Source of the DNA: Thermodesulfobacteriota bacterium | Lineage (GTDB): Bacteria > Desulfobacterota > Desulfobacteria > Desulfobacterales > JAUWMJ01 | NCBI GenBank assembly: GCA_034189135.1 | Contig: JAXHVO010000032.1 | Location: forward strand, 1 to 54,828 | Reading direction: 5' to 3' | DNA: 54,828 nucleotides | In this document: in pieces, positions 1 to 54,828 of the stretch | How positions within the stretch are numbered: position 1 is the first letter of the stretch | Layout of the letters: each line of letters opens with the position of its first letter | Program-made: the position numbers and the translations under genes | The notes under the pieces: model-generated | What the model saw: only the letters and a program-made list of their open reading frames with translations | What the model was told of the DNA's origin: nothing | The model's database searches: none

Positions 1-309
1 AAAATGGATTTGGTCGCAGAACAGTAATTTTAACACAATAATACCCCTTAAGGGGTTATCAGTATCGATGCCCTTATAGGGCTTTATGCAAGCCTCCGGC
101 TGGGCCGGAGGTCATGACTTATATGGGATTAAATAATGATGAATGGGTAAGAAATGACACCGATGGCTGAGCAAAAAGTTCTATATACCAAAATAATAAA
201 ACTCGGACTTGACAAGGACAGGTGTTTAAGGGGAAAGATAAATCATGTTACTTCAATATGAGAGATTTTTGGGAAATACTTATTTTTTAATATCAGGCAA
301 TAGAAATTT
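1..309. other. Gene-free left edge with three tandem short palindromes
   Basis: No convincing gene lies here. Three hairpin-forming palindromes follow each other: 43-56 (ACCCCTTAAGGGGT), 70-82 (GCCCTTATAGGGC) and 93-111 (CCTCCGGC, loop TGG, GCCGGAGG). The last is followed by GGTCATGACTTA at 110-121, a string that recurs at 30832-30843. The block could be a REP-like element or the end of a mobile element that begins outside the window. The remainder, 122-309, shows nothing recognisable. Confidence 0.45.
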
Positions 310-846
310 ATGAAAAATCGCTATCTCTGGAATCGCTATTTTTTTACTGCGCTACTCGTTCTTATTTCCGCATGCTGTTTGTCATCCTGCTCGAAAGAAG
401 AAGATGATGATATTTCACTCATTCTGAGCGTCATCGAAAAAGCTGAGGTGCTGGCAGAAGAGCATGATACGGGAAAGCTGATGGAATTAACTACCAAAAA
501 TTTTACCGCTCAGGATGGGAAATTGAAACGCCAGCAGGTGAGAAAATTCCTCTGGCTGACCTTTAGAAGATATGGCAAGTTCAATTTGATTTTTCCCGAG
601 CCCGCTGTTGAGATTTTGGAAAAAGAAAAATCTGCCACTGCAGTGGTGCATTTTCTGGTGGTTAAAAAAGAACAACCTGTTCCTGATTTGGAAAAACTAT
701 ATAAGGACCCCGAACGCTGGCTTAAAGAAGTGGGTGAGCTTGCCGACCTGTACAGGCTCGGCATACATTTTAGGAAGAACGGAGATAACTGGTTGGTAAC
801 TGAGGCAAAAATTGAACCTTACCGGGGTTTTGGCTTCGATAATTAA
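310..846 (+). CDS. Putative lipoprotein of unknown function
   Basis: The 178-residue product starts with a charged tip, a hydrophobic stretch and a lipobox-like LSACCLSSC, so it is probably a lipid-anchored envelope protein. The mature part mixes helices and strands and could adopt an NTF2/SnoaL-like fold: a helix near residues 40-65, then strand-rich text such as TAVVHFLVV, ending in WLVTEAKIEPY. That fold guess is inference only, and I recognise no named family. The gene stands alone and is convergent with the acetyltransferase gene just downstream, with only a few bases between the stop codons. A weak Shine-Dalgarno precedes the ATG. Confidence 0.6.
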   Translation: MKNRYLWNRYFFTALLVLISACCLSSCSKEEDDDISLILSVIEKAEVLAEEHDTGKLMELTTKNFTAQDGKLKRQQVRKFLWLTFRRYGKFNLIFPEPAVEILEKEKSATAVVHFLVVKKEQPVPDLEKLYKDPERWLKEVGELADLYRLGIHFRKNGDNWLVTEAKIEPYRGFGFDN

Positions 847-853
847 TTGCTTT

Positions 854-1300
854 TTAACCTATTTTTTTATCAAATACTCTTTGCTGCTTGGATATAGAAA
901 AACCCATATTGGAGTAAAACTCTTTGGCGTCTTTCCTTTTGCTGTTGCTTCTTACCCGCAGCCTGGTAAGTTCGTTTTGCACCGTCCAGTTTTCAGCGGC
1001 TTTCAACAGCGCTTTTCCAATACCTTTCCGGCGAAATGATGCTGAAACCACAAAACCGCCTATTTCAGCAAATGATCCTGATTCAACTCTGTTAGCCACG
1101 TACACGTGAATCCAGCCGACTATTTTCCCACTCGACACCAAGGAGACATAAATGACATGATCCTGGGAATTCAACAGGGTACTGAGACGTTGTTGAATTT
1201 CAAACTCTGATGATGAATAACCAAGCTGTGCTGTCAATTCAGCTATAGCTGAAACATCATCCATTGTTGTCTGGCGGATTTCATACTGCACTTGATTCAT
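854..1300 (-). CDS. GNAT-family N-acetyltransferase
   Basis: This 148-residue protein has the length and order of a single GNAT domain. Visible signs are the early strand YEIRQTTMDDVSAIAEL, the central strand pair KIVGWIHVYV and FAEIGGFVVSASF, the acetyl-CoA pyrophosphate loop RRKGIGKALL (residues 90-99), and the late FYSNMGF motif (about 128-134). It should transfer an acetyl group from acetyl-CoA to an amine; the substrate cannot be read from sequence. It is monocistronic on the minus strand, convergent with the upstream lipoprotein gene. The ATG at 1300 has only a weak ribosome site. The family call is secure, the function is not. Confidence 0.85.
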   Translation of the reverse strand: MNQVQYEIRQTTMDDVSAIAELTAQLGYSSSEFEIQQRLSTLLNSQDHVIYVSLVSSGKIVGWIHVYVANRVESGSFAEIGGFVVSASFRRKGIGKALLKAAENWTVQNELTRLRVRSNSKRKDAKEFYSNMGFSISKQQRVFDKKIG

Positions 1301-1407
1301 AGTCTTTCAGTTTGAAGCATTACGCCTTACATTGGTCATCAGGCAGGCTAAAGGGAAGTGGCAAGGTCGACTGTATGATCCCTGCCAGGTGAATGGAATA
1401 TATGCTG

Positions 1408-1965
1408 CTACATTTCCGACCGCTGCCTGGCTAAATCTGCCATATTGCGGGCCTGCCTGGCTGACTGCATTGCCCTTCTGCCATTTTCAGTTTCCGTTGA
1501 AGCAATGCTTTGCCAAATTTCCTCGGCTTCTTCGAAAGCGCTAATCGCGCTTTCCCATTGCTGACTTCTGGCATAAGAATTCCCCTGATTGAATTTCATT
1601 TTCGCCTGATTGTATATTTCGACAATCTTTAACTCTGCATCATAATTCTCCTGATTTTCCAGGGCTTTTCTAATTTTTGCAGCGTTGTTCCTGCAGATGG
1701 TTATGTTTCGTTTGGCGGAGCCTGCGATTTTGGGACAACGGCAGTTTTCCATTTCCGAAGCTTCCTGATACAATTCTTCTGCCTCTTCATATAGTTCGAT
1801 GGCTTCTGCATATTCTTTTTGTTTTGAAGCAGCCATGGCAGCATTAAATATCCGGCCGGCTTCCTCCATCACATCATCGCAGCTGTCAGCAGAAACGGTT
1901 AAAGGCAGAGAAAAAACAATCAAACAAGCTGCCACCAAAACAACAAAATTTTTCTTAATGTTCAT
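1408..1965 (-). CDS. Exported TPR-like repeat protein, unknown function
   Basis: The 185-residue product has a clear signal peptide (MNIKKNFVVLVAACLIVF...VSADS). The mature part is almost entirely helical with internal similarity: a segment near residues 40-60 (KEYAEAIELYEEAEELYQEA) resembles one near 145-165 (QQWESAISAFEEAEEIWQS), the look of TPR units, so it probably acts as a periplasmic protein-binding scaffold. Two cysteines in ENCRCPKIA may form a disulfide. The start at 1965 is supported by an AAAGGAG site eight bases upstream. It lies 60 bases downstream of the CsgG-like lipoprotein gene on the same strand and may be cotranscribed with it. Confidence 0.65.
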   Translation of the reverse strand: MNIKKNFVVLVAACLIVFSLPLTVSADSCDDVMEEAGRIFNAAMAASKQKEYAEAIELYEEAEELYQEASEMENCRCPKIAGSAKRNITICRNNAAKIRKALENQENYDAELKIVEIYNQAKMKFNQGNSYARSQQWESAISAFEEAEEIWQSIASTETENGRRAMQSARQARNMADLARQRSEM

Positions 1966-2027
1966 TCAGATCTCCTTTCACTGAACTCTCTTCGCAAAGC
2001 TCGGAATACGACAAAAAATGCTGTTAA

Positions 2028-2648
2028 TTATTTGCCTTGCCCGCATAATTTTTTGATTAATTCTTTGGAAAAAGCTTTGACAGTCTCATTAATCACCCTG
2101 GTTGTTTCGTCCGTTCCAACTACTTTTGTAATTGACCCGGACCATAAAACAACCGCATCAGAAGCTCTTACACATCTTGCAGAAAAAGATACGGAAGATT
2201 TTTGGTAGATTAAAACAGCGTTTCCGCCGGATGCGTCTCCAACACTTCCGATTATAATGGCATCTATTCCAGCGATATTTGCCACCTCTGCAAGTTGGTT
2301 GGATTCCAACAGGCCGGATATAGTAAGATTTTTTTCTTTTAGAACGGCTTTCAACCTCGAGCGCTCAACCACAGTGACATTTGGTAAAGACATGAGATGA
2401 CTTGTAAGCAGGTCGCCTATCATTTTCCCTGCGTCTGTTGCTGAACCTGACCCATAAAGCAAAGATGCAACTGTATCGCCTTTTTTATAGTCAAAATCCA
2501 GCACCGCGATATTCATCTGTTGCTTTTGGTAGTATTTTGGAGAAACAACAATATTAATGTGTTGCGAAGATGCACAGGCGCATAAAAACAGAATCACAGA
2601 AAGCACTGAAAATAATCTAGCTTTAAAAATTAATTGACTAATTTTCAT
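2028..2648 (-). CDS. CsgG/HfaB-like lipoprotein
   Basis: An upstream in-frame ATG at 2705 exists, but I place the start at 2648: GGAGGTG sits just before it, and the protein then begins with a proper lipoprotein signal (MKISQLIF...LFLCACASS). The mature part reads like the CsgG/HfaB fold: INIVVSPKYY, MNIAVLDFDYKKGD, a helix with GKMIGDLLTSHLMSLP, then NVTVVERSRLKAVLKEKNL and a strand-rich C-terminus. CsgG family members form outer-membrane secretion pores or act as regulatory lipoproteins. No curli subunit genes are nearby, so curli export is not supported. The following gene on the same strand encodes an exported repeat protein. Confidence 0.7.
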   Translation of the reverse strand: MKISQLIFKARLFSVLSVILFLCACASSQHINIVVSPKYYQKQQMNIAVLDFDYKKGDTVASLLYGSGSATDAGKMIGDLLTSHLMSLPNVTVVERSRLKAVLKEKNLTISGLLESNQLAEVANIAGIDAIIIGSVGDASGGNAVLIYQKSSVSFSARCVRASDAVVLWSGSITKVVGTDETTRVINETVKAFSKELIKKLCGQGK

Positions 2649-2876
2649 TTTGCACCTCCGCTTATTATGAGAAACGATAAACCCAACTTGAAAATCGTCT
2701 ATCATTCGTATGCAACCCGTTTTTGAAAAATTGGATAATTGAAACGAAAAGAATGAATGTGATCAAACTTGTTGTCAAAATGTAATGTTGACACCCACAC
2801 ACTGTTTGGTGATTTTATTTTAAAGGATAGCATAGCTCAAACACGTTAGAAACTTATAAATTAATGTGCCGCAACC

Positions 2877-5800
2877 CTAAGGGGCGAAATGACCTTGCAA
2901 CCATCCGATAAGATATCTTTCAAACCCTTTATTGCTATATGGAACGAGTGATCGAAGCTTTTCTATAATAGCAATAAATGACTTGGGTTGCCCTCTTAAA
3001 AGACACTCAAGGATCTTTCCCGTCTGAGCTTGATATTCCAGTGAAGGGTCACCTTCTCTCCAAATTTCAGTAAAAAAGTTTGCAGCAACCTTAATATGAG
3101 ATATCATATCGGCATCGGGTCCACCCAGTATTTCTGCAACTTTCGCGAATTTTCGCCCGCCTGGATCGTTTTTATCATTTGCAACCTTTAGTAGGACCAC
3201 TGCATCGACCGAGATAAATCGAAAACCGCCATCTATCATGTCAATTATAGCCTCAACATATCCATCCGTCGTCAGCAGATTTTGTTTCTGTGCGGCCATG
3301 AGCACTGGCTGGAGCCAGGAACTTTTCAATCTGAACTCTTGTGCTCCAATCATGCGGTATGCATAATCTTCACAGAGTAAAAGTCTGTTTGATCCATCAG
3401 CTGCGAGAATAGTGTCACAAAAGTATCTGTCAAACACACCGGAAATCTTGCGTATTTGAGGGGATAACTCTCGTGTACCCTCGGCAGGCAGTATTTTGCA
3501 ATGTTGATCAATCCAATCTATGTCATCATTAACCATTTTCAAAACGTCCTGAAGTTGTTCATCTGTGATCTCGTCGCGAAAATACTGCCCATCCCTCCAA
3601 GAGATATTCATGAAGGATTTGCCGATATGAGAAATTATGTCTTCTTTACGGAGCCGCAGAATATCCACTGAAGATTCGGTTATACCAATCGGGCCGCATA
3701 TCGCTGAAACAGGGTTTTCAATACCTAACCTGCGGATGATGTGAAATGTAAGTATATCAACGACGCAACCATGACATTCATTGCGTTTAATCGCTTCCAA
3801 GGCTGCGTCTCTTTCCATCAAAGTACCGATACAAACACGGAATGCACGTCCAGCGTCATGCAGGCCGTGCCATGCCTCGATGATATTGCCCCCAAAGTTA
3901 TTTGATATAAACTCGAGAGGAAGATTATTCTGCTCATATTGATCAAAGGCGGCCTGCATTGCGTCATGGCGGTCTTTAACGATAGTGAGGATGGGTTGCA
4001 TAGGATCTTTTTTATCGATGGTTACTTTCTCGAATCCTTTAAACATGGGGAATTGACGTTCGAAACGTTCCATTGACTTGTGCAAGGCGTCCAACCATTT
4101 GTGTTTTATAGATACGATGCGCCATTCTTCGCGAGGTTCTTTGCGTTCATCAATAATAAATGTATCGTTAGCTCGGAGTCCAAGTGCTTTTCGAGCCACA
4201 GGATGATCCGGTGCTATGGCATGATTGTTGTATGTGCGAAGCTTTTCTTCCGGTTCGATCAAATATCTATCATTCTCACCTCTTTCGTTTTCAATAGTAA
4301 AAACAACATCCGGCCCGACTTTTGTTACTTCGAGATTTATTGTTTCTGCTCTGTTTGAAAGTAGTAACAAGCACGTGTATTGGAAATGAATCTTTGGGTC
4401 CTTGCGATTTTTGATGAATACTGCATATCCGAGCTTCAGGCTACGTTCTTCAAAGCCAAAATGATTAAGCCACCTGGCAAGGTATATGCGGTCAAGAGGT
4501 TTTCCATCAAGTCTTTCCACGTTTCCTTCAAGAAAGGCCCTTACGTCCGTTTCATCACCGCGACGCAGACGGACGTCAATCCATTTAAAACGCATAGAAA
4601 GATCTTCGGGACACATTTGAATATAATGATCCATCACTTTTTCAGCGGTGACATAATCACCACGGATCATGTGTACTGCTGACTGTATTCGCAGATACAA
4701 GGGTTTTTCTGCAATATCCTGAGGCAGTTTCTTTATTGCTTCATGCACCTGCCGACGTCGATCACTGTTGATCATGGCAGGCAGAAGCAGACGCAGGGCT
4801 GGCGTATCGCGAGTGAAATCAACCCAGCTATCAAGTACATCGACTACTTTATCATACCGTTGTTGTCTATCCAGTTCCTTAGCAACGACAAATCGATCAT
4901 AGAATGAAGATGCATCGTTCAATAGTTTCATAGCTTGGGTCAATGTCTGCTCAGCTGCTGGGTCACCACACCTATGCTGGCAATGGGCAAGAAAAACAAG
5001 GACTTCGATTTTTCCCGGATATGCTTTTGCTAAGGCATTCGAACGATCCATTACGATATTCGGCTTATTTTCCTTTAAGTAGCTTTCAATTTTGATAAAA
5101 GAGGCTGATAATCTATGCTTTTCGTCGACATGGGGTTTAGACACATCGCTTAATACTTCGCGCGCCGCCTCTGGGTCAATCTTGACAAGTTGTTGCGCTA
5201 TCATGACAGCGGTCTCCGGGTCTTTCCCGGCTTTTTCTTGTAGAAGTTTTAATGCCTTCTCCTCTTCATCCAATACCAAATGAATGGCAGCCCTCTCTCT
5301 GATAAGGTCAATGTCATCCGGTGTCTTTTCAAGTACTTCATCGAGTACTTTTGCCGCCGATTCGTGGTCACCTTGGGCACGGTATGCAACTGATAGGTTG
5401 TGGGGGAGACTTGTGTCATCAAATGCTTCCTCAGCACGCTTATGTTTTTCCCAAAGCGACTTAAGATGTTTAATAGCGGTGCGGAGTATGCCTGTATCAA
5501 AACCAACCGGCTGACATTGGCCCAACAATATCCAGCGTGATTCCATAATCTCATCAAGGTCTGCTTCAGCCGCGGCACGCTTTAACTCATCTACATCGGG
5601 GAAAAGAGAAAATGCCTCTCGTGCTGCTTTCCGCCATTCTGGCTGCTTCCGACGGCGAAAAAATGAGATGACTCCCATCCTGACGGCTGGTGTATCATGA
5701 ATTTCTTTTGGGATGAGAATTAAGGGATCTGTTATCGAATCATCATTGAAATGAGCCTGGACAAGATAAGAGGCAGCATTTTCGTTCATAGGATCTTGGT

Positions 5801-6737
5801 GCAGCGCAGCTTCAGCAGCTTTAATAGCCTCCTCCATATTGCCCTTGATCAGATGGGAGAGTGTTAGATTGGCCATTCCAATTTTGTCAGTAGAATCATA
5901 TTTTATAGCTGCCATAAAATCGTCGGCAGCGCCTTTCTCGTCTCCCATTTTCAACTTTGCCGCCCCGATGTTTGTGATCATCCGAAATCGGGCACGAGAT
6001 GATGCTTTTCCCCAGCAACGTTTTTTTAATCTCTCTAGTAAATCAAGGGCTGTTCGGGCACGGTCATCCCTTATTAGATCACGATAGGTATCAATCTCAT
6101 CATGCAAATAAATATCGATCGTTTCAGAGGCTTTTGTTGAAGTATCGCTGCTATTTTGGATAGCATATTTATTAAGCTCGAATAATTTGTCAAGCTTGTT
6201 CATAATAAAAACATGGTCTTTTTTTGAATCAGCAAAGTCGCTTAATAGCTTATCTGTGAATGGTGTGCTATCTGGAAGGAAAGCCTGTATCGCTGGGGCG
6301 TACTGACTAATTTGATTCTCAAGCTCACTCCACCCCCATACGGTAACATCCATAGGGTGGTTGGATTCTTTGTTTTCTTGAGTTATATTTCTAGCAACCT
6401 TTTGGATTTTGGTGTCGTCTGGGGCGGTAGTGACAAGAAAAAATTCCAAAATGGGAGGAGTGAAATTGCGTGCCTTCTCCACCTCTCTTCTAAGCTCATT
6501 CTCAGTGACTTTCTTTCCGAGATTACGGTCCTTCCCTTTACATTGAACGCCGACGTAGTGCCCACCCGAACCGCCTCGTCTTCCCCAAATATCAACACCA
6601 TTTTGGGCTTGCCCATGACGCCCATTTAAAGCAGTGGCTGGATCGTCGAGAATACACTCGAAAAGCACCCTGCAATGGCGCTCAAAATCCTGCCAATTTT
6701 GGGGGGGTGGTATTGATACTGATGAATAGTCTGCCAT
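2877..6737 (-). CDS. Mrr-like nuclease / TPR / GreAB-C-like / PIN-like fusion protein
   Basis: This 1286-residue protein has four readable parts. Residues about 10-150 look like a PD-(D/E)XK nuclease of the Mrr group: GVDIWG supplies D49 and VGVQCKGK supplies Q65-x-K67. Residues about 190-780 are helical with TPR-like repeats. Residues about 830-885 match the C-terminal domain of GreA/GreB (APDHPVARKALGL, then EEWRIVSIKHKW). Residues about 965-1190 look like a PIN nuclease: CVVDILTFHIIRRLGI with the first Asp near 993, later LLLCEDYAYR and the closing DGGFRFISVDAVVL. TPR-GreAB-C-PIN proteins are a known, little-studied family proposed to act in toxin-like or antiviral responses; the added N-terminal nuclease is the unusual part. 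It is monocistronic with no evident partner. A soluble cytoplasmic protein is likely. Confidence 0.8.
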   Translation of the reverse strand: MADYSSVSIPPPQNWQDFERHCRVLFECILDDPATALNGRHGQAQNGVDIWGRRGGSGGHYVGVQCKGKDRNLGKKVTENELRREVEKARNFTPPILEFFLVTTAPDDTKIQKVARNITQENKESNHPMDVTVWGWSELENQISQYAPAIQAFLPDSTPFTDKLLSDFADSKKDHVFIMNKLDKLFELNKYAIQNSSDTSTKASETIDIYLHDEIDTYRDLIRDDRARTALDLLERLKKRCWGKASSRARFRMITNIGAAKLKMGDEKGAADDFMAAIKYDSTDKIGMANLTLSHLIKGNMEEAIKAAEAALHQDPMNENAASYLVQAHFNDDSITDPLILIPKEIHDTPAVRMGVISFFRRRKQPEWRKAAREAFSLFPDVDELKRAAAEADLDEIMESRWILLGQCQPVGFDTGILRTAIKHLKSLWEKHKRAEEAFDDTSLPHNLSVAYRAQGDHESAAKVLDEVLEKTPDDIDLIRERAAIHLVLDEEEKALKLLQEKAGKDPETAVMIAQQLVKIDPEAAREVLSDVSKPHVDEKHRLSASFIKIESYLKENKPNIVMDRSNALAKAYPGKIEVLVFLAHCQHRCGDPAAEQTLTQAMKLLNDASSFYDRFVVAKELDRQQRYDKVVDVLDSWVDFTRDTPALRLLLPAMINSDRRRQVHEAIKKLPQDIAEKPLYLRIQSAVHMIRGDYVTAEKVMDHYIQMCPEDLSMRFKWIDVRLRRGDETDVRAFLEGNVERLDGKPLDRIYLARWLNHFGFEERSLKLGYAVFIKNRKDPKIHFQYTCLLLLSNRAETINLEVTKVGPDVVFTIENERGENDRYLIEPEEKLRTYNNHAIAPDHPVARKALGLRANDTFIIDERKEPREEWRIVSIKHKWLDALHKSMERFERQFPMFKGFEKVTIDKKDPMQPILTIVKDRHDAMQAAFDQYEQNNLPLEFISNNFGGNIIEAWHGLHDAGRAFRVCIGTLMERDAALEAIKRNECHGCVVDILTFHIIRRLGIENPVSAICGPIGITESSVDILRLRKEDIISHIGKSFMNISWRDGQYFRDEITDEQLQDVLKMVNDDIDWIDQHCKILPAEGTRELSPQIRKISGVFDRYFCDTILAADGSNRLLLCEDYAYRMIGAQEFRLKSSWLQPVLMAAQKQNLLTTDGYVEAIIDMIDGGFRFISVDAVVLLKVANDKNDPGGRKFAKVAEILGGPDADMISHIKVAANFFTEIWREGDPSLEYQAQTGKILECLLRGQPKSFIAIIEKLRSLVPYSNKGFERYLIGWLQGHFAP

Positions 6738-7333
6738 TTTTCAATCCGAAGGGTGTTTAATAGGCTTCCGATATGTTATGCTGTCAGGATAACTCAAGTT
6801 ACTGCTTTCACTTTACCATTTAGAGTATTTAATCATTAGATTTCTTCTTCAAGCATTGATATCGCTGGTTTCCACGAAGAATTATTTCTTTGATCTTCAA
6901 TTTTCATATGAATTTGATGGCCCAGTTGAGCGAAATTGTCCTGCGCAGAAATTACGTGTGTATGTGCAATTTCTGTGCAGAACAATTTCCACCTCCGATG
7001 TCTAATTTCAGTGGAGTTCAACGGAAATGGGGGCATGATGTCTTATATGATTATTAAAAATATTAAATATGGAAAAAAAGCGATTTATGTCTATGAAAAC
7101 AGCATAATATCTATTTTATTATGCAGATCATTTATAATTATAAATAAAATTAGGAGCCAAAGAGGTTCGCGCAGTTCGCAGTTGGATGAGATAGAGAACA
7201 GGTTCAGATTTAAAATAAATGTAAAATCTATAATAACCCAAAAAGATGTTAAACACAAGAAATAGTTCTTAAATTGTACCAAATTGCTTTGCGAAGACTA
7301 ACTGTTTTACGGTTTAAGATCAATTTTGGCTGG
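6738..7333. other. Gene-free stretch with a long imperfect hairpin
   Basis: I see no convincing gene. The short open frames here are AT-rich, lack family features and conflict with a strong inverted repeat: 6932-6953 pairs with 6968-6989 (22-nt arms, two mismatches, 14-nt loop). The promoter of the minus-strand fusion gene should lie at about 6740-6840. The string ATAACTCAAGTT at 6789-6800 also occurs in the terminal repeat near 54333. The rest is low-complexity AT-rich sequence. Confidence 0.5.
6932..6989. repeat. 22-nt imperfect inverted repeat
   Basis: The left arm 6932-6953 begins GAAATTGTCCTGCGCAGAA and the right arm 6968-6989 ends CTGTGCAGAACAATTTC; they are complementary except at two positions. 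There is no T-tract on either side, so it is not a simple terminator. It may be a small dispersed element or a structured RNA. Confidence 0.6.
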
Positions 7334-7864
7334 CTAATCTTTTTTCTTAAAAGAAAGCAGATATTGGATAAAATCGGCTGCATTTTTTGCGGCGAAATGG
7401 ATACCGGTGCGGGATGCAAATTCATGGTCTGCGGTAAAAACCGGTCCTCCTGCGATGATTTTTGTTTTTGACGGGAGGTTTTGGCTTATTTTTAAAATGT
7501 CTTCCTCTGAATCGAACTGGAGCACGGTTAATCCTAACAAATCAGGCTGATACTTGTTGCAGGTGCTGATGATTTTTTCCGGTGTCAGCAGAAGCCCGAG
7601 TTCAATGATTTCAACACCGGAAATCTCGGCAAACATGTTAATAATTTCGAGCCCATGCCCTAGGCCGTCGTCAATGGTTCCGGTCAGCATCAGCGGAGGC
7701 TGATCCCAAATCCCTAAAACACCTGTTTCAACTTTCCATTCATGCAAATCCGAAGCTGCGTTTTCAAGACCCGATCTGGAGGGTAAACCCGTTGATTGCC
7801 ATTTTTTGGACAGTTTATCCAGTTTTTTCCCCAGCTGTTTTTGGTATTTAGAAATATCGTTCAC
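7334..7864 (-). CDS. B12-binding-fold protein with degenerate cobalamin motif
   Basis: The 176-residue product resembles the cobalamin-binding module of methionine-synthase-like and corrinoid proteins: a helical N-terminus (about 1-65) followed by a Rossmann-like half with MLTGTIDDGLGHGLEI, VEIIELGLLLTPEKII, PDLLGLTVLQFDS and a late glycine motif KIIAGGPVF. The canonical DxHxxG that gives the lower axial histidine is distorted here to DGLGHG, so classical base-off, His-on cobalamin binding is doubtful. Translation starts at GTG 7864 with a modest AAAGAGA site. No methyltransferase or activating gene adjoins it. It may sense a corrinoid or other cofactor; this is inference. Confidence 0.65.
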   Translation of the reverse strand: MNDISKYQKQLGKKLDKLSKKWQSTGLPSRSGLENAASDLHEWKVETGVLGIWDQPPLMLTGTIDDGLGHGLEIINMFAEISGVEIIELGLLLTPEKIISTCNKYQPDLLGLTVLQFDSEEDILKISQNLPSKTKIIAGGPVFTADHEFASRTGIHFAAKNAADFIQYLLSFKKKD

Positions 7865-8214
7865 TCTCTTTAGCTAAACGTCCTAATTCGCAAGTTCGAT
7901 TATGTATTTGTTTGTATCGTTTCACCGCCCGGCTTGTCCCGCTGAGCGGGGCTTTGCTTGAGACGCAAAGATCGCAGAGTAAAATATTATTTCTTTTGCC
8001 GTTGAGAGGACGGCAAAAGAAAATCAATCAACGCTTGTTTTGTTACAACTACATGTTTTCATATCAAATTATATTTTTCTGTAGGAATGTATTCCTTATT
8101 GCTTTCGGCCTCTCAGCTGAAAACAATAAAAAAACGATTCTTTGCGTGCTTTGTTACTCTGCGGTAAAGTAAATCATTTTACTTGCTTGATTGCCATAGT
8201 CAGCGTTTTGATGG
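7865..8214. repeat. Gene-free repeat region with perfect 12-bp hairpin
   Basis: There is no gene. A perfect hairpin has arms at 7991-8002 and 8012-8023 (TTTCTTTTGCCG / CGGCAAAAGAAA). The flanks carry degraded copies of the ACGCAAAG...CGCAGAG type repeat: 7960-7980 reads one way, and 8133-8165 reads as its approximate reverse complement. The whole looks like an old palindromic intergenic element of about 240 bp. Confidence 0.5.
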
Positions 8215-8751
8215 TTATTTTTCGAGATAGCTGATAATTTTCTTATCATTTAGCAGGGCGGTTACCGCTTTTGTTATTGCGCCGGCACCGGCATGATACC
8301 TTGCCTGCTGAGCAAACGGGGAGTGATTGATGTGGTTGCCTTCATACTCCTGAGTATATCCGTCTGCTACCTCTACTTTAAGCATCACGATACAACGGAT
8401 TCCTGAAAACTCACTGTTAAGCTTTCCTGCGGTGATGGTTAATTTCAGTATTTTGTGGGCATCCTCGGTGACGTTGATGTTTCTTTTTTTCAGTTCGAAT
8501 TTTAACAGGCCGGCTGCCTTTTCTGTCCACTCACCCAAATCCCCAATCCATTTGCTTCCCGCAATACTGTAAAATACAGTATTTTTTCCTTGATGCTGGG
8601 CGTTTATAATGTGAACCGAATCTTTGACGTTCATTTCCGGCACTAAATCGGGTTTGACCGGAAAAGGTTTTACACTGTATGAGTGCGAACATCCATATAA
8701 CAACACGAACAGGATGAATGTGATAATTTTTTTCAATTGTGTGGATTTCAT
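8215..8751 (-). CDS. Putative lipoprotein, YajG-like (tentative)
   Basis: An in-frame ATG exists at 8826, but the start at 8751 has an AGGAGG site immediately upstream and yields a lipoprotein signal (MKSTQLKKIITFILFVLLYGCSHS). The mature protein of about 160 residues opens with VKPDLVPEMNVKDSVHIINAQ, has a middle block where FELKKRNINVTEDAHKILKL suggests a strand-helix-strand unit, and closes with GAGAITKAVTALLND. This arrangement resembles YajG-type outer-membrane lipoproteins, but I would not insist on the family. It is monocistronic, and nothing in the neighbourhood points to a role. Confidence 0.6.
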   Translation of the reverse strand: MKSTQLKKIITFILFVLLYGCSHSYSVKPFPVKPDLVPEMNVKDSVHIINAQHQGKNTVFYSIAGSKWIGDLGEWTEKAAGLLKFELKKRNINVTEDAHKILKLTITAGKLNSEFSGIRCIVMLKVEVADGYTQEYEGNHINHSPFAQQARYHAGAGAITKAVTALLNDKKIISYLEK

Positions 8752-8909
8752 TTCAACCTCCTGGTATAAACGTTTTTGGGAGTATTCACCAACGATGCCG
8801 GGCTTGCTAAATGTTCCAACTGTCACTACCGCAGTCGCAATTTTTAGGACTCATCTTCTTTTCACTTTTTCCGTTGAAGCCTCGTTTAAAAGATCAACTT
8901 ATATCTCAA

Positions 8910-9371
8910 TCAGAGCCATCGCCTCACATGACGTCTGTATTTTGCATACTGTTCACCAAACATCCGTTCCATGTTTCTTTCTTCAGGCGGGATAATCATA
9001 AAGTTGGCTACCAGGAAAAGGAGAATCGGAAACAGGAATGCGGTCAACGATCCCAGCAACACTGCCAGCCCAACGAGCCAGATCACCATGGCCAAATACA
9101 TCGGATTACGGCTAACACGGAACGGTCCGGATGTCGTTAGGGCAGACCGCTCTCCATGAAGCTGGTAGCTCGTTCCTGCGACCTGAAATGACTTGGCCGC
9201 CCAGGTTGCCAGCGCGAAACCGGAGACCAGCAGGATTATTCCAAGGTAGGTATAAGGCTTGGGGACTACGATTAATATAGGAAACAGAAAGTGAAAAATT
9301 ATGGGAAGGGCGAGCAGAATTGCGATCTCCACAGTTCTGGCCACTGTCCGTTTATTTGTGGTTTTGTTCAT
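8910..9371 (-). CDS. Isoprenylcysteine carboxyl methyltransferase-like membrane protein
   Basis: The start at 9371 (MNKTTNK) is preferred over 9401 because AAGGAAA lies just upstream. The product of about 153 residues has four hydrophobic segments and the hallmark C-terminal half of ICMT/PEMT-type integral membrane methyltransferases: GPFRVSRNPMYLAMVIWLVG, then PPEERNMERMFGEQYAKYRRHVRRWL with the conserved Glu/Arg cluster. Such enzymes use S-adenosylmethionine to methylate small or lipid-linked substrates. Bacterial members are rarely characterised, so the substrate is unknown. It is monocistronic and divergent from the small hypothetical gene at 9575. Confidence 0.8.
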   Translation of the reverse strand: MNKTTNKRTVARTVEIAILLALPIIFHFLFPILIVVPKPYTYLGIILLVSGFALATWAAKSFQVAGTSYQLHGERSALTTSGPFRVSRNPMYLAMVIWLVGLAVLLGSLTAFLFPILLFLVANFMIIPPEERNMERMFGEQYAKYRRHVRRWL

Positions 9372-9447
9372 TCTATTTTCCTTACCAGTACCTATCCACA
9401 CTTGGATTGTCTGACGCCTGATGGATTAATTGTTGAATAGCAGGTCT

Positions 9448-9484
9448 AAGTCGTTACCAGCAGAATAGCCGGTGGTAATGACTT
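9448..9484. repeat. 12-bp hairpin, GGT-ATGACTT type
   Basis: Arms 9448-9459 (AAGTCGTTACCA) and 9473-9484 (TGGTAATGACTT) pair with one G-U-type mismatch. The right arm resembles GGTCATGACTTA found at 110-121 and 30832-30843, suggesting one family of small palindromes. Confidence 0.45.
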
Positions 9485-9574
9485 GATTATTAAATAGTTA
9501 TGCTGTAAAGGTTCCAGCACGGCTTTATCGTCTCGCTGTTTGCAGTTTACCGGTCAAAACTTGGGCGTATAATT

Positions 9575-9871
9575 ATGAACGAGCAAAATAAAACAAAAAC
9601 TTCGGAGGCTGTCAAGACGGCTGTTTTTAATGCGTTTTCCAACGAGTTTCAGTCCGAAGCCATTGACACCTTGTCCAGATATGGAGTTGAAAAATACGAG
9701 CGAGACTCTGAGCGTGAGCAACTGGCCATAGTGAATCTCTGTGGCGGCGATATGGATAAATTAGGCGAATTGGTTGCACAGGCAAAAAAGGATTACAGAA
9801 ACATAATATTTAACCATCCCTCCACGAACTACCACACCCCCGGAATAACAGTATTGCAGAATTTACATTGA
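9575..9871 (+). CDS. Small hypothetical protein
   Basis: This 98-residue frame reads as a plausible soluble, mixed-charge protein (ELVAQAKKDYRNIIFNHP near the end) but matches no family I know. Its 3' end overlaps the 3' end of the convergent radical-SAM gene by 43 bases, which is unusual for a real gene pair. The last residues may therefore be a chance extension, or the gene may be a remnant. No strong Shine-Dalgarno is visible before the ATG. Treat it as possible rather than established. Confidence 0.4.
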   Translation: MNEQNKTKTSEAVKTAVFNAFSNEFQSEAIDTLSRYGVEKYERDSEREQLAIVNLCGGDMDKLGELVAQAKKDYRNIIFNHPSTNYHTPGITVLQNLH

Positions 9872-11007
9872 TTGCCGGTCAGGTTGTAGGTGGGAATGAA
9901 ATAACCCTGACGTTCAATCAGCAGTTTGTTGCAGTGGTGGCAGTAGGTATGATTGCCCTCATGGCCGGGCACATTACCGAGGTAGACATAGCGGATTCCC
10001 TGCTGCATGGCCAGCTGGCGAAATCGGGTCAGGGTGGAAACCGGAGTGGGTGGCAACCGGTCGAGCTTATACCTGGGAAAAAATCGCAGAAAGTGCAACG
10101 GATGGTCCGGTCCGAGATATTCAAGAATCCATTCACACATCTGTTTAACCATGTCCGGGTCATCGGTATATCCGGGAACGACCAGATTGGTCATTTCAAA
10201 ATGAATCTTTTGCTCATGGAGGGTTTTAAAGGTGTTTAACACCGGCTTCAGCCGCCCCCCGTTTAGTTTGCGGTAAATGGCATCGCTGAAAGATTTGAGG
10301 TTGACATTGGCCCCATCCAACACTTGGCAAAATTCCAACAGCGGTTTGTGGTTGATATAGCCGTTTGAGATCCACAGGTTGTATAACCCATTGGCTTTTG
10401 CCAGACGGGCGGTATCGATCATATATTCGAAAAATGTGGTCGGCTCTGAATAGGTGTAGGCTATCGATTTGCATTGTGACTGCATGGCCGCTTTTATCAC
10501 CCCCGGAGGGAAAAGTTCGTGATGACGGACTTCGGTGGGTTTGACCTGGGATATCTCCCAGTTTTGGCAGTTCAGGCAGCGAAAATTACAACCGGTGGTT
10601 GCCAGGGAAAAGGCCTTTGAGCGGGGCTTAAAATGATACAGCGGCTTTTTTTCTATGGGGTCAACATGTAAGGCGCAGGGATTGCCGTAAGCCAGGCTGT
10701 AAAGACTGCCGTTTATGTTGACCCTGGATCGACACACGCTGCGGTCACCGGGAGACAGGATACAGCGATTCGGGCAGATACCACAGACCACCCGGTCGCC
10801 TTTCAGTTTTTTATAGAAATACCCTTCATGGGACCATTTCCACGGGGTTGCCGGCGCATCACCTTTCAATATCTTGCCTTTGATATCAGCTGGTCCGGAT
10901 ATCTGATAATTTTTCCCCTGCAAAAAGGCGAAGGTCTGGCAGGGAAAGGCGCTGGAAAGCAGTGCCGAGCTGTAAATAATAAAGTGTCGTCTGCTAATTT
11001 TTTTCAT
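9829..11007 (-). CDS. AmmeMemoRadiSam system radical SAM enzyme
   Basis: The 392-residue protein carries the radical-SAM iron-sulfur motif CNFRCLNC (C140, C144, C147) and the flanking TTG. An N-terminal CGICPNRCILSPGDRSVC cluster (C75, C78, C82, C92) and a C-terminal CHHC...CKFC pair could bind further metal, as in this subfamily. The N-terminus KKISRRHFIIYSSALLSSAFP resembles a Tat signal (RRHF), implying export of a folded enzyme, which is unusual for radical SAM. It overlaps the start of the upstream membrane gene's stop by 14 bases. Together with the Memo-AMMECR1 fusion it forms the AmmeMemoRadiSam set, whose reaction is not established. It is related to PflA-type activases. Confidence 0.88.
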   Translation of the reverse strand: MKKISRRHFIIYSSALLSSAFPCQTFAFLQGKNYQISGPADIKGKILKGDAPATPWKWSHEGYFYKKLKGDRVVCGICPNRCILSPGDRSVCRSRVNINGSLYSLAYGNPCALHVDPIEKKPLYHFKPRSKAFSLATTGCNFRCLNCQNWEISQVKPTEVRHHELFPPGVIKAAMQSQCKSIAYTYSEPTTFFEYMIDTARLAKANGLYNLWISNGYINHKPLLEFCQVLDGANVNLKSFSDAIYRKLNGGRLKPVLNTFKTLHEQKIHFEMTNLVVPGYTDDPDMVKQMCEWILEYLGPDHPLHFLRFFPRYKLDRLPPTPVSTLTRFRQLAMQQGIRYVYLGNVPGHEGNHTYCHHCNKLLIERQGYFIPTYNLTGNQCKFCNTVIPGVW

Positions 11008-13099
11008 GACTGATCCCCAACCAGATCAAGCTCAACAGTTTTAGAACAATCAAGGCTGCCGCAGTTCTAAACACACCTAAAAACGGCAGCAGCATCACGC
11101 TGGTGAGCAGTGTACCGGCAGCGGCACCGATCAGATCCGCAGAAAAAGACTTTGATGCAGCTGAGTTGTCTGCCCCCCTTAAATGAAACGCCACCGGAAA
11201 CTGAAACCCGCAGGCAAGAGAAACCGCAAAGCCGAAAGAAAGAAAAAAGATCTCGGGCAGGTGATAGGCCCAGAACTTCAAGACAAAAATAAATCCGGCC
11301 AGGAGAACAATAAGAAGGCCATCGGTAAACATCAGCTGTTTTATTTCATTTCTCTTGAGTTTGGTTGCCAGCCAGGCTCCGGGCAATAACCCTGCAAGGA
11401 AAACAGTGATAATTAAGCCGATCTTAAGGTAAATATAACCGAAAAAAATCTGAAAAGCAAAGATAACTAAAATTTCACTTCCCATATTCACACATCCGGT
11501 GGAAAAAAGGACAAACTCTTCCCTTGATATGCGAATGAGATAGATCAGGGTGATTAAAGCCAACCCGGTAAAAAACAGGTTGGGAGAGGTGGAAAATTTG
11601 GCAAACCACTGGGAAAACATAAGCCGCATGAGGTGCGGGGAGTGATCGAAATTAATGGGGGTGCTGGGGTCTATCAATTTTTTTAGCTGACCGATTCTTT
11701 CCAAGGTCACATTGCCGTAATAATAGCCTTTGATGTAGCTGGTGGAAATATTTTTTGCCGTAAGAAGGGCCGGTATATCGGCGGAAAGCGGATGGTTGCT
11801 GCAAACAAAAAAGATTTTTTGACCGGGTAGCATCAACAGATGGTTAAAATGAGAAGCCGCCGTATTATACAGCGAGGAAAGCTTCTGTCGCTGAGGTTCT
11901 GCCAGATAATTATCAAATCCCTGTGCGGAAAAACTGAGTATCCCCTCGGGGGACAGATGATCCTTGACTATGGCAAAGAATTTATCGGTAAAGAACCTGT
12001 TTATTTGAAAGGTGGTGGGTTCAGGAACATTCATGATGACTGCATCATATTTTTTTGTTGAGCGGGAAAGAAAGGCACGGCCATCATGGTGGATGACGTT
12101 TAGATTTAAAATTTTCCGCAGCATGTTGAAGCGGAACAACACGTGGGAAACATCCGGATTCAATTCCACAAAATCGACAGATTCCGGGTGATGCTTTTCT
12201 AACTGGGTCATCATGCCGCTTTCGGCGGAGATAATTAATATATTTTTAAGGTGATCACGCTGGGACAATGGATAGTGAACAGCCTCTTCAGCCATGGTCA
12301 GATTCTGGCTGCTAAATGATGGAACACCGTCCTGGAACAAAGTGAATTGCTCGTTGTCCTGGTGAATCGAGATGCGGCCATAGCGGGATTCACCGTAAAA
12401 GGCCAGCTTGCCTTCGCGCGGAGCAAGTGAAGGGTTTTCTAAATATACGCCGGCGAAAAGGATAAGAACGGACAGGAAGGTAAAAAGTATGGCACCCGGA
12501 TGATACCGGTGCTTAAAATGAAACAACAGGTAGGTGGTCAACATCAGCGGCAGGTTGGCCAACAAAACAGCCTGCAGGGGAGAGACCAGAAAAACAAGGA
12601 TAAAGGAAAACAGAGCGCCTCCGCTGATGTCTCCCAAATTGTCCGTGATATAGATCCGTGCGCCGGGATAATCGGGAATTTCCTTTCTGATGGTGAACAG
12701 GGCGTAGGGCAATACAAAACCGATGAGCAGGCAATAAGGCGCAACGGTTAAGAAAGTAAATGCAAAGGTCGGATAAAATCCAACGGAGCTTCCATGAATA
12801 AAGAGGACGTCTCGCAGTATACGTATTCCCAGGATTTGAAATACAGGCAGGCAAACCAGGCAAAAAGAAAGCCAGCCCAGGTGATTCACCGCAACATGCC
12901 GTGGACTCCTGGAAATAATGTGGGCCAGAAATGTTCCGATTCCACCAAGGACCAGCCAGTTGAATAGAATGAGGGCAATGATAAACTCATTCCCATTAAA
13001 CTGGGTTAAAAATTCACGAATGGTGACAAGCTGGGTGACCACGGAGGAGATTCCCGTGGCGATCACCACTCGGTTTATGGCGGGTTCAATTGTTCTCAT
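10994..13099 (-). CDS. Membrane protein with spermidine-synthase-like domain
   Basis: The 701-residue protein has about seven hydrophobic segments (20-230), a soluble Rossmann-like block (about 235-465), then a second membrane section to the end. The soluble block resembles polyamine aminopropyltransferases: KNILIISAESGMMTQLEKH, VDFVELNPDVS, HHDGRAFLSRS and YDAVIMNVPEPTT. In active enzymes the last motif normally contains the catalytic Asp followed by DP; here it is N and EP, so classical spermidine synthesis is doubtful. The membrane text NLGDISGGALFSFILV is typical of fused MFS/spermidine-synthase proteins. The gene starts 12 bases downstream of the Memo-AMMECR1 stop and overlaps the radical-SAM gene, so all three are one operon. 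Confidence 0.78.
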   Translation of the reverse strand: MRTIEPAINRVVIATGISSVVTQLVTIREFLTQFNGNEFIIALILFNWLVLGGIGTFLAHIISRSPRHVAVNHLGWLSFCLVCLPVFQILGIRILRDVLFIHGSSVGFYPTFAFTFLTVAPYCLLIGFVLPYALFTIRKEIPDYPGARIYITDNLGDISGGALFSFILVFLVSPLQAVLLANLPLMLTTYLLFHFKHRYHPGAILFTFLSVLILFAGVYLENPSLAPREGKLAFYGESRYGRISIHQDNEQFTLFQDGVPSFSSQNLTMAEEAVHYPLSQRDHLKNILIISAESGMMTQLEKHHPESVDFVELNPDVSHVLFRFNMLRKILNLNVIHHDGRAFLSRSTKKYDAVIMNVPEPTTFQINRFFTDKFFAIVKDHLSPEGILSFSAQGFDNYLAEPQRQKLSSLYNTAASHFNHLLMLPGQKIFFVCSNHPLSADIPALLTAKNISTSYIKGYYYGNVTLERIGQLKKLIDPSTPINFDHSPHLMRLMFSQWFAKFSTSPNLFFTGLALITLIYLIRISREEFVLFSTGCVNMGSEILVIFAFQIFFGYIYLKIGLIITVFLAGLLPGAWLATKLKRNEIKQLMFTDGLLIVLLAGFIFVLKFWAYHLPEIFFLSFGFAVSLACGFQFPVAFHLRGADNSAASKSFSADLIGAAAGTLLTSVMLLPFLGVFRTAAALIVLKLLSLIWLGISHEKN

Positions 13100-13111
13100 T
13101 AAAATGTAACG

Positions 13112-14584
13112 TTATTTTTCAGCAAGTCCAAAGTATTGAGCCTGGTAGGTCAAGACTTCAAGTTTGGTGTTTTTCCATGAATTTGCAGAAAGACCGGCCT
13201 TTGAGCATAGGCGGGAAAGGAAAATCTCCGGTTCAGGCAGCTGTCTCCAGACCTGGGGCAAAAAAGTGGCGACTGCCCGTCCTTTGCGGATAATCACCCC
13301 GTCTATATTTACCCGGAGTTTAGCCAGCAAATCGGAATAATCGGTATATTCAAGGGGTTTGGGTTGAGTAAGTACGCTGATTTCGATATCGATATGATCA
13401 AACTCATCAGATGTTAAAGGAGGAAAACGGGGATCAGCAAAAGCGGCATTCAGCGCGTTGTGTATAATTCCTGATTGGATCGATTCTTTAGCGGTTAAGC
13501 TTCCGATGCAGCCGCGCAAGCGGCCGTCGATTTTAAGGGTGACAAATGTGCCGCAGCGTTTGGTAAAAAAACGGTCTTTTAAGGCATCGGCTAACTGCCT
13601 GGATTGGTCGGCCGACATTTTTTGTCCAAGTTGTTCCATTATGGTTTTACGGGCCAGTTTAACCAGCACCTGCCCCTGTTTTTGGCTCAGGGATGTGTCG
13701 CCAAAATAGGCAATGGCAGAATATCCCACCACTTTTGAACGGTCCCCTGCGGTATCCCCGCTGTTTGAATAATGAAGCAGGACAGGTTGCCATTGCCGGC
13801 GGTGGGCGATTTCCATTAATAGGAGAATCGGTACTTTTCCGCAGGCGCAGTTTTCTCTGTTTTTTAGTTTTTTAGCTTTGTTATTTAATATAAGGTCAAT
13901 GGTCTCTTTGTCCCTGGCTGAGGCCTTGGAGTAGGGGAGAAAGTGGGATAAATCCGAGCTGACCACCAGCAAGGTGTCAGCATCGAGCAAAGGTTCGATG
14001 GTATCCGCAATCCCCCTGATTTCAGTTGGATGGCCCATGACAATGGGGACCAGTTTAAATTCTTTAAGGTAATACTGTAAGAAAGGAAGGATAACCTCCA
14101 GAGAATGCTCAATTTCGTGATTTTTTAGAATGGATTGAAACAGATTTGTTTTGTTAAGCAATCGGCGGGTATCTGGATGGAGACCGATCAAGCCGAGAGG
14201 GGTCTGGTAGCCTTTGACCTGGCTGATGGCACAGTTTCGGTAACCGATGCGATGATCGGGTCCAAGAAGAATCACCTTGTTAAACTGATTATTCCCTAGA
14301 ACCAAAGAGGCGTGGGCAGCAGTAAAACCGGAGTAAATGTATCCGGCATGCGGCAGGATGATGGCTTTAAGCTGCTTATGGGGAGGAATGTTAACGGTGG
14401 TTCGTGTTGCCTTTTGCGTTAAGCTGGCAATCATTTGTTCAAGTTCCGCTCGGTTGGAAGGGTAAAATTTACCCGACCAAATCGGCATGCGGATATGATC
14501 GGACGCTAAAGAATTTAAAGCGATGACAGCAACCAGGCATAGGGCAAAAAAAACGATTACCAATGATTTAACCGAATGCATCAC
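13112..14584 (-). CDS. Memo-AMMECR1 fusion (AmmeMemoRadiSam proteins B and A)
   Basis: This 490-residue protein fuses two families usually encoded separately. Residues about 35-300 are Memo-like, an extradiol-dioxygenase fold: MPIWSGKFYPSNRAELEQM, PHAGYIYSGFTAAHASL, LLGPDHRIG and SSDLSHFLPY. Residues about 310-488 are AMMECR1-like: GTFVTLKIDGRLRGCIGSL and PRFPPLTSDEFDHIDIEISVL. An N-terminal hydrophobic stretch (SLVIVFFALCLVAVIALNS) is a signal or anchor, so the pair probably acts outside the cytoplasm. It lies directly upstream of the membrane aminopropyltransferase-like gene and the radical-SAM gene. The start codon is the GTG at 14584 or the adjacent ATG. Biochemical function of the set is unknown. 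Confidence 0.9.
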   Translation of the reverse strand: MMHSVKSLVIVFFALCLVAVIALNSLASDHIRMPIWSGKFYPSNRAELEQMIASLTQKATRTTVNIPPHKQLKAIILPHAGYIYSGFTAAHASLVLGNNQFNKVILLGPDHRIGYRNCAISQVKGYQTPLGLIGLHPDTRRLLNKTNLFQSILKNHEIEHSLEVILPFLQYYLKEFKLVPIVMGHPTEIRGIADTIEPLLDADTLLVVSSDLSHFLPYSKASARDKETIDLILNNKAKKLKNRENCACGKVPILLLMEIAHRRQWQPVLLHYSNSGDTAGDRSKVVGYSAIAYFGDTSLSQKQGQVLVKLARKTIMEQLGQKMSADQSRQLADALKDRFFTKRCGTFVTLKIDGRLRGCIGSLTAKESIQSGIIHNALNAAFADPRFPPLTSDEFDHIDIEISVLTQPKPLEYTDYSDLLAKLRVNIDGVIIRKGRAVATFLPQVWRQLPEPEIFLSRLCSKAGLSANSWKNTKLEVLTYQAQYFGLAEK

Positions 14585-14661
14585 AGATAGCCTTAAGTTG
14601 AAAAAAGATTAGCTAAGGTTGGTGATTGATGTTGAACTTTATCACAACAAACAAGACGTTT

Positions 14662-15459
14662 TCAACTGTATTTTGTGTTATGGAAAGAGAGAATATCAGA
14701 CACATGAACAAAAGATACGCCGGAATGTTTGGGACTTGAAATAAAGCACCTGATGGCTTTCGCGGTTTGTGGAAAAGGGTGGCCGATTCCGATGGCATAT
14801 CCGTGTATTTTTGCATGAATTTCCAGCTGATAAAGCTGTCGCCGAATATATTTGTCTTGCAAACAATTATCGAGGAATATATTTCTGCACGCGGTCGTCA
14901 TGTGAAGTTTCTTGGCGGTTTGGTGGGCAACGCTGTGGCCTGAAGTCAGGCTGTCAATAAAAAATAGGTTAGAGTCTTTAATGACCCTGAGCGCATGACC
15001 TATTTGCTTATCACATGAGGTAAACTTTGAACCCATATGGTTGTTCACTCCGGTGGCATAAGGTGCCGCAAAGATGTTTTCTTGCATAATTTGAGAGATT
15101 TTCTGTGGTTTGTATCCCACCAAAAGTGCCCCCGGGCCTGGATCCAGGTGGGAGTTGAAAGGTTCCATGGGTTGGTGCAGCATGATTTCATGTCCTTGGC
15201 CATGGATTTCAACCGCAATACGATAAGAATGGGTCAGATGGGGCAGCACGGAAAAAGTCATCGGGATGTTCACATTTAAAAAATCTCTTGCGCGGGGGAT
15301 GCTGTATCCGATATCATCGATTATCAGGGCAATTAAGGGTTGAACAGAAGAATTATTTTTTTTCTCAACCATGGCAAACGCTTTGGAAAAAATGCTGAGC
15401 CCGAAAAAATTTGATGCCAGCACAAAAGCACTATTTTTTAGAAAACGTCTTCTGTCCAT
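14662..15459 (-). CDS. Divergent polysaccharide deacetylase (YibQ/DUF610-like)
   Basis: The 265-residue protein starts with a Tat-like or Sec signal (MDRRRFLKNSAFVLASNFFG). The mature part follows the divergent polysaccharide deacetylase pattern: PLIALIIDDIGYS with the DD pair, IPMTFSVLPHL, GHEIMLHQPMEPF, GVNNHMGSKFT, LFFIDSLTSGHSVA and YAIGIGHPFPQT near the end. Such proteins sit in the periplasm and are predicted carbohydrate esterases; the substrate is unproven. It is the first gene of the minus-strand run that continues into the Memo-AMMECR1 fusion 77 bases away, although cotranscription is inferred from spacing only. Confidence 0.87.
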   Translation of the reverse strand: MDRRRFLKNSAFVLASNFFGLSIFSKAFAMVEKKNNSSVQPLIALIIDDIGYSIPRARDFLNVNIPMTFSVLPHLTHSYRIAVEIHGQGHEIMLHQPMEPFNSHLDPGPGALLVGYKPQKISQIMQENIFAAPYATGVNNHMGSKFTSCDKQIGHALRVIKDSNLFFIDSLTSGHSVAHQTAKKLHMTTACRNIFLDNCLQDKYIRRQLYQLEIHAKIHGYAIGIGHPFPQTAKAIRCFISSPKHSGVSFVHVSDILSFHNTKYS

Positions 15460-15600
15460 TATTTCAATATGCCGTGTGAATAATGTCCCACCATATACTA
15501 CAGGTTGTGGTGGTAGTCAAGCTAAAATACTATATATTGATAATTTTGTAAAAAGTAAAAAATTGTCGGACCACACTCATGTGGGTATGCTGGTCTTCGG

Positions 15601-16506
15601 GTGGCACAACCGTTTAGCTTTAATAATAAAATAAATAAAACCAGTTTAATAAATTTGAAAACATACTTCGATTGCATACCGTGTTTTGTTCGCCAGACCC
15701 TTGAAGCCTCAAGAATTGCGACTTCAGACGAAAAACTTCAGGAAAAGATACTCAGAGGCGTTCTTGCAAAGGTAAGCGATATGGATTTTGGCCAATCGCC
15801 ACCTGTGATGGGACAGTATATCCATAGATTAATCAGGAAAATTTCCGGGAATCAGGATCCTTACCAAAAATTAAAGCACAATTTTAACAAATTGGCCCTT
15901 GGTATTTATGCTGAACTTTCAGACAGGGTTAAGAATGCCGCAGACCCTTTTGAGGCTGCCGTACGTTTTGCCATTGCCGGAAACATTATAGACTCAGGTG
16001 CAGTTCATCATCTGACAAAGCCTTATATCATGGCAACCATAGAACAAGCCATGTCACAGGAATTGTCTGGAAATATAGAAAAATTGCGAACAGCTGCGAA
16101 TTCTGCCAAAAAAATTCTTTATCTGGGGGACAATACCGGTGAAATTGTTTTCGATAAGTTACTAATACAACAGTTGCCTGCAGATAGGGTGACGTTTGTG
16201 GTGCGTGGGTATCCGGTGATAAACGATGCCACTTTGGCTGATGCGAAACTCACGGGGCTGACTGATATCGTTGAGGTCATCGACAACGGGTCGGATGCAC
16301 CCGGAACCATACTGGAAAATTGTTCTCCGGAGTTTTTAACCCAATTTTTCGCTGCGGATCTGGTACTGGCAAAAGGCCAGGGCAATTACGAAACCCTTAG
16401 CAGTGCAGACCAAAACATTTTTTTCATCTTAAAAGCAAAGTGCCCGGTCATTGCCAGGGATATCGGTTGCGAAATCGGCAGTCTGGTTATTAAAGATATT
16501 AATTAA
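15601..16506 (+). CDS. DUF89/ARMT1-like damage-control phosphatase family protein
   Basis: The protein has the DUF89 signature: an N-terminal CIPCFVRQTLEASR, then near residues 174-186 the motif GDNTGEIVFDKL with metal-binding Asp/Asn, FVVRGYPVINDAT, and AKGQGNYETL close to the C-terminus. DUF89 enzymes are metal-dependent phosphatases that remove damaged or side-product sugar phosphates. The GTG at 15601 opens the frame, but residue 19 is encoded by a TTG at 15655, and from there the protein begins (M)KTYFDCIPC as family members do; neither site has a strong Shine-Dalgarno. The gene is divergent from the deacetylase and lies 18 bases upstream of the J-domain gene. Confidence 0.88.
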   Translation: MAQPFSFNNKINKTSLINLKTYFDCIPCFVRQTLEASRIATSDEKLQEKILRGVLAKVSDMDFGQSPPVMGQYIHRLIRKISGNQDPYQKLKHNFNKLALGIYAELSDRVKNAADPFEAAVRFAIAGNIIDSGAVHHLTKPYIMATIEQAMSQELSGNIEKLRTAANSAKKILYLGDNTGEIVFDKLLIQQLPADRVTFVVRGYPVINDATLADAKLTGLTDIVEVIDNGSDAPGTILENCSPEFLTQFFAADLVLAKGQGNYETLSSADQNIFFILKAKCPVIARDIGCEIGSLVIKDIN

Positions 16507-16524
16507 GGGTCATTATATAACGCT

Positions 16525-16983
16525 ATGAAAATAATACTAATAATATTAGCTGTGCTGTATCTGCTTTCCCCTTACGATATACTGCCTGACTTCATTGTCG
16601 GCTGGGGATGGCTGGATGATCTGGCAATTTTAGGTTTTTTATTCAGGTATTTATATTTAAATAAAAAGAAACAGGAATACAGCAAGCAAAGCTTCCAACA
16701 GTCAGAAAATTCCTTTGAAAAAAATCAGGGACAAAGATTTTCCCAGGAAAAATCTTCCGGTTCAAATTCTCAGTTCGAATCAAAACAATCAATAAAAAAT
16801 CCTTATGAAATACTTGGCATTGAAAAAGATGCATCCAAACAGAAGATAAAGGAAGCATACCGAAAGATGGCAGGCAAATACCATCCTGACAAAGTGGTTC
16901 ATCTGGGCAAAGAATTCCAACAGATTGCGGAAGAACGGTTTAAAGAAATACAACAAGCTTATGAGATGCTGAAGGACAAATAA
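16525..16983 (+). CDS. DUF1232-like membrane segment with C-terminal J-domain
   Basis: The 152-residue product has a hydrophobic N-terminus with DUF1232-like text ([23 protein letters not shown], about 11-33), a polar Ser/Gln-rich linker (50-88), and a J-domain (92-152) with [13 protein letters not shown], the HPD tripeptide at 120-122 and EIQQAYEML. The HPD indicates a functional stimulator of DnaK-type Hsp70, here tethered at the membrane. No glycine/phenylalanine or zinc region follows, so this is a short, class-III-type co-chaperone. It lies 18 bases downstream of the DUF89 gene, probably in one operon. The substrate is unknown. Confidence 0.85.
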
Positions 16984-17188
16984 CATTAATGGTAAAAGGC
17001 AAATATTTTTTATGGCGGCCATCTGTGATCTTTTTACTTGACTTTTTATGGATATATCATATGCTTAAACAAAATGATGGTCCGGTTAATAAAACCGGTT
17101 TGTATTGCTCTGATGAAAAGTTTTTTTGAGATGGAAAAACTTGGGGCATTAGGCAAGAATTTTTATTTTTTGAAAGGAGAGTATTGTT

Positions 17189-17389
17189 TTGGCAAATGGT
17201 ATCGTAAAATGGTTTAGTGACAAGAAAGGGTATGGCTTTATTGAAAAAGAGGAAGGTGGAGATATTTTTGTTCATCATACTTCGATCAACATGTCAGGCT
17301 TCAAAACCCTTTCCGAGGGCGATCGGGTGACGTTTGACGTGGAAGAAGGGGATCGAGGTCCTTCAGCCAAAAACGTCGAAAAAGTTTAA
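17189..17389 (+). CDS. Cold-shock-domain protein (CspA family)
   Basis: This is a 66-residue single cold-shock domain that binds single-stranded RNA or DNA. RNP1 appears as KGYGFIE and RNP2 as IFVHHTSI, with the opening [13 protein letters not shown]. Translation starts at TTG 17189, supported by AAGGAGA eight bases upstream and by the usual [10 protein letters not shown]-terminus. The upstream leader from about 17040 is AT-rich, holds a small hairpin (CCGGTTAATAAAACCGG at 17081-17097) and may fold as a temperature-responsive leader; that is inference. A strong intrinsic terminator follows at once, so the gene is monocistronic. Confidence 0.95.
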
Positions 17390-17406
17390 TTTTTAAATAG
17401 AAAATG

Positions 17407-17440
17407 AAAAGGGCATTCTGGCAACAGGTGCCCTTTTTTT
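17407..17440 (+). terminator. Intrinsic terminator of the cold-shock gene
   Basis: AAAAGGGCA pairs with TGCCCTTTT around a small inner CTG/CAG stem with a GCAA loop, and the 3' arm runs straight into a T-tract. It lies 18 bases after the stop codon. Confidence 0.85.
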
Positions 17441-17931
17441 TTGCCCTTTTTTTTACCATCTCTCATCATCCTGAGACAGACCTATATACGGGTTTTTCAT
17501 TGTTTAAAACGGAACATATTCATTAGAAACAAACATTCTCTTTTCAATCTTAGTTCGGTTCATCCGGGTAATCGCCTGTTTGACCGGTACAAGACTTTAC
17601 AATCTTACCTGTAAATGAACGTACGGCAGCTATCTCGCTTCAATTAGATTCGAGCCAGCCCCAAGAGACAGAATCCCACGGCTGCGTTGATTGTCTCTGA
17701 CTGCATCGGTTTAACTGAGAAGATAGGGGGCGTGTACGATACCGATCTCATTTGTCAGTCTTGTACCGGTCAAACAGGCGATTACCCGGACGAGCCTTTG
17801 GTTTGATGCATCGTTTTGACAAGTCGGGCGTGAAAATTTATGAGAAACAGTATGCTTTTCTCCTAAAACAGGGTGAAGCCAATTTTACCTGTTGAAAGAT
17901 AAAATCCAAGTGTTATATTTTTATTACCATC
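17441..17931. other. Gene-free stretch containing an inverted-repeat element
   Basis: No gene is seen. The stretch is occupied by an element with perfect 34-bp inverted repeats (17563-17596 and 17757-17790). The flanks 17441-17562 and 17791-17931 show nothing recognisable apart from a possible promoter region before the Mut7-C-like gene. Confidence 0.55.
17563..17790. mobile_element. MITE-like element with perfect 34-bp inverted repeats
   Basis: The left arm 17563-17596 begins TCCGGGTAATCGCCTGTTTG. The right arm 17757-17790 is its exact reverse complement. The outer flanks continue with partial complementarity (GGTTCA / GAGCC). The 160-bp core codes for nothing recognisable but contains a smaller AGAGACA/TGTCTCT repeat. 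A non-autonomous transposon or a remnant of an insertion sequence fits best; a structured RNA or site-specific recombination site remains possible. No obvious target duplication was found. Confidence 0.6.
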
Positions 17932-18378
17932 ATGGAAATAAAATTTGCGGCGGAAAAAACACTCGGAAAGCTTGCTAAATGGCTGAGAATACTTGGATTT
18001 GATACGATTTACCCATCAGATCGTACTCTTCCGGTGGAAAACGGCAGGACTCTGCTGACCAGAACCAAACGTATCCGGGATGAGTGCAAAACCACTCAAC
18101 TGATTTTTATAGAATCCGATCAACCGTTTAACCAGCTTCAAGAGGTGGTTAAAGCACTCGGAATTACAAACGAAGATTTAAAAACGTTTACCAGATGCAT
18201 TAGATGCAACACTAAAATCAGAACGATTGATAAGAATTCCCTGCGTTCAGTGGTACCTGATTATGTGTGGGAAAGTCAGGATTCGTTCAAAACTTGCCCA
18301 AAGTGCCAACGAATATACTGGCAGGGAAGCCATATCAAACGAAGCAGAGAACTGATTAAAAAACTATTCAAATCGTGA
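17932..18378 (+). CDS. Mut7-C RNase-domain protein with degenerate active site
   Basis: The 148-residue protein has the Mut7-C layout: an N-terminal PIN-like half (LGKLAKWLRILGFDTIYPSD, about 11-30) and a C-terminal zinc ribbon with C89/C92 (CIRC) and C122/C125 (CPKC) followed by RIYWQGSH. In typical members the first strand carries Asp and a later motif reads LTRD. Here the first is Glu (AAEKTLG) and the second reads LTRTKR, and the DDEL-type segment between them is missing. Nuclease activity may therefore be lost, leaving a binding role. It is followed 12 bases later by an ATP-grasp gene. Confidence 0.83.
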   Translation: MEIKFAAEKTLGKLAKWLRILGFDTIYPSDRTLPVENGRTLLTRTKRIRDECKTTQLIFIESDQPFNQLQEVVKALGITNEDLKTFTRCIRCNTKIRTIDKNSLRSVVPDYVWESQDSFKTCPKCQRIYWQGSHIKRSRELIKKLFKS

Positions 18379-18390
18379 AAAAAATAAACC

Positions 18391-19176
18391 ATGGCTCATA
18401 ACTCAAAAGTAATTGCGCTTGAAGCACGCCTTAAAGACTGTAAAAACGTTTTAACACTTGGGGTTCGGCCTAATTTCTCTGATTACAGCAGCCGAGACGC
18501 GGAGCGGATACGAAATGCCGGTAAAATCTATTACCCAACCACGTTCTATGCCGACCTGTTTGATGCAATGGGAAAAAAAACTTTTCCCAGCTATCATACT
18601 TATAAATGTGTTCAAGACAAGATAAAACAAACCGCTTTGTTTCAGCTGCTTAAAATACCACACCCCAGAACAAGGGTTTTTTATGGAAAGCGCCAAAAAA
18701 AGAAAATTAACGATCATTTCCCATTTCCCTTGATAGGTAAAATCCCCCGTGGATCGGCAATGGGTCGGGGGGTTTACCTTATTAAAGATGAGAAAGAGCT
18801 TAAACAATATCTGAAGGCAACGGACGTGGCCTATATTCAGGAATACCTGCCCGTTGACCGTGATATACGGGTCGTGGTGATAGGCAAAAAAATTGTGCAT
18901 TCCTACTGGCGTATTGCTTCTAAAGGTGAATTCAGAAGTAATGTTGCCCTTGGCGGCCAGATCAGTTTTGATCATATGCCCCCAAAGGCCCATGAACTTG
19001 CCCTGCATACTGCAAAAAAGTGTAACTGGGACGATGTGGGTATTGATATCTGCATGCATAAGAACCGCTTTTTTATTCTTGAGGCAAATATGAAATATGG
19101 TAAAGAAGGCTTTAGAACAGCCGGAATTGATTATAAAAAACTCATGGAGACCATGATCGATAATGAAGAAATTTAA
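18391..19176 (+). CDS. RimK-like ATP-grasp ligase
   Basis: The 261-residue protein resembles RimK-type ATP-grasp enzymes: KIPHPRTRVFYG, FPLIGKIPRGSAMGRGVYLIKDEKEL (nucleotide-binding lysine and glycine loop), AYIQEYLPVDRDIRVVVIGKKIVHSYWRI, then the metal-binding DVGIDICMHKNRFFILEANMKYG. Such enzymes join a carboxylate to an amine with ATP, as in glutamate or amino-acid additions to proteins and peptides. The substrate is not evident. The gene is 12 bases after the Mut7-C-like gene, and its last 14 bases overlap the HD-domain gene, so the three are one operon. Confidence 0.85.
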   Translation: MAHNSKVIALEARLKDCKNVLTLGVRPNFSDYSSRDAERIRNAGKIYYPTTFYADLFDAMGKKTFPSYHTYKCVQDKIKQTALFQLLKIPHPRTRVFYGKRQKKKINDHFPFPLIGKIPRGSAMGRGVYLIKDEKELKQYLKATDVAYIQEYLPVDRDIRVVVIGKKIVHSYWRIASKGEFRSNVALGGQISFDHMPPKAHELALHTAKKCNWDDVGIDICMHKNRFFILEANMKYGKEGFRTAGIDYKKLMETMIDNEEI

Positions 19177-20332
19177 TCATTCAGTTCTTGATATGATAAA
19201 ACAGACCTTGGACCAGCGGGAATCGGAAAACCTCTCTCCGGTTGCAACCCTAAGCAAGAATGCGGTGCGCCGCGTGGATGAAAAAAATATTGAAACAGGA
19301 TACCGTCAGGCATTTTCTGTGGATGTGGACCGAATTTTACACTCAAGGGCCTATACCAGATACATAGACAAGACTCAGGTTTTTTATCTGATAAAAAACG
19401 ATCACATTACTCACCGGGTGCTGCACGTTCAGCTTGTATCGAAAATTGCCAGGACGATCGGTCGCTTTTTAGGATTAAACGAGGATTTGATAGAGGCCAT
19501 TTCTTTGGGGCATGATATCGGCCATGCGCCTTTCGGTCATGACGGCGAAAGGATTCTCTCCGATATTTGTAAAAAACACGGGATCGGGTATTTCATGCAT
19601 AATGTTCAGAGTATTCAGTTTCTTGACAAGGTGGAAAGGAATGGAGACGGATGGAATTTGTGTCTGCAAACCCTGGATGGAATTTTATGCCATGACGGAG
19701 AAATTCATGACAGAAAGCTTAAACCGGAAAGGGAAAAATCATTTGAAAAACTTAAAAAAGAGATGGCTGCCAAAAAAAAAGACCCTGATACTTTGCTTAT
19801 ACCCATGACCCTGGAAGGTTGTACGGTTAGAATGACCGACACCATCAGCTACATAGGAAGAGATATTGAAGATGCCATACGTCTGGATATGATAAAAAGA
19901 TCCGATCTTCCTATAGAAAGCGTTAAATATCTCGGAGATTCAAACGGGACCATTGTATTTAACCTGGTGACCGATATGATCAAAAACAGTTTTCAACATA
20001 ATTACCTTGCATTCAGTCCCGAAATTTCAGCTGCACTAAAAAAGTTGAAGGAATTCAATCTTACGCATATCTACATGAATCCAAAAATAAAAAAGCATTT
20101 GGGTACCATAAGGAAACTTTTTGAAATGTTGTTTGAAAAATACCTCAATGATCTTGAAACTGAAAATCATTCTTCGGTGATTTTCACGCGCTTTTTAAAG
20201 GATATGTCGGAAGATTATCACATACATCACAGCAAAGAAGAGATGGTAAAGGATTTTATCGCAGGAATGACGGATCAATATTTCCTGAGACAGTGCCCTG
20301 AGAGTATGAGACCGGAACCACAGTATTATTAG
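19163..20332 (+). CDS. dGTPase-like HD-domain triphosphohydrolase
   Basis: The 389-residue protein has the dNTP triphosphohydrolase HD layout: HITHRVLHVQ (H84), LGHDIGHAPFGHDGE (H117-D118 with H121 and H126) and a later MTDTISYIGRDIEDAI with the final metal Asp. The conserved early RTYQ-like element reads FSVDVDRILHSRAYTRYIDKTQV. It should hydrolyse dGTP or other dNTPs to nucleoside and triphosphate, affecting nucleotide pools; related proteins can limit phages. It overlaps the ATP-grasp gene by 14 bases. The 3' flank is a repeat-rich intergenic region. Confidence 0.87.
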   Translation: MKKFNHSVLDMIKQTLDQRESENLSPVATLSKNAVRRVDEKNIETGYRQAFSVDVDRILHSRAYTRYIDKTQVFYLIKNDHITHRVLHVQLVSKIARTIGRFLGLNEDLIEAISLGHDIGHAPFGHDGERILSDICKKHGIGYFMHNVQSIQFLDKVERNGDGWNLCLQTLDGILCHDGEIHDRKLKPEREKSFEKLKKEMAAKKKDPDTLLIPMTLEGCTVRMTDTISYIGRDIEDAIRLDMIKRSDLPIESVKYLGDSNGTIVFNLVTDMIKNSFQHNYLAFSPEISAALKKLKEFNLTHIYMNPKIKKHLGTIRKLFEMLFEKYLNDLETENHSSVIFTRFLKDMSEDYHIHHSKEEMVKDFIAGMTDQYFLRQCPESMRPEPQYY

Positions 20333-20658
20333 GGATTTAAGGACATCATTTAGAAAACTTGCTGTCGATATTACTCAACAAGTTGTTGTTATACTGATAA
20401 ATCATGTTGAGGGTTACGAGTACCGGGTTGCGGGGTACGAGTAAATATGTTTAACCCAATCGAATTTTCAAGCAATTTATGAATATCGAATATCGAACAA
20501 GGAATATCGAACCGCAGAACTAAGGTAAAACACTTCGAAATTCGATATTCCTTGTTCGATATTCTGCAGTTCAATAATCGTATAAGTTAATGATATTGAG
20601 TTACGAGGTATAAAAAAGGAAAATATCCTATTTAAGACCCGCAACCCGAAACCTATCG
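20333..20658. other. Gene-free repeat region
   Basis: No gene is present. The core is a palindromic repeat (arms 20489-20511 and 20541-20563). Small frames across it are artefacts of the repeat. The sequence around 20400-20445 (GGGTTACGAGTACCGGGTTGC) and 20630-20655 is typical of low-conservation intergenic filler. Confidence 0.5.
20489..20563. repeat. 23-bp perfect inverted repeat, TATCGAACAAGG type
   Basis: Arms 20489-20511 and 20541-20563 are exact reverse complements built from AATATCGAACAAGGAATAT plus CGAA. A related degraded copy is at about 53088-53125, sharing GAACCGCAGAAT and GAACAAGGAATA. This is a dispersed palindromic intergenic repeat. Confidence 0.75.
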
Positions 20659-21390
20659 ATGTATCAAAAGCGATCATACCGGAATAAAATCTACGCCAAC
20701 CAACTGGTCCCTTTCCAGGTGGTGGTGAAAGAGACCGACCTGTTTATCCATTCGGCTAAAAACCTAACGCAGGTTGCACGGGAATTAACTTTGCAATACC
20801 GGGGTCATATAGAAACATATATCCAAAGGCATCCCGAATTTGAGAAAACGCTCCAACCATGGAAAATACGCGAACCTGTACCAAACATCATCTCAGATAT
20901 GGTGATTGCCGGTGAAAAAGCGGGGGTGGGCCCTATGGCTTCAGTGGCCGGTGCTGTTGCTGAACACGTCGGTATCGGTCTTTTAAACCATACTGAACAG
21001 GTAATCGTTGAAAATGGCGGCGATTTGTTTATCAAAACGGAGCATCCGGTCACTGTGGGTATTTTTGCGGGGAAATCACCTCTGAGCATGCATATCGGCT
21101 TGCATGTGGACCCGGGCGGCAAGCAGGTCGCGGTATGCACCTCTTCCGGCAGTGTCGGTCATTCCTTTAGTCAGGGAAAAGCGGACGCAGTCTGTGTGAT
21201 ATCCGAATCATGCTTTCTGGCTGATGCGGCTGCGACTTCAATAGGAAACCGGGTAATAAAAAAAACAGATGTTCAAAGGGCGATGGATTTCGGCAAAACA
21301 ATTGACGGGGTTAAAGGAATTGCGGTGATTATCGGCGATAAAATGGGTATGTGGGGAGAGGTGAAGATTGTCGCTTTAAACCAAAAATGA
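20659..21390 (+). CDS. UPF0280 family protein (ApbE-like fold)
   Basis: The 243-residue protein follows the UPF0280 family: MYQKRSYRNKIYANQLVPF, VVVKETDLFIHS, a mid-region MVIAGEKAGVGPMASVAGAVAEHVG (about 86-110), VENGGDLFIKTEHPVTVGIFAGKSPLS and CTSSGSVGHSFSQGKADAV. The GGD/TSSGSVGHS arrangement is reminiscent of ApbE flavin transferases, but the family's reaction is not known. UPF0280 is frequent in anaerobes and methanogens. It is followed by an intergenic repeat and then the HIT gene. Confidence 0.85.
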   Translation: MYQKRSYRNKIYANQLVPFQVVVKETDLFIHSAKNLTQVARELTLQYRGHIETYIQRHPEFEKTLQPWKIREPVPNIISDMVIAGEKAGVGPMASVAGAVAEHVGIGLLNHTEQVIVENGGDLFIKTEHPVTVGIFAGKSPLSMHIGLHVDPGGKQVAVCTSSGSVGHSFSQGKADAVCVISESCFLADAAATSIGNRVIKKTDVQRAMDFGKTIDGVKGIAVIIGDKMGMWGEVKIVALNQK

Positions 21391-21432
21391 GTTGATTTTT
21401 CACGATTAAAATAGTAGTTTTGAATGAAAGGC

Positions 21433-21560
21433 AGCCGTTCACGGCTTGAAACTTGAAATTGGAAAGTAGAAAAAATATTTACCACGAAGTTTCACGGAGA
21501 GACACTGAGTTTTAATTTTTGATATTGGTGAAATTTCCGTGCAAATCCGTGGTAATAATA
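21433..21560. repeat. Dispersed repeat block: 40-bp direct repeat copy plus imperfect palindrome
   Basis: Positions 21433-21472 (starting AGCCGTTCACGGCTTGAAAC) recur at 49481-49520 with one difference. Immediately after, about 21479-21554 forms an imperfect palindrome of the TTACCACGAAGTTTCACGG / CCGTGCAAATCCGTGGTAA type. Neither codes for protein. Confidence 0.65.
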
Positions 21561-21572
21561 TGAAGGGCTTTT

Positions 21573-22055
21573 ATGAAAACTGTATGGGCGCCGTGGCGGA
21601 TCGAGTATATTCTGAGCGATAAGGAAGAAGGCTGCATATTTTGTGATGCGCTGGCAGAAAAGGACGAGTTGACCCTTTTTAAGGGTGACATTACCATGGC
21701 GATGATGAACAAATATCCCTATATCAATGGTCATATTCTGGTCGCCCCTGTCAGGCATTTGTCCGCACTGGATCAACTCAACAGCGAAGAAATGCAAAGC
21801 CTGTTGATCACTGTTGAGAAATCTGTGGGTATTATTAAAAAAGTGATGAACCCTGATGGATTTAACGTCGGGCTTAATTTGGGCAAGGTGGCAGGTGCCG
21901 GGGTAGAGGAACACCTCCATTTCCATATTGTTCCGCGGTGGTTTGGCGATACAAATGCACTCACTGTTTTTGCCGATGTTCGTGTCATCCCGGAACACCT
22001 GCAAACCACTTATAATAATTTAAAGGTTCATTTTGATAGATTGGAAATACAATGA
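21573..22055 (+). CDS. HIT-family nucleotide hydrolase/phosphorylase
   Basis: The 160-residue protein has the histidine triad HLHFHIVPRW (H114, H116, H118) and an upstream CIFC motif (21-24). The overall text (MKTVWAPWRIEYI, YPYINGHILVAPVRHL, GAGVEEHLHFHI) matches bacterial Ap4A-phosphorylase-like HIT proteins that cleave dinucleoside polyphosphates or AMP-linked compounds. Its stop overlaps the ATG of the LapA-like gene by four bases, indicating translational coupling and one operon with mutS. Confidence 0.92.
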   Translation: MKTVWAPWRIEYILSDKEEGCIFCDALAEKDELTLFKGDITMAMMNKYPYINGHILVAPVRHLSALDQLNSEEMQSLLITVEKSVGIIKKVMNPDGFNVGLNLGKVAGAGVEEHLHFHIVPRWFGDTNALTVFADVRVIPEHLQTTYNNLKVHFDRLEIQ

Positions 22056-22477
22056 TTAAGAATTCATGGAATAAAAATGTTAAAAGAGTCAAAATCGGCA
22101 TATGGGTCATTATTATTGGGCTTTTAGTGCTTCTGGTTCACCAGAATCAGGATTTTTTTCTTGCCAGGCAAAGTCTCGGGTTAAATCTTTATTTTAAAAC
22201 TTTTGCATTACCGGAAGCTGCCAACCTTTTCCTCTTTTTGATATGTTTTCTAGCCGGTCTGCTGTTTGCGGCATATTTTATTTTTTTCGATCGATTTAAA
22301 TTAAAAAAGACAAATAAAACCTTAAACACCACCATAAATACACACCTTGAGAAGATATCCTCGCTTGAAAAAGAGCTCGAAACACTTAAACCAACTGAAT
22401 CCAAACCTTTTGATCCGGCAGTTACCTTAAGTACAGAAACAAAAGAACCCTCCGACGAGAACAGCGAAAAAGAATAA
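22052..22477 (+). CDS. LapA/DUF1049-like inner-membrane protein
   Basis: The 141-residue protein has two hydrophobic segments (about 15-33 and 62-88) separated by a short loop, then a charged helical tail with KISSLEKELETL, the layout of LapA (YciS) proteins that help lipopolysaccharide assembly. The text WVIIIGLLVLLVHQNQDFF and FLICFLAGLLFAAYFIFF are the membrane spans. It lies between and is coupled to the HIT gene and mutS, a conserved-looking trio in this window without evident functional link. No LapB gene adjoins it. Confidence 0.78.
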   Translation: MIKNSWNKNVKRVKIGIWVIIIGLLVLLVHQNQDFFLARQSLGLNLYFKTFALPEAANLFLFLICFLAGLLFAAYFIFFDRFKLKKTNKTLNTTINTHLEKISSLEKELETLKPTESKPFDPAVTLSTETKEPSDENSEKE

Positions 22478-22480
22478 TTA

Positions 22481-25108
22481 ATGAGTTCGCTTAAAATTAC
22501 CCCCATGATAAAACAGTACCTCTCTATAAAGGAGGAGTATGCGGACACGATACTGCTTTACCGGATGGGTGATTTTTATGAAATGTTTTTTGAGGATGCT
22601 GAAATAGCGTCCAGGCAGCTTGAAATCACCTTAACATCAAGAAATAAAAAAGATGAATTTCCCATTCCCATGTGCGGTGTACCGCATAAAGCCGTGCAGG
22701 GCTATATTGCACGGCTGCTCGATCATGGCAATAAGGTGGCCATATGTGATCAGGTTGAGGATCCTGCCACGGCAAAGGGCCTGGTAAAAAGAGATGTGGT
22801 GCGGGTGATCACCCCGGGAATGATCATTGAGAATGAATTTTTGGATGAAAAAACCAATAATTATATTCTCGCTATCTCCCAGGAGGGTGATATTGCAGGA
22901 TTTTCCTGTTTGGATTTATCAACCGGCGCCTTTCGTGTCTCGGAATCAAAGGATTTGCCGGCAGTGGTTGATGAGGCTTTAAGGATATCGCCCAATGAAA
23001 TTCTTTTGCCCGAATTTTGCCAAAAAGATCCCCTGTTTGCTGGCATTATAGATACTTTTGCGGAGAAATCGGTCACCTTTCTTGAAAAAATCGCTTTCGA
23101 GCATAACAGAAGCCGCGAAAGACTCCTGAACCAGTTTCATACGGTCTCCCTGAAAGGGTTCGGTTGTGAAAATCTTACCGCAGGGATCAGTGCCGCAGGC
23201 GCAGTTATTTATTACATCCAAAAAACCCAAAAACAAAAGACCGAACATATCTCGAGGATTGAAACCTATACATTAAGTCATTATTTGTGGCTTGATGAGC
23301 AAAGCTTTCAAAACTTAGAGATCATAAAGAATATTCAGACGGGATCAGGGAAGGGGACGCTTCTTGAAATAATGGACCATACGGTAACGTCCATGGGCGG
23401 CAGACTGTTAAAAAGATGGTTGCGATATCCGCTGGTTGACCTGAAAAAGATCGAGTTGAGACTGGATGCGGTTCAGGAGGCAAAAAATACCCTTCATATC
23501 CGAAGAAGTATCAGAGAATCCTTGAAATCAGTTTACGATCTGGAACGTCTCGGAAGCAAGATTTCCATGGGGCATTCCAATGCAAAAGATCTGGTGGCGT
23601 TAAAACGTTCGCTAAAAAAGTTGCCTGACATATGGTCATTTCTTTCGGGGTTTAAATCCGATTATTTTGTTTGTAGTGAAAATTTAGATAAACTTATTGA
23701 TCTATCTGAATTGATTGAAAAATCAATCAGAGAAGATGCACCACCGGTCATCAATGAGGGGGGAATCATCAAAACCGGATACAACCCGGAACTTGACGAG
23801 CTGGTCAGCGTCAGTCGAAACGGTAAGAACTATATTGCACAGCTCGAGGTTAAAGAAAGAGAATCGACAGGAATAAATACGTTAAAGGTAAGGTATAACA
23901 AGGTATTTGGCTATTATATTGAAGTTCCCAAAGCGCGTTCGAAAAATGTACCGCAAAATTATGTCCGCAAACAAACCTTGGTGAACGCTGAGCGGTATAT
24001 TACCGATGAACTGAAAAAATTTGAATCCAGTGTGTTTGGCGCTGAAGTAAGACGGGCAGAACTTGAATATGAAATATTTAGTGAGATAAGAAAAGAGGTG
24101 GCCAAGCATAATTCAACTATTCAGCTTGTGGCGGGTTTTTTAGCCGGATTGGACTGCATACTCAATCTCGCTGAAATTGCCGACCAAAACAATTACTGCA
24201 GGCCCAAAATGAATGTAGACGGAAAGATCATTATTAAAGAAGGGCGTCATCCTGTGGTGGAAAAGCTGATCACCGGTGAACGGTTTGTGCCAAATACAAT
24301 CAAGTTGGACAACGATGAAAACCAGATACTGATTATAACCGGTCCGAACATGGCGGGGAAGTCCACGGTTTTAAGACAGGTGGCCATTCTGGTTCTTATG
24401 GCGCAAGTGGGCTCTTTTGTCCCGGCAAAAACAGCTTCAATTAATATCACAGACAGGATATTTACTCGTGTGGGTGCTCTCGACAATCTGTCTCAGGGCC
24501 AGAGTACTTTCATGGTTGAAATGCAGGAAACGGCAAATATTTTGCACCATGCCACCGAACAGAGCCTGGTTATTTTAGACGAGATAGGAAGAGGAACAAG
24601 CACATTTGACGGACTGTCTATTGCATGGGCGGTTGCAGAATACCTGCACGATTTAAATAAAAAGGGGGTTAAGACATTATTCGCCACCCATTACCATGAA
24701 TTGACCGAACTGGCATTGAAAAAACCCCGGGTGAAGAATTTCAATATTGCGGTAAGAGAATGGAACGATGAAATTATTTTTTTAAGAAAACTGGTTGAAG
24801 GCGGCACCAATAGAAGCTATGGTATACAGGTTGCACGACTTGCCGGCATTCCGGACGATGTGTTAATACGGGCAAAAAAAATTTTGACTAAAATTGAAAA
24901 TGGTGAATTCAGCTTAAATGATACAATTGTTTTGGATAGAAATAAGGATGATCCTAACAACGGACATGTGCAACTTAAACTTTTTCGCAAACCCGAACGG
25001 TTAATCATAGAAAATTTAACCAATCTGGACATATCCAAAATGACACCGCTGGATGCACTGAATTACCTTGATGAACTGAAAAAAAAAGCGAACAACATCA
25101 CCCAGTGA
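22481..25108 (+). CDS. mutS: DNA mismatch repair protein MutS
   Basis: The 875-residue protein has full MutS length and order. The mismatch-reading Phe-x-Glu is present as MGDFYEMF (F32, E34). The connector, lever and clamp domains follow (about 130-560). The ATPase holds Walker A GPNMAGKST (about 620-628), the signature SQGQSTFMVEM and Walker B DEIGRGTSTFDGLS, and a C-terminal helix-turn-helix region completes it. It recognises base mismatches and small loops and recruits MutL. It begins three bases after the LapA-like gene. Nothing appears broken. Confidence 0.98.
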   Translation: MSSLKITPMIKQYLSIKEEYADTILLYRMGDFYEMFFEDAEIASRQLEITLTSRNKKDEFPIPMCGVPHKAVQGYIARLLDHGNKVAICDQVEDPATAKGLVKRDVVRVITPGMIIENEFLDEKTNNYILAISQEGDIAGFSCLDLSTGAFRVSESKDLPAVVDEALRISPNEILLPEFCQKDPLFAGIIDTFAEKSVTFLEKIAFEHNRSRERLLNQFHTVSLKGFGCENLTAGISAAGAVIYYIQKTQKQKTEHISRIETYTLSHYLWLDEQSFQNLEIIKNIQTGSGKGTLLEIMDHTVTSMGGRLLKRWLRYPLVDLKKIELRLDAVQEAKNTLHIRRSIRESLKSVYDLERLGSKISMGHSNAKDLVALKRSLKKLPDIWSFLSGFKSDYFVCSENLDKLIDLSELIEKSIREDAPPVINEGGIIKTGYNPELDELVSVSRNGKNYIAQLEVKERESTGINTLKVRYNKVFGYYIEVPKARSKNVPQNYVRKQTLVNAERYITDELKKFESSVFGAEVRRAELEYEIFSEIRKEVAKHNSTIQLVAGFLAGLDCILNLAEIADQNNYCRPKMNVDGKIIIKEGRHPVVEKLITGERFVPNTIKLDNDENQILIITGPNMAGKSTVLRQVAILVLMAQVGSFVPAKTASINITDRIFTRVGALDNLSQGQSTFMVEMQETANILHHATEQSLVILDEIGRGTSTFDGLSIAWAVAEYLHDLNKKGVKTLFATHYHELTELALKKPRVKNFNIAVREWNDEIIFLRKLVEGGTNRSYGIQVARLAGIPDDVLIRAKKILTKIENGEFSLNDTIVLDRNKDDPNNGHVQLKLFRKPERLIIENLTNLDISKMTPLDALNYLDELKKKANNITQ

Positions 25109-25265
25109 AAAAAGCCGGGAGATCCATAGGCTGGGATGCGGGGAAGTTTTCCAGCAAGGAGTTCAGCTTTAACATTTGCAATCCGTCACGGGCAACTTGT
25201 AACTGGAAAGACCACGTATCTCCATAATTACACAACAAACGGATTGGTTAAAACAAAACTATCGT

Positions 25266-26915
25266 ATGAATACCCTTAAACTAAGCATTATACCGATCTT
25301 ACTTATTTTTGGTCTTATGGCGATTGCTTGGCCGTCACCAACGTTTGCCCAGACGGCAAAGGATCAATATTTTACCGCAGAAGCGTGCTATCGAAAACTA
25401 AAAAAAAGCGCCATAAAGCAAAAATACAGAGAAAACTGGCTGGCATGCATCAAAAAATTTCAGGCAGTTTACCGCAAAGACCCGTCGGGAAGATGGGCGG
25501 CGGCCGGCCTGTATATGAGCGGAAATCTTTATATGGAGCTTTACCGGCGCTCATATAAAAGGTCGGATAAAAAAGAGGCCATTGACAATTTTGAAAGGAT
25601 AAAAAAACGCCACCCTAAAAGTGCCTACAGCAATAAAGCCGATATTTTAATCAAGAAATTGACTGCCGGCCAAATCAGCTATTCAAAGAAAAAGAAAACG
25701 ACGTCAAAAGCAAAAACCAAAAGTGCCGGAGTAAAACCCCATAAAAAGCCACTCAGGAAAAGGGTGGTGGTAACCGGACTCCGATTCTGGTCAAATCCAA
25801 ACTACACACGGGTGGTGATCGATACGGATAAGGAAACCACATATATTCCTCACCTGCTTAAAAAAGATCCTTCTATAAAAAAACCCCAACGCTTATACGT
25901 AGATCTGCAAAACTGTCTTTTAGGAGAAAACATCAAAAAGATTATACCGATCGATGACGATTTGCTCAGTGGGGCACGAGCCGGTCAGTACACCAAAAAT
26001 TCAGTCCGGGTGGTGGTGGATATAAAAACCTTTAAGACCTATAAAGTTTTTTCCTTAAAGGACCCGTTCAGAATCATAATGGATATGTGGGGAGATTCAA
26101 CCAAGCCTAAAAAAACCAATGGTTTAAAAGTAAAAAATAAAATAAAAGATCCAAAAGCGGTTTCAGAGTCTCTGGTAAAACAACTTTCGTTAGGAGTTAA
26201 ACGGATCATAATCGACCCGGGACACGGGGGGCGTGATTATGGCGCTCCGGGACGAATAAAGGGCGTCCATGAAAAAGAAGTGGTACTTAAAATCGGACGG
26301 AAACTTGCCAGAAAGATACGAAAGGAAATTAAATGCGAGGTGGTGATGACTCGCAATAAAGATAAATTTCTGACGCTGGAAGAACGTACAGCCATTGCCA
26401 ACACCAAAAATGCGGATCTTTTTATATCCATCCACACCAATGCAAACCGGGATCAAAGGGTACACGGGATTCAAACCTTTTTTCTAAGCCCGGCAGGAGA
26501 TAAAGAATCTATTCTGGTTGCTGCGAGGGAAAATGCGACTTCCACAAACAATATATCTGATCTTGATGTCATACTGAGCGATCTTTTGCAAAATTCCAAA
26601 ATTAATGAATCGAGTCGCCTGGCTACATATATCCAGGAATCGATCTATAAGAATTTAAAGAAGAGAGGTTACCGCAGGGTTAAAAACAAAGGGGTTAAAC
26701 AGGCGCCCTTCTATGTTCTAATCGGTGCACAAATGCCTGCAGTCCTGATTGAAACTTCCTTTATCAGTAATAAAAGGGAGTGCCAAAGATTAATCAATCC
26801 AAGATATCAGGAACGACTATGCGAGGGAATTGTCGCTGGAATAAAAAAATATATTAAGGAAACCAATCCAACCGCTTTTATTCCAACAGGAACCCGGATG
26901 AATCGAGGAGGATAA
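25266..26915 (+). CDS. AMIN-domain N-acetylmuramoyl-L-alanine amidase
   Basis: The 549-residue exported protein starts with a signal peptide (LSIIPILLIFGLMAIAWPSPTFAQ). A helical, TPR-like N-terminal part (30-130) is followed by a Lys/Thr-rich linker (about 138-165), an AMIN domain (about 168-275; GLRFWSNPNYTRVVIDTD) that targets septal peptidoglycan, and an Amidase_3 catalytic domain (about 312-545). Zinc ligands are visible in IIDPGHGGRDYGAPG (His near 319), HEKEVVLKI, SIHTNAN and IETSFISN. It cleaves the amide between MurNAc and the stem peptide during division. The N-terminal repeat extension is longer than in AmiC and is typical of deltaproteobacterial homologues. Confidence 0.92.
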   Translation: MNTLKLSIIPILLIFGLMAIAWPSPTFAQTAKDQYFTAEACYRKLKKSAIKQKYRENWLACIKKFQAVYRKDPSGRWAAAGLYMSGNLYMELYRRSYKRSDKKEAIDNFERIKKRHPKSAYSNKADILIKKLTAGQISYSKKKKTTSKAKTKSAGVKPHKKPLRKRVVVTGLRFWSNPNYTRVVIDTDKETTYIPHLLKKDPSIKKPQRLYVDLQNCLLGENIKKIIPIDDDLLSGARAGQYTKNSVRVVVDIKTFKTYKVFSLKDPFRIIMDMWGDSTKPKKTNGLKVKNKIKDPKAVSESLVKQLSLGVKRIIIDPGHGGRDYGAPGRIKGVHEKEVVLKIGRKLARKIRKEIKCEVVMTRNKDKFLTLEERTAIANTKNADLFISIHTNANRDQRVHGIQTFFLSPAGDKESILVAARENATSTNNISDLDVILSDLLQNSKINESSRLATYIQESIYKNLKKRGYRRVKNKGVKQAPFYVLIGAQMPAVLIETSFISNKRECQRLINPRYQERLCEGIVAGIKKYIKETNPTAFIPTGTRMNRGG

Positions 26916-27060
26916 AAAATCATGGCGACTCGGGTTTGCAGTTCAAAGGTTTGGGGATCACGGGAAGTCGGTGAGGTCCGAGGAGTTTAAAATCAACCTG
27001 ATTAAAAACAACCGGAGCATTTATATATCAACCACAGGTTATTAATTATGGAGGGTAAAC

Positions 27061-27852
27061 ATGGCATACGAAAACATAATCTTTAGCACAGACGAGGGAA
27101 TTGCAACCATTACTTTTAACCGGCCGAAAGCGCTCAATGCGTTAAACAATGAACTGCTCGGAGAATTCTCTCTGGCCCTGGATGATATTTCGCAAAATGA
27201 GGATATAAGGGTATTGATCCTTACCGGTGCTGGTGAAAAAGCTTTTGTGGCAGGTGCGGACATCAGCGAACTTTCAACCTATAACACGCTTGAGGCAAAA
27301 ATTTTTTCACAAAAGGGTCATCAAATAATTGACAGGCTTCAGGAACTGGCAATACCGGTAATAGCGGCTGTGAACGGATTTGCGCTTGGAGGCGGAAGTG
27401 AGGTGGCCCTTGCATGCGATTTTATCTATGCTTCAGAGAATGCCATGTTCGGACTGCCGGAGATTACCCTCGGAATTATACCCGGTTTTGGCGGCACCCA
27501 GAGACTGCCAAGGTTAATCGGGAAAAACATGGCCAAAGAAATGATATTTACCGGGAAAATGATTAAAGCAGATGAAGCATATAGAATCGGATTGGCCAAC
27601 AAGGTTTGCCCCCCTGAATCTCTCATGGATGAGGTTTTAAAAACAGCCAACACGATTGCTTCAAGAGGTAAAGTGTCTCTTAGAGGTGCCAAACATGCGG
27701 TTAACATCGGTATGAATTCTGACCTGGCGACCGGATGTCGCGTTGAGATTGATGCATTTGCCCTTTGTTTTGCCAGTGCGGATGCCAAAGAGGGAACCAG
27801 TGCTTTTCTGGAAAAAAGAAAGGCGGAATTTAAAGGAAGCTTAAGCAACTAA
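27061..27852 (+). CDS. Enoyl-CoA hydratase (crotonase family)
   Basis: The 263-residue protein has the crotonase layout: TFNRPKALNALNNELL, the oxyanion-hole strand FVAGADISEL (62-71), FALGGGSEVALACDF with Glu114, and GLPEITLGIIPGFGGTQRLPRLIG with Glu134. Both acid/base glutamates of true hydratases are therefore present. It should add water to crotonyl-CoA-type substrates, in beta-oxidation or butyrate-type metabolism. The start has a GGAGGG site. It stands apart from other fatty-acid genes and is followed at once by a small membrane protein gene. Confidence 0.93.
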   Translation: MAYENIIFSTDEGIATITFNRPKALNALNNELLGEFSLALDDISQNEDIRVLILTGAGEKAFVAGADISELSTYNTLEAKIFSQKGHQIIDRLQELAIPVIAAVNGFALGGGSEVALACDFIYASENAMFGLPEITLGIIPGFGGTQRLPRLIGKNMAKEMIFTGKMIKADEAYRIGLANKVCPPESLMDEVLKTANTIASRGKVSLRGAKHAVNIGMNSDLATGCRVEIDAFALCFASADAKEGTSAFLEKRKAEFKGSLSN

Positions 27853-27860
27853 CGGAAAAT

Positions 27861-28091
27861 ATGAATAAAAATATTACCCAAATTATATGGGGAATTTTAC
27901 TGGTTTTGGCTGGAACGGGTGTCTTTTTCCGAATCCCCCAGGTCATGCCAAAAATAGAGAAGATAAAGCAATATTCTCAAATCATGCCATTTATTTATTT
28001 TTGTTTTTATCTTATAGGTGTGCTTCTTATCATCGGTGGTTTGAAAAAAATTTATGATAATTATGGGTCAATAAAAAGAAAAGATAATTAG
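27861..28091 (+). CDS. Small two-helix membrane protein
   Basis: The 76-residue product has two hydrophobic spans (about 8-25, WGILLVLAGTGVFFRI, and 45-62, YFCFYLIGVLLIIGGLKKIY) and a short charged tail with GSIKRKDN. I recognise no family. It lies eight bases after the enoyl-CoA hydratase stop and 77 bases before the GAF-ATPase gene, so cotranscription with either is possible. Two-span proteins of this size can be assembly or regulatory subunits. Confidence 0.6.
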   Translation: MNKNITQIIWGILLVLAGTGVFFRIPQVMPKIEKIKQYSQIMPFIYFCFYLIGVLLIIGGLKKIYDNYGSIKRKDN

Positions 28092-28168
28092 ACCAAAGTG
28101 GTCCTTTTACCGCGAAGATTTTTCAGCTGTTCACCCGATGTGAAAACAAAAAACAAGGCGGTGGTGCT

Positions 28169-30475
28169 ATGTTTAAAAATTCTCCCAAATCGAATTTCGC
28201 GAAAACCAGTGTACAGAATCTTAAAACCGAGGTTGCCTATAGAACAAAGCTGCAGGATATTTGCAATAAAATATACGCAGCCACAGATTTAGATGAGATT
28301 CTGATAAATTTGAAACAAGAAATAATCTCGCTTTTTAAGGCTGAAAGAATGACTGTTTTTGTGGTTGATGGAAAAAAAAGAGAGCTTTTTTCCAGGTTTA
28401 AATCAGGATCCGAAGTGGAAGAGATTCGCATTCCTGCAGCCTCCAGTAGTATCGCGGGATGTTGTGCCATAAAGCAAAAAATTATAAATATTAAAAATGT
28501 TTATGACATTAAAGAGCTTGCCGCCATTGATCCGGATTTAAAATTTGATAACAGCTGGGATAAAAAAACGGGTTTTACCACCAAACAGGTACTTGCCGTT
28601 CCTATTTTGTTTAAAAAGTATATGCTTGGTGTCATCCAACTGATTAACCGAAAAGGAGGAGATTTATTTACTAAAATTGAAGAGGGTTCTGTGGGGGAAG
28701 TGGCAAAAATTCTCGGTATCGCACTTTTTAACCAAAAACGGATCGCTAAAATTAAATCAGGCAAATTCGACTATCTGCTTGAAAACCATATTTTGACCGA
28801 AAAAGAGCTGAGCCGAGCAATCGAAGACGCCAGGGTCAGAAAACAACCGGTTGAATCGGTACTCATAAAGGATTTGAAAATTCCGAAAAAAGAAATCGGG
28901 AAATCATTAAGCAAATTTTATAACGTTCCTTTTGTTGAGTATAATAAAACAACTGTGATTCCCGGTGAGCTTCTAACCGGTTTGAAAGTGCCTTTTATGC
29001 GAAATAACACCTGGGTTCCGCTACGTTTTGAAGATGAAAAAATAGTCATTATTATTGATGATCCACAGGACCTTCAACGGGTGGGTGAAATAAAAAGTCT
29101 CTTTCCCGGTAAAAAACTGAGTTTTCAGGTGGCATTAAAACAGGATGTGCTTGATTTCATCAAGCTGTTTACTCAAGATGAGAAACAAGTGGCTGGGATT
29201 GAGGATATCATGTCGCAATTGGAGGAAGAAGAAGCGGAAATAGAAGAAGCGGAGTCCGGCGTTGATGATCAGGACAGCGCGGTGGTGCAAATTGTAAACA
29301 AAATCATTCTGGATGCGTATGAACGCGGTGCTTCCGATATCCATATCGAACCCTATTCAGGAAAGCAAAAAACTGAAGTTCGCATCAGAATTGACGGAAG
29401 TTGCATGGTTTACCAGACCATTCCCTTTAACTACAGGAATGCAATTATATCACGCCTTAAAATAATGTCCGACCTCGATATTGCAGAGCGTCGAAAACCT
29501 CAGGACGGTAAGATAAAATTTAAAAAATTTGGCGGCAAAGATATTGAACTAAGGGTGGCAACCGTTCCGACTCAGGGTGGGCTTGAGGATGTGGTGATGA
29601 GAATTCTATCAGCCGGGGAGCCACTTTCCCTTGATAAAATGGGGTTTTCCCAAAGGAATTATAAAAATTTTATTAGTGTGATTACTCAGCCTTACGGTAT
29701 CATATTTGTGTGCGGCCCCACAGGCTCAGGAAAAACAACCACGCTGCATTCAGCGCTGGGATACATCAATAAATCCGATACAAAAATCTGGACCGCTGAG
29801 GATCCGGTTGAAATTACGCAAAGAGGGCTCAGGCAGGTGCAGGTAAAGCCAAAGATAGGGTTTGATTTTGCCGCTGCCATGCGGGCTTTTCTAAGAGCAG
29901 ATCCGGATGTAATCATGGTGGGAGAGATGCGTGACAAGGAGACGACCTCTATCGGTATTGAAGCTTCCTTAACCGGGCACCTTGTTTTTTCAACACTGCA
30001 CACAAACAGTGCGCCGGAGAGTATCACCAGACTTTTAGACATGGGGATGGATCCGTTTAACTTTTCCGATGCCGTTTTATGTATTCTGGCTCAGCGATTG
30101 GTTCGTACCTTATGCAAGAAATGCAAGAAGCCCTACAGTCCGGTTAAAGAGGAATACAATGAGCTGGTTCGTGAATACGGACCGAAAGAGTTTGCCAAAA
30201 ATGTAAAGATTCCTTTCTCGGAAAAATTGACCCTGTACAAACCGGATGGATGTGATGCCTGCAATAACACGGGTTATTCCGGGCGAATGGCGTTGCACGA
30301 ACTGTTGATGGGCACTGATGAAATGAAAAAATTGATTCAGGAAAAAGCAAAAATGGAAAAAATAAGGAACCAGGCCATACTGGACGAAATGACCACCCTT
30401 AAACAGGACGGAATTGAAAAAATATTTGCAGGACACAGTGATCTGTTACAGGTTAGGCGGGTTTGCATTAAATAG
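28169..30475 (+). CDS. GAF-domain GspE/PilB-type secretion ATPase
   Basis: The 768-residue protein begins with a GAF sensor domain (about 25-185; MTVFVVDGKKRELFSRF, KKTGFTTKQVLAVPILF). A MshEN/GspE-N domain follows (about 195-300; LLENHILTEKELSRAI), then the T2SS/T4P ATPase (about 375-768) with Walker A GPTGSGKTTT (near 515), Walker B-like DVIMVGEMRDKET, and a CxxC...CxxC zinc element (CKKC near 649, CDAC near 694). It should power pilus assembly or type II secretion, with nucleotide or small-molecule input through GAF. No pilin, PilC or secretin genes are adjacent, so it is an orphan here. The stop codon lies inside a palindromic repeat. Confidence 0.9.
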   Translation: MFKNSPKSNFAKTSVQNLKTEVAYRTKLQDICNKIYAATDLDEILINLKQEIISLFKAERMTVFVVDGKKRELFSRFKSGSEVEEIRIPAASSSIAGCCAIKQKIINIKNVYDIKELAAIDPDLKFDNSWDKKTGFTTKQVLAVPILFKKYMLGVIQLINRKGGDLFTKIEEGSVGEVAKILGIALFNQKRIAKIKSGKFDYLLENHILTEKELSRAIEDARVRKQPVESVLIKDLKIPKKEIGKSLSKFYNVPFVEYNKTTVIPGELLTGLKVPFMRNNTWVPLRFEDEKIVIIIDDPQDLQRVGEIKSLFPGKKLSFQVALKQDVLDFIKLFTQDEKQVAGIEDIMSQLEEEEAEIEEAESGVDDQDSAVVQIVNKIILDAYERGASDIHIEPYSGKQKTEVRIRIDGSCMVYQTIPFNYRNAIISRLKIMSDLDIAERRKPQDGKIKFKKFGGKDIELRVATVPTQGGLEDVVMRILSAGEPLSLDKMGFSQRNYKNFISVITQPYGIIFVCGPTGSGKTTTLHSALGYINKSDTKIWTAEDPVEITQRGLRQVQVKPKIGFDFAAAMRAFLRADPDVIMVGEMRDKETTSIGIEASLTGHLVFSTLHTNSAPESITRLLDMGMDPFNFSDAVLCILAQRLVRTLCKKCKKPYSPVKEEYNELVREYGPKEFAKNVKIPFSEKLTLYKPDGCDACNNTGYSGRMALHELLMGTDEMKKLIQEKAKMEKIRNQAILDEMTTLKQDGIEKIFAGHSDLLQVRRVCIK

Positions 30476-30619
30476 TGTCCATTTAGAAATGGCATCTTTT
30501 GGCCCAATACTGCGTTCTCACACTTTTGCAATCCTCGACGTAGCCGCACTACGACTTCGGTTACAAAAGTGCTGCGGCCTTGTCTTGAACCAAAATCTAC
30601 CATTTCTAAATGGACACTA
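30473..30619. repeat. Long palindromic element with perfect 20-bp ends
   Basis: The arms 30473-30492 (TAGTGTCCATTTAGAAATGG) and 30600-30619 are exact reverse complements. The interior is also partly self-complementary, with a CGTAGCCGCACTACG stem near 30538-30552. The TAG at 30473-30475 is the stop codon of the upstream ATPase gene. This looks like a MITE-type or large REP-like unit. Confidence 0.75.
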
Positions 30620-30852
30620 AATAGCAATCCACTCAAGCAATTGCCTCTTCAGTAAACAATATTTTCATTAAAAGCAATCATTTAAAAAATTAATACGCTG
30701 TTTGTAACTGGTTGAGCGATTTGATGCTCATTATAAATATGATATATTTTTAGTAATTTTCTTATACAAAAACGTCAAACTTAATACTTACCAATGTTTG
30801 GCCTCCAGTCGTGACCACCGACTTGGTCGATGGTCATGACTTAACCGATCAA
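30620..30852. other. Gene-free stretch with a 15-bp hairpin
   Basis: No gene is seen. A hairpin with arms 30808-30822 and 30826-30840 (two wobble-type mismatches, TTG loop) ends in GGTCATGACTTA, matching 110-121. It sits just past the stop codon of the minus-strand M48 gene but lacks a T-tract on that strand, so a terminator role is uncertain. Confidence 0.45.
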
Positions 30853-32685
30853 CTATTCAATTGTATTCGTTGCCTTTCTGAACTTATCCAGTTGGTTTTT
30901 ATAATGGGAACGGTTGGTTTTGACCTGTTCGAGGGCGCGAAGTTCCGTGGCTATGGCTTTTTCATACTTTCCGTTAACAAAATAACTTTCGGCCAGTGTA
31001 TCTAAAGTATGCGGTGCGTTAAGCAAGGCGACGGCTTTTTGGGAAAGTTTTAAGGCTCTTGTAGAGTTACGATAACTCAGATCGTCACAGGTGGCATACA
31101 GCCAAGCAAGGTTATTTAAAACATGGGGATTGTCCGGATTAAGGATGAGCGATTTTTCGTATGCCTGCTGGACTCCGTGGTAATTTTTGGCATTATAATA
31201 AATATCACCCAGGGTCTGGTAAAGAATCGGATCATCCGGTGATTTATCCAGTTCTCTGAATATGATTTTTTCAATCACATGATTGCTGAGTTCTTTTCCG
31301 GCTGCACCAAAATTTAGACTGTAGCCGATAGCTCCCACCAATATAATGGCTGCAAAATAAATTCCCATGCTTTTTTGTATCTTTCTGTCATGCCGGAAAA
31401 TATAATTTTTATCTGCTTCGCACCGGTTAAGATAATCTATCCGTTCTTTGATACTGAAATGGTGCCAGTTGGGTCTGTCAGGAGACTGGCCGCTGGTTGC
31501 AATAATCTTATTAAAGGTTGAAATTAAAGGTTTTGCAGTATCAAACAAGGTATACACATAACAATCAGCCTGGCGTTCGAAATTACGCATGAAATATCCA
31601 AATACATAGCGGAAATAGATTAGAAACATACTGATTTCGGTGATACTGAATAGGGTTGAAATGACTGTGGTCCAATTTAAACCCATGGCGGTGGTAAATT
31701 TAAGCACAGGTTCGGTGAAAAGAATCAAATAGATAATCAGGTCATAAGTTGAATAGGATAAAAGCATGTAGCCTGAAAAAAAAACAAGATAGAAAATGAG
31801 GTGCTTTCTTTTTATATGTCCGATTTCATGGGCAACCACTGCATCAATCTCATCTGGATCGAGAAAGCGAATGAGGGGACCGGTAATGAGAATGTAACGA
31901 AATTTTTTTATCAGTCCCATCACCCCTGCGGTGATCATCCTGCTGCCGAATGCTGGCCAATATAAAATATCGGCATATTTTAAACCGGCTTTTTTGCACA
32001 AAAGTTCGATACGGCTGCGATTGTATCCGCTTTCCAAGGGTTTGCATCTCCAGAATTTTTGGATAATGGCCGGTCCGATTATGGCAATGATAAGAAGAAA
32101 AATCAGAAAATAGCCCACCTGCCCCTCGGTGGTAGCCAGAAGCTGTTTTAAGGATTCAAATGGTAATAAATTGATAAGATCCAATATTCCGGATAAGAAA
32201 AGCCATGGCAGGAGCACGGGAATTGAAAAGGAAATGTTTGACCATACGTATGACTGCCATGAATTTTCGGTTTTATAAATCATCCGGTATGATTTATGGG
32301 CCAACGCCCATACAATGGAAAGATAGAAAATAAAGATACCCAGAAAAAAAAGCGCCGTCACTGTCGGCAATGTTGAAAAAACAGGGATTGCTATTAGAAA
32401 GGAGGGAAGATTAAGGCCATATATGTTGATACCAAAAAGCAGGATGGCAATCACGCAGTGGCGGGTGATGATACCATCAAATCTATAGGCCACCACGGAA
32501 AAGCCTTTTTGATAAATCTGTTTTTCCAGCTTATGAAACTGGAAACGGGTAAAGGCGGCAAATAAAAAAATAAGGCAAAAAAATAAAAATAAAGTTTCCC
32601 AAGGGTCGAAGTTGGTCTGCTCCGGAGGCTGATAAGTGCTGTAAATGAGAAGTACAATAATGAAATAAATAAAATTGGCAAACAT
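30853..32685 (-). CDS. M48 family membrane metalloprotease with C-terminal TPRs
   Basis: The 610-residue protein has about eight hydrophobic segments and the zinc-protease motif HEIGH (about 283-287) in DAVVAHEIGHIKRKHL, with the later glutamate ligand probably in FERQADCYVYTLF. The C-terminal third (about 480-600) contains TPR-like repeats (LYQTLGDIYYNAKNYHGVQQAYEKSL). This is the Ste24/HtpX type of membrane quality-control protease, with an added protein-binding tail facing the periplasm or cytoplasm. Its ATG overlaps the queH stop by one base (TAATG), so it is the last gene of the yggS-type/queH operon. Confidence 0.88.
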   Translation of the reverse strand: MFANFIYFIIVLLIYSTYQPPEQTNFDPWETLFLFFCLIFLFAAFTRFQFHKLEKQIYQKGFSVVAYRFDGIITRHCVIAILLFGINIYGLNLPSFLIAIPVFSTLPTVTALFFLGIFIFYLSIVWALAHKSYRMIYKTENSWQSYVWSNISFSIPVLLPWLFLSGILDLINLLPFESLKQLLATTEGQVGYFLIFLLIIAIIGPAIIQKFWRCKPLESGYNRSRIELLCKKAGLKYADILYWPAFGSRMITAGVMGLIKKFRYILITGPLIRFLDPDEIDAVVAHEIGHIKRKHLIFYLVFFSGYMLLSYSTYDLIIYLILFTEPVLKFTTAMGLNWTTVISTLFSITEISMFLIYFRYVFGYFMRNFERQADCYVYTLFDTAKPLISTFNKIIATSGQSPDRPNWHHFSIKERIDYLNRCEADKNYIFRHDRKIQKSMGIYFAAIILVGAIGYSLNFGAAGKELSNHVIEKIIFRELDKSPDDPILYQTLGDIYYNAKNYHGVQQAYEKSLILNPDNPHVLNNLAWLYATCDDLSYRNSTRALKLSQKAVALLNAPHTLDTLAESYFVNGKYEKAIATELRALEQVKTNRSHYKNQLDKFRKATNTIE

Positions 32686-33212
32686 TATTTGAAGTATCTT
32701 TCTTTTTCACTGTAAATACATCCGCAATACTGCTGACGATATAGTCCGATGGTTTTAGACTCTTCGATTCCGCTTTTCCAGCCGGTTCTAAAATCCTGGT
32801 AATAAAACTTAACTCCGACATTGCGGCCGATGGACTCGCCCATCGATTTGATAAGGTCATGTTTCTGGAATTTGCTGTATAAAAGAGTGCTGGTAAAATA
32901 ATCAAACTTGCCGTGCTTTGCCACCATAGCGGTAGAACGAAGGCGATCATGATAACAGTACGTACATCGATCTGACTCCCTGAACACCACATTCTGGATA
33001 AAACCCTCCAGGTCGTATCCTTCCTGGTATATCACGCGAAGATTTATTTTTGGCGCATAAGATTCCACAGCTTGCTGCCGCTTTAAACACTCTGTGTATG
33101 GGTGGATATTATGTTTGTAAAAAAAGCCCATGACATCCAGGCCTTGCTTACGCAGAAATTTGACGGGGTATATGGAGCAGGGGGCACAACAGATATGAAG
33201 CAGAATTTTCAT
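32685..33212 (-). CDS. queH: Epoxyqueuosine reductase QueH
   Basis: The 175-residue protein matches QueH (formerly DUF208), the non-cobalamin epoxyqueuosine reductase that finishes queuosine in tRNA. The conserved cysteines are visible: HICCAPCS (C8, C9, C12), RCTYCYHDRL (C83, C86) and YCGCIYS (C163, C165), which bind an iron-sulfur cluster and a second metal. The length is that of the minimal family. Its ATG overlaps the upstream PLP-protein gene by four bases. Use of QueH rather than cobalamin-dependent QueG is notable beside a full B12 locus. Confidence 0.93.
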   Translation of the reverse strand: MKILLHICCAPCSIYPVKFLRKQGLDVMGFFYKHNIHPYTECLKRQQAVESYAPKINLRVIYQEGYDLEGFIQNVVFRESDRCTYCYHDRLRSTAMVAKHGKFDYFTSTLLYSKFQKHDLIKSMGESIGRNVGVKFYYQDFRTGWKSGIEESKTIGLYRQQYCGCIYSEKERYFK

Positions 33213-33892
33213 TTTCGTTCACCGAAAATCGCAGTTCCGATTCGCACAAGGGTTGACCCTTCTTGTATGGCAACCTCAAAGTCGCCGGTCATGCCCATAG
33301 AGAGTTCGTCCATGGCAACGTTGTGGATGGTCTCTTTGCTGATTTGATCCCGCAGGCTGCGCAGTTGTTTAAAAAAAGGCCTGACTTTTTCAGGTGCGTT
33401 GAAAAAAGGGGGCATGGTCATCAGTCCTTTTATGGCCAAGTTTTTTAAAACGCTGATTTGTTTTACCAGGTTCAATGTATGGTTAATCGAAACGCCCGAT
33501 TTTGAAGATTCATCAGCCAGGTTTACCTGGATCAGGATGTGCTGGATTTTTCCGGTCTTTTTTGCCTGCTTATCAAGTTCCATGGCCAGTTTTAATGAAT
33601 CCACCGAGTGGATCAAATCAAAAATTCTAACCGCATATTTTGCCTTATTTGTCTGCAGATGGCCGATAAAATGCCAGGACACCGGATACGAGGAGAGATC
33701 GTTGAATTTGGCTCTGGCTTCCTGGATATAGTTTTCACCCAGAATGTCCGCACCGGCCTGAATGGCTTCCTCAACTGTTTTTGTGGGTATGGTTTTACTA
33801 ACCGCAACCAGACGAACAGTCTCGGGATTCCTTCCCGATGAAACAGCGGCTTTGTTTATACGATCCCTCACTTTTTCTAATTTTAGCTTCAA
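33209..33892 (-). CDS. YggS/PLPBP-type PLP homeostasis protein
   Basis: The 227-residue protein has the single TIM-barrel of the YggS/PROSC family: RLVAVSKTIPTKTVEEAIQAG with the PLP lysine, LGENYIQEA, WHFIGHLQTNKAKY, HSVDSLKLA, LIQVNLADESSKSG, IKGLMTMPP and ELSMGMTGDFEVAI followed by STLVRIGTAIFG. It binds pyridoxal phosphate and balances the vitamin B6 pool; it is not an amino-acid racemase. Translation begins at TTG 33892 with AAGGAA upstream. It is the first gene of a tightly overlapping three-gene operon with queH and the M48 protease. Confidence 0.95.
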   Translation of the reverse strand: MKLKLEKVRDRINKAAVSSGRNPETVRLVAVSKTIPTKTVEEAIQAGADILGENYIQEARAKFNDLSSYPVSWHFIGHLQTNKAKYAVRIFDLIHSVDSLKLAMELDKQAKKTGKIQHILIQVNLADESSKSGVSINHTLNLVKQISVLKNLAIKGLMTMPPFFNAPEKVRPFFKQLRSLRDQISKETIHNVAMDELSMGMTGDFEVAIQEGSTLVRIGTAIFGERK

Positions 33893-34028
33893 AATATAAA
33901 TTCCTTAATATATTTAGCCGTCCAAGGTTCAAGGGCTCACAAGGTTCATGGTCGAACCGATTTGGAGTGGATATGACATATACGCCTGTCTCCCAACGGT
34001 GGACCCTTGTACCGTGAACCAGTTACTG

Positions 34029-35744
34029 TCAAATAAACCCTTTTTGTCCGAGAAATAGCAAAATTTCCTGTGCCGCTTCATTGGGGGTAATGTCGATTGT
34101 ATTGATGCTGAGTTCCGGCGATGTCGGTATCTCATATGGGTCGTCCACACCGGTGAATCCTTTAATCAGTCCTGCCCTGGCTTTTGCATACATACCTTTT
34201 CTGTCTCTTTTTTCACAAATTTCGATTGGAGTTGAAACATGTACTTCAATAAAACCGCCATAGCACTCTATGGTTGACCGTATTTCTGAGCGGGTCGATT
34301 CGTAAGGCGCAATAGGGGCACATATGGCGATGCCGCGGTTTTTGGTGATCTCACTGGCCACAAAACCGATACGGCGAACATTGATATCTCTGTCTTCTTT
34401 GGTAAATTTTAAATTACTCGACAGGTTTCGGCGCACAATATCACCATCAAGAAGTGAAACCGGTCGATCTCCGATTTCAAGAAAACGGGAATATAAAACC
34501 TTGGCAATGGTGGACTTGCCTGCACCGGAAAGACCGGTTAGGAAAACGGTAAATCCCTGTTTATGCGGCAGCGGGTGGGCTTTTCGCAGTTCGTCGACCA
34601 CTTCCGAAAAGGTCGCCCATTTCGGGATCTCCCTGCCCGTTAAAATCCTTTCCCGGATATCTGAACCGGTCAGGGATACGGTTTTAGACCCTTGGGGTAC
34701 TTGATCAGCAAAGCGGTATTCGTCTTCAAAAGGCAGATAGACCATTTCATTAAATGAAATAATCTCTATATCGATTTCTGTTGAATATGCTTTCGTAAGC
34801 TTCTTGGAATCACTGCTTTTATAGAAAGGCTTTCCGTTTTTATTCCGACCGGGGCCTGCATGGTCATGGCCCACAATAAAATGAGTGCATCCATAGTTTT
34901 TGGCAATGATCGCTTGCCATAGTGCTTCCCTTGGACCTGCCATTCGCATGGTCACAGGCAGGAGATTTAATATAAAAGAATCAGGTGGATAGTGACGGGT
35001 GACTTCACGGTAGCATCTGACGCGGGTATAATGATCAAAATCTCCGGGTTTAGTCATACCGGCAATCGGTAACAGGAGAAGGTTTGCCTTGGCCTGTTGC
35101 ATGGCTTTAAGGGTCAGTTCGTACTGGGGTCGATGAACAGGTTGTGACGTCTGAAATCCGACCACACGTTTCCATCCCATCCTTTGATAGATATTTCTGA
35201 TTTCCAGGGGTGTGAGACGAAGTTGTTTAAAGTCGAAATGAAGCGGCAGACTTAAAACATCAAGGGTGCCACCGATATAAAAGTTGCCCGATTTTTTATA
35301 AAGTTGTTGCACTCCCGGATGAAGCCGATCTGATGTGCCAAAAATCTGCCTGGCTTCTTTTTCCACCTCAACAGGCCAGATTTCTTCAATCTCCATAATA
35401 GCCAAAAGAAATCCTTCCGCATCTCTTAGCGTAACCGACTGGCCTGCTTCAATGGATTTTGCTTTGGTTTCTGATATGTCGAGGCAAATGGGAATGGGCC
35501 AAAGGACGCCGTTTTGCAGACGCATACGATCTAAAACAGATTCATAATCCGCCCTTGTCATAAAACCGTTTAGTGGCGAAAAAGCGCCGGTGGTCAGTAG
35601 CTCAAGGTTACAAAGCTGACGGTCATCAAGAGTAATGTCCGACAGATTAAAAGCCACATCTTTTAGCATGGTTTGGCGTTTTTCATCCACAAGCAGATTT
35701 ACCAGAGAACCACCGTGGGGTTTGTTTATTTCAGTATTACTCAT
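34029..35744 (-). CDS. Sulfate adenylyltransferase-like/APS kinase fusion
   Basis: Residues 1-385 are ATP-sulfurylase-like (TTGAFSPLNGFM, TKPGDFDHYTRVRCY, MRMAGPREALW), and residues about 390-571 are an APS kinase with intact Walker A GLSGAGKST, LLDGDIVRRNLSSNL and KGFTGVDDPYE. In active sulfurylases the nucleotide site reads QTRNPxHxxH and VGRDHAG. Here residues 198-207 read QTSQPVHRPQ and 291-297 read VGHDHAG, so R200, N201, H207 and R293 equivalents are replaced. The Sat half may be inactive or altered, while the kinase half should make PAPS from APS. The gene is monocistronic. The dissimilatory sat is presumably elsewhere. Confidence 0.9.
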   Translation of the reverse strand: MSNTEINKPHGGSLVNLLVDEKRQTMLKDVAFNLSDITLDDRQLCNLELLTTGAFSPLNGFMTRADYESVLDRMRLQNGVLWPIPICLDISETKAKSIEAGQSVTLRDAEGFLLAIMEIEEIWPVEVEKEARQIFGTSDRLHPGVQQLYKKSGNFYIGGTLDVLSLPLHFDFKQLRLTPLEIRNIYQRMGWKRVVGFQTSQPVHRPQYELTLKAMQQAKANLLLLPIAGMTKPGDFDHYTRVRCYREVTRHYPPDSFILNLLPVTMRMAGPREALWQAIIAKNYGCTHFIVGHDHAGPGRNKNGKPFYKSSDSKKLTKAYSTEIDIEIISFNEMVYLPFEDEYRFADQVPQGSKTVSLTGSDIRERILTGREIPKWATFSEVVDELRKAHPLPHKQGFTVFLTGLSGAGKSTIAKVLYSRFLEIGDRPVSLLDGDIVRRNLSSNLKFTKEDRDINVRRIGFVASEITKNRGIAICAPIAPYESTRSEIRSTIECYGGFIEVHVSTPIEICEKRDRKGMYAKARAGLIKGFTGVDDPYEIPTSPELSINTIDITPNEAAQEILLFLGQKGFI

Positions 35745-35874
35745 AGTATTTGCAACCAGTCATTGTAGCAATGTGGCTATTTGTTAAACTGCTTATCTAT
35801 TCAAATCGTTCACATGTTCTTTTTTTTAAAATAAATAACATTATGAATAGGGTCAAGATTAAACTGCAAAAACA

Positions 35875-36957
35875 TCATGACTTGTGGGAGACGCCGGCCT
35901 GATCAAAGGTAAGCATATCGGTAAAAATCTTGAGTGCCCCTTCGATAATTCCCATTGCCAGCGCTCCGCCGCTGCCTTCTCCCAGACGCATGCCAAGATC
36001 GAGAATAGGTTTAAGACCCAAATAATTCAGCATGGCGCGGTGGCCGGTTTCTTCAGAGCAGTGTCCGGCAAAAATATAATCTGTCACCACCGGACAAAGT
36101 GCGTGAGCAACCAGCGCTCCGGCTGTGGAAATAAATCCATCAATGACCACAGGACGCTGATGATATGCCCCGGCCAGAATACATCCGGCAATTCCACCGA
36201 TCTCAAATCCTCCCAGTTTTGTTAGGACGTCAAGAGCATCATTGCTATCGGGACGGTTTACCTCAATTCCTTTTTGAATGGCGGTCTGTTTTTTTAGCAA
36301 ACCCTCGTCATTGACCCCTGTTCCCCGTCCAACCATTTCTTCAAGGGCGGTTTTAGTGAATACTGTTCCGATGGCTGCAGAAGGCGTCGTGTTTCCGATT
36401 CCCATATCACCTGTGCCAAGTATATCTAATCCTTTATTGAAAAGGTCGGTGGCGAGGCGAAACCCAGTCAGTATCGCTTGTTCTGCTTTTTCTCGTGTCA
36501 TGGCCGGTCCTCGAGACAGGTTGGACGTACCCCGGGCTATTTTATGAATAAAAAGGCGATCTTTTCCATTTAAAGAAACAGGGTCAAGATCTGCAATGAT
36601 GCCCATATCCACCACAAAAACATGTGCATGAACCTGGGCTGCGAGGACATTAATACCGGCGCCGCCATTTAAGAATGTTTTGATCATTTCGCCGGTGACT
36701 TCCTGAGGATATGCGCTGACACCTTCTTCCACCACACCGTGGTCTGCTGCCATAACTAAAAACGCTTTGTGGTTTATGGATGGTTTTAACGTTTTACAAA
36801 TACCACATATTTGTTCTGAAATGTCGTGAAGCCTTCCAAGCGCGCGGGTGGGCATTACCAGTTGAGATGTTCTCTCGTTGGCTTTCTCCATCCATTTTTC
36901 ATCTACCGGTCTAATACCTTCTATTATTTCTTCTAAATTTATCCTTCCTGTTCCCAT
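35875..36957 (-). CDS. cobT: Nicotinate-nucleotide-dimethylbenzimidazole phosphoribosyltransferase CobT
   Basis: This protein activates the lower-ligand base of cobalamin by transferring ribose phosphate from nicotinate mononucleotide. CobT features are VMAADHGVVEEGVSAYPQEV, FLNGGAGINVLA, ILGTGDMGIGNTTPSAA, GRGTGVNDEGL and the C-terminal LGMRLGEGSGGALAM that holds the catalytic glutamate. A GTG at 36972 is in frame, but the Shine-Dalgarno GGAGG falls inside that extension, so ATG 36957 is the better start (360 residues). A terminator and a cobalamin riboswitch lie directly upstream on the same strand, so expression should fall when B12 is abundant. Confidence 0.95.
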   Translation of the reverse strand: MGTGRINLEEIIEGIRPVDEKWMEKANERTSQLVMPTRALGRLHDISEQICGICKTLKPSINHKAFLVMAADHGVVEEGVSAYPQEVTGEMIKTFLNGGAGINVLAAQVHAHVFVVDMGIIADLDPVSLNGKDRLFIHKIARGTSNLSRGPAMTREKAEQAILTGFRLATDLFNKGLDILGTGDMGIGNTTPSAAIGTVFTKTALEEMVGRGTGVNDEGLLKKQTAIQKGIEVNRPDSNDALDVLTKLGGFEIGGIAGCILAGAYHQRPVVIDGFISTAGALVAHALCPVVTDYIFAGHCSEETGHRAMLNYLGLKPILDLGMRLGEGSGGALAMGIIEGALKIFTDMLTFDQAGVSHKS

Positions 36958-37005
36958 TGTTTTTTCCTCCACTCAATTAATCTTCCGATTACTCGGTGTT
37001 TAATC

Positions 37006-37042
37006 AAAAAAAAATCCTCAAGCGTTTGACGCTTGAGGATTT
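37006..37042 (-). terminator. Riboswitch-linked intrinsic terminator before cobT
   Basis: Read on the minus strand, AAATCCTCAAGCGTC and its complement form a 14-bp stem with a 3-nt loop (arms 37012-37025 and 37029-37042), followed by a U-tract complementary to the A-run at 37006-37014. It sits between the riboswitch and cobT and should be the off-state element. Confidence 0.88.
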
Positions 37043-37116
37043 ACCATCTCCCCAACACCAGAGTTTACTCAAAAAACCATTTAAAACGAAAATACTTTTT
37101 TAAGTAAACCGTGAAC

Positions 37117-37285
37117 TTTATGGCAGGTCTTCTGACTTACGGATCGTTCTACTTTCTGCCCCTTCCCACCCTATACAAAGAGGTTCGTGCACCGGACAGT
37201 GGTTTTTGCAGATTTCGTCCCCGTTACAGCGGCGGGTCCGTACCGGAGTCTAACCGGTTTCCCTATTCATTATTTGAATGTACCA
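37117..37285 (-). promoter_or_regulatory. Cobalamin riboswitch controlling cobT
   Basis: On the minus strand the canonical elements follow in order: AGGGAA with CCGGT, the core GACCCGCCGCTGTAAC (37225-37240), GGGGACGAAATCTGC, CCACTG near 37196-37201, GGTGGGAAGG (37162-37171) and the B12 box AGTCAGAAGACCTGCC (37122-37137). Adenosylcobalamin-type ligands should stabilise it and favour the downstream terminator. Confidence 0.95.
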
Positions 37286-37464
37286 TAAAGCCGAGCAATT
37301 ATTTTTCTTGAATGATACAGATGGACTTTATTGTCAAGTCTATTTGTGTATTGAAAAGAATGCAGAGTCATACCGGATTAATTTCTTATTGACTTTCAAA
37401 TCTCTTTTGTTTAGAAAATCAGATATTGTTCAGGTGCTCGTTTAAAAAACTTTGAAAAATATTC

Positions 37465-37655
37465 AATGGTTTTTGAGCCTAACAGGGAACCCCGTGAAAA
37501 TCGGGGACGGGCCCGCCGCTGTAACCCTGGCCTTTTATTTAAATCAAAAGGGAACTTTTTAGTATTTTTATGCCACTGTCCGACACTCAGATGCCTGAGT
37601 ACAGGGTGGGAAGGCCGCTAAAAAGGAGGGAGAGTCAGAAGACCTGCCTGAGCTG
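37465..37655 (+). promoter_or_regulatory. Cobalamin riboswitch controlling the cbi operon
   Basis: The plus strand shows AGGGAACCCCGTGAAAATCG, the core GGGCCCGCCGCTGTAACCC (37510-37528), CCACTGTC near 37573, GGTGGGAAGGC (37606-37615) and the B12 box AGTCAGAAGACCTGCC (37633-37648). A terminator follows about 100 bases later. It lies back to back with the cobT riboswitch, so uptake/synthesis and lower-ligand activation are controlled by the same signal. Confidence 0.95.
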
Positions 37656-37660
37656 GATAG

Positions 37661-37697
37661 TGAGACCTTTGAAAATTACCATTTTGCAAAGGTCTCA
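37661..37697 (+). repeat. Perfect 11-bp hairpin inside the riboswitch expression platform
   Basis: TGAGACCTTTG (37661-37671) pairs exactly with CAAAGGTCTCA (37687-37697); the loop itself contains AAAATTACCATTTT. It sits between the B12 box and the terminator and may be an inserted palindromic repeat rather than part of the switch. Confidence 0.65.
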
Positions 37698-37752
37698 TGG
37701 CGTAGCCTTCGCGGACTGAGGGTAGCCAGATGATCTTGAGGATAAAAAAGGG

Positions 37753-37795
37753 AAATCCCCGGATCGATTAAATATCGGTCCGGGGATTTTTTTTT
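37753..37795 (+). terminator. Riboswitch-linked intrinsic terminator before the cbi operon
   Basis: AAATCCCCGGA (37753-37763) pairs with TCCGGGGATTT (37779-37789), with an additional CGAT/ATCG inner stem, and ends in nine T residues. It is the expected off-state element of the upstream cobalamin riboswitch. Confidence 0.9.
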
Positions 37796-37846
37796 GCTCC
37801 CGGGCTGCAAAACATTAACAATGATGTGGAAAGGGGGTGAAATTAA

Positions 37847-38104
37847 ATGAAAACCGGGGCAATTGTATACGTTATTGGAAAAGAAAATGATAAGGATTTT
37901 AATGTGAAGGAAGAGGTTAAGAACTTAAAGATTGAGGCAGATAAAGTAGAGATAGTCTCTTCCAGATCGGGTCATTTCGATATCATGGATGCATGGTGGT
38001 CGCTGACGGCAAAAGGCATGAAGCGCATCGTCTGTATGATTGCTGAAATTGTCAATGGCTCAGATATAAGGCTTACTGGTCGTGAGATTCAATTGTGTGA
38101 GTGA
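37847..38104 (+). CDS. Small B12-regulated protein of unknown function
   Basis: The 85-residue product is a soluble, charged protein starting MKTGAIVYVIGKENDKDF and containing IEADKVEIVSSRSGHFDIMDAWWSLTAKGMKRIVCMI. I recognise no family. It is the first gene after the riboswitch terminator, with an AAGGGGG ribosome site, so it is expressed with the corrinoid genes. The early beta-strand, the His-Phe-Asp-Ile segment and the paired tryptophans suggest ligand or metal binding, but that is inference. A lipid anchor or signal peptide is absent, so a cytoplasmic location is likely. Confidence 0.7.
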   Translation: MKTGAIVYVIGKENDKDFNVKEEVKNLKIEADKVEIVSSRSGHFDIMDAWWSLTAKGMKRIVCMIAEIVNGSDIRLTGREIQLCE

Positions 38105-38227
38105 TTAAGGTGATAATAGACAGGTGTCTTGTGAGTTTTTTTGGTATTATAGATAACTTAATATGTTTACCGAGAGAAACTCTAAAATTAATATCTGAGA
38201 TTAAAAAGATTATGGAGGAAATAAGTT

Positions 38228-39277
38228 ATGAAAAGATTATTTGTTGTTACCTTATCGCTGATTATCGCAGTTTTTGTGGTTTCCGGGCCGGCTGTATGTG
38301 ATGAGGATGGAGAAAGATGGTTTGAAAATGTTACTTTAAGCGGTGCTATCGAGGTCGAAGCAGGTTTTGAAAAGATCGATTATAATGACCCTGCTACTAA
38401 AGACGAGGATTCCAGTGATATTGTCATCGCAACTGTTGAAGCCGGCATCGATGCTGAAATTGTAAAGCACGTTTCCGGACACCTTCTGTTTTTATATGAA
38501 GAAGATGATACCGACCTGGAGGTGGATGAAGCCATTATCTCAATTAAGGGTGAGGATGTGGTGCCTCTGTACCTGAACGCAGGGCAGATGTATGTGCCAT
38601 TCGGAAATTTTGAAAGCCATATGATCAGCGAACCAATCACACTGGAACTGGGCGAAACAAGGGAAAGTGCTGTGGTTGCCGGTTTTGCAACCGACTGGTT
38701 GGATATTTCCGCCGGTGTTTTCAACGGAGATATTGATGAAATCGGAGAGGATAATAAAATAGAAAGTTATGTGGCCGGCGCCGTATTTACCCTTCCGGAA
38801 AACACTGTATCCGGTTTTGTATTATCAGCCGGAGGTTCATACATATCAAATATTGGTGATAGTGATTCTTTGCAGGAAGATATCGAATCCGGACCGGTGA
38901 CTATTAGAGACTATGTGGCCGGGTATAGTGCGTTTATTTCGATTTCCGCTTTAGACAGGTTTTTCCTTAACGCCGAATACCTGACAGCCGCTGATGAGTT
39001 TGCAGCCGGAGAGTTGTCTTTTGACGGCGGACGGAAATTCAAGCCATCCACCTGGTATGCGGAACTGGCGGTTAGTGTTATCGATGATCTTGAAGTTGCT
39101 GTGCGTTATGAGGCAAGTGACGACGGTGGTGATTTTCTGCCGGAAAAGCGATACGGTGGTGCAATTACATACGGTCTGTTTGAAAATACCTCACTGGGTC
39201 TTGAGTATCTCCACGGTGAATTTAAAAATGATGATGAAATCGATGTGGTGACCGCTCAACTGGCTATAGAGTTTTAA
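38228..39277 (+). CDS. LbtU-like outer-membrane beta-barrel porin
   Basis: The 349-residue protein has a signal peptide (MKRLFVVTLSLIIAVFVVSGPAVC) and a mature part made of alternating amphipathic strands, ending in an aromatic residue (VTAQLAIEF), as outer-membrane barrels do. The text WFENVTLSGAIEVEAGFE, LYLNAGQMYVPFGNFESHM and ETRESAVVAGFATDWLDISAGVFNG matches LbtU-type porins first linked to siderophore uptake in Legionella. Being under the cobalamin riboswitch and next to cbiK and an ABC importer, it probably admits a corrinoid, cobalt chelate or tetrapyrrole. No TonB-box is apparent. The start has GGAGG upstream. Confidence 0.82.
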   Translation: MKRLFVVTLSLIIAVFVVSGPAVCDEDGERWFENVTLSGAIEVEAGFEKIDYNDPATKDEDSSDIVIATVEAGIDAEIVKHVSGHLLFLYEEDDTDLEVDEAIISIKGEDVVPLYLNAGQMYVPFGNFESHMISEPITLELGETRESAVVAGFATDWLDISAGVFNGDIDEIGEDNKIESYVAGAVFTLPENTVSGFVLSAGGSYISNIGDSDSLQEDIESGPVTIRDYVAGYSAFISISALDRFFLNAEYLTAADEFAAGELSFDGGRKFKPSTWYAELAVSVIDDLEVAVRYEASDDGGDFLPEKRYGGAITYGLFENTSLGLEYLHGEFKNDDEIDVVTAQLAIEF

Positions 39278-39349
39278 CTAAAGATGGCAACGGAAAGATA
39301 AAAGGAAATATTATATTAAGCATATCTTGAAGAAAGGAGAAAACATCTA

Positions 39350-40231
39350 ATGAAAAAAAACACAACTATTTCAATTTTTGTTTTTGTGCTTGTTATTGCT
39401 TTTTGTACTGTAACGTTGGCCGGAGGCTACGGGCACAAGCAACCCATGAAAAAAGGGATTTTACTGGTTGCATTTGGTTCAAGCATGCCTGAGGCACAGG
39501 TTTCTTTTAAAAACATTGACAAAAGGGTAAAAAAGGCTTTCCCGGGCGTGCCTGTAAGATGGGCATACACTTCACATATTATACGCCATAAACTGGCAAA
39601 AGAAGGCAAGAACCTCGATTCTACGGAGATGGCCCTGGCAAAGATGATGGATGAAGGATTTACACATGTGGCAATCCAGTCATTGCATACCATTGCCGGT
39701 GAAGAGTACCACGGGCTCGTACAGAGCGCCCATGCGTTTGGACAGATGGCAGGAGGATTTGAGCGTATTCTCGTGGGCTACCCACTTCTGGGAAAAGAAG
39801 ATGATCTTGCAAAAGTAACGGAAGTAGTTATAAAAAATATCCCAAAAAACAGGAAAAAGAAAGATGCAGTTGTCCTCATGGGCCATGGTACTCACCACCC
39901 GGGCAATGCTTTTTATGCTGCCATGATGTACCATTTCCAGCAGAAAGACCCGAATATCTTTATGGGTACTGTTGAAGGTGCGCCAACTATAGATGATATT
40001 AGAGCTATGCTTCTTAAAAAGAAAATCAAAAAAGCCTATCTCATGCCTTTTATGTCGGTGGCGGGTGATCATGCCCGAAATGACATGGCAGGAGATGAAG
40101 ACGATTCATGGAAGGTCATCCTTACCAAGGCAGGTATAAAATGTGTACCCATTCTTAAAGGAACGGCTGAATACGATGAAATCATTGATATATGGGTTGC
40201 GCATTTAAAGACAGTATTGGCACATTTTTAA
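39350..40231 (+). CDS. cbiK: Exported sirohydrochlorin cobaltochelatase (CbiK type)
   Basis: The 293-residue protein is CbiK-like: KKGILLVAFGSSMPEAQVSF, AYTSHIIRHKLAKEG, the metal-binding SLHTIAGEEYHGLV, VLMGHGTHHPGNAFYAAMM and LMPFMSVAGDHARNDMAGDE. It begins with a signal peptide (SIFVFVLVIAFCTVTLAGG), so the mature enzyme should be periplasmic, as known for the CbiKP form of Desulfovibrio vulgaris. A cytoplasmic chelatase supplying cobalt-sirohydrochlorin to CbiL would then have to be encoded elsewhere, or this protein serves cobalt or tetrapyrrole handling during uptake. The ribosome site is AAAGGAG. A terminator follows the gene. Confidence 0.9.
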   Translation: MKKNTTISIFVFVLVIAFCTVTLAGGYGHKQPMKKGILLVAFGSSMPEAQVSFKNIDKRVKKAFPGVPVRWAYTSHIIRHKLAKEGKNLDSTEMALAKMMDEGFTHVAIQSLHTIAGEEYHGLVQSAHAFGQMAGGFERILVGYPLLGKEDDLAKVTEVVIKNIPKNRKKKDAVVLMGHGTHHPGNAFYAAMMYHFQQKDPNIFMGTVEGAPTIDDIRAMLLKKKIKKAYLMPFMSVAGDHARNDMAGDEDDSWKVILTKAGIKCVPILKGTAEYDEIIDIWVAHLKTVLAHF

Positions 40232-40282
40232 ACACTTGTATTACATGTTGATATTTTAACAAAAAAATGACACTAAAGCAGG

Positions 40283-40320
40283 AGCCGGCAGTTATTTCTA
40301 ACAACTGCCGGCTTTCTTTA
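40283..40320 (+). terminator. Intrinsic terminator between cbiK and the ABC permease
   Basis: AGCCGGCAGTT (40283-40293) pairs exactly with AACTGCCGGCT (40303-40313), followed by TTCTTT. It may lower expression of the transporter and cbi genes relative to the porin and chelatase. Confidence 0.75.
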
Positions 40321-40336
40321 ACTGCTTCAATAAAAG

Positions 40337-41425
40337 ATGGCCATTAAAGTACAGAAAAAATCATCCGGCTTAAAAAAAAGGCTTCAAAAGGCAACCAGAA
40401 TCCAGGTATTATTGTTGAGCGCAGCGTTGTGCCTGATAATCGTGATATCCACCGGTATGGGATATATTCATTTATCATTTCTTGACGTGGCAAAAATTAT
40501 TTTTGCTAAAATATCAGGACAAACCGGCCTTCTTAAAGAAATGGATGAAATTCTTTCTGTGGTTGTGATAGAGGTGCGTTTGCCGCGAATACTGACAGCT
40601 GCAATAGTGGGGGCAGGACTGGCAGTAGCTGGCGCTGCTTTCCAGGGAATTTTATTAAATCCACTGGCTGATCCATACACACTGGGAGTATCTGCCGGAG
40701 CCGCCTTCGGAGCCTGTCTGGCATTTTTCTTTAATATTGTCCTTTTTGATAATATTTTTCTTGGAGCCTGTTCCGTGCCGGCCTTTGCTTTCATCGGTGC
40801 AATAGGCACCCTGTTTTTCGTTGTGTATCTCTCATCTGCAAGAGGTGGTTTTTCTTCAAACAACCTGATCCTTTCCGGTATAATAGTAGCAGCCATTTTA
40901 TCAGCAGGAATAAGTTTCTTAAAATACGTGGCGGATGAACAGGTTTCAATAATCATCTTTTGGCTTATGGGAAGTTTTGTTTCAAAGACATGGGCGGATG
41001 TAATAATGACATTGTTATTTTTGTGCGGCGGATTTTTGATTATTATATTTTTTGCCCGGGATCTCAATCTTATTTCCCTTGGAAGTCGAACAGCTTCTTC
41101 CCTTGGGGTGCATACAAAAAGGGTGACTCTAATTCTTCTTGTTACCGCATCCATGGTAACAGCTATTTGTGTTTCAGTATCCGGTATTATCGGATTTGTT
41201 GGACTTCTTGTCCCCCACATGGTGAGATTTCTAACAGGTCCTGATAATCGCAAGCTTATTCCAGTCTCGATGTTGTCAGGTGCAATACTCTTATTGTCCG
41301 CCGATACATTCACCAGGGCTATTCTTCCAGGCGAGATTCCCATAGGTGTATTGACAGCTCTGATCGGTGGCCCGTTTTTCTGTTATATTTTCAGGAAAAG
41401 ACAGACTGCAAGGTCAGGTGAATAA
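40337..41425 (+). CDS. FecCD/BtuC-family ABC transporter permease
   Basis: The 362-residue integral membrane protein has about nine or ten spans and typical FecCD text: EVRLPRILTAAIVGAGLAVAGAAFQGI, NPLADPYTLGVSAGAAFGA, GGFSSNNLILSGIIVAA, FWLMGSF, GFVGLLVPHMVRFL and EIPIGVLTALIGGPFF. This importer class carries siderophores, haem and vitamin B12; the riboswitch context favours a corrinoid or cobalt chelate. Its stop directly abuts the ATG of the ATPase gene. A terminator lies upstream, so it may need read-through or its own promoter. Confidence 0.92.
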   Translation: MAIKVQKKSSGLKKRLQKATRIQVLLLSAALCLIIVISTGMGYIHLSFLDVAKIIFAKISGQTGLLKEMDEILSVVVIEVRLPRILTAAIVGAGLAVAGAAFQGILLNPLADPYTLGVSAGAAFGACLAFFFNIVLFDNIFLGACSVPAFAFIGAIGTLFFVVYLSSARGGFSSNNLILSGIIVAAILSAGISFLKYVADEQVSIIIFWLMGSFVSKTWADVIMTLLFLCGGFLIIIFFARDLNLISLGSRTASSLGVHTKRVTLILLVTASMVTAICVSVSGIIGFVGLLVPHMVRFLTGPDNRKLIPVSMLSGAILLLSADTFTRAILPGEIPIGVLTALIGGPFFCYIFRKRQTARSGE

Positions 41426-42199
41426 ATGGCTTTTGAAGTTGAAAAACTAGAATATTTTTATAAAGAAAAAAAGGTCATAGACAAAATTTCCATAAACCTT
41501 GATTCAGGTAAATTTTACGGAATCATAGGTCCGAACGGTTGCGGAAAAACCACTTTTATCGATCTTCTTACTAAACACAGTCAACCTGTATCAGGAAGCA
41601 TTAAATATAAAGGAAAGAAACTTGCTTCGTATTCAAAGAAAGAATTGTCAAAAGAGATCTCTTTAGTTCCGCAAAATTTCTATATAAATTTTCCATTTAC
41701 AGTAGAAGAAATAGTCATGATGGGCCGCTATCCGCATATTCCCCGTTTCTCCGCTCCATCTTTAAAAGATTTTAAAACTGTAAAGGAGATAATGGAAAAG
41801 ACCAAAATTTATGATTTTAAAAATCGTTTTATTACGGAGCTTAGCGGGGGGGAGAGACAGAGAGTCATTTTTGCCAGAGCGCTTGCCCAGGATACACCGA
41901 TTTTAGTTCTGGATGAAGCAACTTCAAACCTTGACATCAATTATACAATAAGTTTGCTTAACATTGCAAAACAAAGTGTTAGAAAAGAAAGAAAGACGGT
42001 AATTGCAGTGATGCAGAATATTAATCTTGCTGCAATTTACTGCGATGACTTGATATTCATCAGGCAGGGGCGTATTGAAACTCATGGCCAAACAGATAAA
42101 ATATTAACTCCTGATACAATACGATCTGTTTTTAAGGTGGAGACAAAAATCTATTTTGAGCCGTATTCAAATTCAAAGCAGGTTGTTTTTAAGAGATGA
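41426..42199 (+). CDS. ABC transporter ATP-binding protein (BtuD/FecE type)
   Basis: The 257-residue ATPase has Walker A GPNGCGKTT (about 33-41), Q-loop LVPQNFYINF, signature LSGGERQR, Walker B ILVLDEATSNLD and the switch-like text TVIAVMQNINLAAIYCDD, in which the usual switch histidine position reads glutamine (MQN). It energises import with the adjacent FecCD permease. It begins immediately after the permease stop, and its last four bases overlap the binding-protein gene (ATGA). The Q-for-H change might slow hydrolysis; confirm by alignment. Confidence 0.93.
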   Translation: MAFEVEKLEYFYKEKKVIDKISINLDSGKFYGIIGPNGCGKTTFIDLLTKHSQPVSGSIKYKGKKLASYSKKELSKEISLVPQNFYINFPFTVEEIVMMGRYPHIPRFSAPSLKDFKTVKEIMEKTKIYDFKNRFITELSGGERQRVIFARALAQDTPILVLDEATSNLDINYTISLLNIAKQSVRKERKTVIAVMQNINLAAIYCDDLIFIRQGRIETHGQTDKILTPDTIRSVFKVETKIYFEPYSNSKQVVFKR

Positions 42200-43158
42200 A
42201 AAATCAGGTATTAAAAATAGTTAAGACCTTTTTTTCTCTGGTAGCCATTGAAGCATTATGCCATCTTGTAGCTATCAGTGCATTGGCTTCGAACTTTTGT
42301 GTAGTAAATAAAAGCAGAATAATCGATCAGGCAGGCAGGAGTATTAGTGTTGAAAAACCGTTTAAAAGGATTATTTCTCTTTACGGCGCTCATACTGAAA
42401 ACCTGTTTGCATTAGGCCTTGAAAAAGAAATTATCGGTGTATCGCGAAACGAGGCTTTTCCTGAAAAAGCAAAGACAAAGCCGGTCTTTTCATATCATGA
42501 TGATCCTGAAAAGTTTTTAGCAGCTTGCCCCGATCTTGTTTTAATACGACCCATGATCGACCGCGGTTATCCACAGTTGATGGCAAGGCTGGAAAAGAGT
42601 AAAATTAAAGTCATATCATTACAGCCTGCTACAGTAGATGAAATGTTCAACTACTGGAAGATACTTGGCATTCTTACAGGAAAACAGAATGAAGCATCAG
42701 ATATGACCCGGCATTTTAAAAAAAGGGTATCTTTTATTAAATCCAGAACAAGAGATCTGACTTTTAAAAAAAAGGCATATTTTGAAGCCATACACAAGAG
42801 AATGAAAACCTTTTCCCCTGACTCAATGGCAATATTTGCCCTTGAAACAGCAGGGGGGATAAATATCGCAATAGACGCAAAACCGATAAGGAAAACAAAT
42901 ATCGCAGCTTATGGCAAAGAACGAATCCTCTCCCATGCTGCTGAAATAGATGTCTATCTTGCACAAAATGGAGCCATGAACTGCCCAACAATATCTCTTA
43001 TTAAAAACGAAACAGGATTCAGGTTAATCAAGGCGGTAAGAGAAGACCAGGTATATATTATTGATGAAATGATAGTATCGCGACCTACTTTAAGGCTTCT
43101 TAAAGGAATACAGGAAATCGGCAAAATTCTTTATCCGGAAATCTTTATTGAGAATTAG
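42196..43158 (+). CDS. Periplasmic substrate-binding protein of the corrinoid/siderophore ABC importer
   Basis: The 320-residue protein begins with a hydrophobic export signal (KIVKTFFSLVAIEALCHLVAISALAS) and continues with the BtuF/FepB-type fold: IDQAGRSISVEKPFKRIISLYGAHTENLFALGLEKEIIGVSRN, CPDLVLIRPMIDRGYPQL, IKVISLQPATVDEMF and QNGAMNCPTISL. It should deliver the substrate to the permease. It overlaps the ATPase gene by four bases. Its stop codon TAG (43156-43158) is the first part of a palindromic repeat, which may have trimmed or replaced the natural 3' end. Confidence 0.85.
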   Translation: MKNQVLKIVKTFFSLVAIEALCHLVAISALASNFCVVNKSRIIDQAGRSISVEKPFKRIISLYGAHTENLFALGLEKEIIGVSRNEAFPEKAKTKPVFSYHDDPEKFLAACPDLVLIRPMIDRGYPQLMARLEKSKIKVISLQPATVDEMFNYWKILGILTGKQNEASDMTRHFKKRVSFIKSRTRDLTFKKKAYFEAIHKRMKTFSPDSMAIFALETAGGINIAIDAKPIRKTNIAAYGKERILSHAAEIDVYLAQNGAMNCPTISLIKNETGFRLIKAVREDQVYIIDEMIVSRPTLRLLKGIQEIGKILYPEIFIEN

Positions 43159-43260
43159 GACACAGATTTGCACAGATTAACACGGATTTTCATAATGTTG
43201 GGATTTTCCATAGCAGATAAAAATAATATATCTGTGTAATCCGTGTTTCTCCGTGTCCTA
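43156..43260. repeat. CACAGATT/CACGGATT-type imperfect palindrome
   Basis: The ends are TAGGACACAG and its partner CTCCGTGTCCTA; the left half reads CACAGATTTGCACAGATTAA then CACGGATT, and the right half ATCTGTGTAATCCGTGTTTC. It is a familiar class of intergenic repeat in environmental bacteria. It separates the ABC genes from cbiA. Confidence 0.7.
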
Positions 43261-43297
43261 TTTGGGAAACAAAAGTTATAAAAATAAGGAGATTATT

Positions 43298-44719
43298 ATT
43301 AAAGGATTCGTAATAGCCGGAACTCAGAGTGGATGCGGAAAGACAACCATCTCTCTTGGGCTCATGGCAGCTTTAAAGAGACACAGGCTTAATGTTGCAC
43401 CTTTTAAAGTTGGCCCGGATTTTATAGATCCCGGGCATCATTCAAGAATAACAGGTGCTGTCAGCAGAAATTTAGATGGCTGGATGCTGCCGAAAGATTA
43501 CAACCTTAAATGCTTCAGAAAAAATGCAAGGAAAGCGGATGTTGCTGTAGCAGAAGGCGTGATGGGACTTTTTGATGGGTATGATGGTAGAAGTGAAGCA
43601 GGCTCAACTGCTCAAATGGCAAAATGGCTCGGGCTTCCGGTTATACTGGTGGTTAATGCAAAGAGTATGGCTCGCAGTGCAGCAGCACTTGTCCAGGGGT
43701 TTGAACGGTTTGATAAAGATCTAACTTTTGCAGGTGTTATTTTTAATAATATCGGAAGTAAAAGGCACTTTGAATATTTAAAAGAAGCCCTTAAAGACAA
43801 TGTCAAAATGCTATGCATGGGTGGCATTCCCTATAGCAAAGATATTACAATGCCGGAAAGGCATCTTGGTCTGGTTACATCTCAGGAACATCCATTATCA
43901 GATAAGTATAAAGACAGGCTTGCAGATCATATTGAAAAAAATATCGACATAAAAACACTTCTTGATTTACTCCCGGAAGTTAAAAGTACCCAAGAAAAGT
44001 CTGAAGATGCAGATTTTACAATTAGAGCGGATGTAAGGATCGGACTTGCCAGGGACAATGCCTTTTGCTTTTATTATCAGGACAACCTAGACATGCTGGA
44101 AAAAAATGGTTCGCAGCTTGTCGAATTTTCACCCATGGATGACAAGAGCCTTCCGGAAAATCTTGACGGGATTTATCTGGGAGGGGGCTATCCTGAGCTT
44201 TTCGCAAAGCAACTTTCAGATAATGTGAAGATGCGAAGACAAATAAAGGAAAGCAGCAAAAGAGGTATGCCTGTTTACGGAGAGTGTGGCGGGTTTATGT
44301 ATCTTTGCAGAGAAATCCGGGACACAAAAGGGAATACATATCCGATGATCGGCTGTTTTGATTTTGCAACACAAATGTTTACACGGTTGAAATCACTTGG
44401 TTATAGAGAGATAAAGCTGGTCAGAGATACGCTGACGGGAAAACGTGGTGAGACCATTAGAGGACATGAATTTCACTATTCGGAAATAAAAGTGCCAAAA
44501 GATAAAAACGAAGATAAAAACGGAGATAGAAACAAAGCAGAAACGGTTTATGACGTTTCAGCAAGAGCAGGAATAAATAAAACAGATGAAGGCTACATAG
44601 TCAACAGAACACTCGGCAGTTATATACATCTTCATTTTGGCAGCCGCCCGGAGGCGGCTGCATGTTTTGTTGAATTCTGTCGAAATTACAAAAGAGAATC
44701 CATCTATGAAACCCGATGA
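43298..44719 (+). CDS. cbiA: Cobyrinate a,c-diamide synthase CbiA (possible ATT start)
   Basis: CbiA amidates the a and c side chains of the corrin with glutamine and ATP. Signatures are KGFVIAGTQSGCGKTT (P-loop-like N-terminus), FKVGPDFIDPGHH, EGVMGLFDGYDG, GGGYPELFAKQLS and the glutamine-amidotransferase GECGGFMYL plus GHEFHYSE. The frame is open from GTG 43253, but that codon lies in a repeat. A strong AAGGAG (43286-43291) is six bases before ATT 43298, from which the protein reads (M)KGFVIAG as homologues do. No ATG, GTG or TTG is available nearer, so a rare ATT start is likely. It overlaps cbiC by 14 bases. Confidence 0.9.
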   Translation: MKGFVIAGTQSGCGKTTISLGLMAALKRHRLNVAPFKVGPDFIDPGHHSRITGAVSRNLDGWMLPKDYNLKCFRKNARKADVAVAEGVMGLFDGYDGRSEAGSTAQMAKWLGLPVILVVNAKSMARSAAALVQGFERFDKDLTFAGVIFNNIGSKRHFEYLKEALKDNVKMLCMGGIPYSKDITMPERHLGLVTSQEHPLSDKYKDRLADHIEKNIDIKTLLDLLPEVKSTQEKSEDADFTIRADVRIGLARDNAFCFYYQDNLDMLEKNGSQLVEFSPMDDKSLPENLDGIYLGGGYPELFAKQLSDNVKMRRQIKESSKRGMPVYGECGGFMYLCREIRDTKGNTYPMIGCFDFATQMFTRLKSLGYREIKLVRDTLTGKRGETIRGHEFHYSEIKVPKDKNEDKNGDRNKAETVYDVSARAGINKTDEGYIVNRTLGSYIHLHFGSRPEAAACFVEFCRNYKRESIYETR

Positions 44720-45323
44720 AATTGAAACCTTAAGTTTTAAGATAATAGACGAAGAAGCAGGCAGGCATAACTTTCCTTCCGAAAAGTGGTCTGTCGTGCG
44801 ACGGGTGATCCATACTACAGCCGATTTTGAATATATCAGGTCTGTTCGTTTTCATCCAGATGCCATATCATGTGGAATAAATGCCTTACGAAATGGAAAA
44901 AAGATCGTCACTGATACCAACATGGCAAGAGTGGGAATCAGAAAAAGCGATCTTGAAAGCTTCGGCACGGAAGTAAAATGTTTTATGTCTGATCCCGAAG
45001 TTGGCCGGATTGCATCAAAAACCGGGGTTACCAAAGCAAAAGCAGCAGTTGATGCGGCAATATCCGATATGGAAGACGGTATTTACGTAATAGGGAATGC
45101 TCCCACAGCCCTTTTGCGGCTTATAGAGTTGGTAAAAGATAAAAAAGCAAAACCTGCTCTGATTATCGGACTTCCAGTGGGGTTTGTAAATGCTGCGAAA
45201 TCTAAAGCCGCACTTGTTGAAATTGATTATCCGTATATTACAAATAAGGGAAGAAAAGGCGGTTCCAATGTTGCTGCCAGTGTGGTGAATGCGCTGGCAA
45301 AACTGGCTATATTAAATTCGTAA
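44706..45323 (+). CDS. cbiC: Cobalt-precorrin-8 methylmutase CbiC
   Basis: The protein moves the methyl group from C11 to C12 of the corrin ring. CbiC features are SFKIIDEEAGRHNFPSEKWSVVRRVIHTTADFEY with the catalytic histidine in HTTADF, KIVTDTNMARVG, IGNAPTALLRL and IIGLPVGFVNAAKSK. The frame extends to 44637, but ATG 44706 starts the family's usual N-terminus (MKPDEIETLSFKI) and overlaps the cbiA stop by 14 bases, implying coupling. The length of 205 residues is normal. Confidence 0.95.
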   Translation: MKPDEIETLSFKIIDEEAGRHNFPSEKWSVVRRVIHTTADFEYIRSVRFHPDAISCGINALRNGKKIVTDTNMARVGIRKSDLESFGTEVKCFMSDPEVGRIASKTGVTKAKAAVDAAISDMEDGIYVIGNAPTALLRLIELVKDKKAKPALIIGLPVGFVNAAKSKAALVEIDYPYITNKGRKGGSNVAASVVNALAKLAILNS

Positions 45324-45333
45324 CGAGGAGATA

Positions 45334-46059
45334 ATGAACAAGAAAAAAGCAGGAAGTTTATACGGCATAGGGGTAGGACCGGGTGATCCGGAACTTATTA
45401 CAATAAAAGCCTCAAAAATATTAAACAGGGTTGATGTAGTTTTTGCAGCAGCATCTACGAAAAACAGTTACAGTCTGTCTGTAAGCATTGCAAAGCCCCA
45501 TATTCCGGAAACAACTTCAGTAAGAATGCTATCTTTTCCAATGACAAGAGATAAGAAAAAGACTGAACAGGCATGGAAAGATCATGCACATACAATTATA
45601 AAAGAGCTTGAACTCGGTAGAGATGTTGCTTTTTTAACATTGGGAGATTGCATGACCTATTCCACCTATGGATATGTTTTAAAGCATATTCGCAAGATTG
45701 CACCCAACGTGAAAGTAAAAAATATACCAGGGATTACTTCATACCAGGCAGCAGCATCCAGTCTTAACACACCGTTAGTCGAAGGTGAAGAAACGCTCAT
45801 GGTTGTTTCAGGTGCCAGGGGTGGAGAACATCTAAGGCAGCTTTCCGTCAAACCGGAATGCATAGTTTTTCTAAAAGCATACAAAAATGTTGAAGATATT
45901 AACTCTGCACTAAATGAAACCGGAGTTTATAAAAGCAGTGTCGGAGTTAAAAACTGCGGGCATCAGGAAGAAGAAATCATCAGGAATATTGATAAGCTTG
46001 GCAAAAGAAAGCCGGATTACTGGACTTTGATTATCGCAAAACAAAAAGATGATGCATAA
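45334..46059 (+). CDS. cbiL: Cobalt-factor II C20-methyltransferase CbiL
   Basis: This SAM-dependent enzyme adds a methyl at C20 of cobalt-factor II. The tetrapyrrole-methylase glycine loop is GIGVGPGDPELITIKASKIL (about 11-30), followed by CbiL-typical FPMTRDKKKTEQAWKDHA, ELGRDVAFLTLGDCMTYSTYGYV and IPGITSYQAAASSL. A GAGGAG ribosome site precedes the ATG. It follows cbiC by 10 bases and overlaps the next membrane gene by 11, so translation is probably coupled. Confidence 0.95.
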   Translation: MNKKKAGSLYGIGVGPGDPELITIKASKILNRVDVVFAAASTKNSYSLSVSIAKPHIPETTSVRMLSFPMTRDKKKTEQAWKDHAHTIIKELELGRDVAFLTLGDCMTYSTYGYVLKHIRKIAPNVKVKNIPGITSYQAAASSLNTPLVEGEETLMVVSGARGGEHLRQLSVKPECIVFLKAYKNVEDINSALNETGVYKSSVGVKNCGHQEEEIIRNIDKLGKRKPDYWTLIIAKQKDDA

Positions 46060-47104
46060 AGAGGCAAAGCCAAAATACATATCGCTGACAGTATCCTTTG
46101 CTTTGTCTGCTGCTGTGCTGTTTATCGGAATATATACTATTAACGATCTCAGTGTTCAAAAAGTAGTGTCAAAGCTTTTGTGGCCGCTTTTACGTCTTAT
46201 GCTTTTTATTGGAGCAGGACTTGCGGCAGGTCAGCTAATTGAAGCTTCGGGCTGGACAAAAAGGTTCGCAGTACTGGCCAGGCCTTTCTTTAAATTTGGT
46301 AATCTTGGAGATAGATGCAGCGCTGCTTTTACAACAGCTTTTATTTCAGGTGTTGCTGCAAATGCTATGCTTCTTGATTTTTTTAAGGACGATAAGATAT
46401 CTCGCAGACAGCTATTTTTAACCAATTTCGTCAACCAGTTCCCGGCTTTTTTTCTTCACTTACCCACTACAGTTTTTATTGTATTGCCCCTTACAGGGTT
46501 TGCAGGAGCTATCTATTTTATTATAACTTTTACTGCAACTCTTTTTAGAACTGTCCTTTTTATTTTTTACGGACATTTGAGACTTTCAATACATACGCAG
46601 AATTATAAAAATGAAAAAAAAATACTTTTTAAAGATTCCAAAAATCAGGAAAAAGGACTTTGGGAAAGGATAAAGGAAAAATTTCCAAAGCGTATTATTG
46701 ATGTTACGATATATGTTGTTCCGGTTTATATAATTGTTTTTCTATTAAATGACGCAGGTGTTTTTAACATGATGCGAAGCTGGCTTGCCGACTATTTTGT
46801 AACAGCATTTATGCCCGTTGAGGCCCTTTCAGTGATAATTTTAAGTTTTGCTGCCGAGTTTACTTCAGGGTTCGCAGCTGCAGGGGCGCTCCTTGATGCC
46901 GGCGTAATTACAACAAAGCAGACTGTTTTAGCTCTGATTATCGGAAACATAATTGCATTTCCCATTCGTGCTCTGCGTCATCAGTTGCCAAGATATATCG
47001 GAATCTTTTCTCCGAAGATGGGAACCCAGTTGCTGCTAATGGGCCAGGGTTTTAGGGTCGTTAGTCTTGTCATTATGGGAACAATTTATTATTATCTGGG
47101 GTGA
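46049..47104 (+). CDS. Gate-domain (nucleoside-recognition) membrane protein
   Basis: The 351-residue protein has about eight to nine hydrophobic segments and the text of nucleoside-recognition/Gate domain or SpmA/B-like permeases: RLMLFIGAGLAAGQLIEASGW, DRCSAAFTTAFISGVAANAMLLDFF, FLTNFVNQFPAFFLHLPTTVF and TSGFAAAGALLDAGVITTKQTV. It sits between cbiL (11-base overlap) and cbiD, so it is almost certainly part of the corrinoid operon, but no corrinoid role is established for it. It could move cobalt, a corrin intermediate or a nucleoside-like lower-ligand precursor; all three are inference. Confidence 0.82.
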   Translation: MMHKEAKPKYISLTVSFALSAAVLFIGIYTINDLSVQKVVSKLLWPLLRLMLFIGAGLAAGQLIEASGWTKRFAVLARPFFKFGNLGDRCSAAFTTAFISGVAANAMLLDFFKDDKISRRQLFLTNFVNQFPAFFLHLPTTVFIVLPLTGFAGAIYFIITFTATLFRTVLFIFYGHLRLSIHTQNYKNEKKILFKDSKNQEKGLWERIKEKFPKRIIDVTIYVVPVYIIVFLLNDAGVFNMMRSWLADYFVTAFMPVEALSVIILSFAAEFTSGFAAAGALLDAGVITTKQTVLALIIGNIIAFPIRALRHQLPRYIGIFSPKMGTQLLLMGQGFRVVSLVIMGTIYYYLG

Positions 47105-47153
47105 ATACAGTTTTTTGTAACATCTATGCTTATTACGAATTCAGCATATATCA

Positions 47154-48263
47154 ATGGCTAACAAAAGAAGGCTAAGAACAGGGTTTACAACAGGGACTGC
47201 GGCGGCCGCGGCAGCAAAGGGGGCTCTTTCTTTGATTTTAACCGGCGAAAAATCTTCAAGCGTTCAAATAGAATTTTTAACAGGCGAAAATATCAATATT
47301 CCCATATATACTTGTGAATATGAGGGAAAAAAGAAATCGAAATGCACGGTTATAAAAGATGCAGGGGATGATCCTGATATAACACATAAGGCGGAAATTG
47401 GAGCAACAGTCACGCTGCTGGACAAAGAAAATCAAAGGAGTGTATCTATAACCGGGGGAAAGGGTGTAGGGGTTGTCACAAAGCCTGGCCTTGAGATTGA
47501 GCCCGGAGAAGCTGCAATAAACCTGGGCCCCAGAAAAATGATTACACAGACTGTTACGGGGTTATTAAAAAATCATAATAAAAACATCTCTGTAGAAGTT
47601 GAAATATTTGTACCAGAAGGAAAAAAGCTTGCTGAAAAGACTTTAAATGCAAGGCTGGGAATTCTTGGTGGAATATCTATTCTGGGAACCACAGGTGTTG
47701 AAAGACCAATGTCCCATGACGCTTATATCGCAACAATCAAATCTTCATTGTCGGTTGCAAAGGCCTCCGGTCTGAAAAGAGTTGTATTAACAACCGGTCG
47801 TCGCAGTGAAAGATTTTCCCAGGCTCTGTTTGAGAAGCTTTCTGAAGAAGCTTTTATTCAGATCGGAGATTTTTTCAAAATGTCCCTTGAAGCTGCATCT
47901 AAAAAGGGTTTTAATAAGATTACACTTGCGGTTTTTTTCGGAAAAGCGGTAAAAATGGCACAAGGAGTGCCACACACACATGCCGCAAAGTCAAGTTTGA
48001 GCATGAAAAAGCTTTCAGAATGGTCATTTGAGATTACAAAAAATCGTGAATTTGCTGAAAAAATAGCGTCTGCCAATACAGCCAGACATGCATTTGATTT
48101 AATAGTCGATGAATATCCAAAAGTCGTTTCTTATGTTGGGAGGCTAGTGGTTAAGGCTGCACGGATATTTGCAAGTTCTGGTATAGATATACAGGGTATT
48201 ATATTTGATTTCAGCGGGAATGTTGTATTTGATTCAGATGCTAAGGGGATAAAACAAACATGA
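47154..48263 (+). CDS. cbiD: Cobalt-precorrin-5B C1-methyltransferase CbiD
   Basis: CbiD methylates C1 of the ring in the anaerobic pathway only. Typical text is RLRTGFTTGTAAAAAAKGAL at the N-terminus, DAGDDPDITHKAEIGATV, GKGVGVVTKPGLEIEPGEAAIN, GISILGTTGVERPMSHDAY and VVLTTGRRSE. The 369-residue length is normal. CbiD folds unlike the tetrapyrrole methylases. Its last four bases overlap the cbiET ATG (ATGA). The start ATG has a weak ribosome site and follows the membrane gene by about 50 bases. Confidence 0.96.
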   Translation: MANKRRLRTGFTTGTAAAAAAKGALSLILTGEKSSSVQIEFLTGENINIPIYTCEYEGKKKSKCTVIKDAGDDPDITHKAEIGATVTLLDKENQRSVSITGGKGVGVVTKPGLEIEPGEAAINLGPRKMITQTVTGLLKNHNKNISVEVEIFVPEGKKLAEKTLNARLGILGGISILGTTGVERPMSHDAYIATIKSSLSVAKASGLKRVVLTTGRRSERFSQALFEKLSEEAFIQIGDFFKMSLEAASKKGFNKITLAVFFGKAVKMAQGVPHTHAAKSSLSMKKLSEWSFEITKNREFAEKIASANTARHAFDLIVDEYPKVVSYVGRLVVKAARIFASSGIDIQGIIFDFSGNVVFDSDAKGIKQT

Positions 48264-49504
48264 AACCAGTATCCGTTATAGGAGTGGGACTTACTCCGGA
48301 AGATCTTACCGCAAAGCACCTGAAAATAATTAAAGATGCTGCTGTGCTGGTAGGGGGGAAACGGCATCTTGAGTATTTCAAGGATTATACGGCAGATAAA
48401 AAGGAGATAAGCAAAGATCTAAAAGGAGTTATTCGCTATATAAAAAGTAAAATGGGCAGGAAAAATGTTGTAGTACTTGCATCCGGTGATCCGCTGTTTT
48501 TCGGAATCGGTTCATTGCTGATCAAATCACTGGGCACTGACAATGTTGTGATATATCCTAACATTTCTACTATTGCTGCAGCCTTTTCAAGGATAAAGGA
48601 ACCCTGGAATGATGTTTCAGTCGTAAGTTTACATGGCAGGGATAGTGAAATAGAACTTTTTAAGCTAATAGCTTCAAAGGATAAGATTGCAGTTTATACG
48701 GATCCTGAAAAAAATCCTGCATGGATTGCAAAACTTCTTATTAAAAAAAATATTATAGATTTTAATATTTGCGTTTTCGAAAAGCTTGGTACATCTTCAG
48801 AGCGATTTAAATGGTATACAATTAAAAAGGCTGCCGGAATGAAGTTTTCGGAGCCTAACCTGGCAGTATTAAAACAGATTGAATGTCAACCTGAAAAAAA
48901 ACATAACACTTTTTTCGGAATGCCTGATAAATGGTATGATCATAATAAAGGATTGATCACTAAGGCAGAGGTAAGAGCTGTTACTCTTTCCAAACTGCGA
49001 ATTTTACCTGAACATTTTTTATGGGATTTAGGCGCAGGAAGTGGTTCCATTGCTGTTGAAGCATCAATTCTTGCAAATAATGGGATGACATTTGCTGTAG
49101 AGCAAAAGAAAGAAAGGGTGAAGCAAATCGATAATAACAGGAAGCGCTTTAGAATAAAAAACATGAAAGTAATAGAAGCAACGCTTCCAAGGGGACTTGA
49201 AAAGCTGCCTGAGCCGGATAGGATATTTATAGGAGGAGGCGGACGAAATCTAAAAAATATTATAAATGCTGCTGCAAGTTATCTTAAACCTGACGGAATA
49301 ATTGTTATTAATACGATACTTATCCCATCAATTGAGACTGCTCTGGAAACATTGAAGCAACTTGATTTTAAAACAGATATAGTCCAGGTCCAAATCAGCA
49401 GGTCTAAAGAAATGTCCTGGGGAGAAATGCTTGAGGCTGAAAACCCGGTATGGATAATTACAGGTATGAAGACAGATGGTAGCCATTCACGGCTTGAAAC
49501 TTGA
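48260..49504 (+). CDS. cbiET: CbiE-CbiT fusion (C5,C15-methyltransferase and decarboxylase)
   Basis: The 414-residue protein is equivalent to CobL: residues about 1-200 are CbiE (GVGLTPEDLTAKHLKIIKDA, LASGDPLFFGIGSLLI), and residues about 208-410 are CbiT (TKAEVRAVTLSKLRILPEHFLWDLGAGSGSIAVEAS, IFIGGGGRNLKNII). It methylates C5 and C15 and decarboxylates the C12 acetate. The last residues (GSHSRLET and stop) are read from a dispersed repeat, whose other copy is at 21433, so the natural 3' end has been altered slightly; the catalytic parts are complete. Confidence 0.95.
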   Translation: MKPVSVIGVGLTPEDLTAKHLKIIKDAAVLVGGKRHLEYFKDYTADKKEISKDLKGVIRYIKSKMGRKNVVVLASGDPLFFGIGSLLIKSLGTDNVVIYPNISTIAAAFSRIKEPWNDVSVVSLHGRDSEIELFKLIASKDKIAVYTDPEKNPAWIAKLLIKKNIIDFNICVFEKLGTSSERFKWYTIKKAAGMKFSEPNLAVLKQIECQPEKKHNTFFGMPDKWYDHNKGLITKAEVRAVTLSKLRILPEHFLWDLGAGSGSIAVEASILANNGMTFAVEQKKERVKQIDNNRKRFRIKNMKVIEATLPRGLEKLPEPDRIFIGGGGRNLKNIINAAASYLKPDGIIVINTILIPSIETALETLKQLDFKTDIVQVQISRSKEMSWGEMLEAENPVWIITGMKTDGSHSRLET

Positions 49505-49520
49505 AATTGGAAAGTAGAAA
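49481..49520. repeat. 40-bp direct repeat, second copy
   Basis: This stretch matches 21433-21472 at 39 of 40 positions (AGCCATTCACGGCTTGAAAC onward). It overlaps the 3' end of cbiET and supplies its TGA stop codon. The rest of the gap to cbiFG, up to 49656, shows no gene. Confidence 0.75.
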
Positions 49521-49656
49521 TTCGGGAGAAAAGTATGAAAACCAAATTTCCAATTTCATAACGCTGACTAATGCCTTCAAACAGCGACCCACTTAAAATC
49601 GGATCACCTGAATGCTCATTTTGGCATATTCTTCAACAGACTAAATTAATAAAAAT

Positions 49657-51510
49657 ATGAAAATCACGCCGAATATTAAAAATAATGGTAGCCATGTATC
49701 GCATCCTGTAATATTCGTAGGGGCAGGACCTGGTGATCCCGAGTTGATAACTGTTAAGGGACAACGAGCCCTTGCTGATGCAGATCTTGTTATTTATGCG
49801 GGTTCTCTTGTGCCTGAAGCTGTATTAAAATGGACAAAACCTGGAACAAAGGTTTTAAACAGTGCTTCCATGAACCTTGAAGAGATTGTAGGTGAAATGG
49901 AAAAAGCTCAAAGAGATGGAAAACGGGTCGTTCGCCTGCATACAGGAGATCCGAGCCTTTATGGCGCTATATTTGAACAGATGGCAAAGCTGGATAAAAT
50001 TTCGATCCCCTATGAAGTCATTCCTGGAGTAACCGCTGCTTTTGCCGCTGCAGCAGCCATGAAAATCGAATATACCATGCCTGAGGTTTCACAGACACTT
50101 ATTTTAACCCGTATGGCCGGTAGAACACCTGTACCTGAAAATGAAGCGCTGGAATCACTTGCAGAGCATAAAGCTTCCATAGCAATTTATCTTAGCATAT
50201 CCATGGTTGACGAGGTGGCGAGGATACTTGAAAAAGCATATGGAAAAGATGCAACGTGTGCAGTTGTTTTCCGTGTCAGTCAGCCGGAAGAAAAGATTAT
50301 TTTTACACATCCCGGGAAGTTGCCTGATATAGTAAGAAAAGAGAAAATAACCAGCCACGCCCTTATTATAGTCTCAAGAGTGATGGATATTGATAAAAAT
50401 GAAGTGAGATTTAAGTCTAAACTATATGATAAGGATTTTTCACACGGGTATAGAAAGAAGAAAAAGGATAAAATCGCCCTGTGGGCTGTAACACCTAAAG
50501 GCGCAGTCCTTGCTAAAAAAATTTCAGAGAGTATGCCGGATACCGAATTGCACCTTTCTGATAATTTGAATATAAATGATATCCGGGTTTCTTATTCTGA
50601 AAGACTGTCCGATGCTGTATCAAGGGAGTTTCATGCATACAGTGGGCATATTTTTCTCATGTCAACAGGTATTGTAATGCGACTTGTATCTTCACATCTA
50701 AAAAGTAAAACGACTGATCCGGCAGTAGTTGTAATAGATGAGCTTGGGCAGCATGTAATCAGTCTTGTTTCCGGTCATATCGGTGGGGCAAATGAACTTG
50801 CGATAAAGGTTGCAGTGTTAACAGGAGCTGAACCTGTTATAACCACAGCTACGGATGTAAACGATGTGCCTGCGATTGATGTTCTGGCTAAGCAGCTCAA
50901 CCTTTTCATAGAAAATCCGGAAGCTATAAAAAAGATAAACATGGCATTCCTTAATGAAAAGAAAATATATCTCCACGATCCATACGAATTGTTGTGTGGA
51001 AGTATAGATTCATCATATATTTATAAAGATGTTAATAAAGAAAAAAATATGGGAAATAAAGATATTTCCTGTGTCTATATAGATGACATTCTGGCCGATC
51101 TTTCAAAACAAACGCTGATATTAAGACCCGGATCACTTGTTGCAGGAATTGGATGCAACAGTAATACATCGATGAATGAAATAAAGGGATTTTTTGGAGA
51201 AGTACTTGAAGAATCAAAGCTTGCAATAGCCAGCGTGATACGTATTGCTACGATTAACTTGAAAGCTGATGAACCGGGGCTGATAGCTTTTGCAGAGGAT
51301 TTGAGTCTGCCGATAGTCTTTTACGAAAAAGAAGAATTGAACGGGGCAGTCGGTATTAAGAGACCATCCGCGATGGTGGCAAAACATACAGGAGCAGAAA
51401 GCGTATGCGAAGCAGCGGCAATTCTTGCATCGAACAACGGAAAACTGATAGTAGAGAAACATTCAATCAGAAATGTGACAGTGGCAATCGCCAGAATATC
51501 CTTTACATAA
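49657..51510 (+). CDS. CbiF-CbiG fusion (C11-methyltransferase and cobalt-precorrin-5A hydrolase)
   Basis: Residues about 17-255 are CbiF, which methylates C11: VIFVGAGPGDPELITVKGQRAL, LHTGDPSLYGAIFEQ, EVIPGVTAAFAAAAAMKIEYT and ILTRMAGRTPVP. Residues about 268-617 are CbiG, which opens the delta-lactone and releases acetaldehyde: ALWAVTPKGAVLAKKI, AYSGHIFLMSTGIVMRLVSSHLKSK, DPAVVVIDELGQHVISLVSGHIGGANELA, and the C-terminal CbiG domain VAGIGCNSNTSMNEIKGF with TGAESVCEAAAIL. Fusing consecutive steps would allow substrate channelling. The last 106 bases overlap cbiH in another frame. Confidence 0.95.
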   Translation: MKITPNIKNNGSHVSHPVIFVGAGPGDPELITVKGQRALADADLVIYAGSLVPEAVLKWTKPGTKVLNSASMNLEEIVGEMEKAQRDGKRVVRLHTGDPSLYGAIFEQMAKLDKISIPYEVIPGVTAAFAAAAAMKIEYTMPEVSQTLILTRMAGRTPVPENEALESLAEHKASIAIYLSISMVDEVARILEKAYGKDATCAVVFRVSQPEEKIIFTHPGKLPDIVRKEKITSHALIIVSRVMDIDKNEVRFKSKLYDKDFSHGYRKKKKDKIALWAVTPKGAVLAKKISESMPDTELHLSDNLNINDIRVSYSERLSDAVSREFHAYSGHIFLMSTGIVMRLVSSHLKSKTTDPAVVVIDELGQHVISLVSGHIGGANELAIKVAVLTGAEPVITTATDVNDVPAIDVLAKQLNLFIENPEAIKKINMAFLNEKKIYLHDPYELLCGSIDSSYIYKDVNKEKNMGNKDISCVYIDDILADLSKQTLILRPGSLVAGIGCNSNTSMNEIKGFFGEVLEESKLAIASVIRIATINLKADEPGLIAFAEDLSLPIVFYEKEELNGAVGIKRPSAMVAKHTGAESVCEAAAILASNNGKLIVEKHSIRNVTVAIARISFT

Positions 51511-52271
51511 TCGGGATTGGTCCGGGAAGTTTCGATCATATATCCAAACGTGCAAATGACGTTCTTAAGTCTGTAGATACAGTAGCAGGATATACAACCT
51601 ATATTGATTTGGTCTATCCTCTCATTAAGGATAAGAATATAATCAGTACAAAAATGACCAAAGAGATAAACCGAGTTGAGGAGGCCATTGATGTTGCTTT
51701 TTCCGGAAGATCGTGTGCCATTATTTCAAGCGGTGACCCGGGAATTTATGCCATGGCCGGACTCGCTTTTGAGATTTGCAAAAAGAAAAATATCAAGATT
51801 ACACCTTCTTCTTCGCGTGCAAAATCTTCGATGGCAGTCGAGGTTATTCCAGGAATACCCGCACTCTGTGCCGGCGCATCACTTTTGGGGGCGCCATTAA
51901 GCCATGATTTTGCAGCTATAAGTCTTAGTGATCTTTTAACTCCATGGGAGGTTATTGAAAAACGGATAGAAGCCGCAGCGAGTGCGGATTTTGCAATTGT
52001 TTTATATAACCCTAAAAGTAAAAAAAGAACCTGGCAACTTGAAACAGCACAGAAGATTATATTAAAATACAGAGATAAAAAAACTCCTGTCGGAATTGTT
52101 GTAAGCGCCATGCGAAAAGATGAAATGGTGACGCTTGTTTCCCTTGAAGAGCTTCACATAGCATACGCAAACATGCAGACAACTGTATTTATCGGAAACA
52201 GCAAGTCGTTTAAATATCTCGATTTTATGGTTACACCAAGGGGGTATGACAAGAAGTATATGGGCGCTTAG
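51405..52271 (+). CDS. cbiH: Cobalt-precorrin-3 C17-methyltransferase CbiH
   Basis: This enzyme methylates C17 with ring contraction. The conserved opening is ILYIIGIGPGSFDHISKRA (about 32-50), then VAGYTTYIDLVYPLI, IISSGDPGIYAMAGLAFEI, VEVIPGIPALCAGASLLGAPLSHDFAAISLSD and VLYNPKSKKRTWQL. Homologues begin right at the LYIIGIGPG part, but the only NTG start in this frame is ATG 51405, giving about 31 extra residues read across the 3' end of cbiG in the -1 frame. Translation may start there, at a non-standard codon, or follow a frameshift from cbiFG. The methylase itself is complete. Confidence 0.92.
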   Translation: MRSSGNSCIEQRKTDSRETFNQKCDSGNRQNILYIIGIGPGSFDHISKRANDVLKSVDTVAGYTTYIDLVYPLIKDKNIISTKMTKEINRVEEAIDVAFSGRSCAIISSGDPGIYAMAGLAFEICKKKNIKITPSSSRAKSSMAVEVIPGIPALCAGASLLGAPLSHDFAAISLSDLLTPWEVIEKRIEAAASADFAIVLYNPKSKKRTWQLETAQKIILKYRDKKTPVGIVVSAMRKDEMVTLVSLEELHIAYANMQTTVFIGNSKSFKYLDFMVTPRGYDKKYMGA

Positions 52272-52316
52272 TTATATTTTTGCCGGATGGACTGCGGAAG
52301 GTTTACTAAAAAAATA

Positions 52317-52479
52317 AACATCGAACATCGTGGCGCCAACATCGAATTTTAAATGGGAAAAGATGAAGAAACAGAAATAGTCGTAAGATGTTAGGTATTG
52401 TTTTTTTATTCAATTTTAAAATAATTTGAGGAGCGGAGCGACATCATTATTCGACGTTCGATGTTGGACGTTCGATGTT
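52317..52479. repeat. Imperfect palindrome, AACATCGAACATCG type
   Basis: About 31 bases at 52317-52347 (AACATCGAACATCGTGGCGC onward) are approximately the reverse complement of 52449-52479. The repeat fills most of the gap between cbiH and cobO. Confidence 0.6.
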
Positions 52480-52502
52480 CAGCAATTTGTTGGAGATAAA
52501 AT

Positions 52503-53018
52503 ATGAAAGGATATGTACAGGTTTACACAGGAAACGGTAAGGGGAAAACAACGGCTGCACTGGGGCTTTCTGTAAGGGCGGTAGGAGCTGGATTGAAAGT
52601 CTTTATCGTGCAGTTTCTGAAAATGGGAGATTACAGTGAAATAAAAGCGCTTGAAAGATTTTCTGATCTCATTACCATAGAACAGTATGGAGTTGGCCGT
52701 TTTGTCAGGGGAAAGCCATCACCTGAAGATATAGAAGCAGGTAGAAAAGGTCTTGAAAAATTGAAATCAATAATTTTAGCAGGTGAGCATGATGTGGTGG
52801 TTATTGAAGAAGGAAATGTTGCGGTAATGTGCGGTCTTTTTTCAGCGCAGGATCTTCTGGCTATTATTAAAATGAAACCGGATAGTATGGAGATAGTTGT
52901 TACTGGACGGGGTGCCACACCTGAAATAATTGAAAGGGCGGATCTTGTCACAGAGATGAAAGAAATCAAACATTATTATCAAAAAGGGGTGAAGGCCAGG
53001 ATTGGAATCGAAAAATAA
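52503..53018 (+). CDS. cobO: Corrinoid adenosyltransferase CobO/BtuR
   Basis: The 171-residue protein attaches the 5'-deoxyadenosyl group to cobalt using ATP. Evidence is the N-terminal P-loop VYTGNGKGKTTAALGLSVRA (about 6-25), FIVQFLKMGDYSEIKAL, VIEEGNVAVMCGLFS and VTGRGATPEIIERADLVTEM, and the HYYQKGVKARIGIE ending typical of this family. A GGAG ribosome site precedes the ATG. A repeat separates it from cbiH, so it may rely on its own promoter or read-through. Confidence 0.96.
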   Translation: MKGYVQVYTGNGKGKTTAALGLSVRAVGAGLKVFIVQFLKMGDYSEIKALERFSDLITIEQYGVGRFVRGKPSPEDIEAGRKGLEKLKSIILAGEHDVVVIEEGNVAVMCGLFSAQDLLAIIKMKPDSMEIVVTGRGATPEIIERADLVTEMKEIKHYYQKGVKARIGIEK

Positions 53019-53217
53019 AGTTGATGGCTTTATAAAGAGCGATATGTTATGGCTTTGTACTAAAAAACAATTTTGCGGGTTTGTTTTGAACCGCAGAATA
53101 TTGAACAAGGAATAATGAATATCGAAGAAAGGTATTCTAACATTTTTAATATCTAAAAAGATAGAGCGTAGCGAATGCATACTTAGTCATTTGACATAAG
53201 ATTCTTCAGGATAAAAA

Positions 53218-54246
53218 ATGATTGCTGAAAATGCCGATTATTATATTGACGGTGTACTTGAAGGGAACAGGCGGGTTATTGCAAAAACCATTACACTTGT
53301 TGAAAGTTCGCTGCCCGCTCATCAGGAAAAGGCAAAAACGATAATTGATAATCTTTTGCCGTATAGCGGAGAAGCGGTTCGTATTGGTATAACAGGGATT
53401 CCGGGTGTTGGCAAAAGTGCATTTATTGAGAGTTTCGGCATGATGCTGTTAAAGGATGATCATCGCATCGCAGTTCTTGCGGTGGATCCCAGCAGTAAAA
53501 AAAGCGGCGGAAGCGTCATGGGTGACAAGACGCGTATGGAAAGGCTTTCTGTGGAAGAATGTGCATTTATACGACCATCTCCATCAGGGGGAACCCTTGG
53601 TGGCGTTGCGAGAAAAACCAGGGAAACCATGATTGTATGTGAGGCCGCCGGTTTTGATGTAATAATAGTGGAAACAGTTGGTGTGGGTCAGTCGGAAACA
53701 ACGGTTGCATCAATGGTCGATTTTTTTCTTGTGCTGATGCTATCAGGTGCAGGGGACGAACTTCAGGGGATAAAAAAAGGGGTGCTGGAACTTGCCGATG
53801 CGATTACAATAACCAAAACTGACGGCGATAATATTGAAAAAGCCAAACGTGCAAGGAAAGAGTATGAAACAGCACTGCATTTAATAAATCCGTCTTCCGC
53901 AAACTGGTTACCTCCGGTGACCACCTGCAGTGCCATTAAGTTTGAAGGTATGGAAAATATTTGGAACATTATTTTGAATCACCGGGATAAACTAAAATCC
54001 AACGGGGAGTTTGAAGAAAAACGTAAAAACCAATCCATAGAGTGGATGTGGTCACTAGTGGAAGAAGGGCTTAAAGACCAGTTTTATAAAAATACGGATG
54101 TAAAAACGATGTTGCCAAAAGTTAAAAAAGAAGTGGAAAAAGGAAAAATGGCACCCACCGCCGCCGCTTTTAAGCTGCTTTCATTTTTTTCTCATAAAGG
54201 AGTATCATCGTCTACAGGTTCAAATAGACGCCATAATGATTTTTAA
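53218..54246 (+). CDS. meaB: Methylmalonyl-CoA mutase-associated GTPase MeaB
   Basis: The 342-residue G3E GTPase protects and loads adenosylcobalamin into methylmalonyl-CoA mutase. Motifs are the P-loop GITGIPGVGKSAF (the residue after GKS is Ala instead of Thr), VLAVDPSSKKSGGSVMGDKTRM, FIRPSPSGGTLGGVARKTRE, VETVGVGQSET and ITKTDGDNIEKA. The mutase itself is not in the window. Its position after cobO links adenosylcobalamin synthesis with its main consumer in propionate or methylmalonyl metabolism. A possible AGGAT ribosome site precedes the ATG. Confidence 0.94.
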   Translation: MIAENADYYIDGVLEGNRRVIAKTITLVESSLPAHQEKAKTIIDNLLPYSGEAVRIGITGIPGVGKSAFIESFGMMLLKDDHRIAVLAVDPSSKKSGGSVMGDKTRMERLSVEECAFIRPSPSGGTLGGVARKTRETMIVCEAAGFDVIIVETVGVGQSETTVASMVDFFLVLMLSGAGDELQGIKKGVLELADAITITKTDGDNIEKAKRARKEYETALHLINPSSANWLPPVTTCSAIKFEGMENIWNIILNHRDKLKSNGEFEEKRKNQSIEWMWSLVEEGLKDQFYKNTDVKTMLPKVKKEVEKGKMAPTAAAFKLLSFFSHKGVSSSTGSNRRHNDF

Positions 54247-54828
54247 AACTTAAATGTTTATACGGAAATATTGCTCAACATACGACCCATCCGGCTTTTG
54301 ACTGATTAAAAATACGAGATGCCCACAAGTTATAACTCAAGTTTCGTACCCCTTATCCACGGTGGAGGCGGAATTCTTAAGGCACTGATTGGTGTTAAGG
54401 GTGTGAATCGAGACAGTTGTATTATTTTCTTCCAGGGGATATGAATTGAATCAGTTGCAGCGTGTCCGGATATTTGGGATACAGTCTATCCGTTGCTAAA
54501 CAATATAACAGGGACTGCATCTCCCAAATATCCGGACACGGCGAAAAGGGGTAATAGATGACCCACATATCCCCTTACAGAAAAAAATATAACCGTTTAG
54601 ATTCACATCTGATTTTATATGTTACCTGACGTCAGGGCATTACTTTCAGCCAAACCGGGGTGAGAAACTTGAGTTATAATTATTTTACCCTTGCCAATGA
54701 CCAGAGGTAATTACAGAGCTAAACCCCCAGCTAAGCTGGGGAGAATGGCAAAAGCTATGCTGAGTATTTAAAAAATGCTCCTTTTGGATTAAAGGTAACA
54801 GCGCTGATTCTGTGACCAAAATCCAAGA
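54247..54828. other. Gene-free right edge with nested inverted repeats
   Basis: No gene is seen. TTATAACTCAAGTTTC (54330-54345) and its exact complement (54664-54679) bound a 350-bp unit. Inside, CGTGTCCGGATATTTGGGA (54461-54479) pairs exactly with 54522-54540. A further hairpin (CCCCAGC TAA GCTGGGG, 54725-54741) lies outside. The final 20 bases are approximately complementary to 6-24 at the window's start. Confidence 0.55.
54330..54679. mobile_element. Putative non-autonomous element with nested perfect inverted repeats
   Basis: Outer perfect 16-bp and inner perfect 19-bp inverted repeats share one axis region, and no protein is encoded. The structure fits a MITE or a large palindromic intergenic unit; no transposase or target duplication was identified. 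Confidence 0.45.

Follow-up and report, generated by a model that had tools for sequence, protein, structure and literature searches.

Radical-SAM enzymes are, to our knowledge, taken to be cytoplasmic, where SAM and low-potential electrons are located. A locus in a Thermodesulfobacteriota bacterium, contained in the 54,828-nucleotide stretch of DNA analysed here (henceforth the window), encodes a radical-SAM protein with an export-type leader, and thus raises the question of whether such an enzyme could act outside the cytoplasm and how SAM would reach it there. This placement is surprising, as such chemistry would be expected inside the cytoplasm only, and our literature search did not find radical-SAM chemistry described there. 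The locus consists of four open reading frames, all on the minus strand:

9829 to 11007, minus strand: TIGR04337 radical-SAM protein (AmmeMemoRadiSam family) with a twin-arginine-type leader at residues 1 to ~30
10994 to 13099, minus strand: polytopic membrane protein that we name SpdMem, with MFS-type 6+6 helices and a spermidine-synthase-like core
13112 to 14584, minus strand: Memo-AMMECR1 fusion with a Sec-type signal
14662 to 15459, minus strand: divergent polysaccharide deacetylase (Polysacc_deac_2, PF04748) with a twin-arginine-type D-R-R-R-F-L leader

The SpdMem and radical-SAM genes overlap by 14 bases, and a 12-base gap separates the SpdMem gene from the end of the Memo-AMMECR1 gene. 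The radical-SAM protein scored 352.4 bits against TIGR04337 (cut-off 220), and a single open reading frame carried both a Memo part (PF01875 and TIGR04336, the latter at 232.9 bits against a cut-off of 26) and an AMMECR1 part (PF01871 and TIGR04335, the latter at 194.8 bits against a cut-off of 99). SpdMem matched Spermine_synth (PF01564) at residues 271-393. An earlier note, made from the letters of this DNA, had described a fused Memo and AMMECR1, a membrane protein with an embedded spermidine-synthase fold and a deacetylase-like gene ahead of the set; all three are present, the second also by fold comparison. Promoter-like sites occurred at chance level (12 versus 10.3 expected), and terminator-like sites, which exceeded chance (16 versus 8.1, sd 2.5), lay mostly within genes and were left unused.

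The window's radical-SAM protein begins with S-R-R-H-F-I followed by a hydrophobic stretch, as expected from the twin-arginine-like leader that the note had proposed, and the feature extends across its branch of the family. Among 219 non-redundant TIGR04337 members, including that of the window, 147 bear a leader, 71 are leaderless and one was unreadable, where leaders and signals were called by our own rules (a twin-basic motif plus a hydrophobic stretch) rather than by SignalP, and where the label was set by hand for three members (L158, L160 and L229) whose leader lies further upstream. The twin-basic motif in 144 leaders was RR (93), KR (28), RK (17) or KK (6). On a tree of 156 family members the leader labels require 3 changes, compared to 47.5 with the labels shuffled, and together with the 147 leader-bearing members this indicates that the leader exceeds chance. 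The leader forms cluster in one branch (102 rows, 97 with and 5 without a leader; support 99), henceforth the exported branch, which occurs in Desulfobacterota and Bacteroidota. Two of its members scored as leaderless (L032 and L020) begin at a contig end, and in two lineages within it (L011/L012 and L014) the radical-SAM protein lacks a leader and adjoins a TM-anchored Memo. The leader is also kept in close relatives of the window's protein, a set of its best 80 relatives that is biased to the window's type and that derives mostly from MAGs, in which two archaeal records (L089 and L091) may be binning errors. Between the leader and the first cysteine cluster, ATG is lacking in 81 of 144 leader forms and all three of ATG, GTG and TTG are lacking in 37, so a start that bypasses the leader is excluded for those 37 only. 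The earlier note had held that homologues starting past the leader would speak against it; this is not the pattern in the window's branch, and in the wider family the leaderless forms amount to 71 of 219.

Proteins exported by Tat fold inside the cytoplasm beforehand. TatC is encoded in 63 of the 71 genomes with a SpdMem gene, the window's genome among them, and was not detected in six genomes with a leader form (G036, G068, G083, G110, G130 and G153), one of which (G036) is a single contig scored as 99% complete.

The active site of the leader forms appears intact. Cysteines 75, 78, 82, 92, 140, 144 and 147 are present in all 147 leader forms, cysteines 356 and 359 in 146 and cysteines 381 and 384 in 145, and the CxxxCxxC motif (C140, C144 and C147) occurs in 147/147 leader and 71/71 leaderless forms. 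Three further cysteines are enriched in leader compared to leaderless forms, namely C111 (129/147 versus 9/71), C291 (127/147 versus 7/71) and C227 (102/147 versus 5/71). We considered an extracytoplasmic C111-C291 disulfide and do not claim one, because the two columns are not clearly coupled (both present in 114 leader forms, one only in 15 and 13, neither in 5).

The Memo partner is similarly well preserved, with H79, H111, E159, H160, D211 and H214 invariant across 74 Memo sequences. In 74 of 90 linked loci the leader radical-SAM protein is paired with a signal-bearing Memo, fusion or AMMECR1, with Memo scored where the two genes are separate; beside other leader forms, a contig end cuts off the start of the partner in nine cases, seven of them by the scoring and two (L039 and L094) by inspection. 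Lipoprotein-like signals occur at 10 of 97 readable Memo/AMMECR1 starts. Separate AMMECR1 open reading frames lacking their own signal adjoin the leader forms of L049, L137, L208 and L233. The L049 locus may represent a frameshifted fusion.

These data bear on whether an exported radical-SAM protein would cleave SAM at all. It could instead be an iron-sulfur redox or metal-handling protein that works with a metal-binding Memo. H79 and H111 of Memo align with metal-binding histidines of human MEMO1, the human C244 falling outside that PDB alignment, and, in the portion of the MEMO1 study used here, MEMO1 is described to bind iron or copper via H49, H81 and C244, with dioxygenase activity not detected (PMC11081632). 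Nevertheless, we consider this very unlikely: E188 (99%) and K238 (100%) of the radical-SAM protein are equally conserved whether or not a leader is present, and the closest fold among the chains compared was that of pyruvate formate-lyase activating enzyme (Z 22.4 over 225 residues, 2.3 A), which was solved with SAM.

We then considered how tightly the genes belong together. SpdMem and AMMECR1 lie within 6.5 kb of the radical-SAM gene in 42 of the 48 relatives whose flanks are long enough, and three of the 48 (L045, L061 and L107) have neither nearby. The radical-SAM, SpdMem and Memo-AMMECR1 genes are a conserved three-gene cassette. The deacetylase, found in only 3 of the 48 loci, was rejected as a core member, so that the co-occurrence of four families anticipated in the note holds for three. 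Clustering of 988 open reading frames from 108 loci placed the core families in 105, 88 and 75 loci and yielded no fourth family: the largest further cluster covered 18 loci and presumably represents sigma-54-type regulators (by eye), and the remainder covered at most 6, one cluster of 6 being, as we take it by eye, aldehyde ferredoxin oxidoreductases. A conserved gene for electron transfer or for a substrate was thus sought next to the cassette in these 108 loci and not found.

The association extends to whole genomes. A leader radical-SAM form occurs in 60 of 71 SpdMem-positive genomes compared to 3 of 127 SpdMem-negative genomes (Fisher value 2e-35, which ignores relatedness), a count that leaves out one low-scoring partial match (G033:C280) and in which SpdMem-negative genomes were represented mainly by radical-SAM genes whose open frame spans at least ~362 aa, shorter ones being taken as leaderless. 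Eleven of the 71 SpdMem-positive genomes were scored as lacking a leader form, with some short-frame radical-SAM copies left unread and two of the genomes (G020 and G192) unexamined. As 19 of 51 leader-bearing genomes with a fetched SpdMem stretch have no radical-SAM gene on that stretch, linkage alone is not the source of the correlation. The radical-SAM gene that shares a stretch with SpdMem lacks a leader in seven genomes, all from one family (G008, G045, G080, G110, G137, G163 and G187); a leader form is encoded elsewhere in five of them, whereas the other two have none.

SpdMem itself provides a candidate answer to the question of SAM supply. In structure models it is an MFS-transporter fold of two homologous six-helix halves (hhalign probability 97.4%, E 9e-12), with putative transport activity; it resembles G6PT1 (Z 30.2 over 349 residues), VMAT2 (29.2) and NorA (28.9), and carries between its halves two extra central helices and a core (residues ~225-500) with a spermidine-synthase fold (Z 27.6). 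The earlier note, which had asked where an exported enzyme would find SAM, missed the MFS fold, and this modelled fold may be the answer. Lysine and arginine make up 16.3% of the predicted inner and 2.4% of the predicted outer loops, inner exceeding outer in 62/62 sequences; the stretches adjoining the core are intermediate (11.1%), and the two extra helices are hydrophobic in 62/62. From the loop charges and these two helices the core is predicted to be periplasmic, which is the topology that we favour. The extracytoplasmic placement that the note had suggested is supported by this topology and by the leaders conserved on both the radical-SAM and the Memo-AMMECR1 protein, with export itself as a prediction.

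The same evidence has to be weighed against a cytoplasmic explanation, in which the radical-SAM enzyme acts inside the cell on its partner or on itself and is exported later, or is held by its leader as a tether, so that SAM would not be needed outside. Folding of Tat substrates inside the cell would fit this explanation, as would the failure of an electron-donor family to recur nearby, the six leader genomes lacking detected TatC, the loss of the leader in two lineages of the exported branch and the signal-less AMMECR1 frames of L137, L208 and L233. Yet the adjoining Memo or fusion proteins mostly carry Sec-type or lipoprotein-like signals, which argues that the partner domains are outside, and the SpdMem core is predicted to be outside as well; overall we regard the cytoplasmic explanation as fairly unlikely.

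What the SpdMem core does is a separate matter. In the alignment E312 (119/127) and D339 (127/127), which align with nucleoside-binding residues of spermidine synthases, are kept. The first Asp of DxxDP, presumably the catalytic Asp of those enzymes, is Asn in the window's SpdMem and Asp in just 24/127. The acid of GxG(D/E)G (column 293), which is associated with use of decarboxylated SAM and here lies in a stretch one residue shorter than in solved enzymes, is Glu in the window, with Gly in 80 and Glu in 20 of the 127. If SpdMem were a true polyamine aminopropyltransferase, the module would modify exported polyamines. A partial match to the polyamine aminopropyltransferase model NF002956 (105.9 bits against a cut-off of 472), the spermidine-synthase fold and the presence of SpeD in 31 of the 71 SpdMem-positive genomes lean that way. 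Against it, neither the window's SpdMem nor six relatives scanned reached an aminopropyltransferase cut-off (53.6/260, 43/249.55, 32.1/537 and 21.6/304 bits for the other models with the window's protein), the catalytic Asp is not conserved, and SpeD-type SAM decarboxylase, sought as PF02675 only, was found neither in the window's genome, which has a completeness of 95.5, nor in 39 more of the 71, including 31 of the 60 with a leader form. Since the usual SAM decarboxylase was not found in these genomes, aminopropyl transfer by SpdMem is, on sequence grounds, unlikely, and a polyamine-modifying module is most improbable. The note's term "aminopropyltransferase-like" therefore describes the fold and probably not the reaction.

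A different transferase activity deserves more weight. The module might be exported with SpdMem serving as a methyltransferase or other SAM-dependent transferase on an extracytoplasmic target, in the manner of the fungal enzyme NHMT, its MFS part being an anchor or degenerate carrier and SAM entering the periplasm by another route. According to the sections of the NHMT report considered here, that protein combines seven transmembrane helices with a spermidine-synthase-like domain, is located in the ER and methylates the His1 residue of secreted LPMOs, and its authors read the lost acid of GxG(D/E)G as marking it as no spermidine synthase (PMC10349129). In SpdMem, too, the aligned acid is mostly lost while E312 and D339 persist. 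However, the window's own protein retains Glu at this column, the SpdMem membrane part is a 6+6 MFS fold and not seven helices, and a family that could supply the target lies beside the cassette in no more than 18 of 108 loci, and so we consider an NHMT-like role unlikely.

The reading that we prefer, and that we regard as quite possible rather than probable, is an extracytoplasmic AmmeMemoRadiSam module to which the MFS-type partner would deliver SAM. In this scheme, the radical-SAM enzyme would fold in the cytoplasm, iron-sulfur clusters included, and, given its predicted export, leave via Tat, and Memo-AMMECR1, likewise predicted to be exported, would leave via Sec and acquire its metal outside. 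Through the SpdMem carrier, SAM or a nucleoside derived from it would cross the membrane, and the periplasmic spermidine-synthase-like domain of SpdMem would bind this compound and either pass it to the radical-SAM enzyme or take back the by-product. Linkage and intact active sites suggest that the enzyme may generate a radical on an extracytoplasmic substrate, in a reaction which the Memo and AMMECR1 domains may complete; the envelope modification envisaged in the note is possible. A complete extracytoplasmic radical-SAM pathway that has a SAM supply of its own, comprising an MFS SAM exporter with a periplasmic spermidine-synthase-fold domain as recipient, a Tat-dependent radical-SAM enzyme beside it and a Sec-dependent Memo-AMMECR1, is doubtful. 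If true, a conserved exported branch with intact active sites and a frequent transporter-like partner would break the cytoplasm-only rule, would suggest how SAM reaches the extracytoplasmic space and would allow Memo and AMMECR1, two domains linked to human disease, to be studied in a compact bacterial model.

The window's genome also contains a second, leaderless and dispersed AmmeMemoRadiSam set, with radical-SAM, Memo and AMMECR1 genes on three other contigs, so that exported-type and leaderless sets can be compared within one organism. Downstream of the leaderless radical-SAM gene comes a UbiA prenyltransferase gene. A UbiA link of the leaderless set was rejected: in a single-sequence search such a gene was found in only two (L001 and L215) of 50 leaderless entries with at least 1.3 kb downstream, which were not de-duplicated, and both are this genome's own locus. 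Burroughs and colleagues (in 2019, cited elsewhere for Memo-AMMECR1 systems) reportedly linked Memo to base and isoprenoid modification.

Overall, the locus resembles several known systems and departs from each of them. The window proteins exceed all three curated AmmeMemoRadiSam cut-offs (TIGR04335, TIGR04336 and TIGR04337), but Memo and AMMECR1 are fused, the radical-SAM and fusion proteins begin with export-type leaders, and they are frequently accompanied by an MFS-spermidine-synthase membrane protein. Unlike pyruvate formate-lyase activating enzyme, the window's radical-SAM protein adds an N-terminal four-Cys stretch, a C-terminal CxxC...CxxC and the leader. SpdMem shares the joining of a membrane part to a spermidine-synthase core with the fused MFS/spermidine synthases of NF037959 and with the long polyamine aminopropyltransferases of NF002956. 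Of six relatives scanned, L099 (42.7 bits) and L130 (63 bits) pass the 40-bit cut-off of NF037959, whereas the window's protein, at 30.1 bits, does not; furthermore, the core of the window's protein sits between the MFS halves and two extra helices are predicted to place it outside (topology was examined for SpdMem only). Like SpdMem, NHMT joins a multi-helix membrane domain to a spermidine-synthase-like domain, and it acts on secreted proteins, but it is eukaryotic, has only seven helices and, in the sections considered, is mentioned with no radical-SAM or Memo partner (PMC10349129).

Four consecutive ORFs run from 15459 to 9829 on the minus strand, in this order:

first ORF, from 15459, minus strand: deacetylase (PF04748)
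14584 to 13112, minus strand: Memo-AMMECR1 fusion, stopping 12 bases ahead of the membrane-protein gene
13099 to 10994, minus strand: polytopic membrane protein built around a Spermine_synth core (hereafter the carrier), sharing 14 bases with the radical-SAM gene
11007 to 9829, minus strand: radical-SAM protein (TIGR04337)

The source genome spans 4.6 Mb in 140 contigs, of which the window is C32, and divergent genes adjoin the operon (15601-19176, plus strand; ARMT1-like damage-control phosphatase, DnaJ-domain protein, Mut7-C RNase-like protein and RimK-like ATP-grasp protein). The earlier note had treated the four genes as one set, and among relatives three of them hold together. In the 80 best relatives of the window radical-SAM protein (predominantly Desulfobacterota; Bacteroidota, Ignavibacteria and two contigs from archaeal MAGs are also represented), partner genes were sought within 6.5 kb wherever at least 5.5 kb of upstream flank was present. 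In these 48 relatives we found the carrier in 44, AMMECR1 in 43, Memo in 39 and carrier plus AMMECR1 together in 42, with AMMECR1 standing without Memo at some loci; the deacetylase was present in just three. Clustering of 988 ORFs from 108 leader-bearing loci found the three core families at 105, 88 and 75 of the loci and every other family at 18 or fewer; the deacetylase is therefore a local neighbour. Same-strand carrier and radical-SAM genes overlapped or lay within 10 bases in 41 of 72 pairs.

The twin-arginine-type leader of the radical-SAM protein is kept among relatives: 147 of 219 non-redundant proteins bear it, 71 are leaderless and one is unreadable, as labelled by our own rules and, for three of the 147, by hand. 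In a FastTree tree of 156 of the 219, a single branch (support 99) contained all 97 leader forms and five leaderless ones, with 54 leaderless forms on the other side, and the labels cost 3 changes versus 47.5 when shuffled. The five comprise the two earliest-diverging members of the branch (L006, L007), one that starts at a contig end (L032) and two true exceptions (L011, L014), both adjoining a TM-anchored Memo. Among 90 loci with linked partners, 74 combine a leader form with a Memo, fusion or AMMECR1 that bears a signal, Memo alone being scored where the two are separate ORFs; in nine the partner start was lost at a contig end (seven as scored; L039 and L094 by inspection). At the remaining seven the partner carries a signal and the radical-SAM protein was scored leaderless or unreadable: the leader is present but longer at L158 and L160, L020 begins at a contig end, L079 is unreadable, and the leaderless form is genuine at L011, L012 and L014. 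Of the 97 Memo/AMMECR1 starts that could be read, 10 have lipoprotein-like signals. Where AMMECR1 is a separate ORF next to a leader form, it has its own signal at L017, L059 and L223 and lacks one at L049, L137, L208 and L233, so AMMECR1 is not plainly exported in every case. At L181 and L183 a leaderless radical-SAM gene adjoins a Memo (at L183 also an AMMECR1) with an N-terminal membrane anchor, possibly a system split across the membrane.

Conserved residues and the predicted fold indicate that the leader-form enzyme is intact. None of the 147 leader forms or 71 leaderless forms lacks any of cysteines 75, 78, 82, 92, 140, 144 and 147; among leader forms, cysteines 356, 359, 381 and 384 are kept in 145-146 of 147, E188 in 99% and K238 in 100%. 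The structure model (mean pLDDT 90, low in the leader region) best matched pyruvate formate-lyase activating enzyme (Z 22.4, 225 residues, 2.3 A), far above NifB (Z 16.5). Memo residues H79, H111, E159, H160, D211 and H214 are invariant across 74 sequences, and two of them, H79 and H111, correspond in alignment to MEMO1 H49 and H81, which with C244 are iron or copper ligands (PMC11081632). Leader forms typically have cysteines at columns 111, 227 and 291 (window numbering), which leaderless forms seldom share. Some genomes carry tandem TIGR04337-family pairs (L142, 13526-15774; L143, 9794-12048; L222; L225), mostly with both members leader-bearing.

Across 198 genomes of the phylum, TIGR04337 was found in 189 (E 1e-30), Memo in 184 (E 1e-40) and the carrier in 71 (E 1e-25). 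Leader forms occurred in 60 of the 71 carrier genomes versus 3 of the 127 others (G014, G039, G185), a test that takes no account of relatedness. Eleven carrier genomes were scored as having no leader form (G009, G020, G022, G046, G059, G081, G137, G163, G168, G188, G192), with G020 and G192 unexamined and, elsewhere, some short-frame copies counted as leaderless unread. In seven genomes of one family (f15) a leaderless radical-SAM gene lies beside the carrier; five (G008, G045, G080, G110, G187) have a leader form elsewhere, and in G137 and G163 none was found. At L125-L129, L141 and L157, from one genome family, the carrier adjoins a leaderless radical-SAM gene on the opposite strand. The carrier stretch lacked a radical-SAM gene in 19 of the 51 leader-bearing genomes from which it was fetched, some of these stretches being short or close to a contig end. 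Since the window genome has a second, leaderless AmmeMemoRadiSam set, spread over three other contigs, the exported cassette is additional to the ordinary one. At L001 (G000:C81, 2457-3449 and 243-1109) in that genome, a UbiA prenyltransferase gene follows the leaderless radical-SAM gene and a methyltransferase gene, also matching the UbiE family, precedes it, a link absent at the other leaderless loci searched.

The carrier was modelled by AlphaFold from 62 sequences (mean pLDDT 94, pTM 0.93). Its top Foldseek matches were aminopropyltransferases, via the core; a second aligner matched the core to a Thermus aminopropyltransferase (Z 27.6, 263 residues) and the membrane part to the MFS fold (G6PT1, Z 30.2, 349 residues, 3.2 A; VMAT2, 29.2; NorA, 28.9; SotB, 28.7). 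The membrane halves are homologous to each other (97.4%, E 9e-12), and two additional hydrophobic helices flank the core in all 62 sequences. Predicted inner loops contain 16.3% Lys plus Arg versus 2.4% in outer ones, with the inner value the higher in all 62 sequences; the stretches adjoining the core are intermediate, at 11.1%. With both termini inside and seven helices on each side, the core is predicted to face outwards.

Taken together, these predictions support extracytoplasmic placement fairly well. On the most likely reading, the cofactor-rich radical-SAM enzyme would be exported already folded via Tat and the metal-binding fusion via Sec; the carrier would bring SAM across, radical chemistry would act on an extracytoplasmic substrate, and Memo and AMMECR1 would complete the reaction. 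SAM delivery is a guess that fits: the carrier is the most frequent partner and combines a transporter fold with a nucleoside-binding fold that would face the compartment in which SAM has to be available. TatC was detected in 63 of the 71 carrier genomes. Against this reading stand six leader-bearing genomes in which TatC was undetected, among them G036 (L155), a single contig scored 99% complete with a twin-arginine-type leader; the lack of any recurring electron-donor family in the clustering of 108 leader-bearing loci; and L045, L061 and L107, which have a leader form yet no carrier or AMMECR1 nearby. The open-licence literature covered, with most subscription papers outside its scope, rarely mentions AmmeMemoRadiSam, and among the matches listed there was no described case of a periplasmic or twin-arginine radical-SAM enzyme.

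The carrier is probably not a polyamine enzyme. The window protein and six relatives all fall short of aminopropyltransferase cut-offs, and SpeD, found in 31 of the 71 carrier genomes, is missing from the window genome and 39 others; among the 60 carrier genomes that have a leader form, 31 lack it. Across 127 sequences, core D339 is invariant and 119 retain E312, the first acidic position of DxxDP holds Asp in 24 and Asn in 57 (window included), and the stretches QxNR(F/Y)(F/Y)T and NxDxxP are highly conserved. A similar build is found in the fungal NHMT, a methyltransferase acting on secreted enzymes (PMC10349129).
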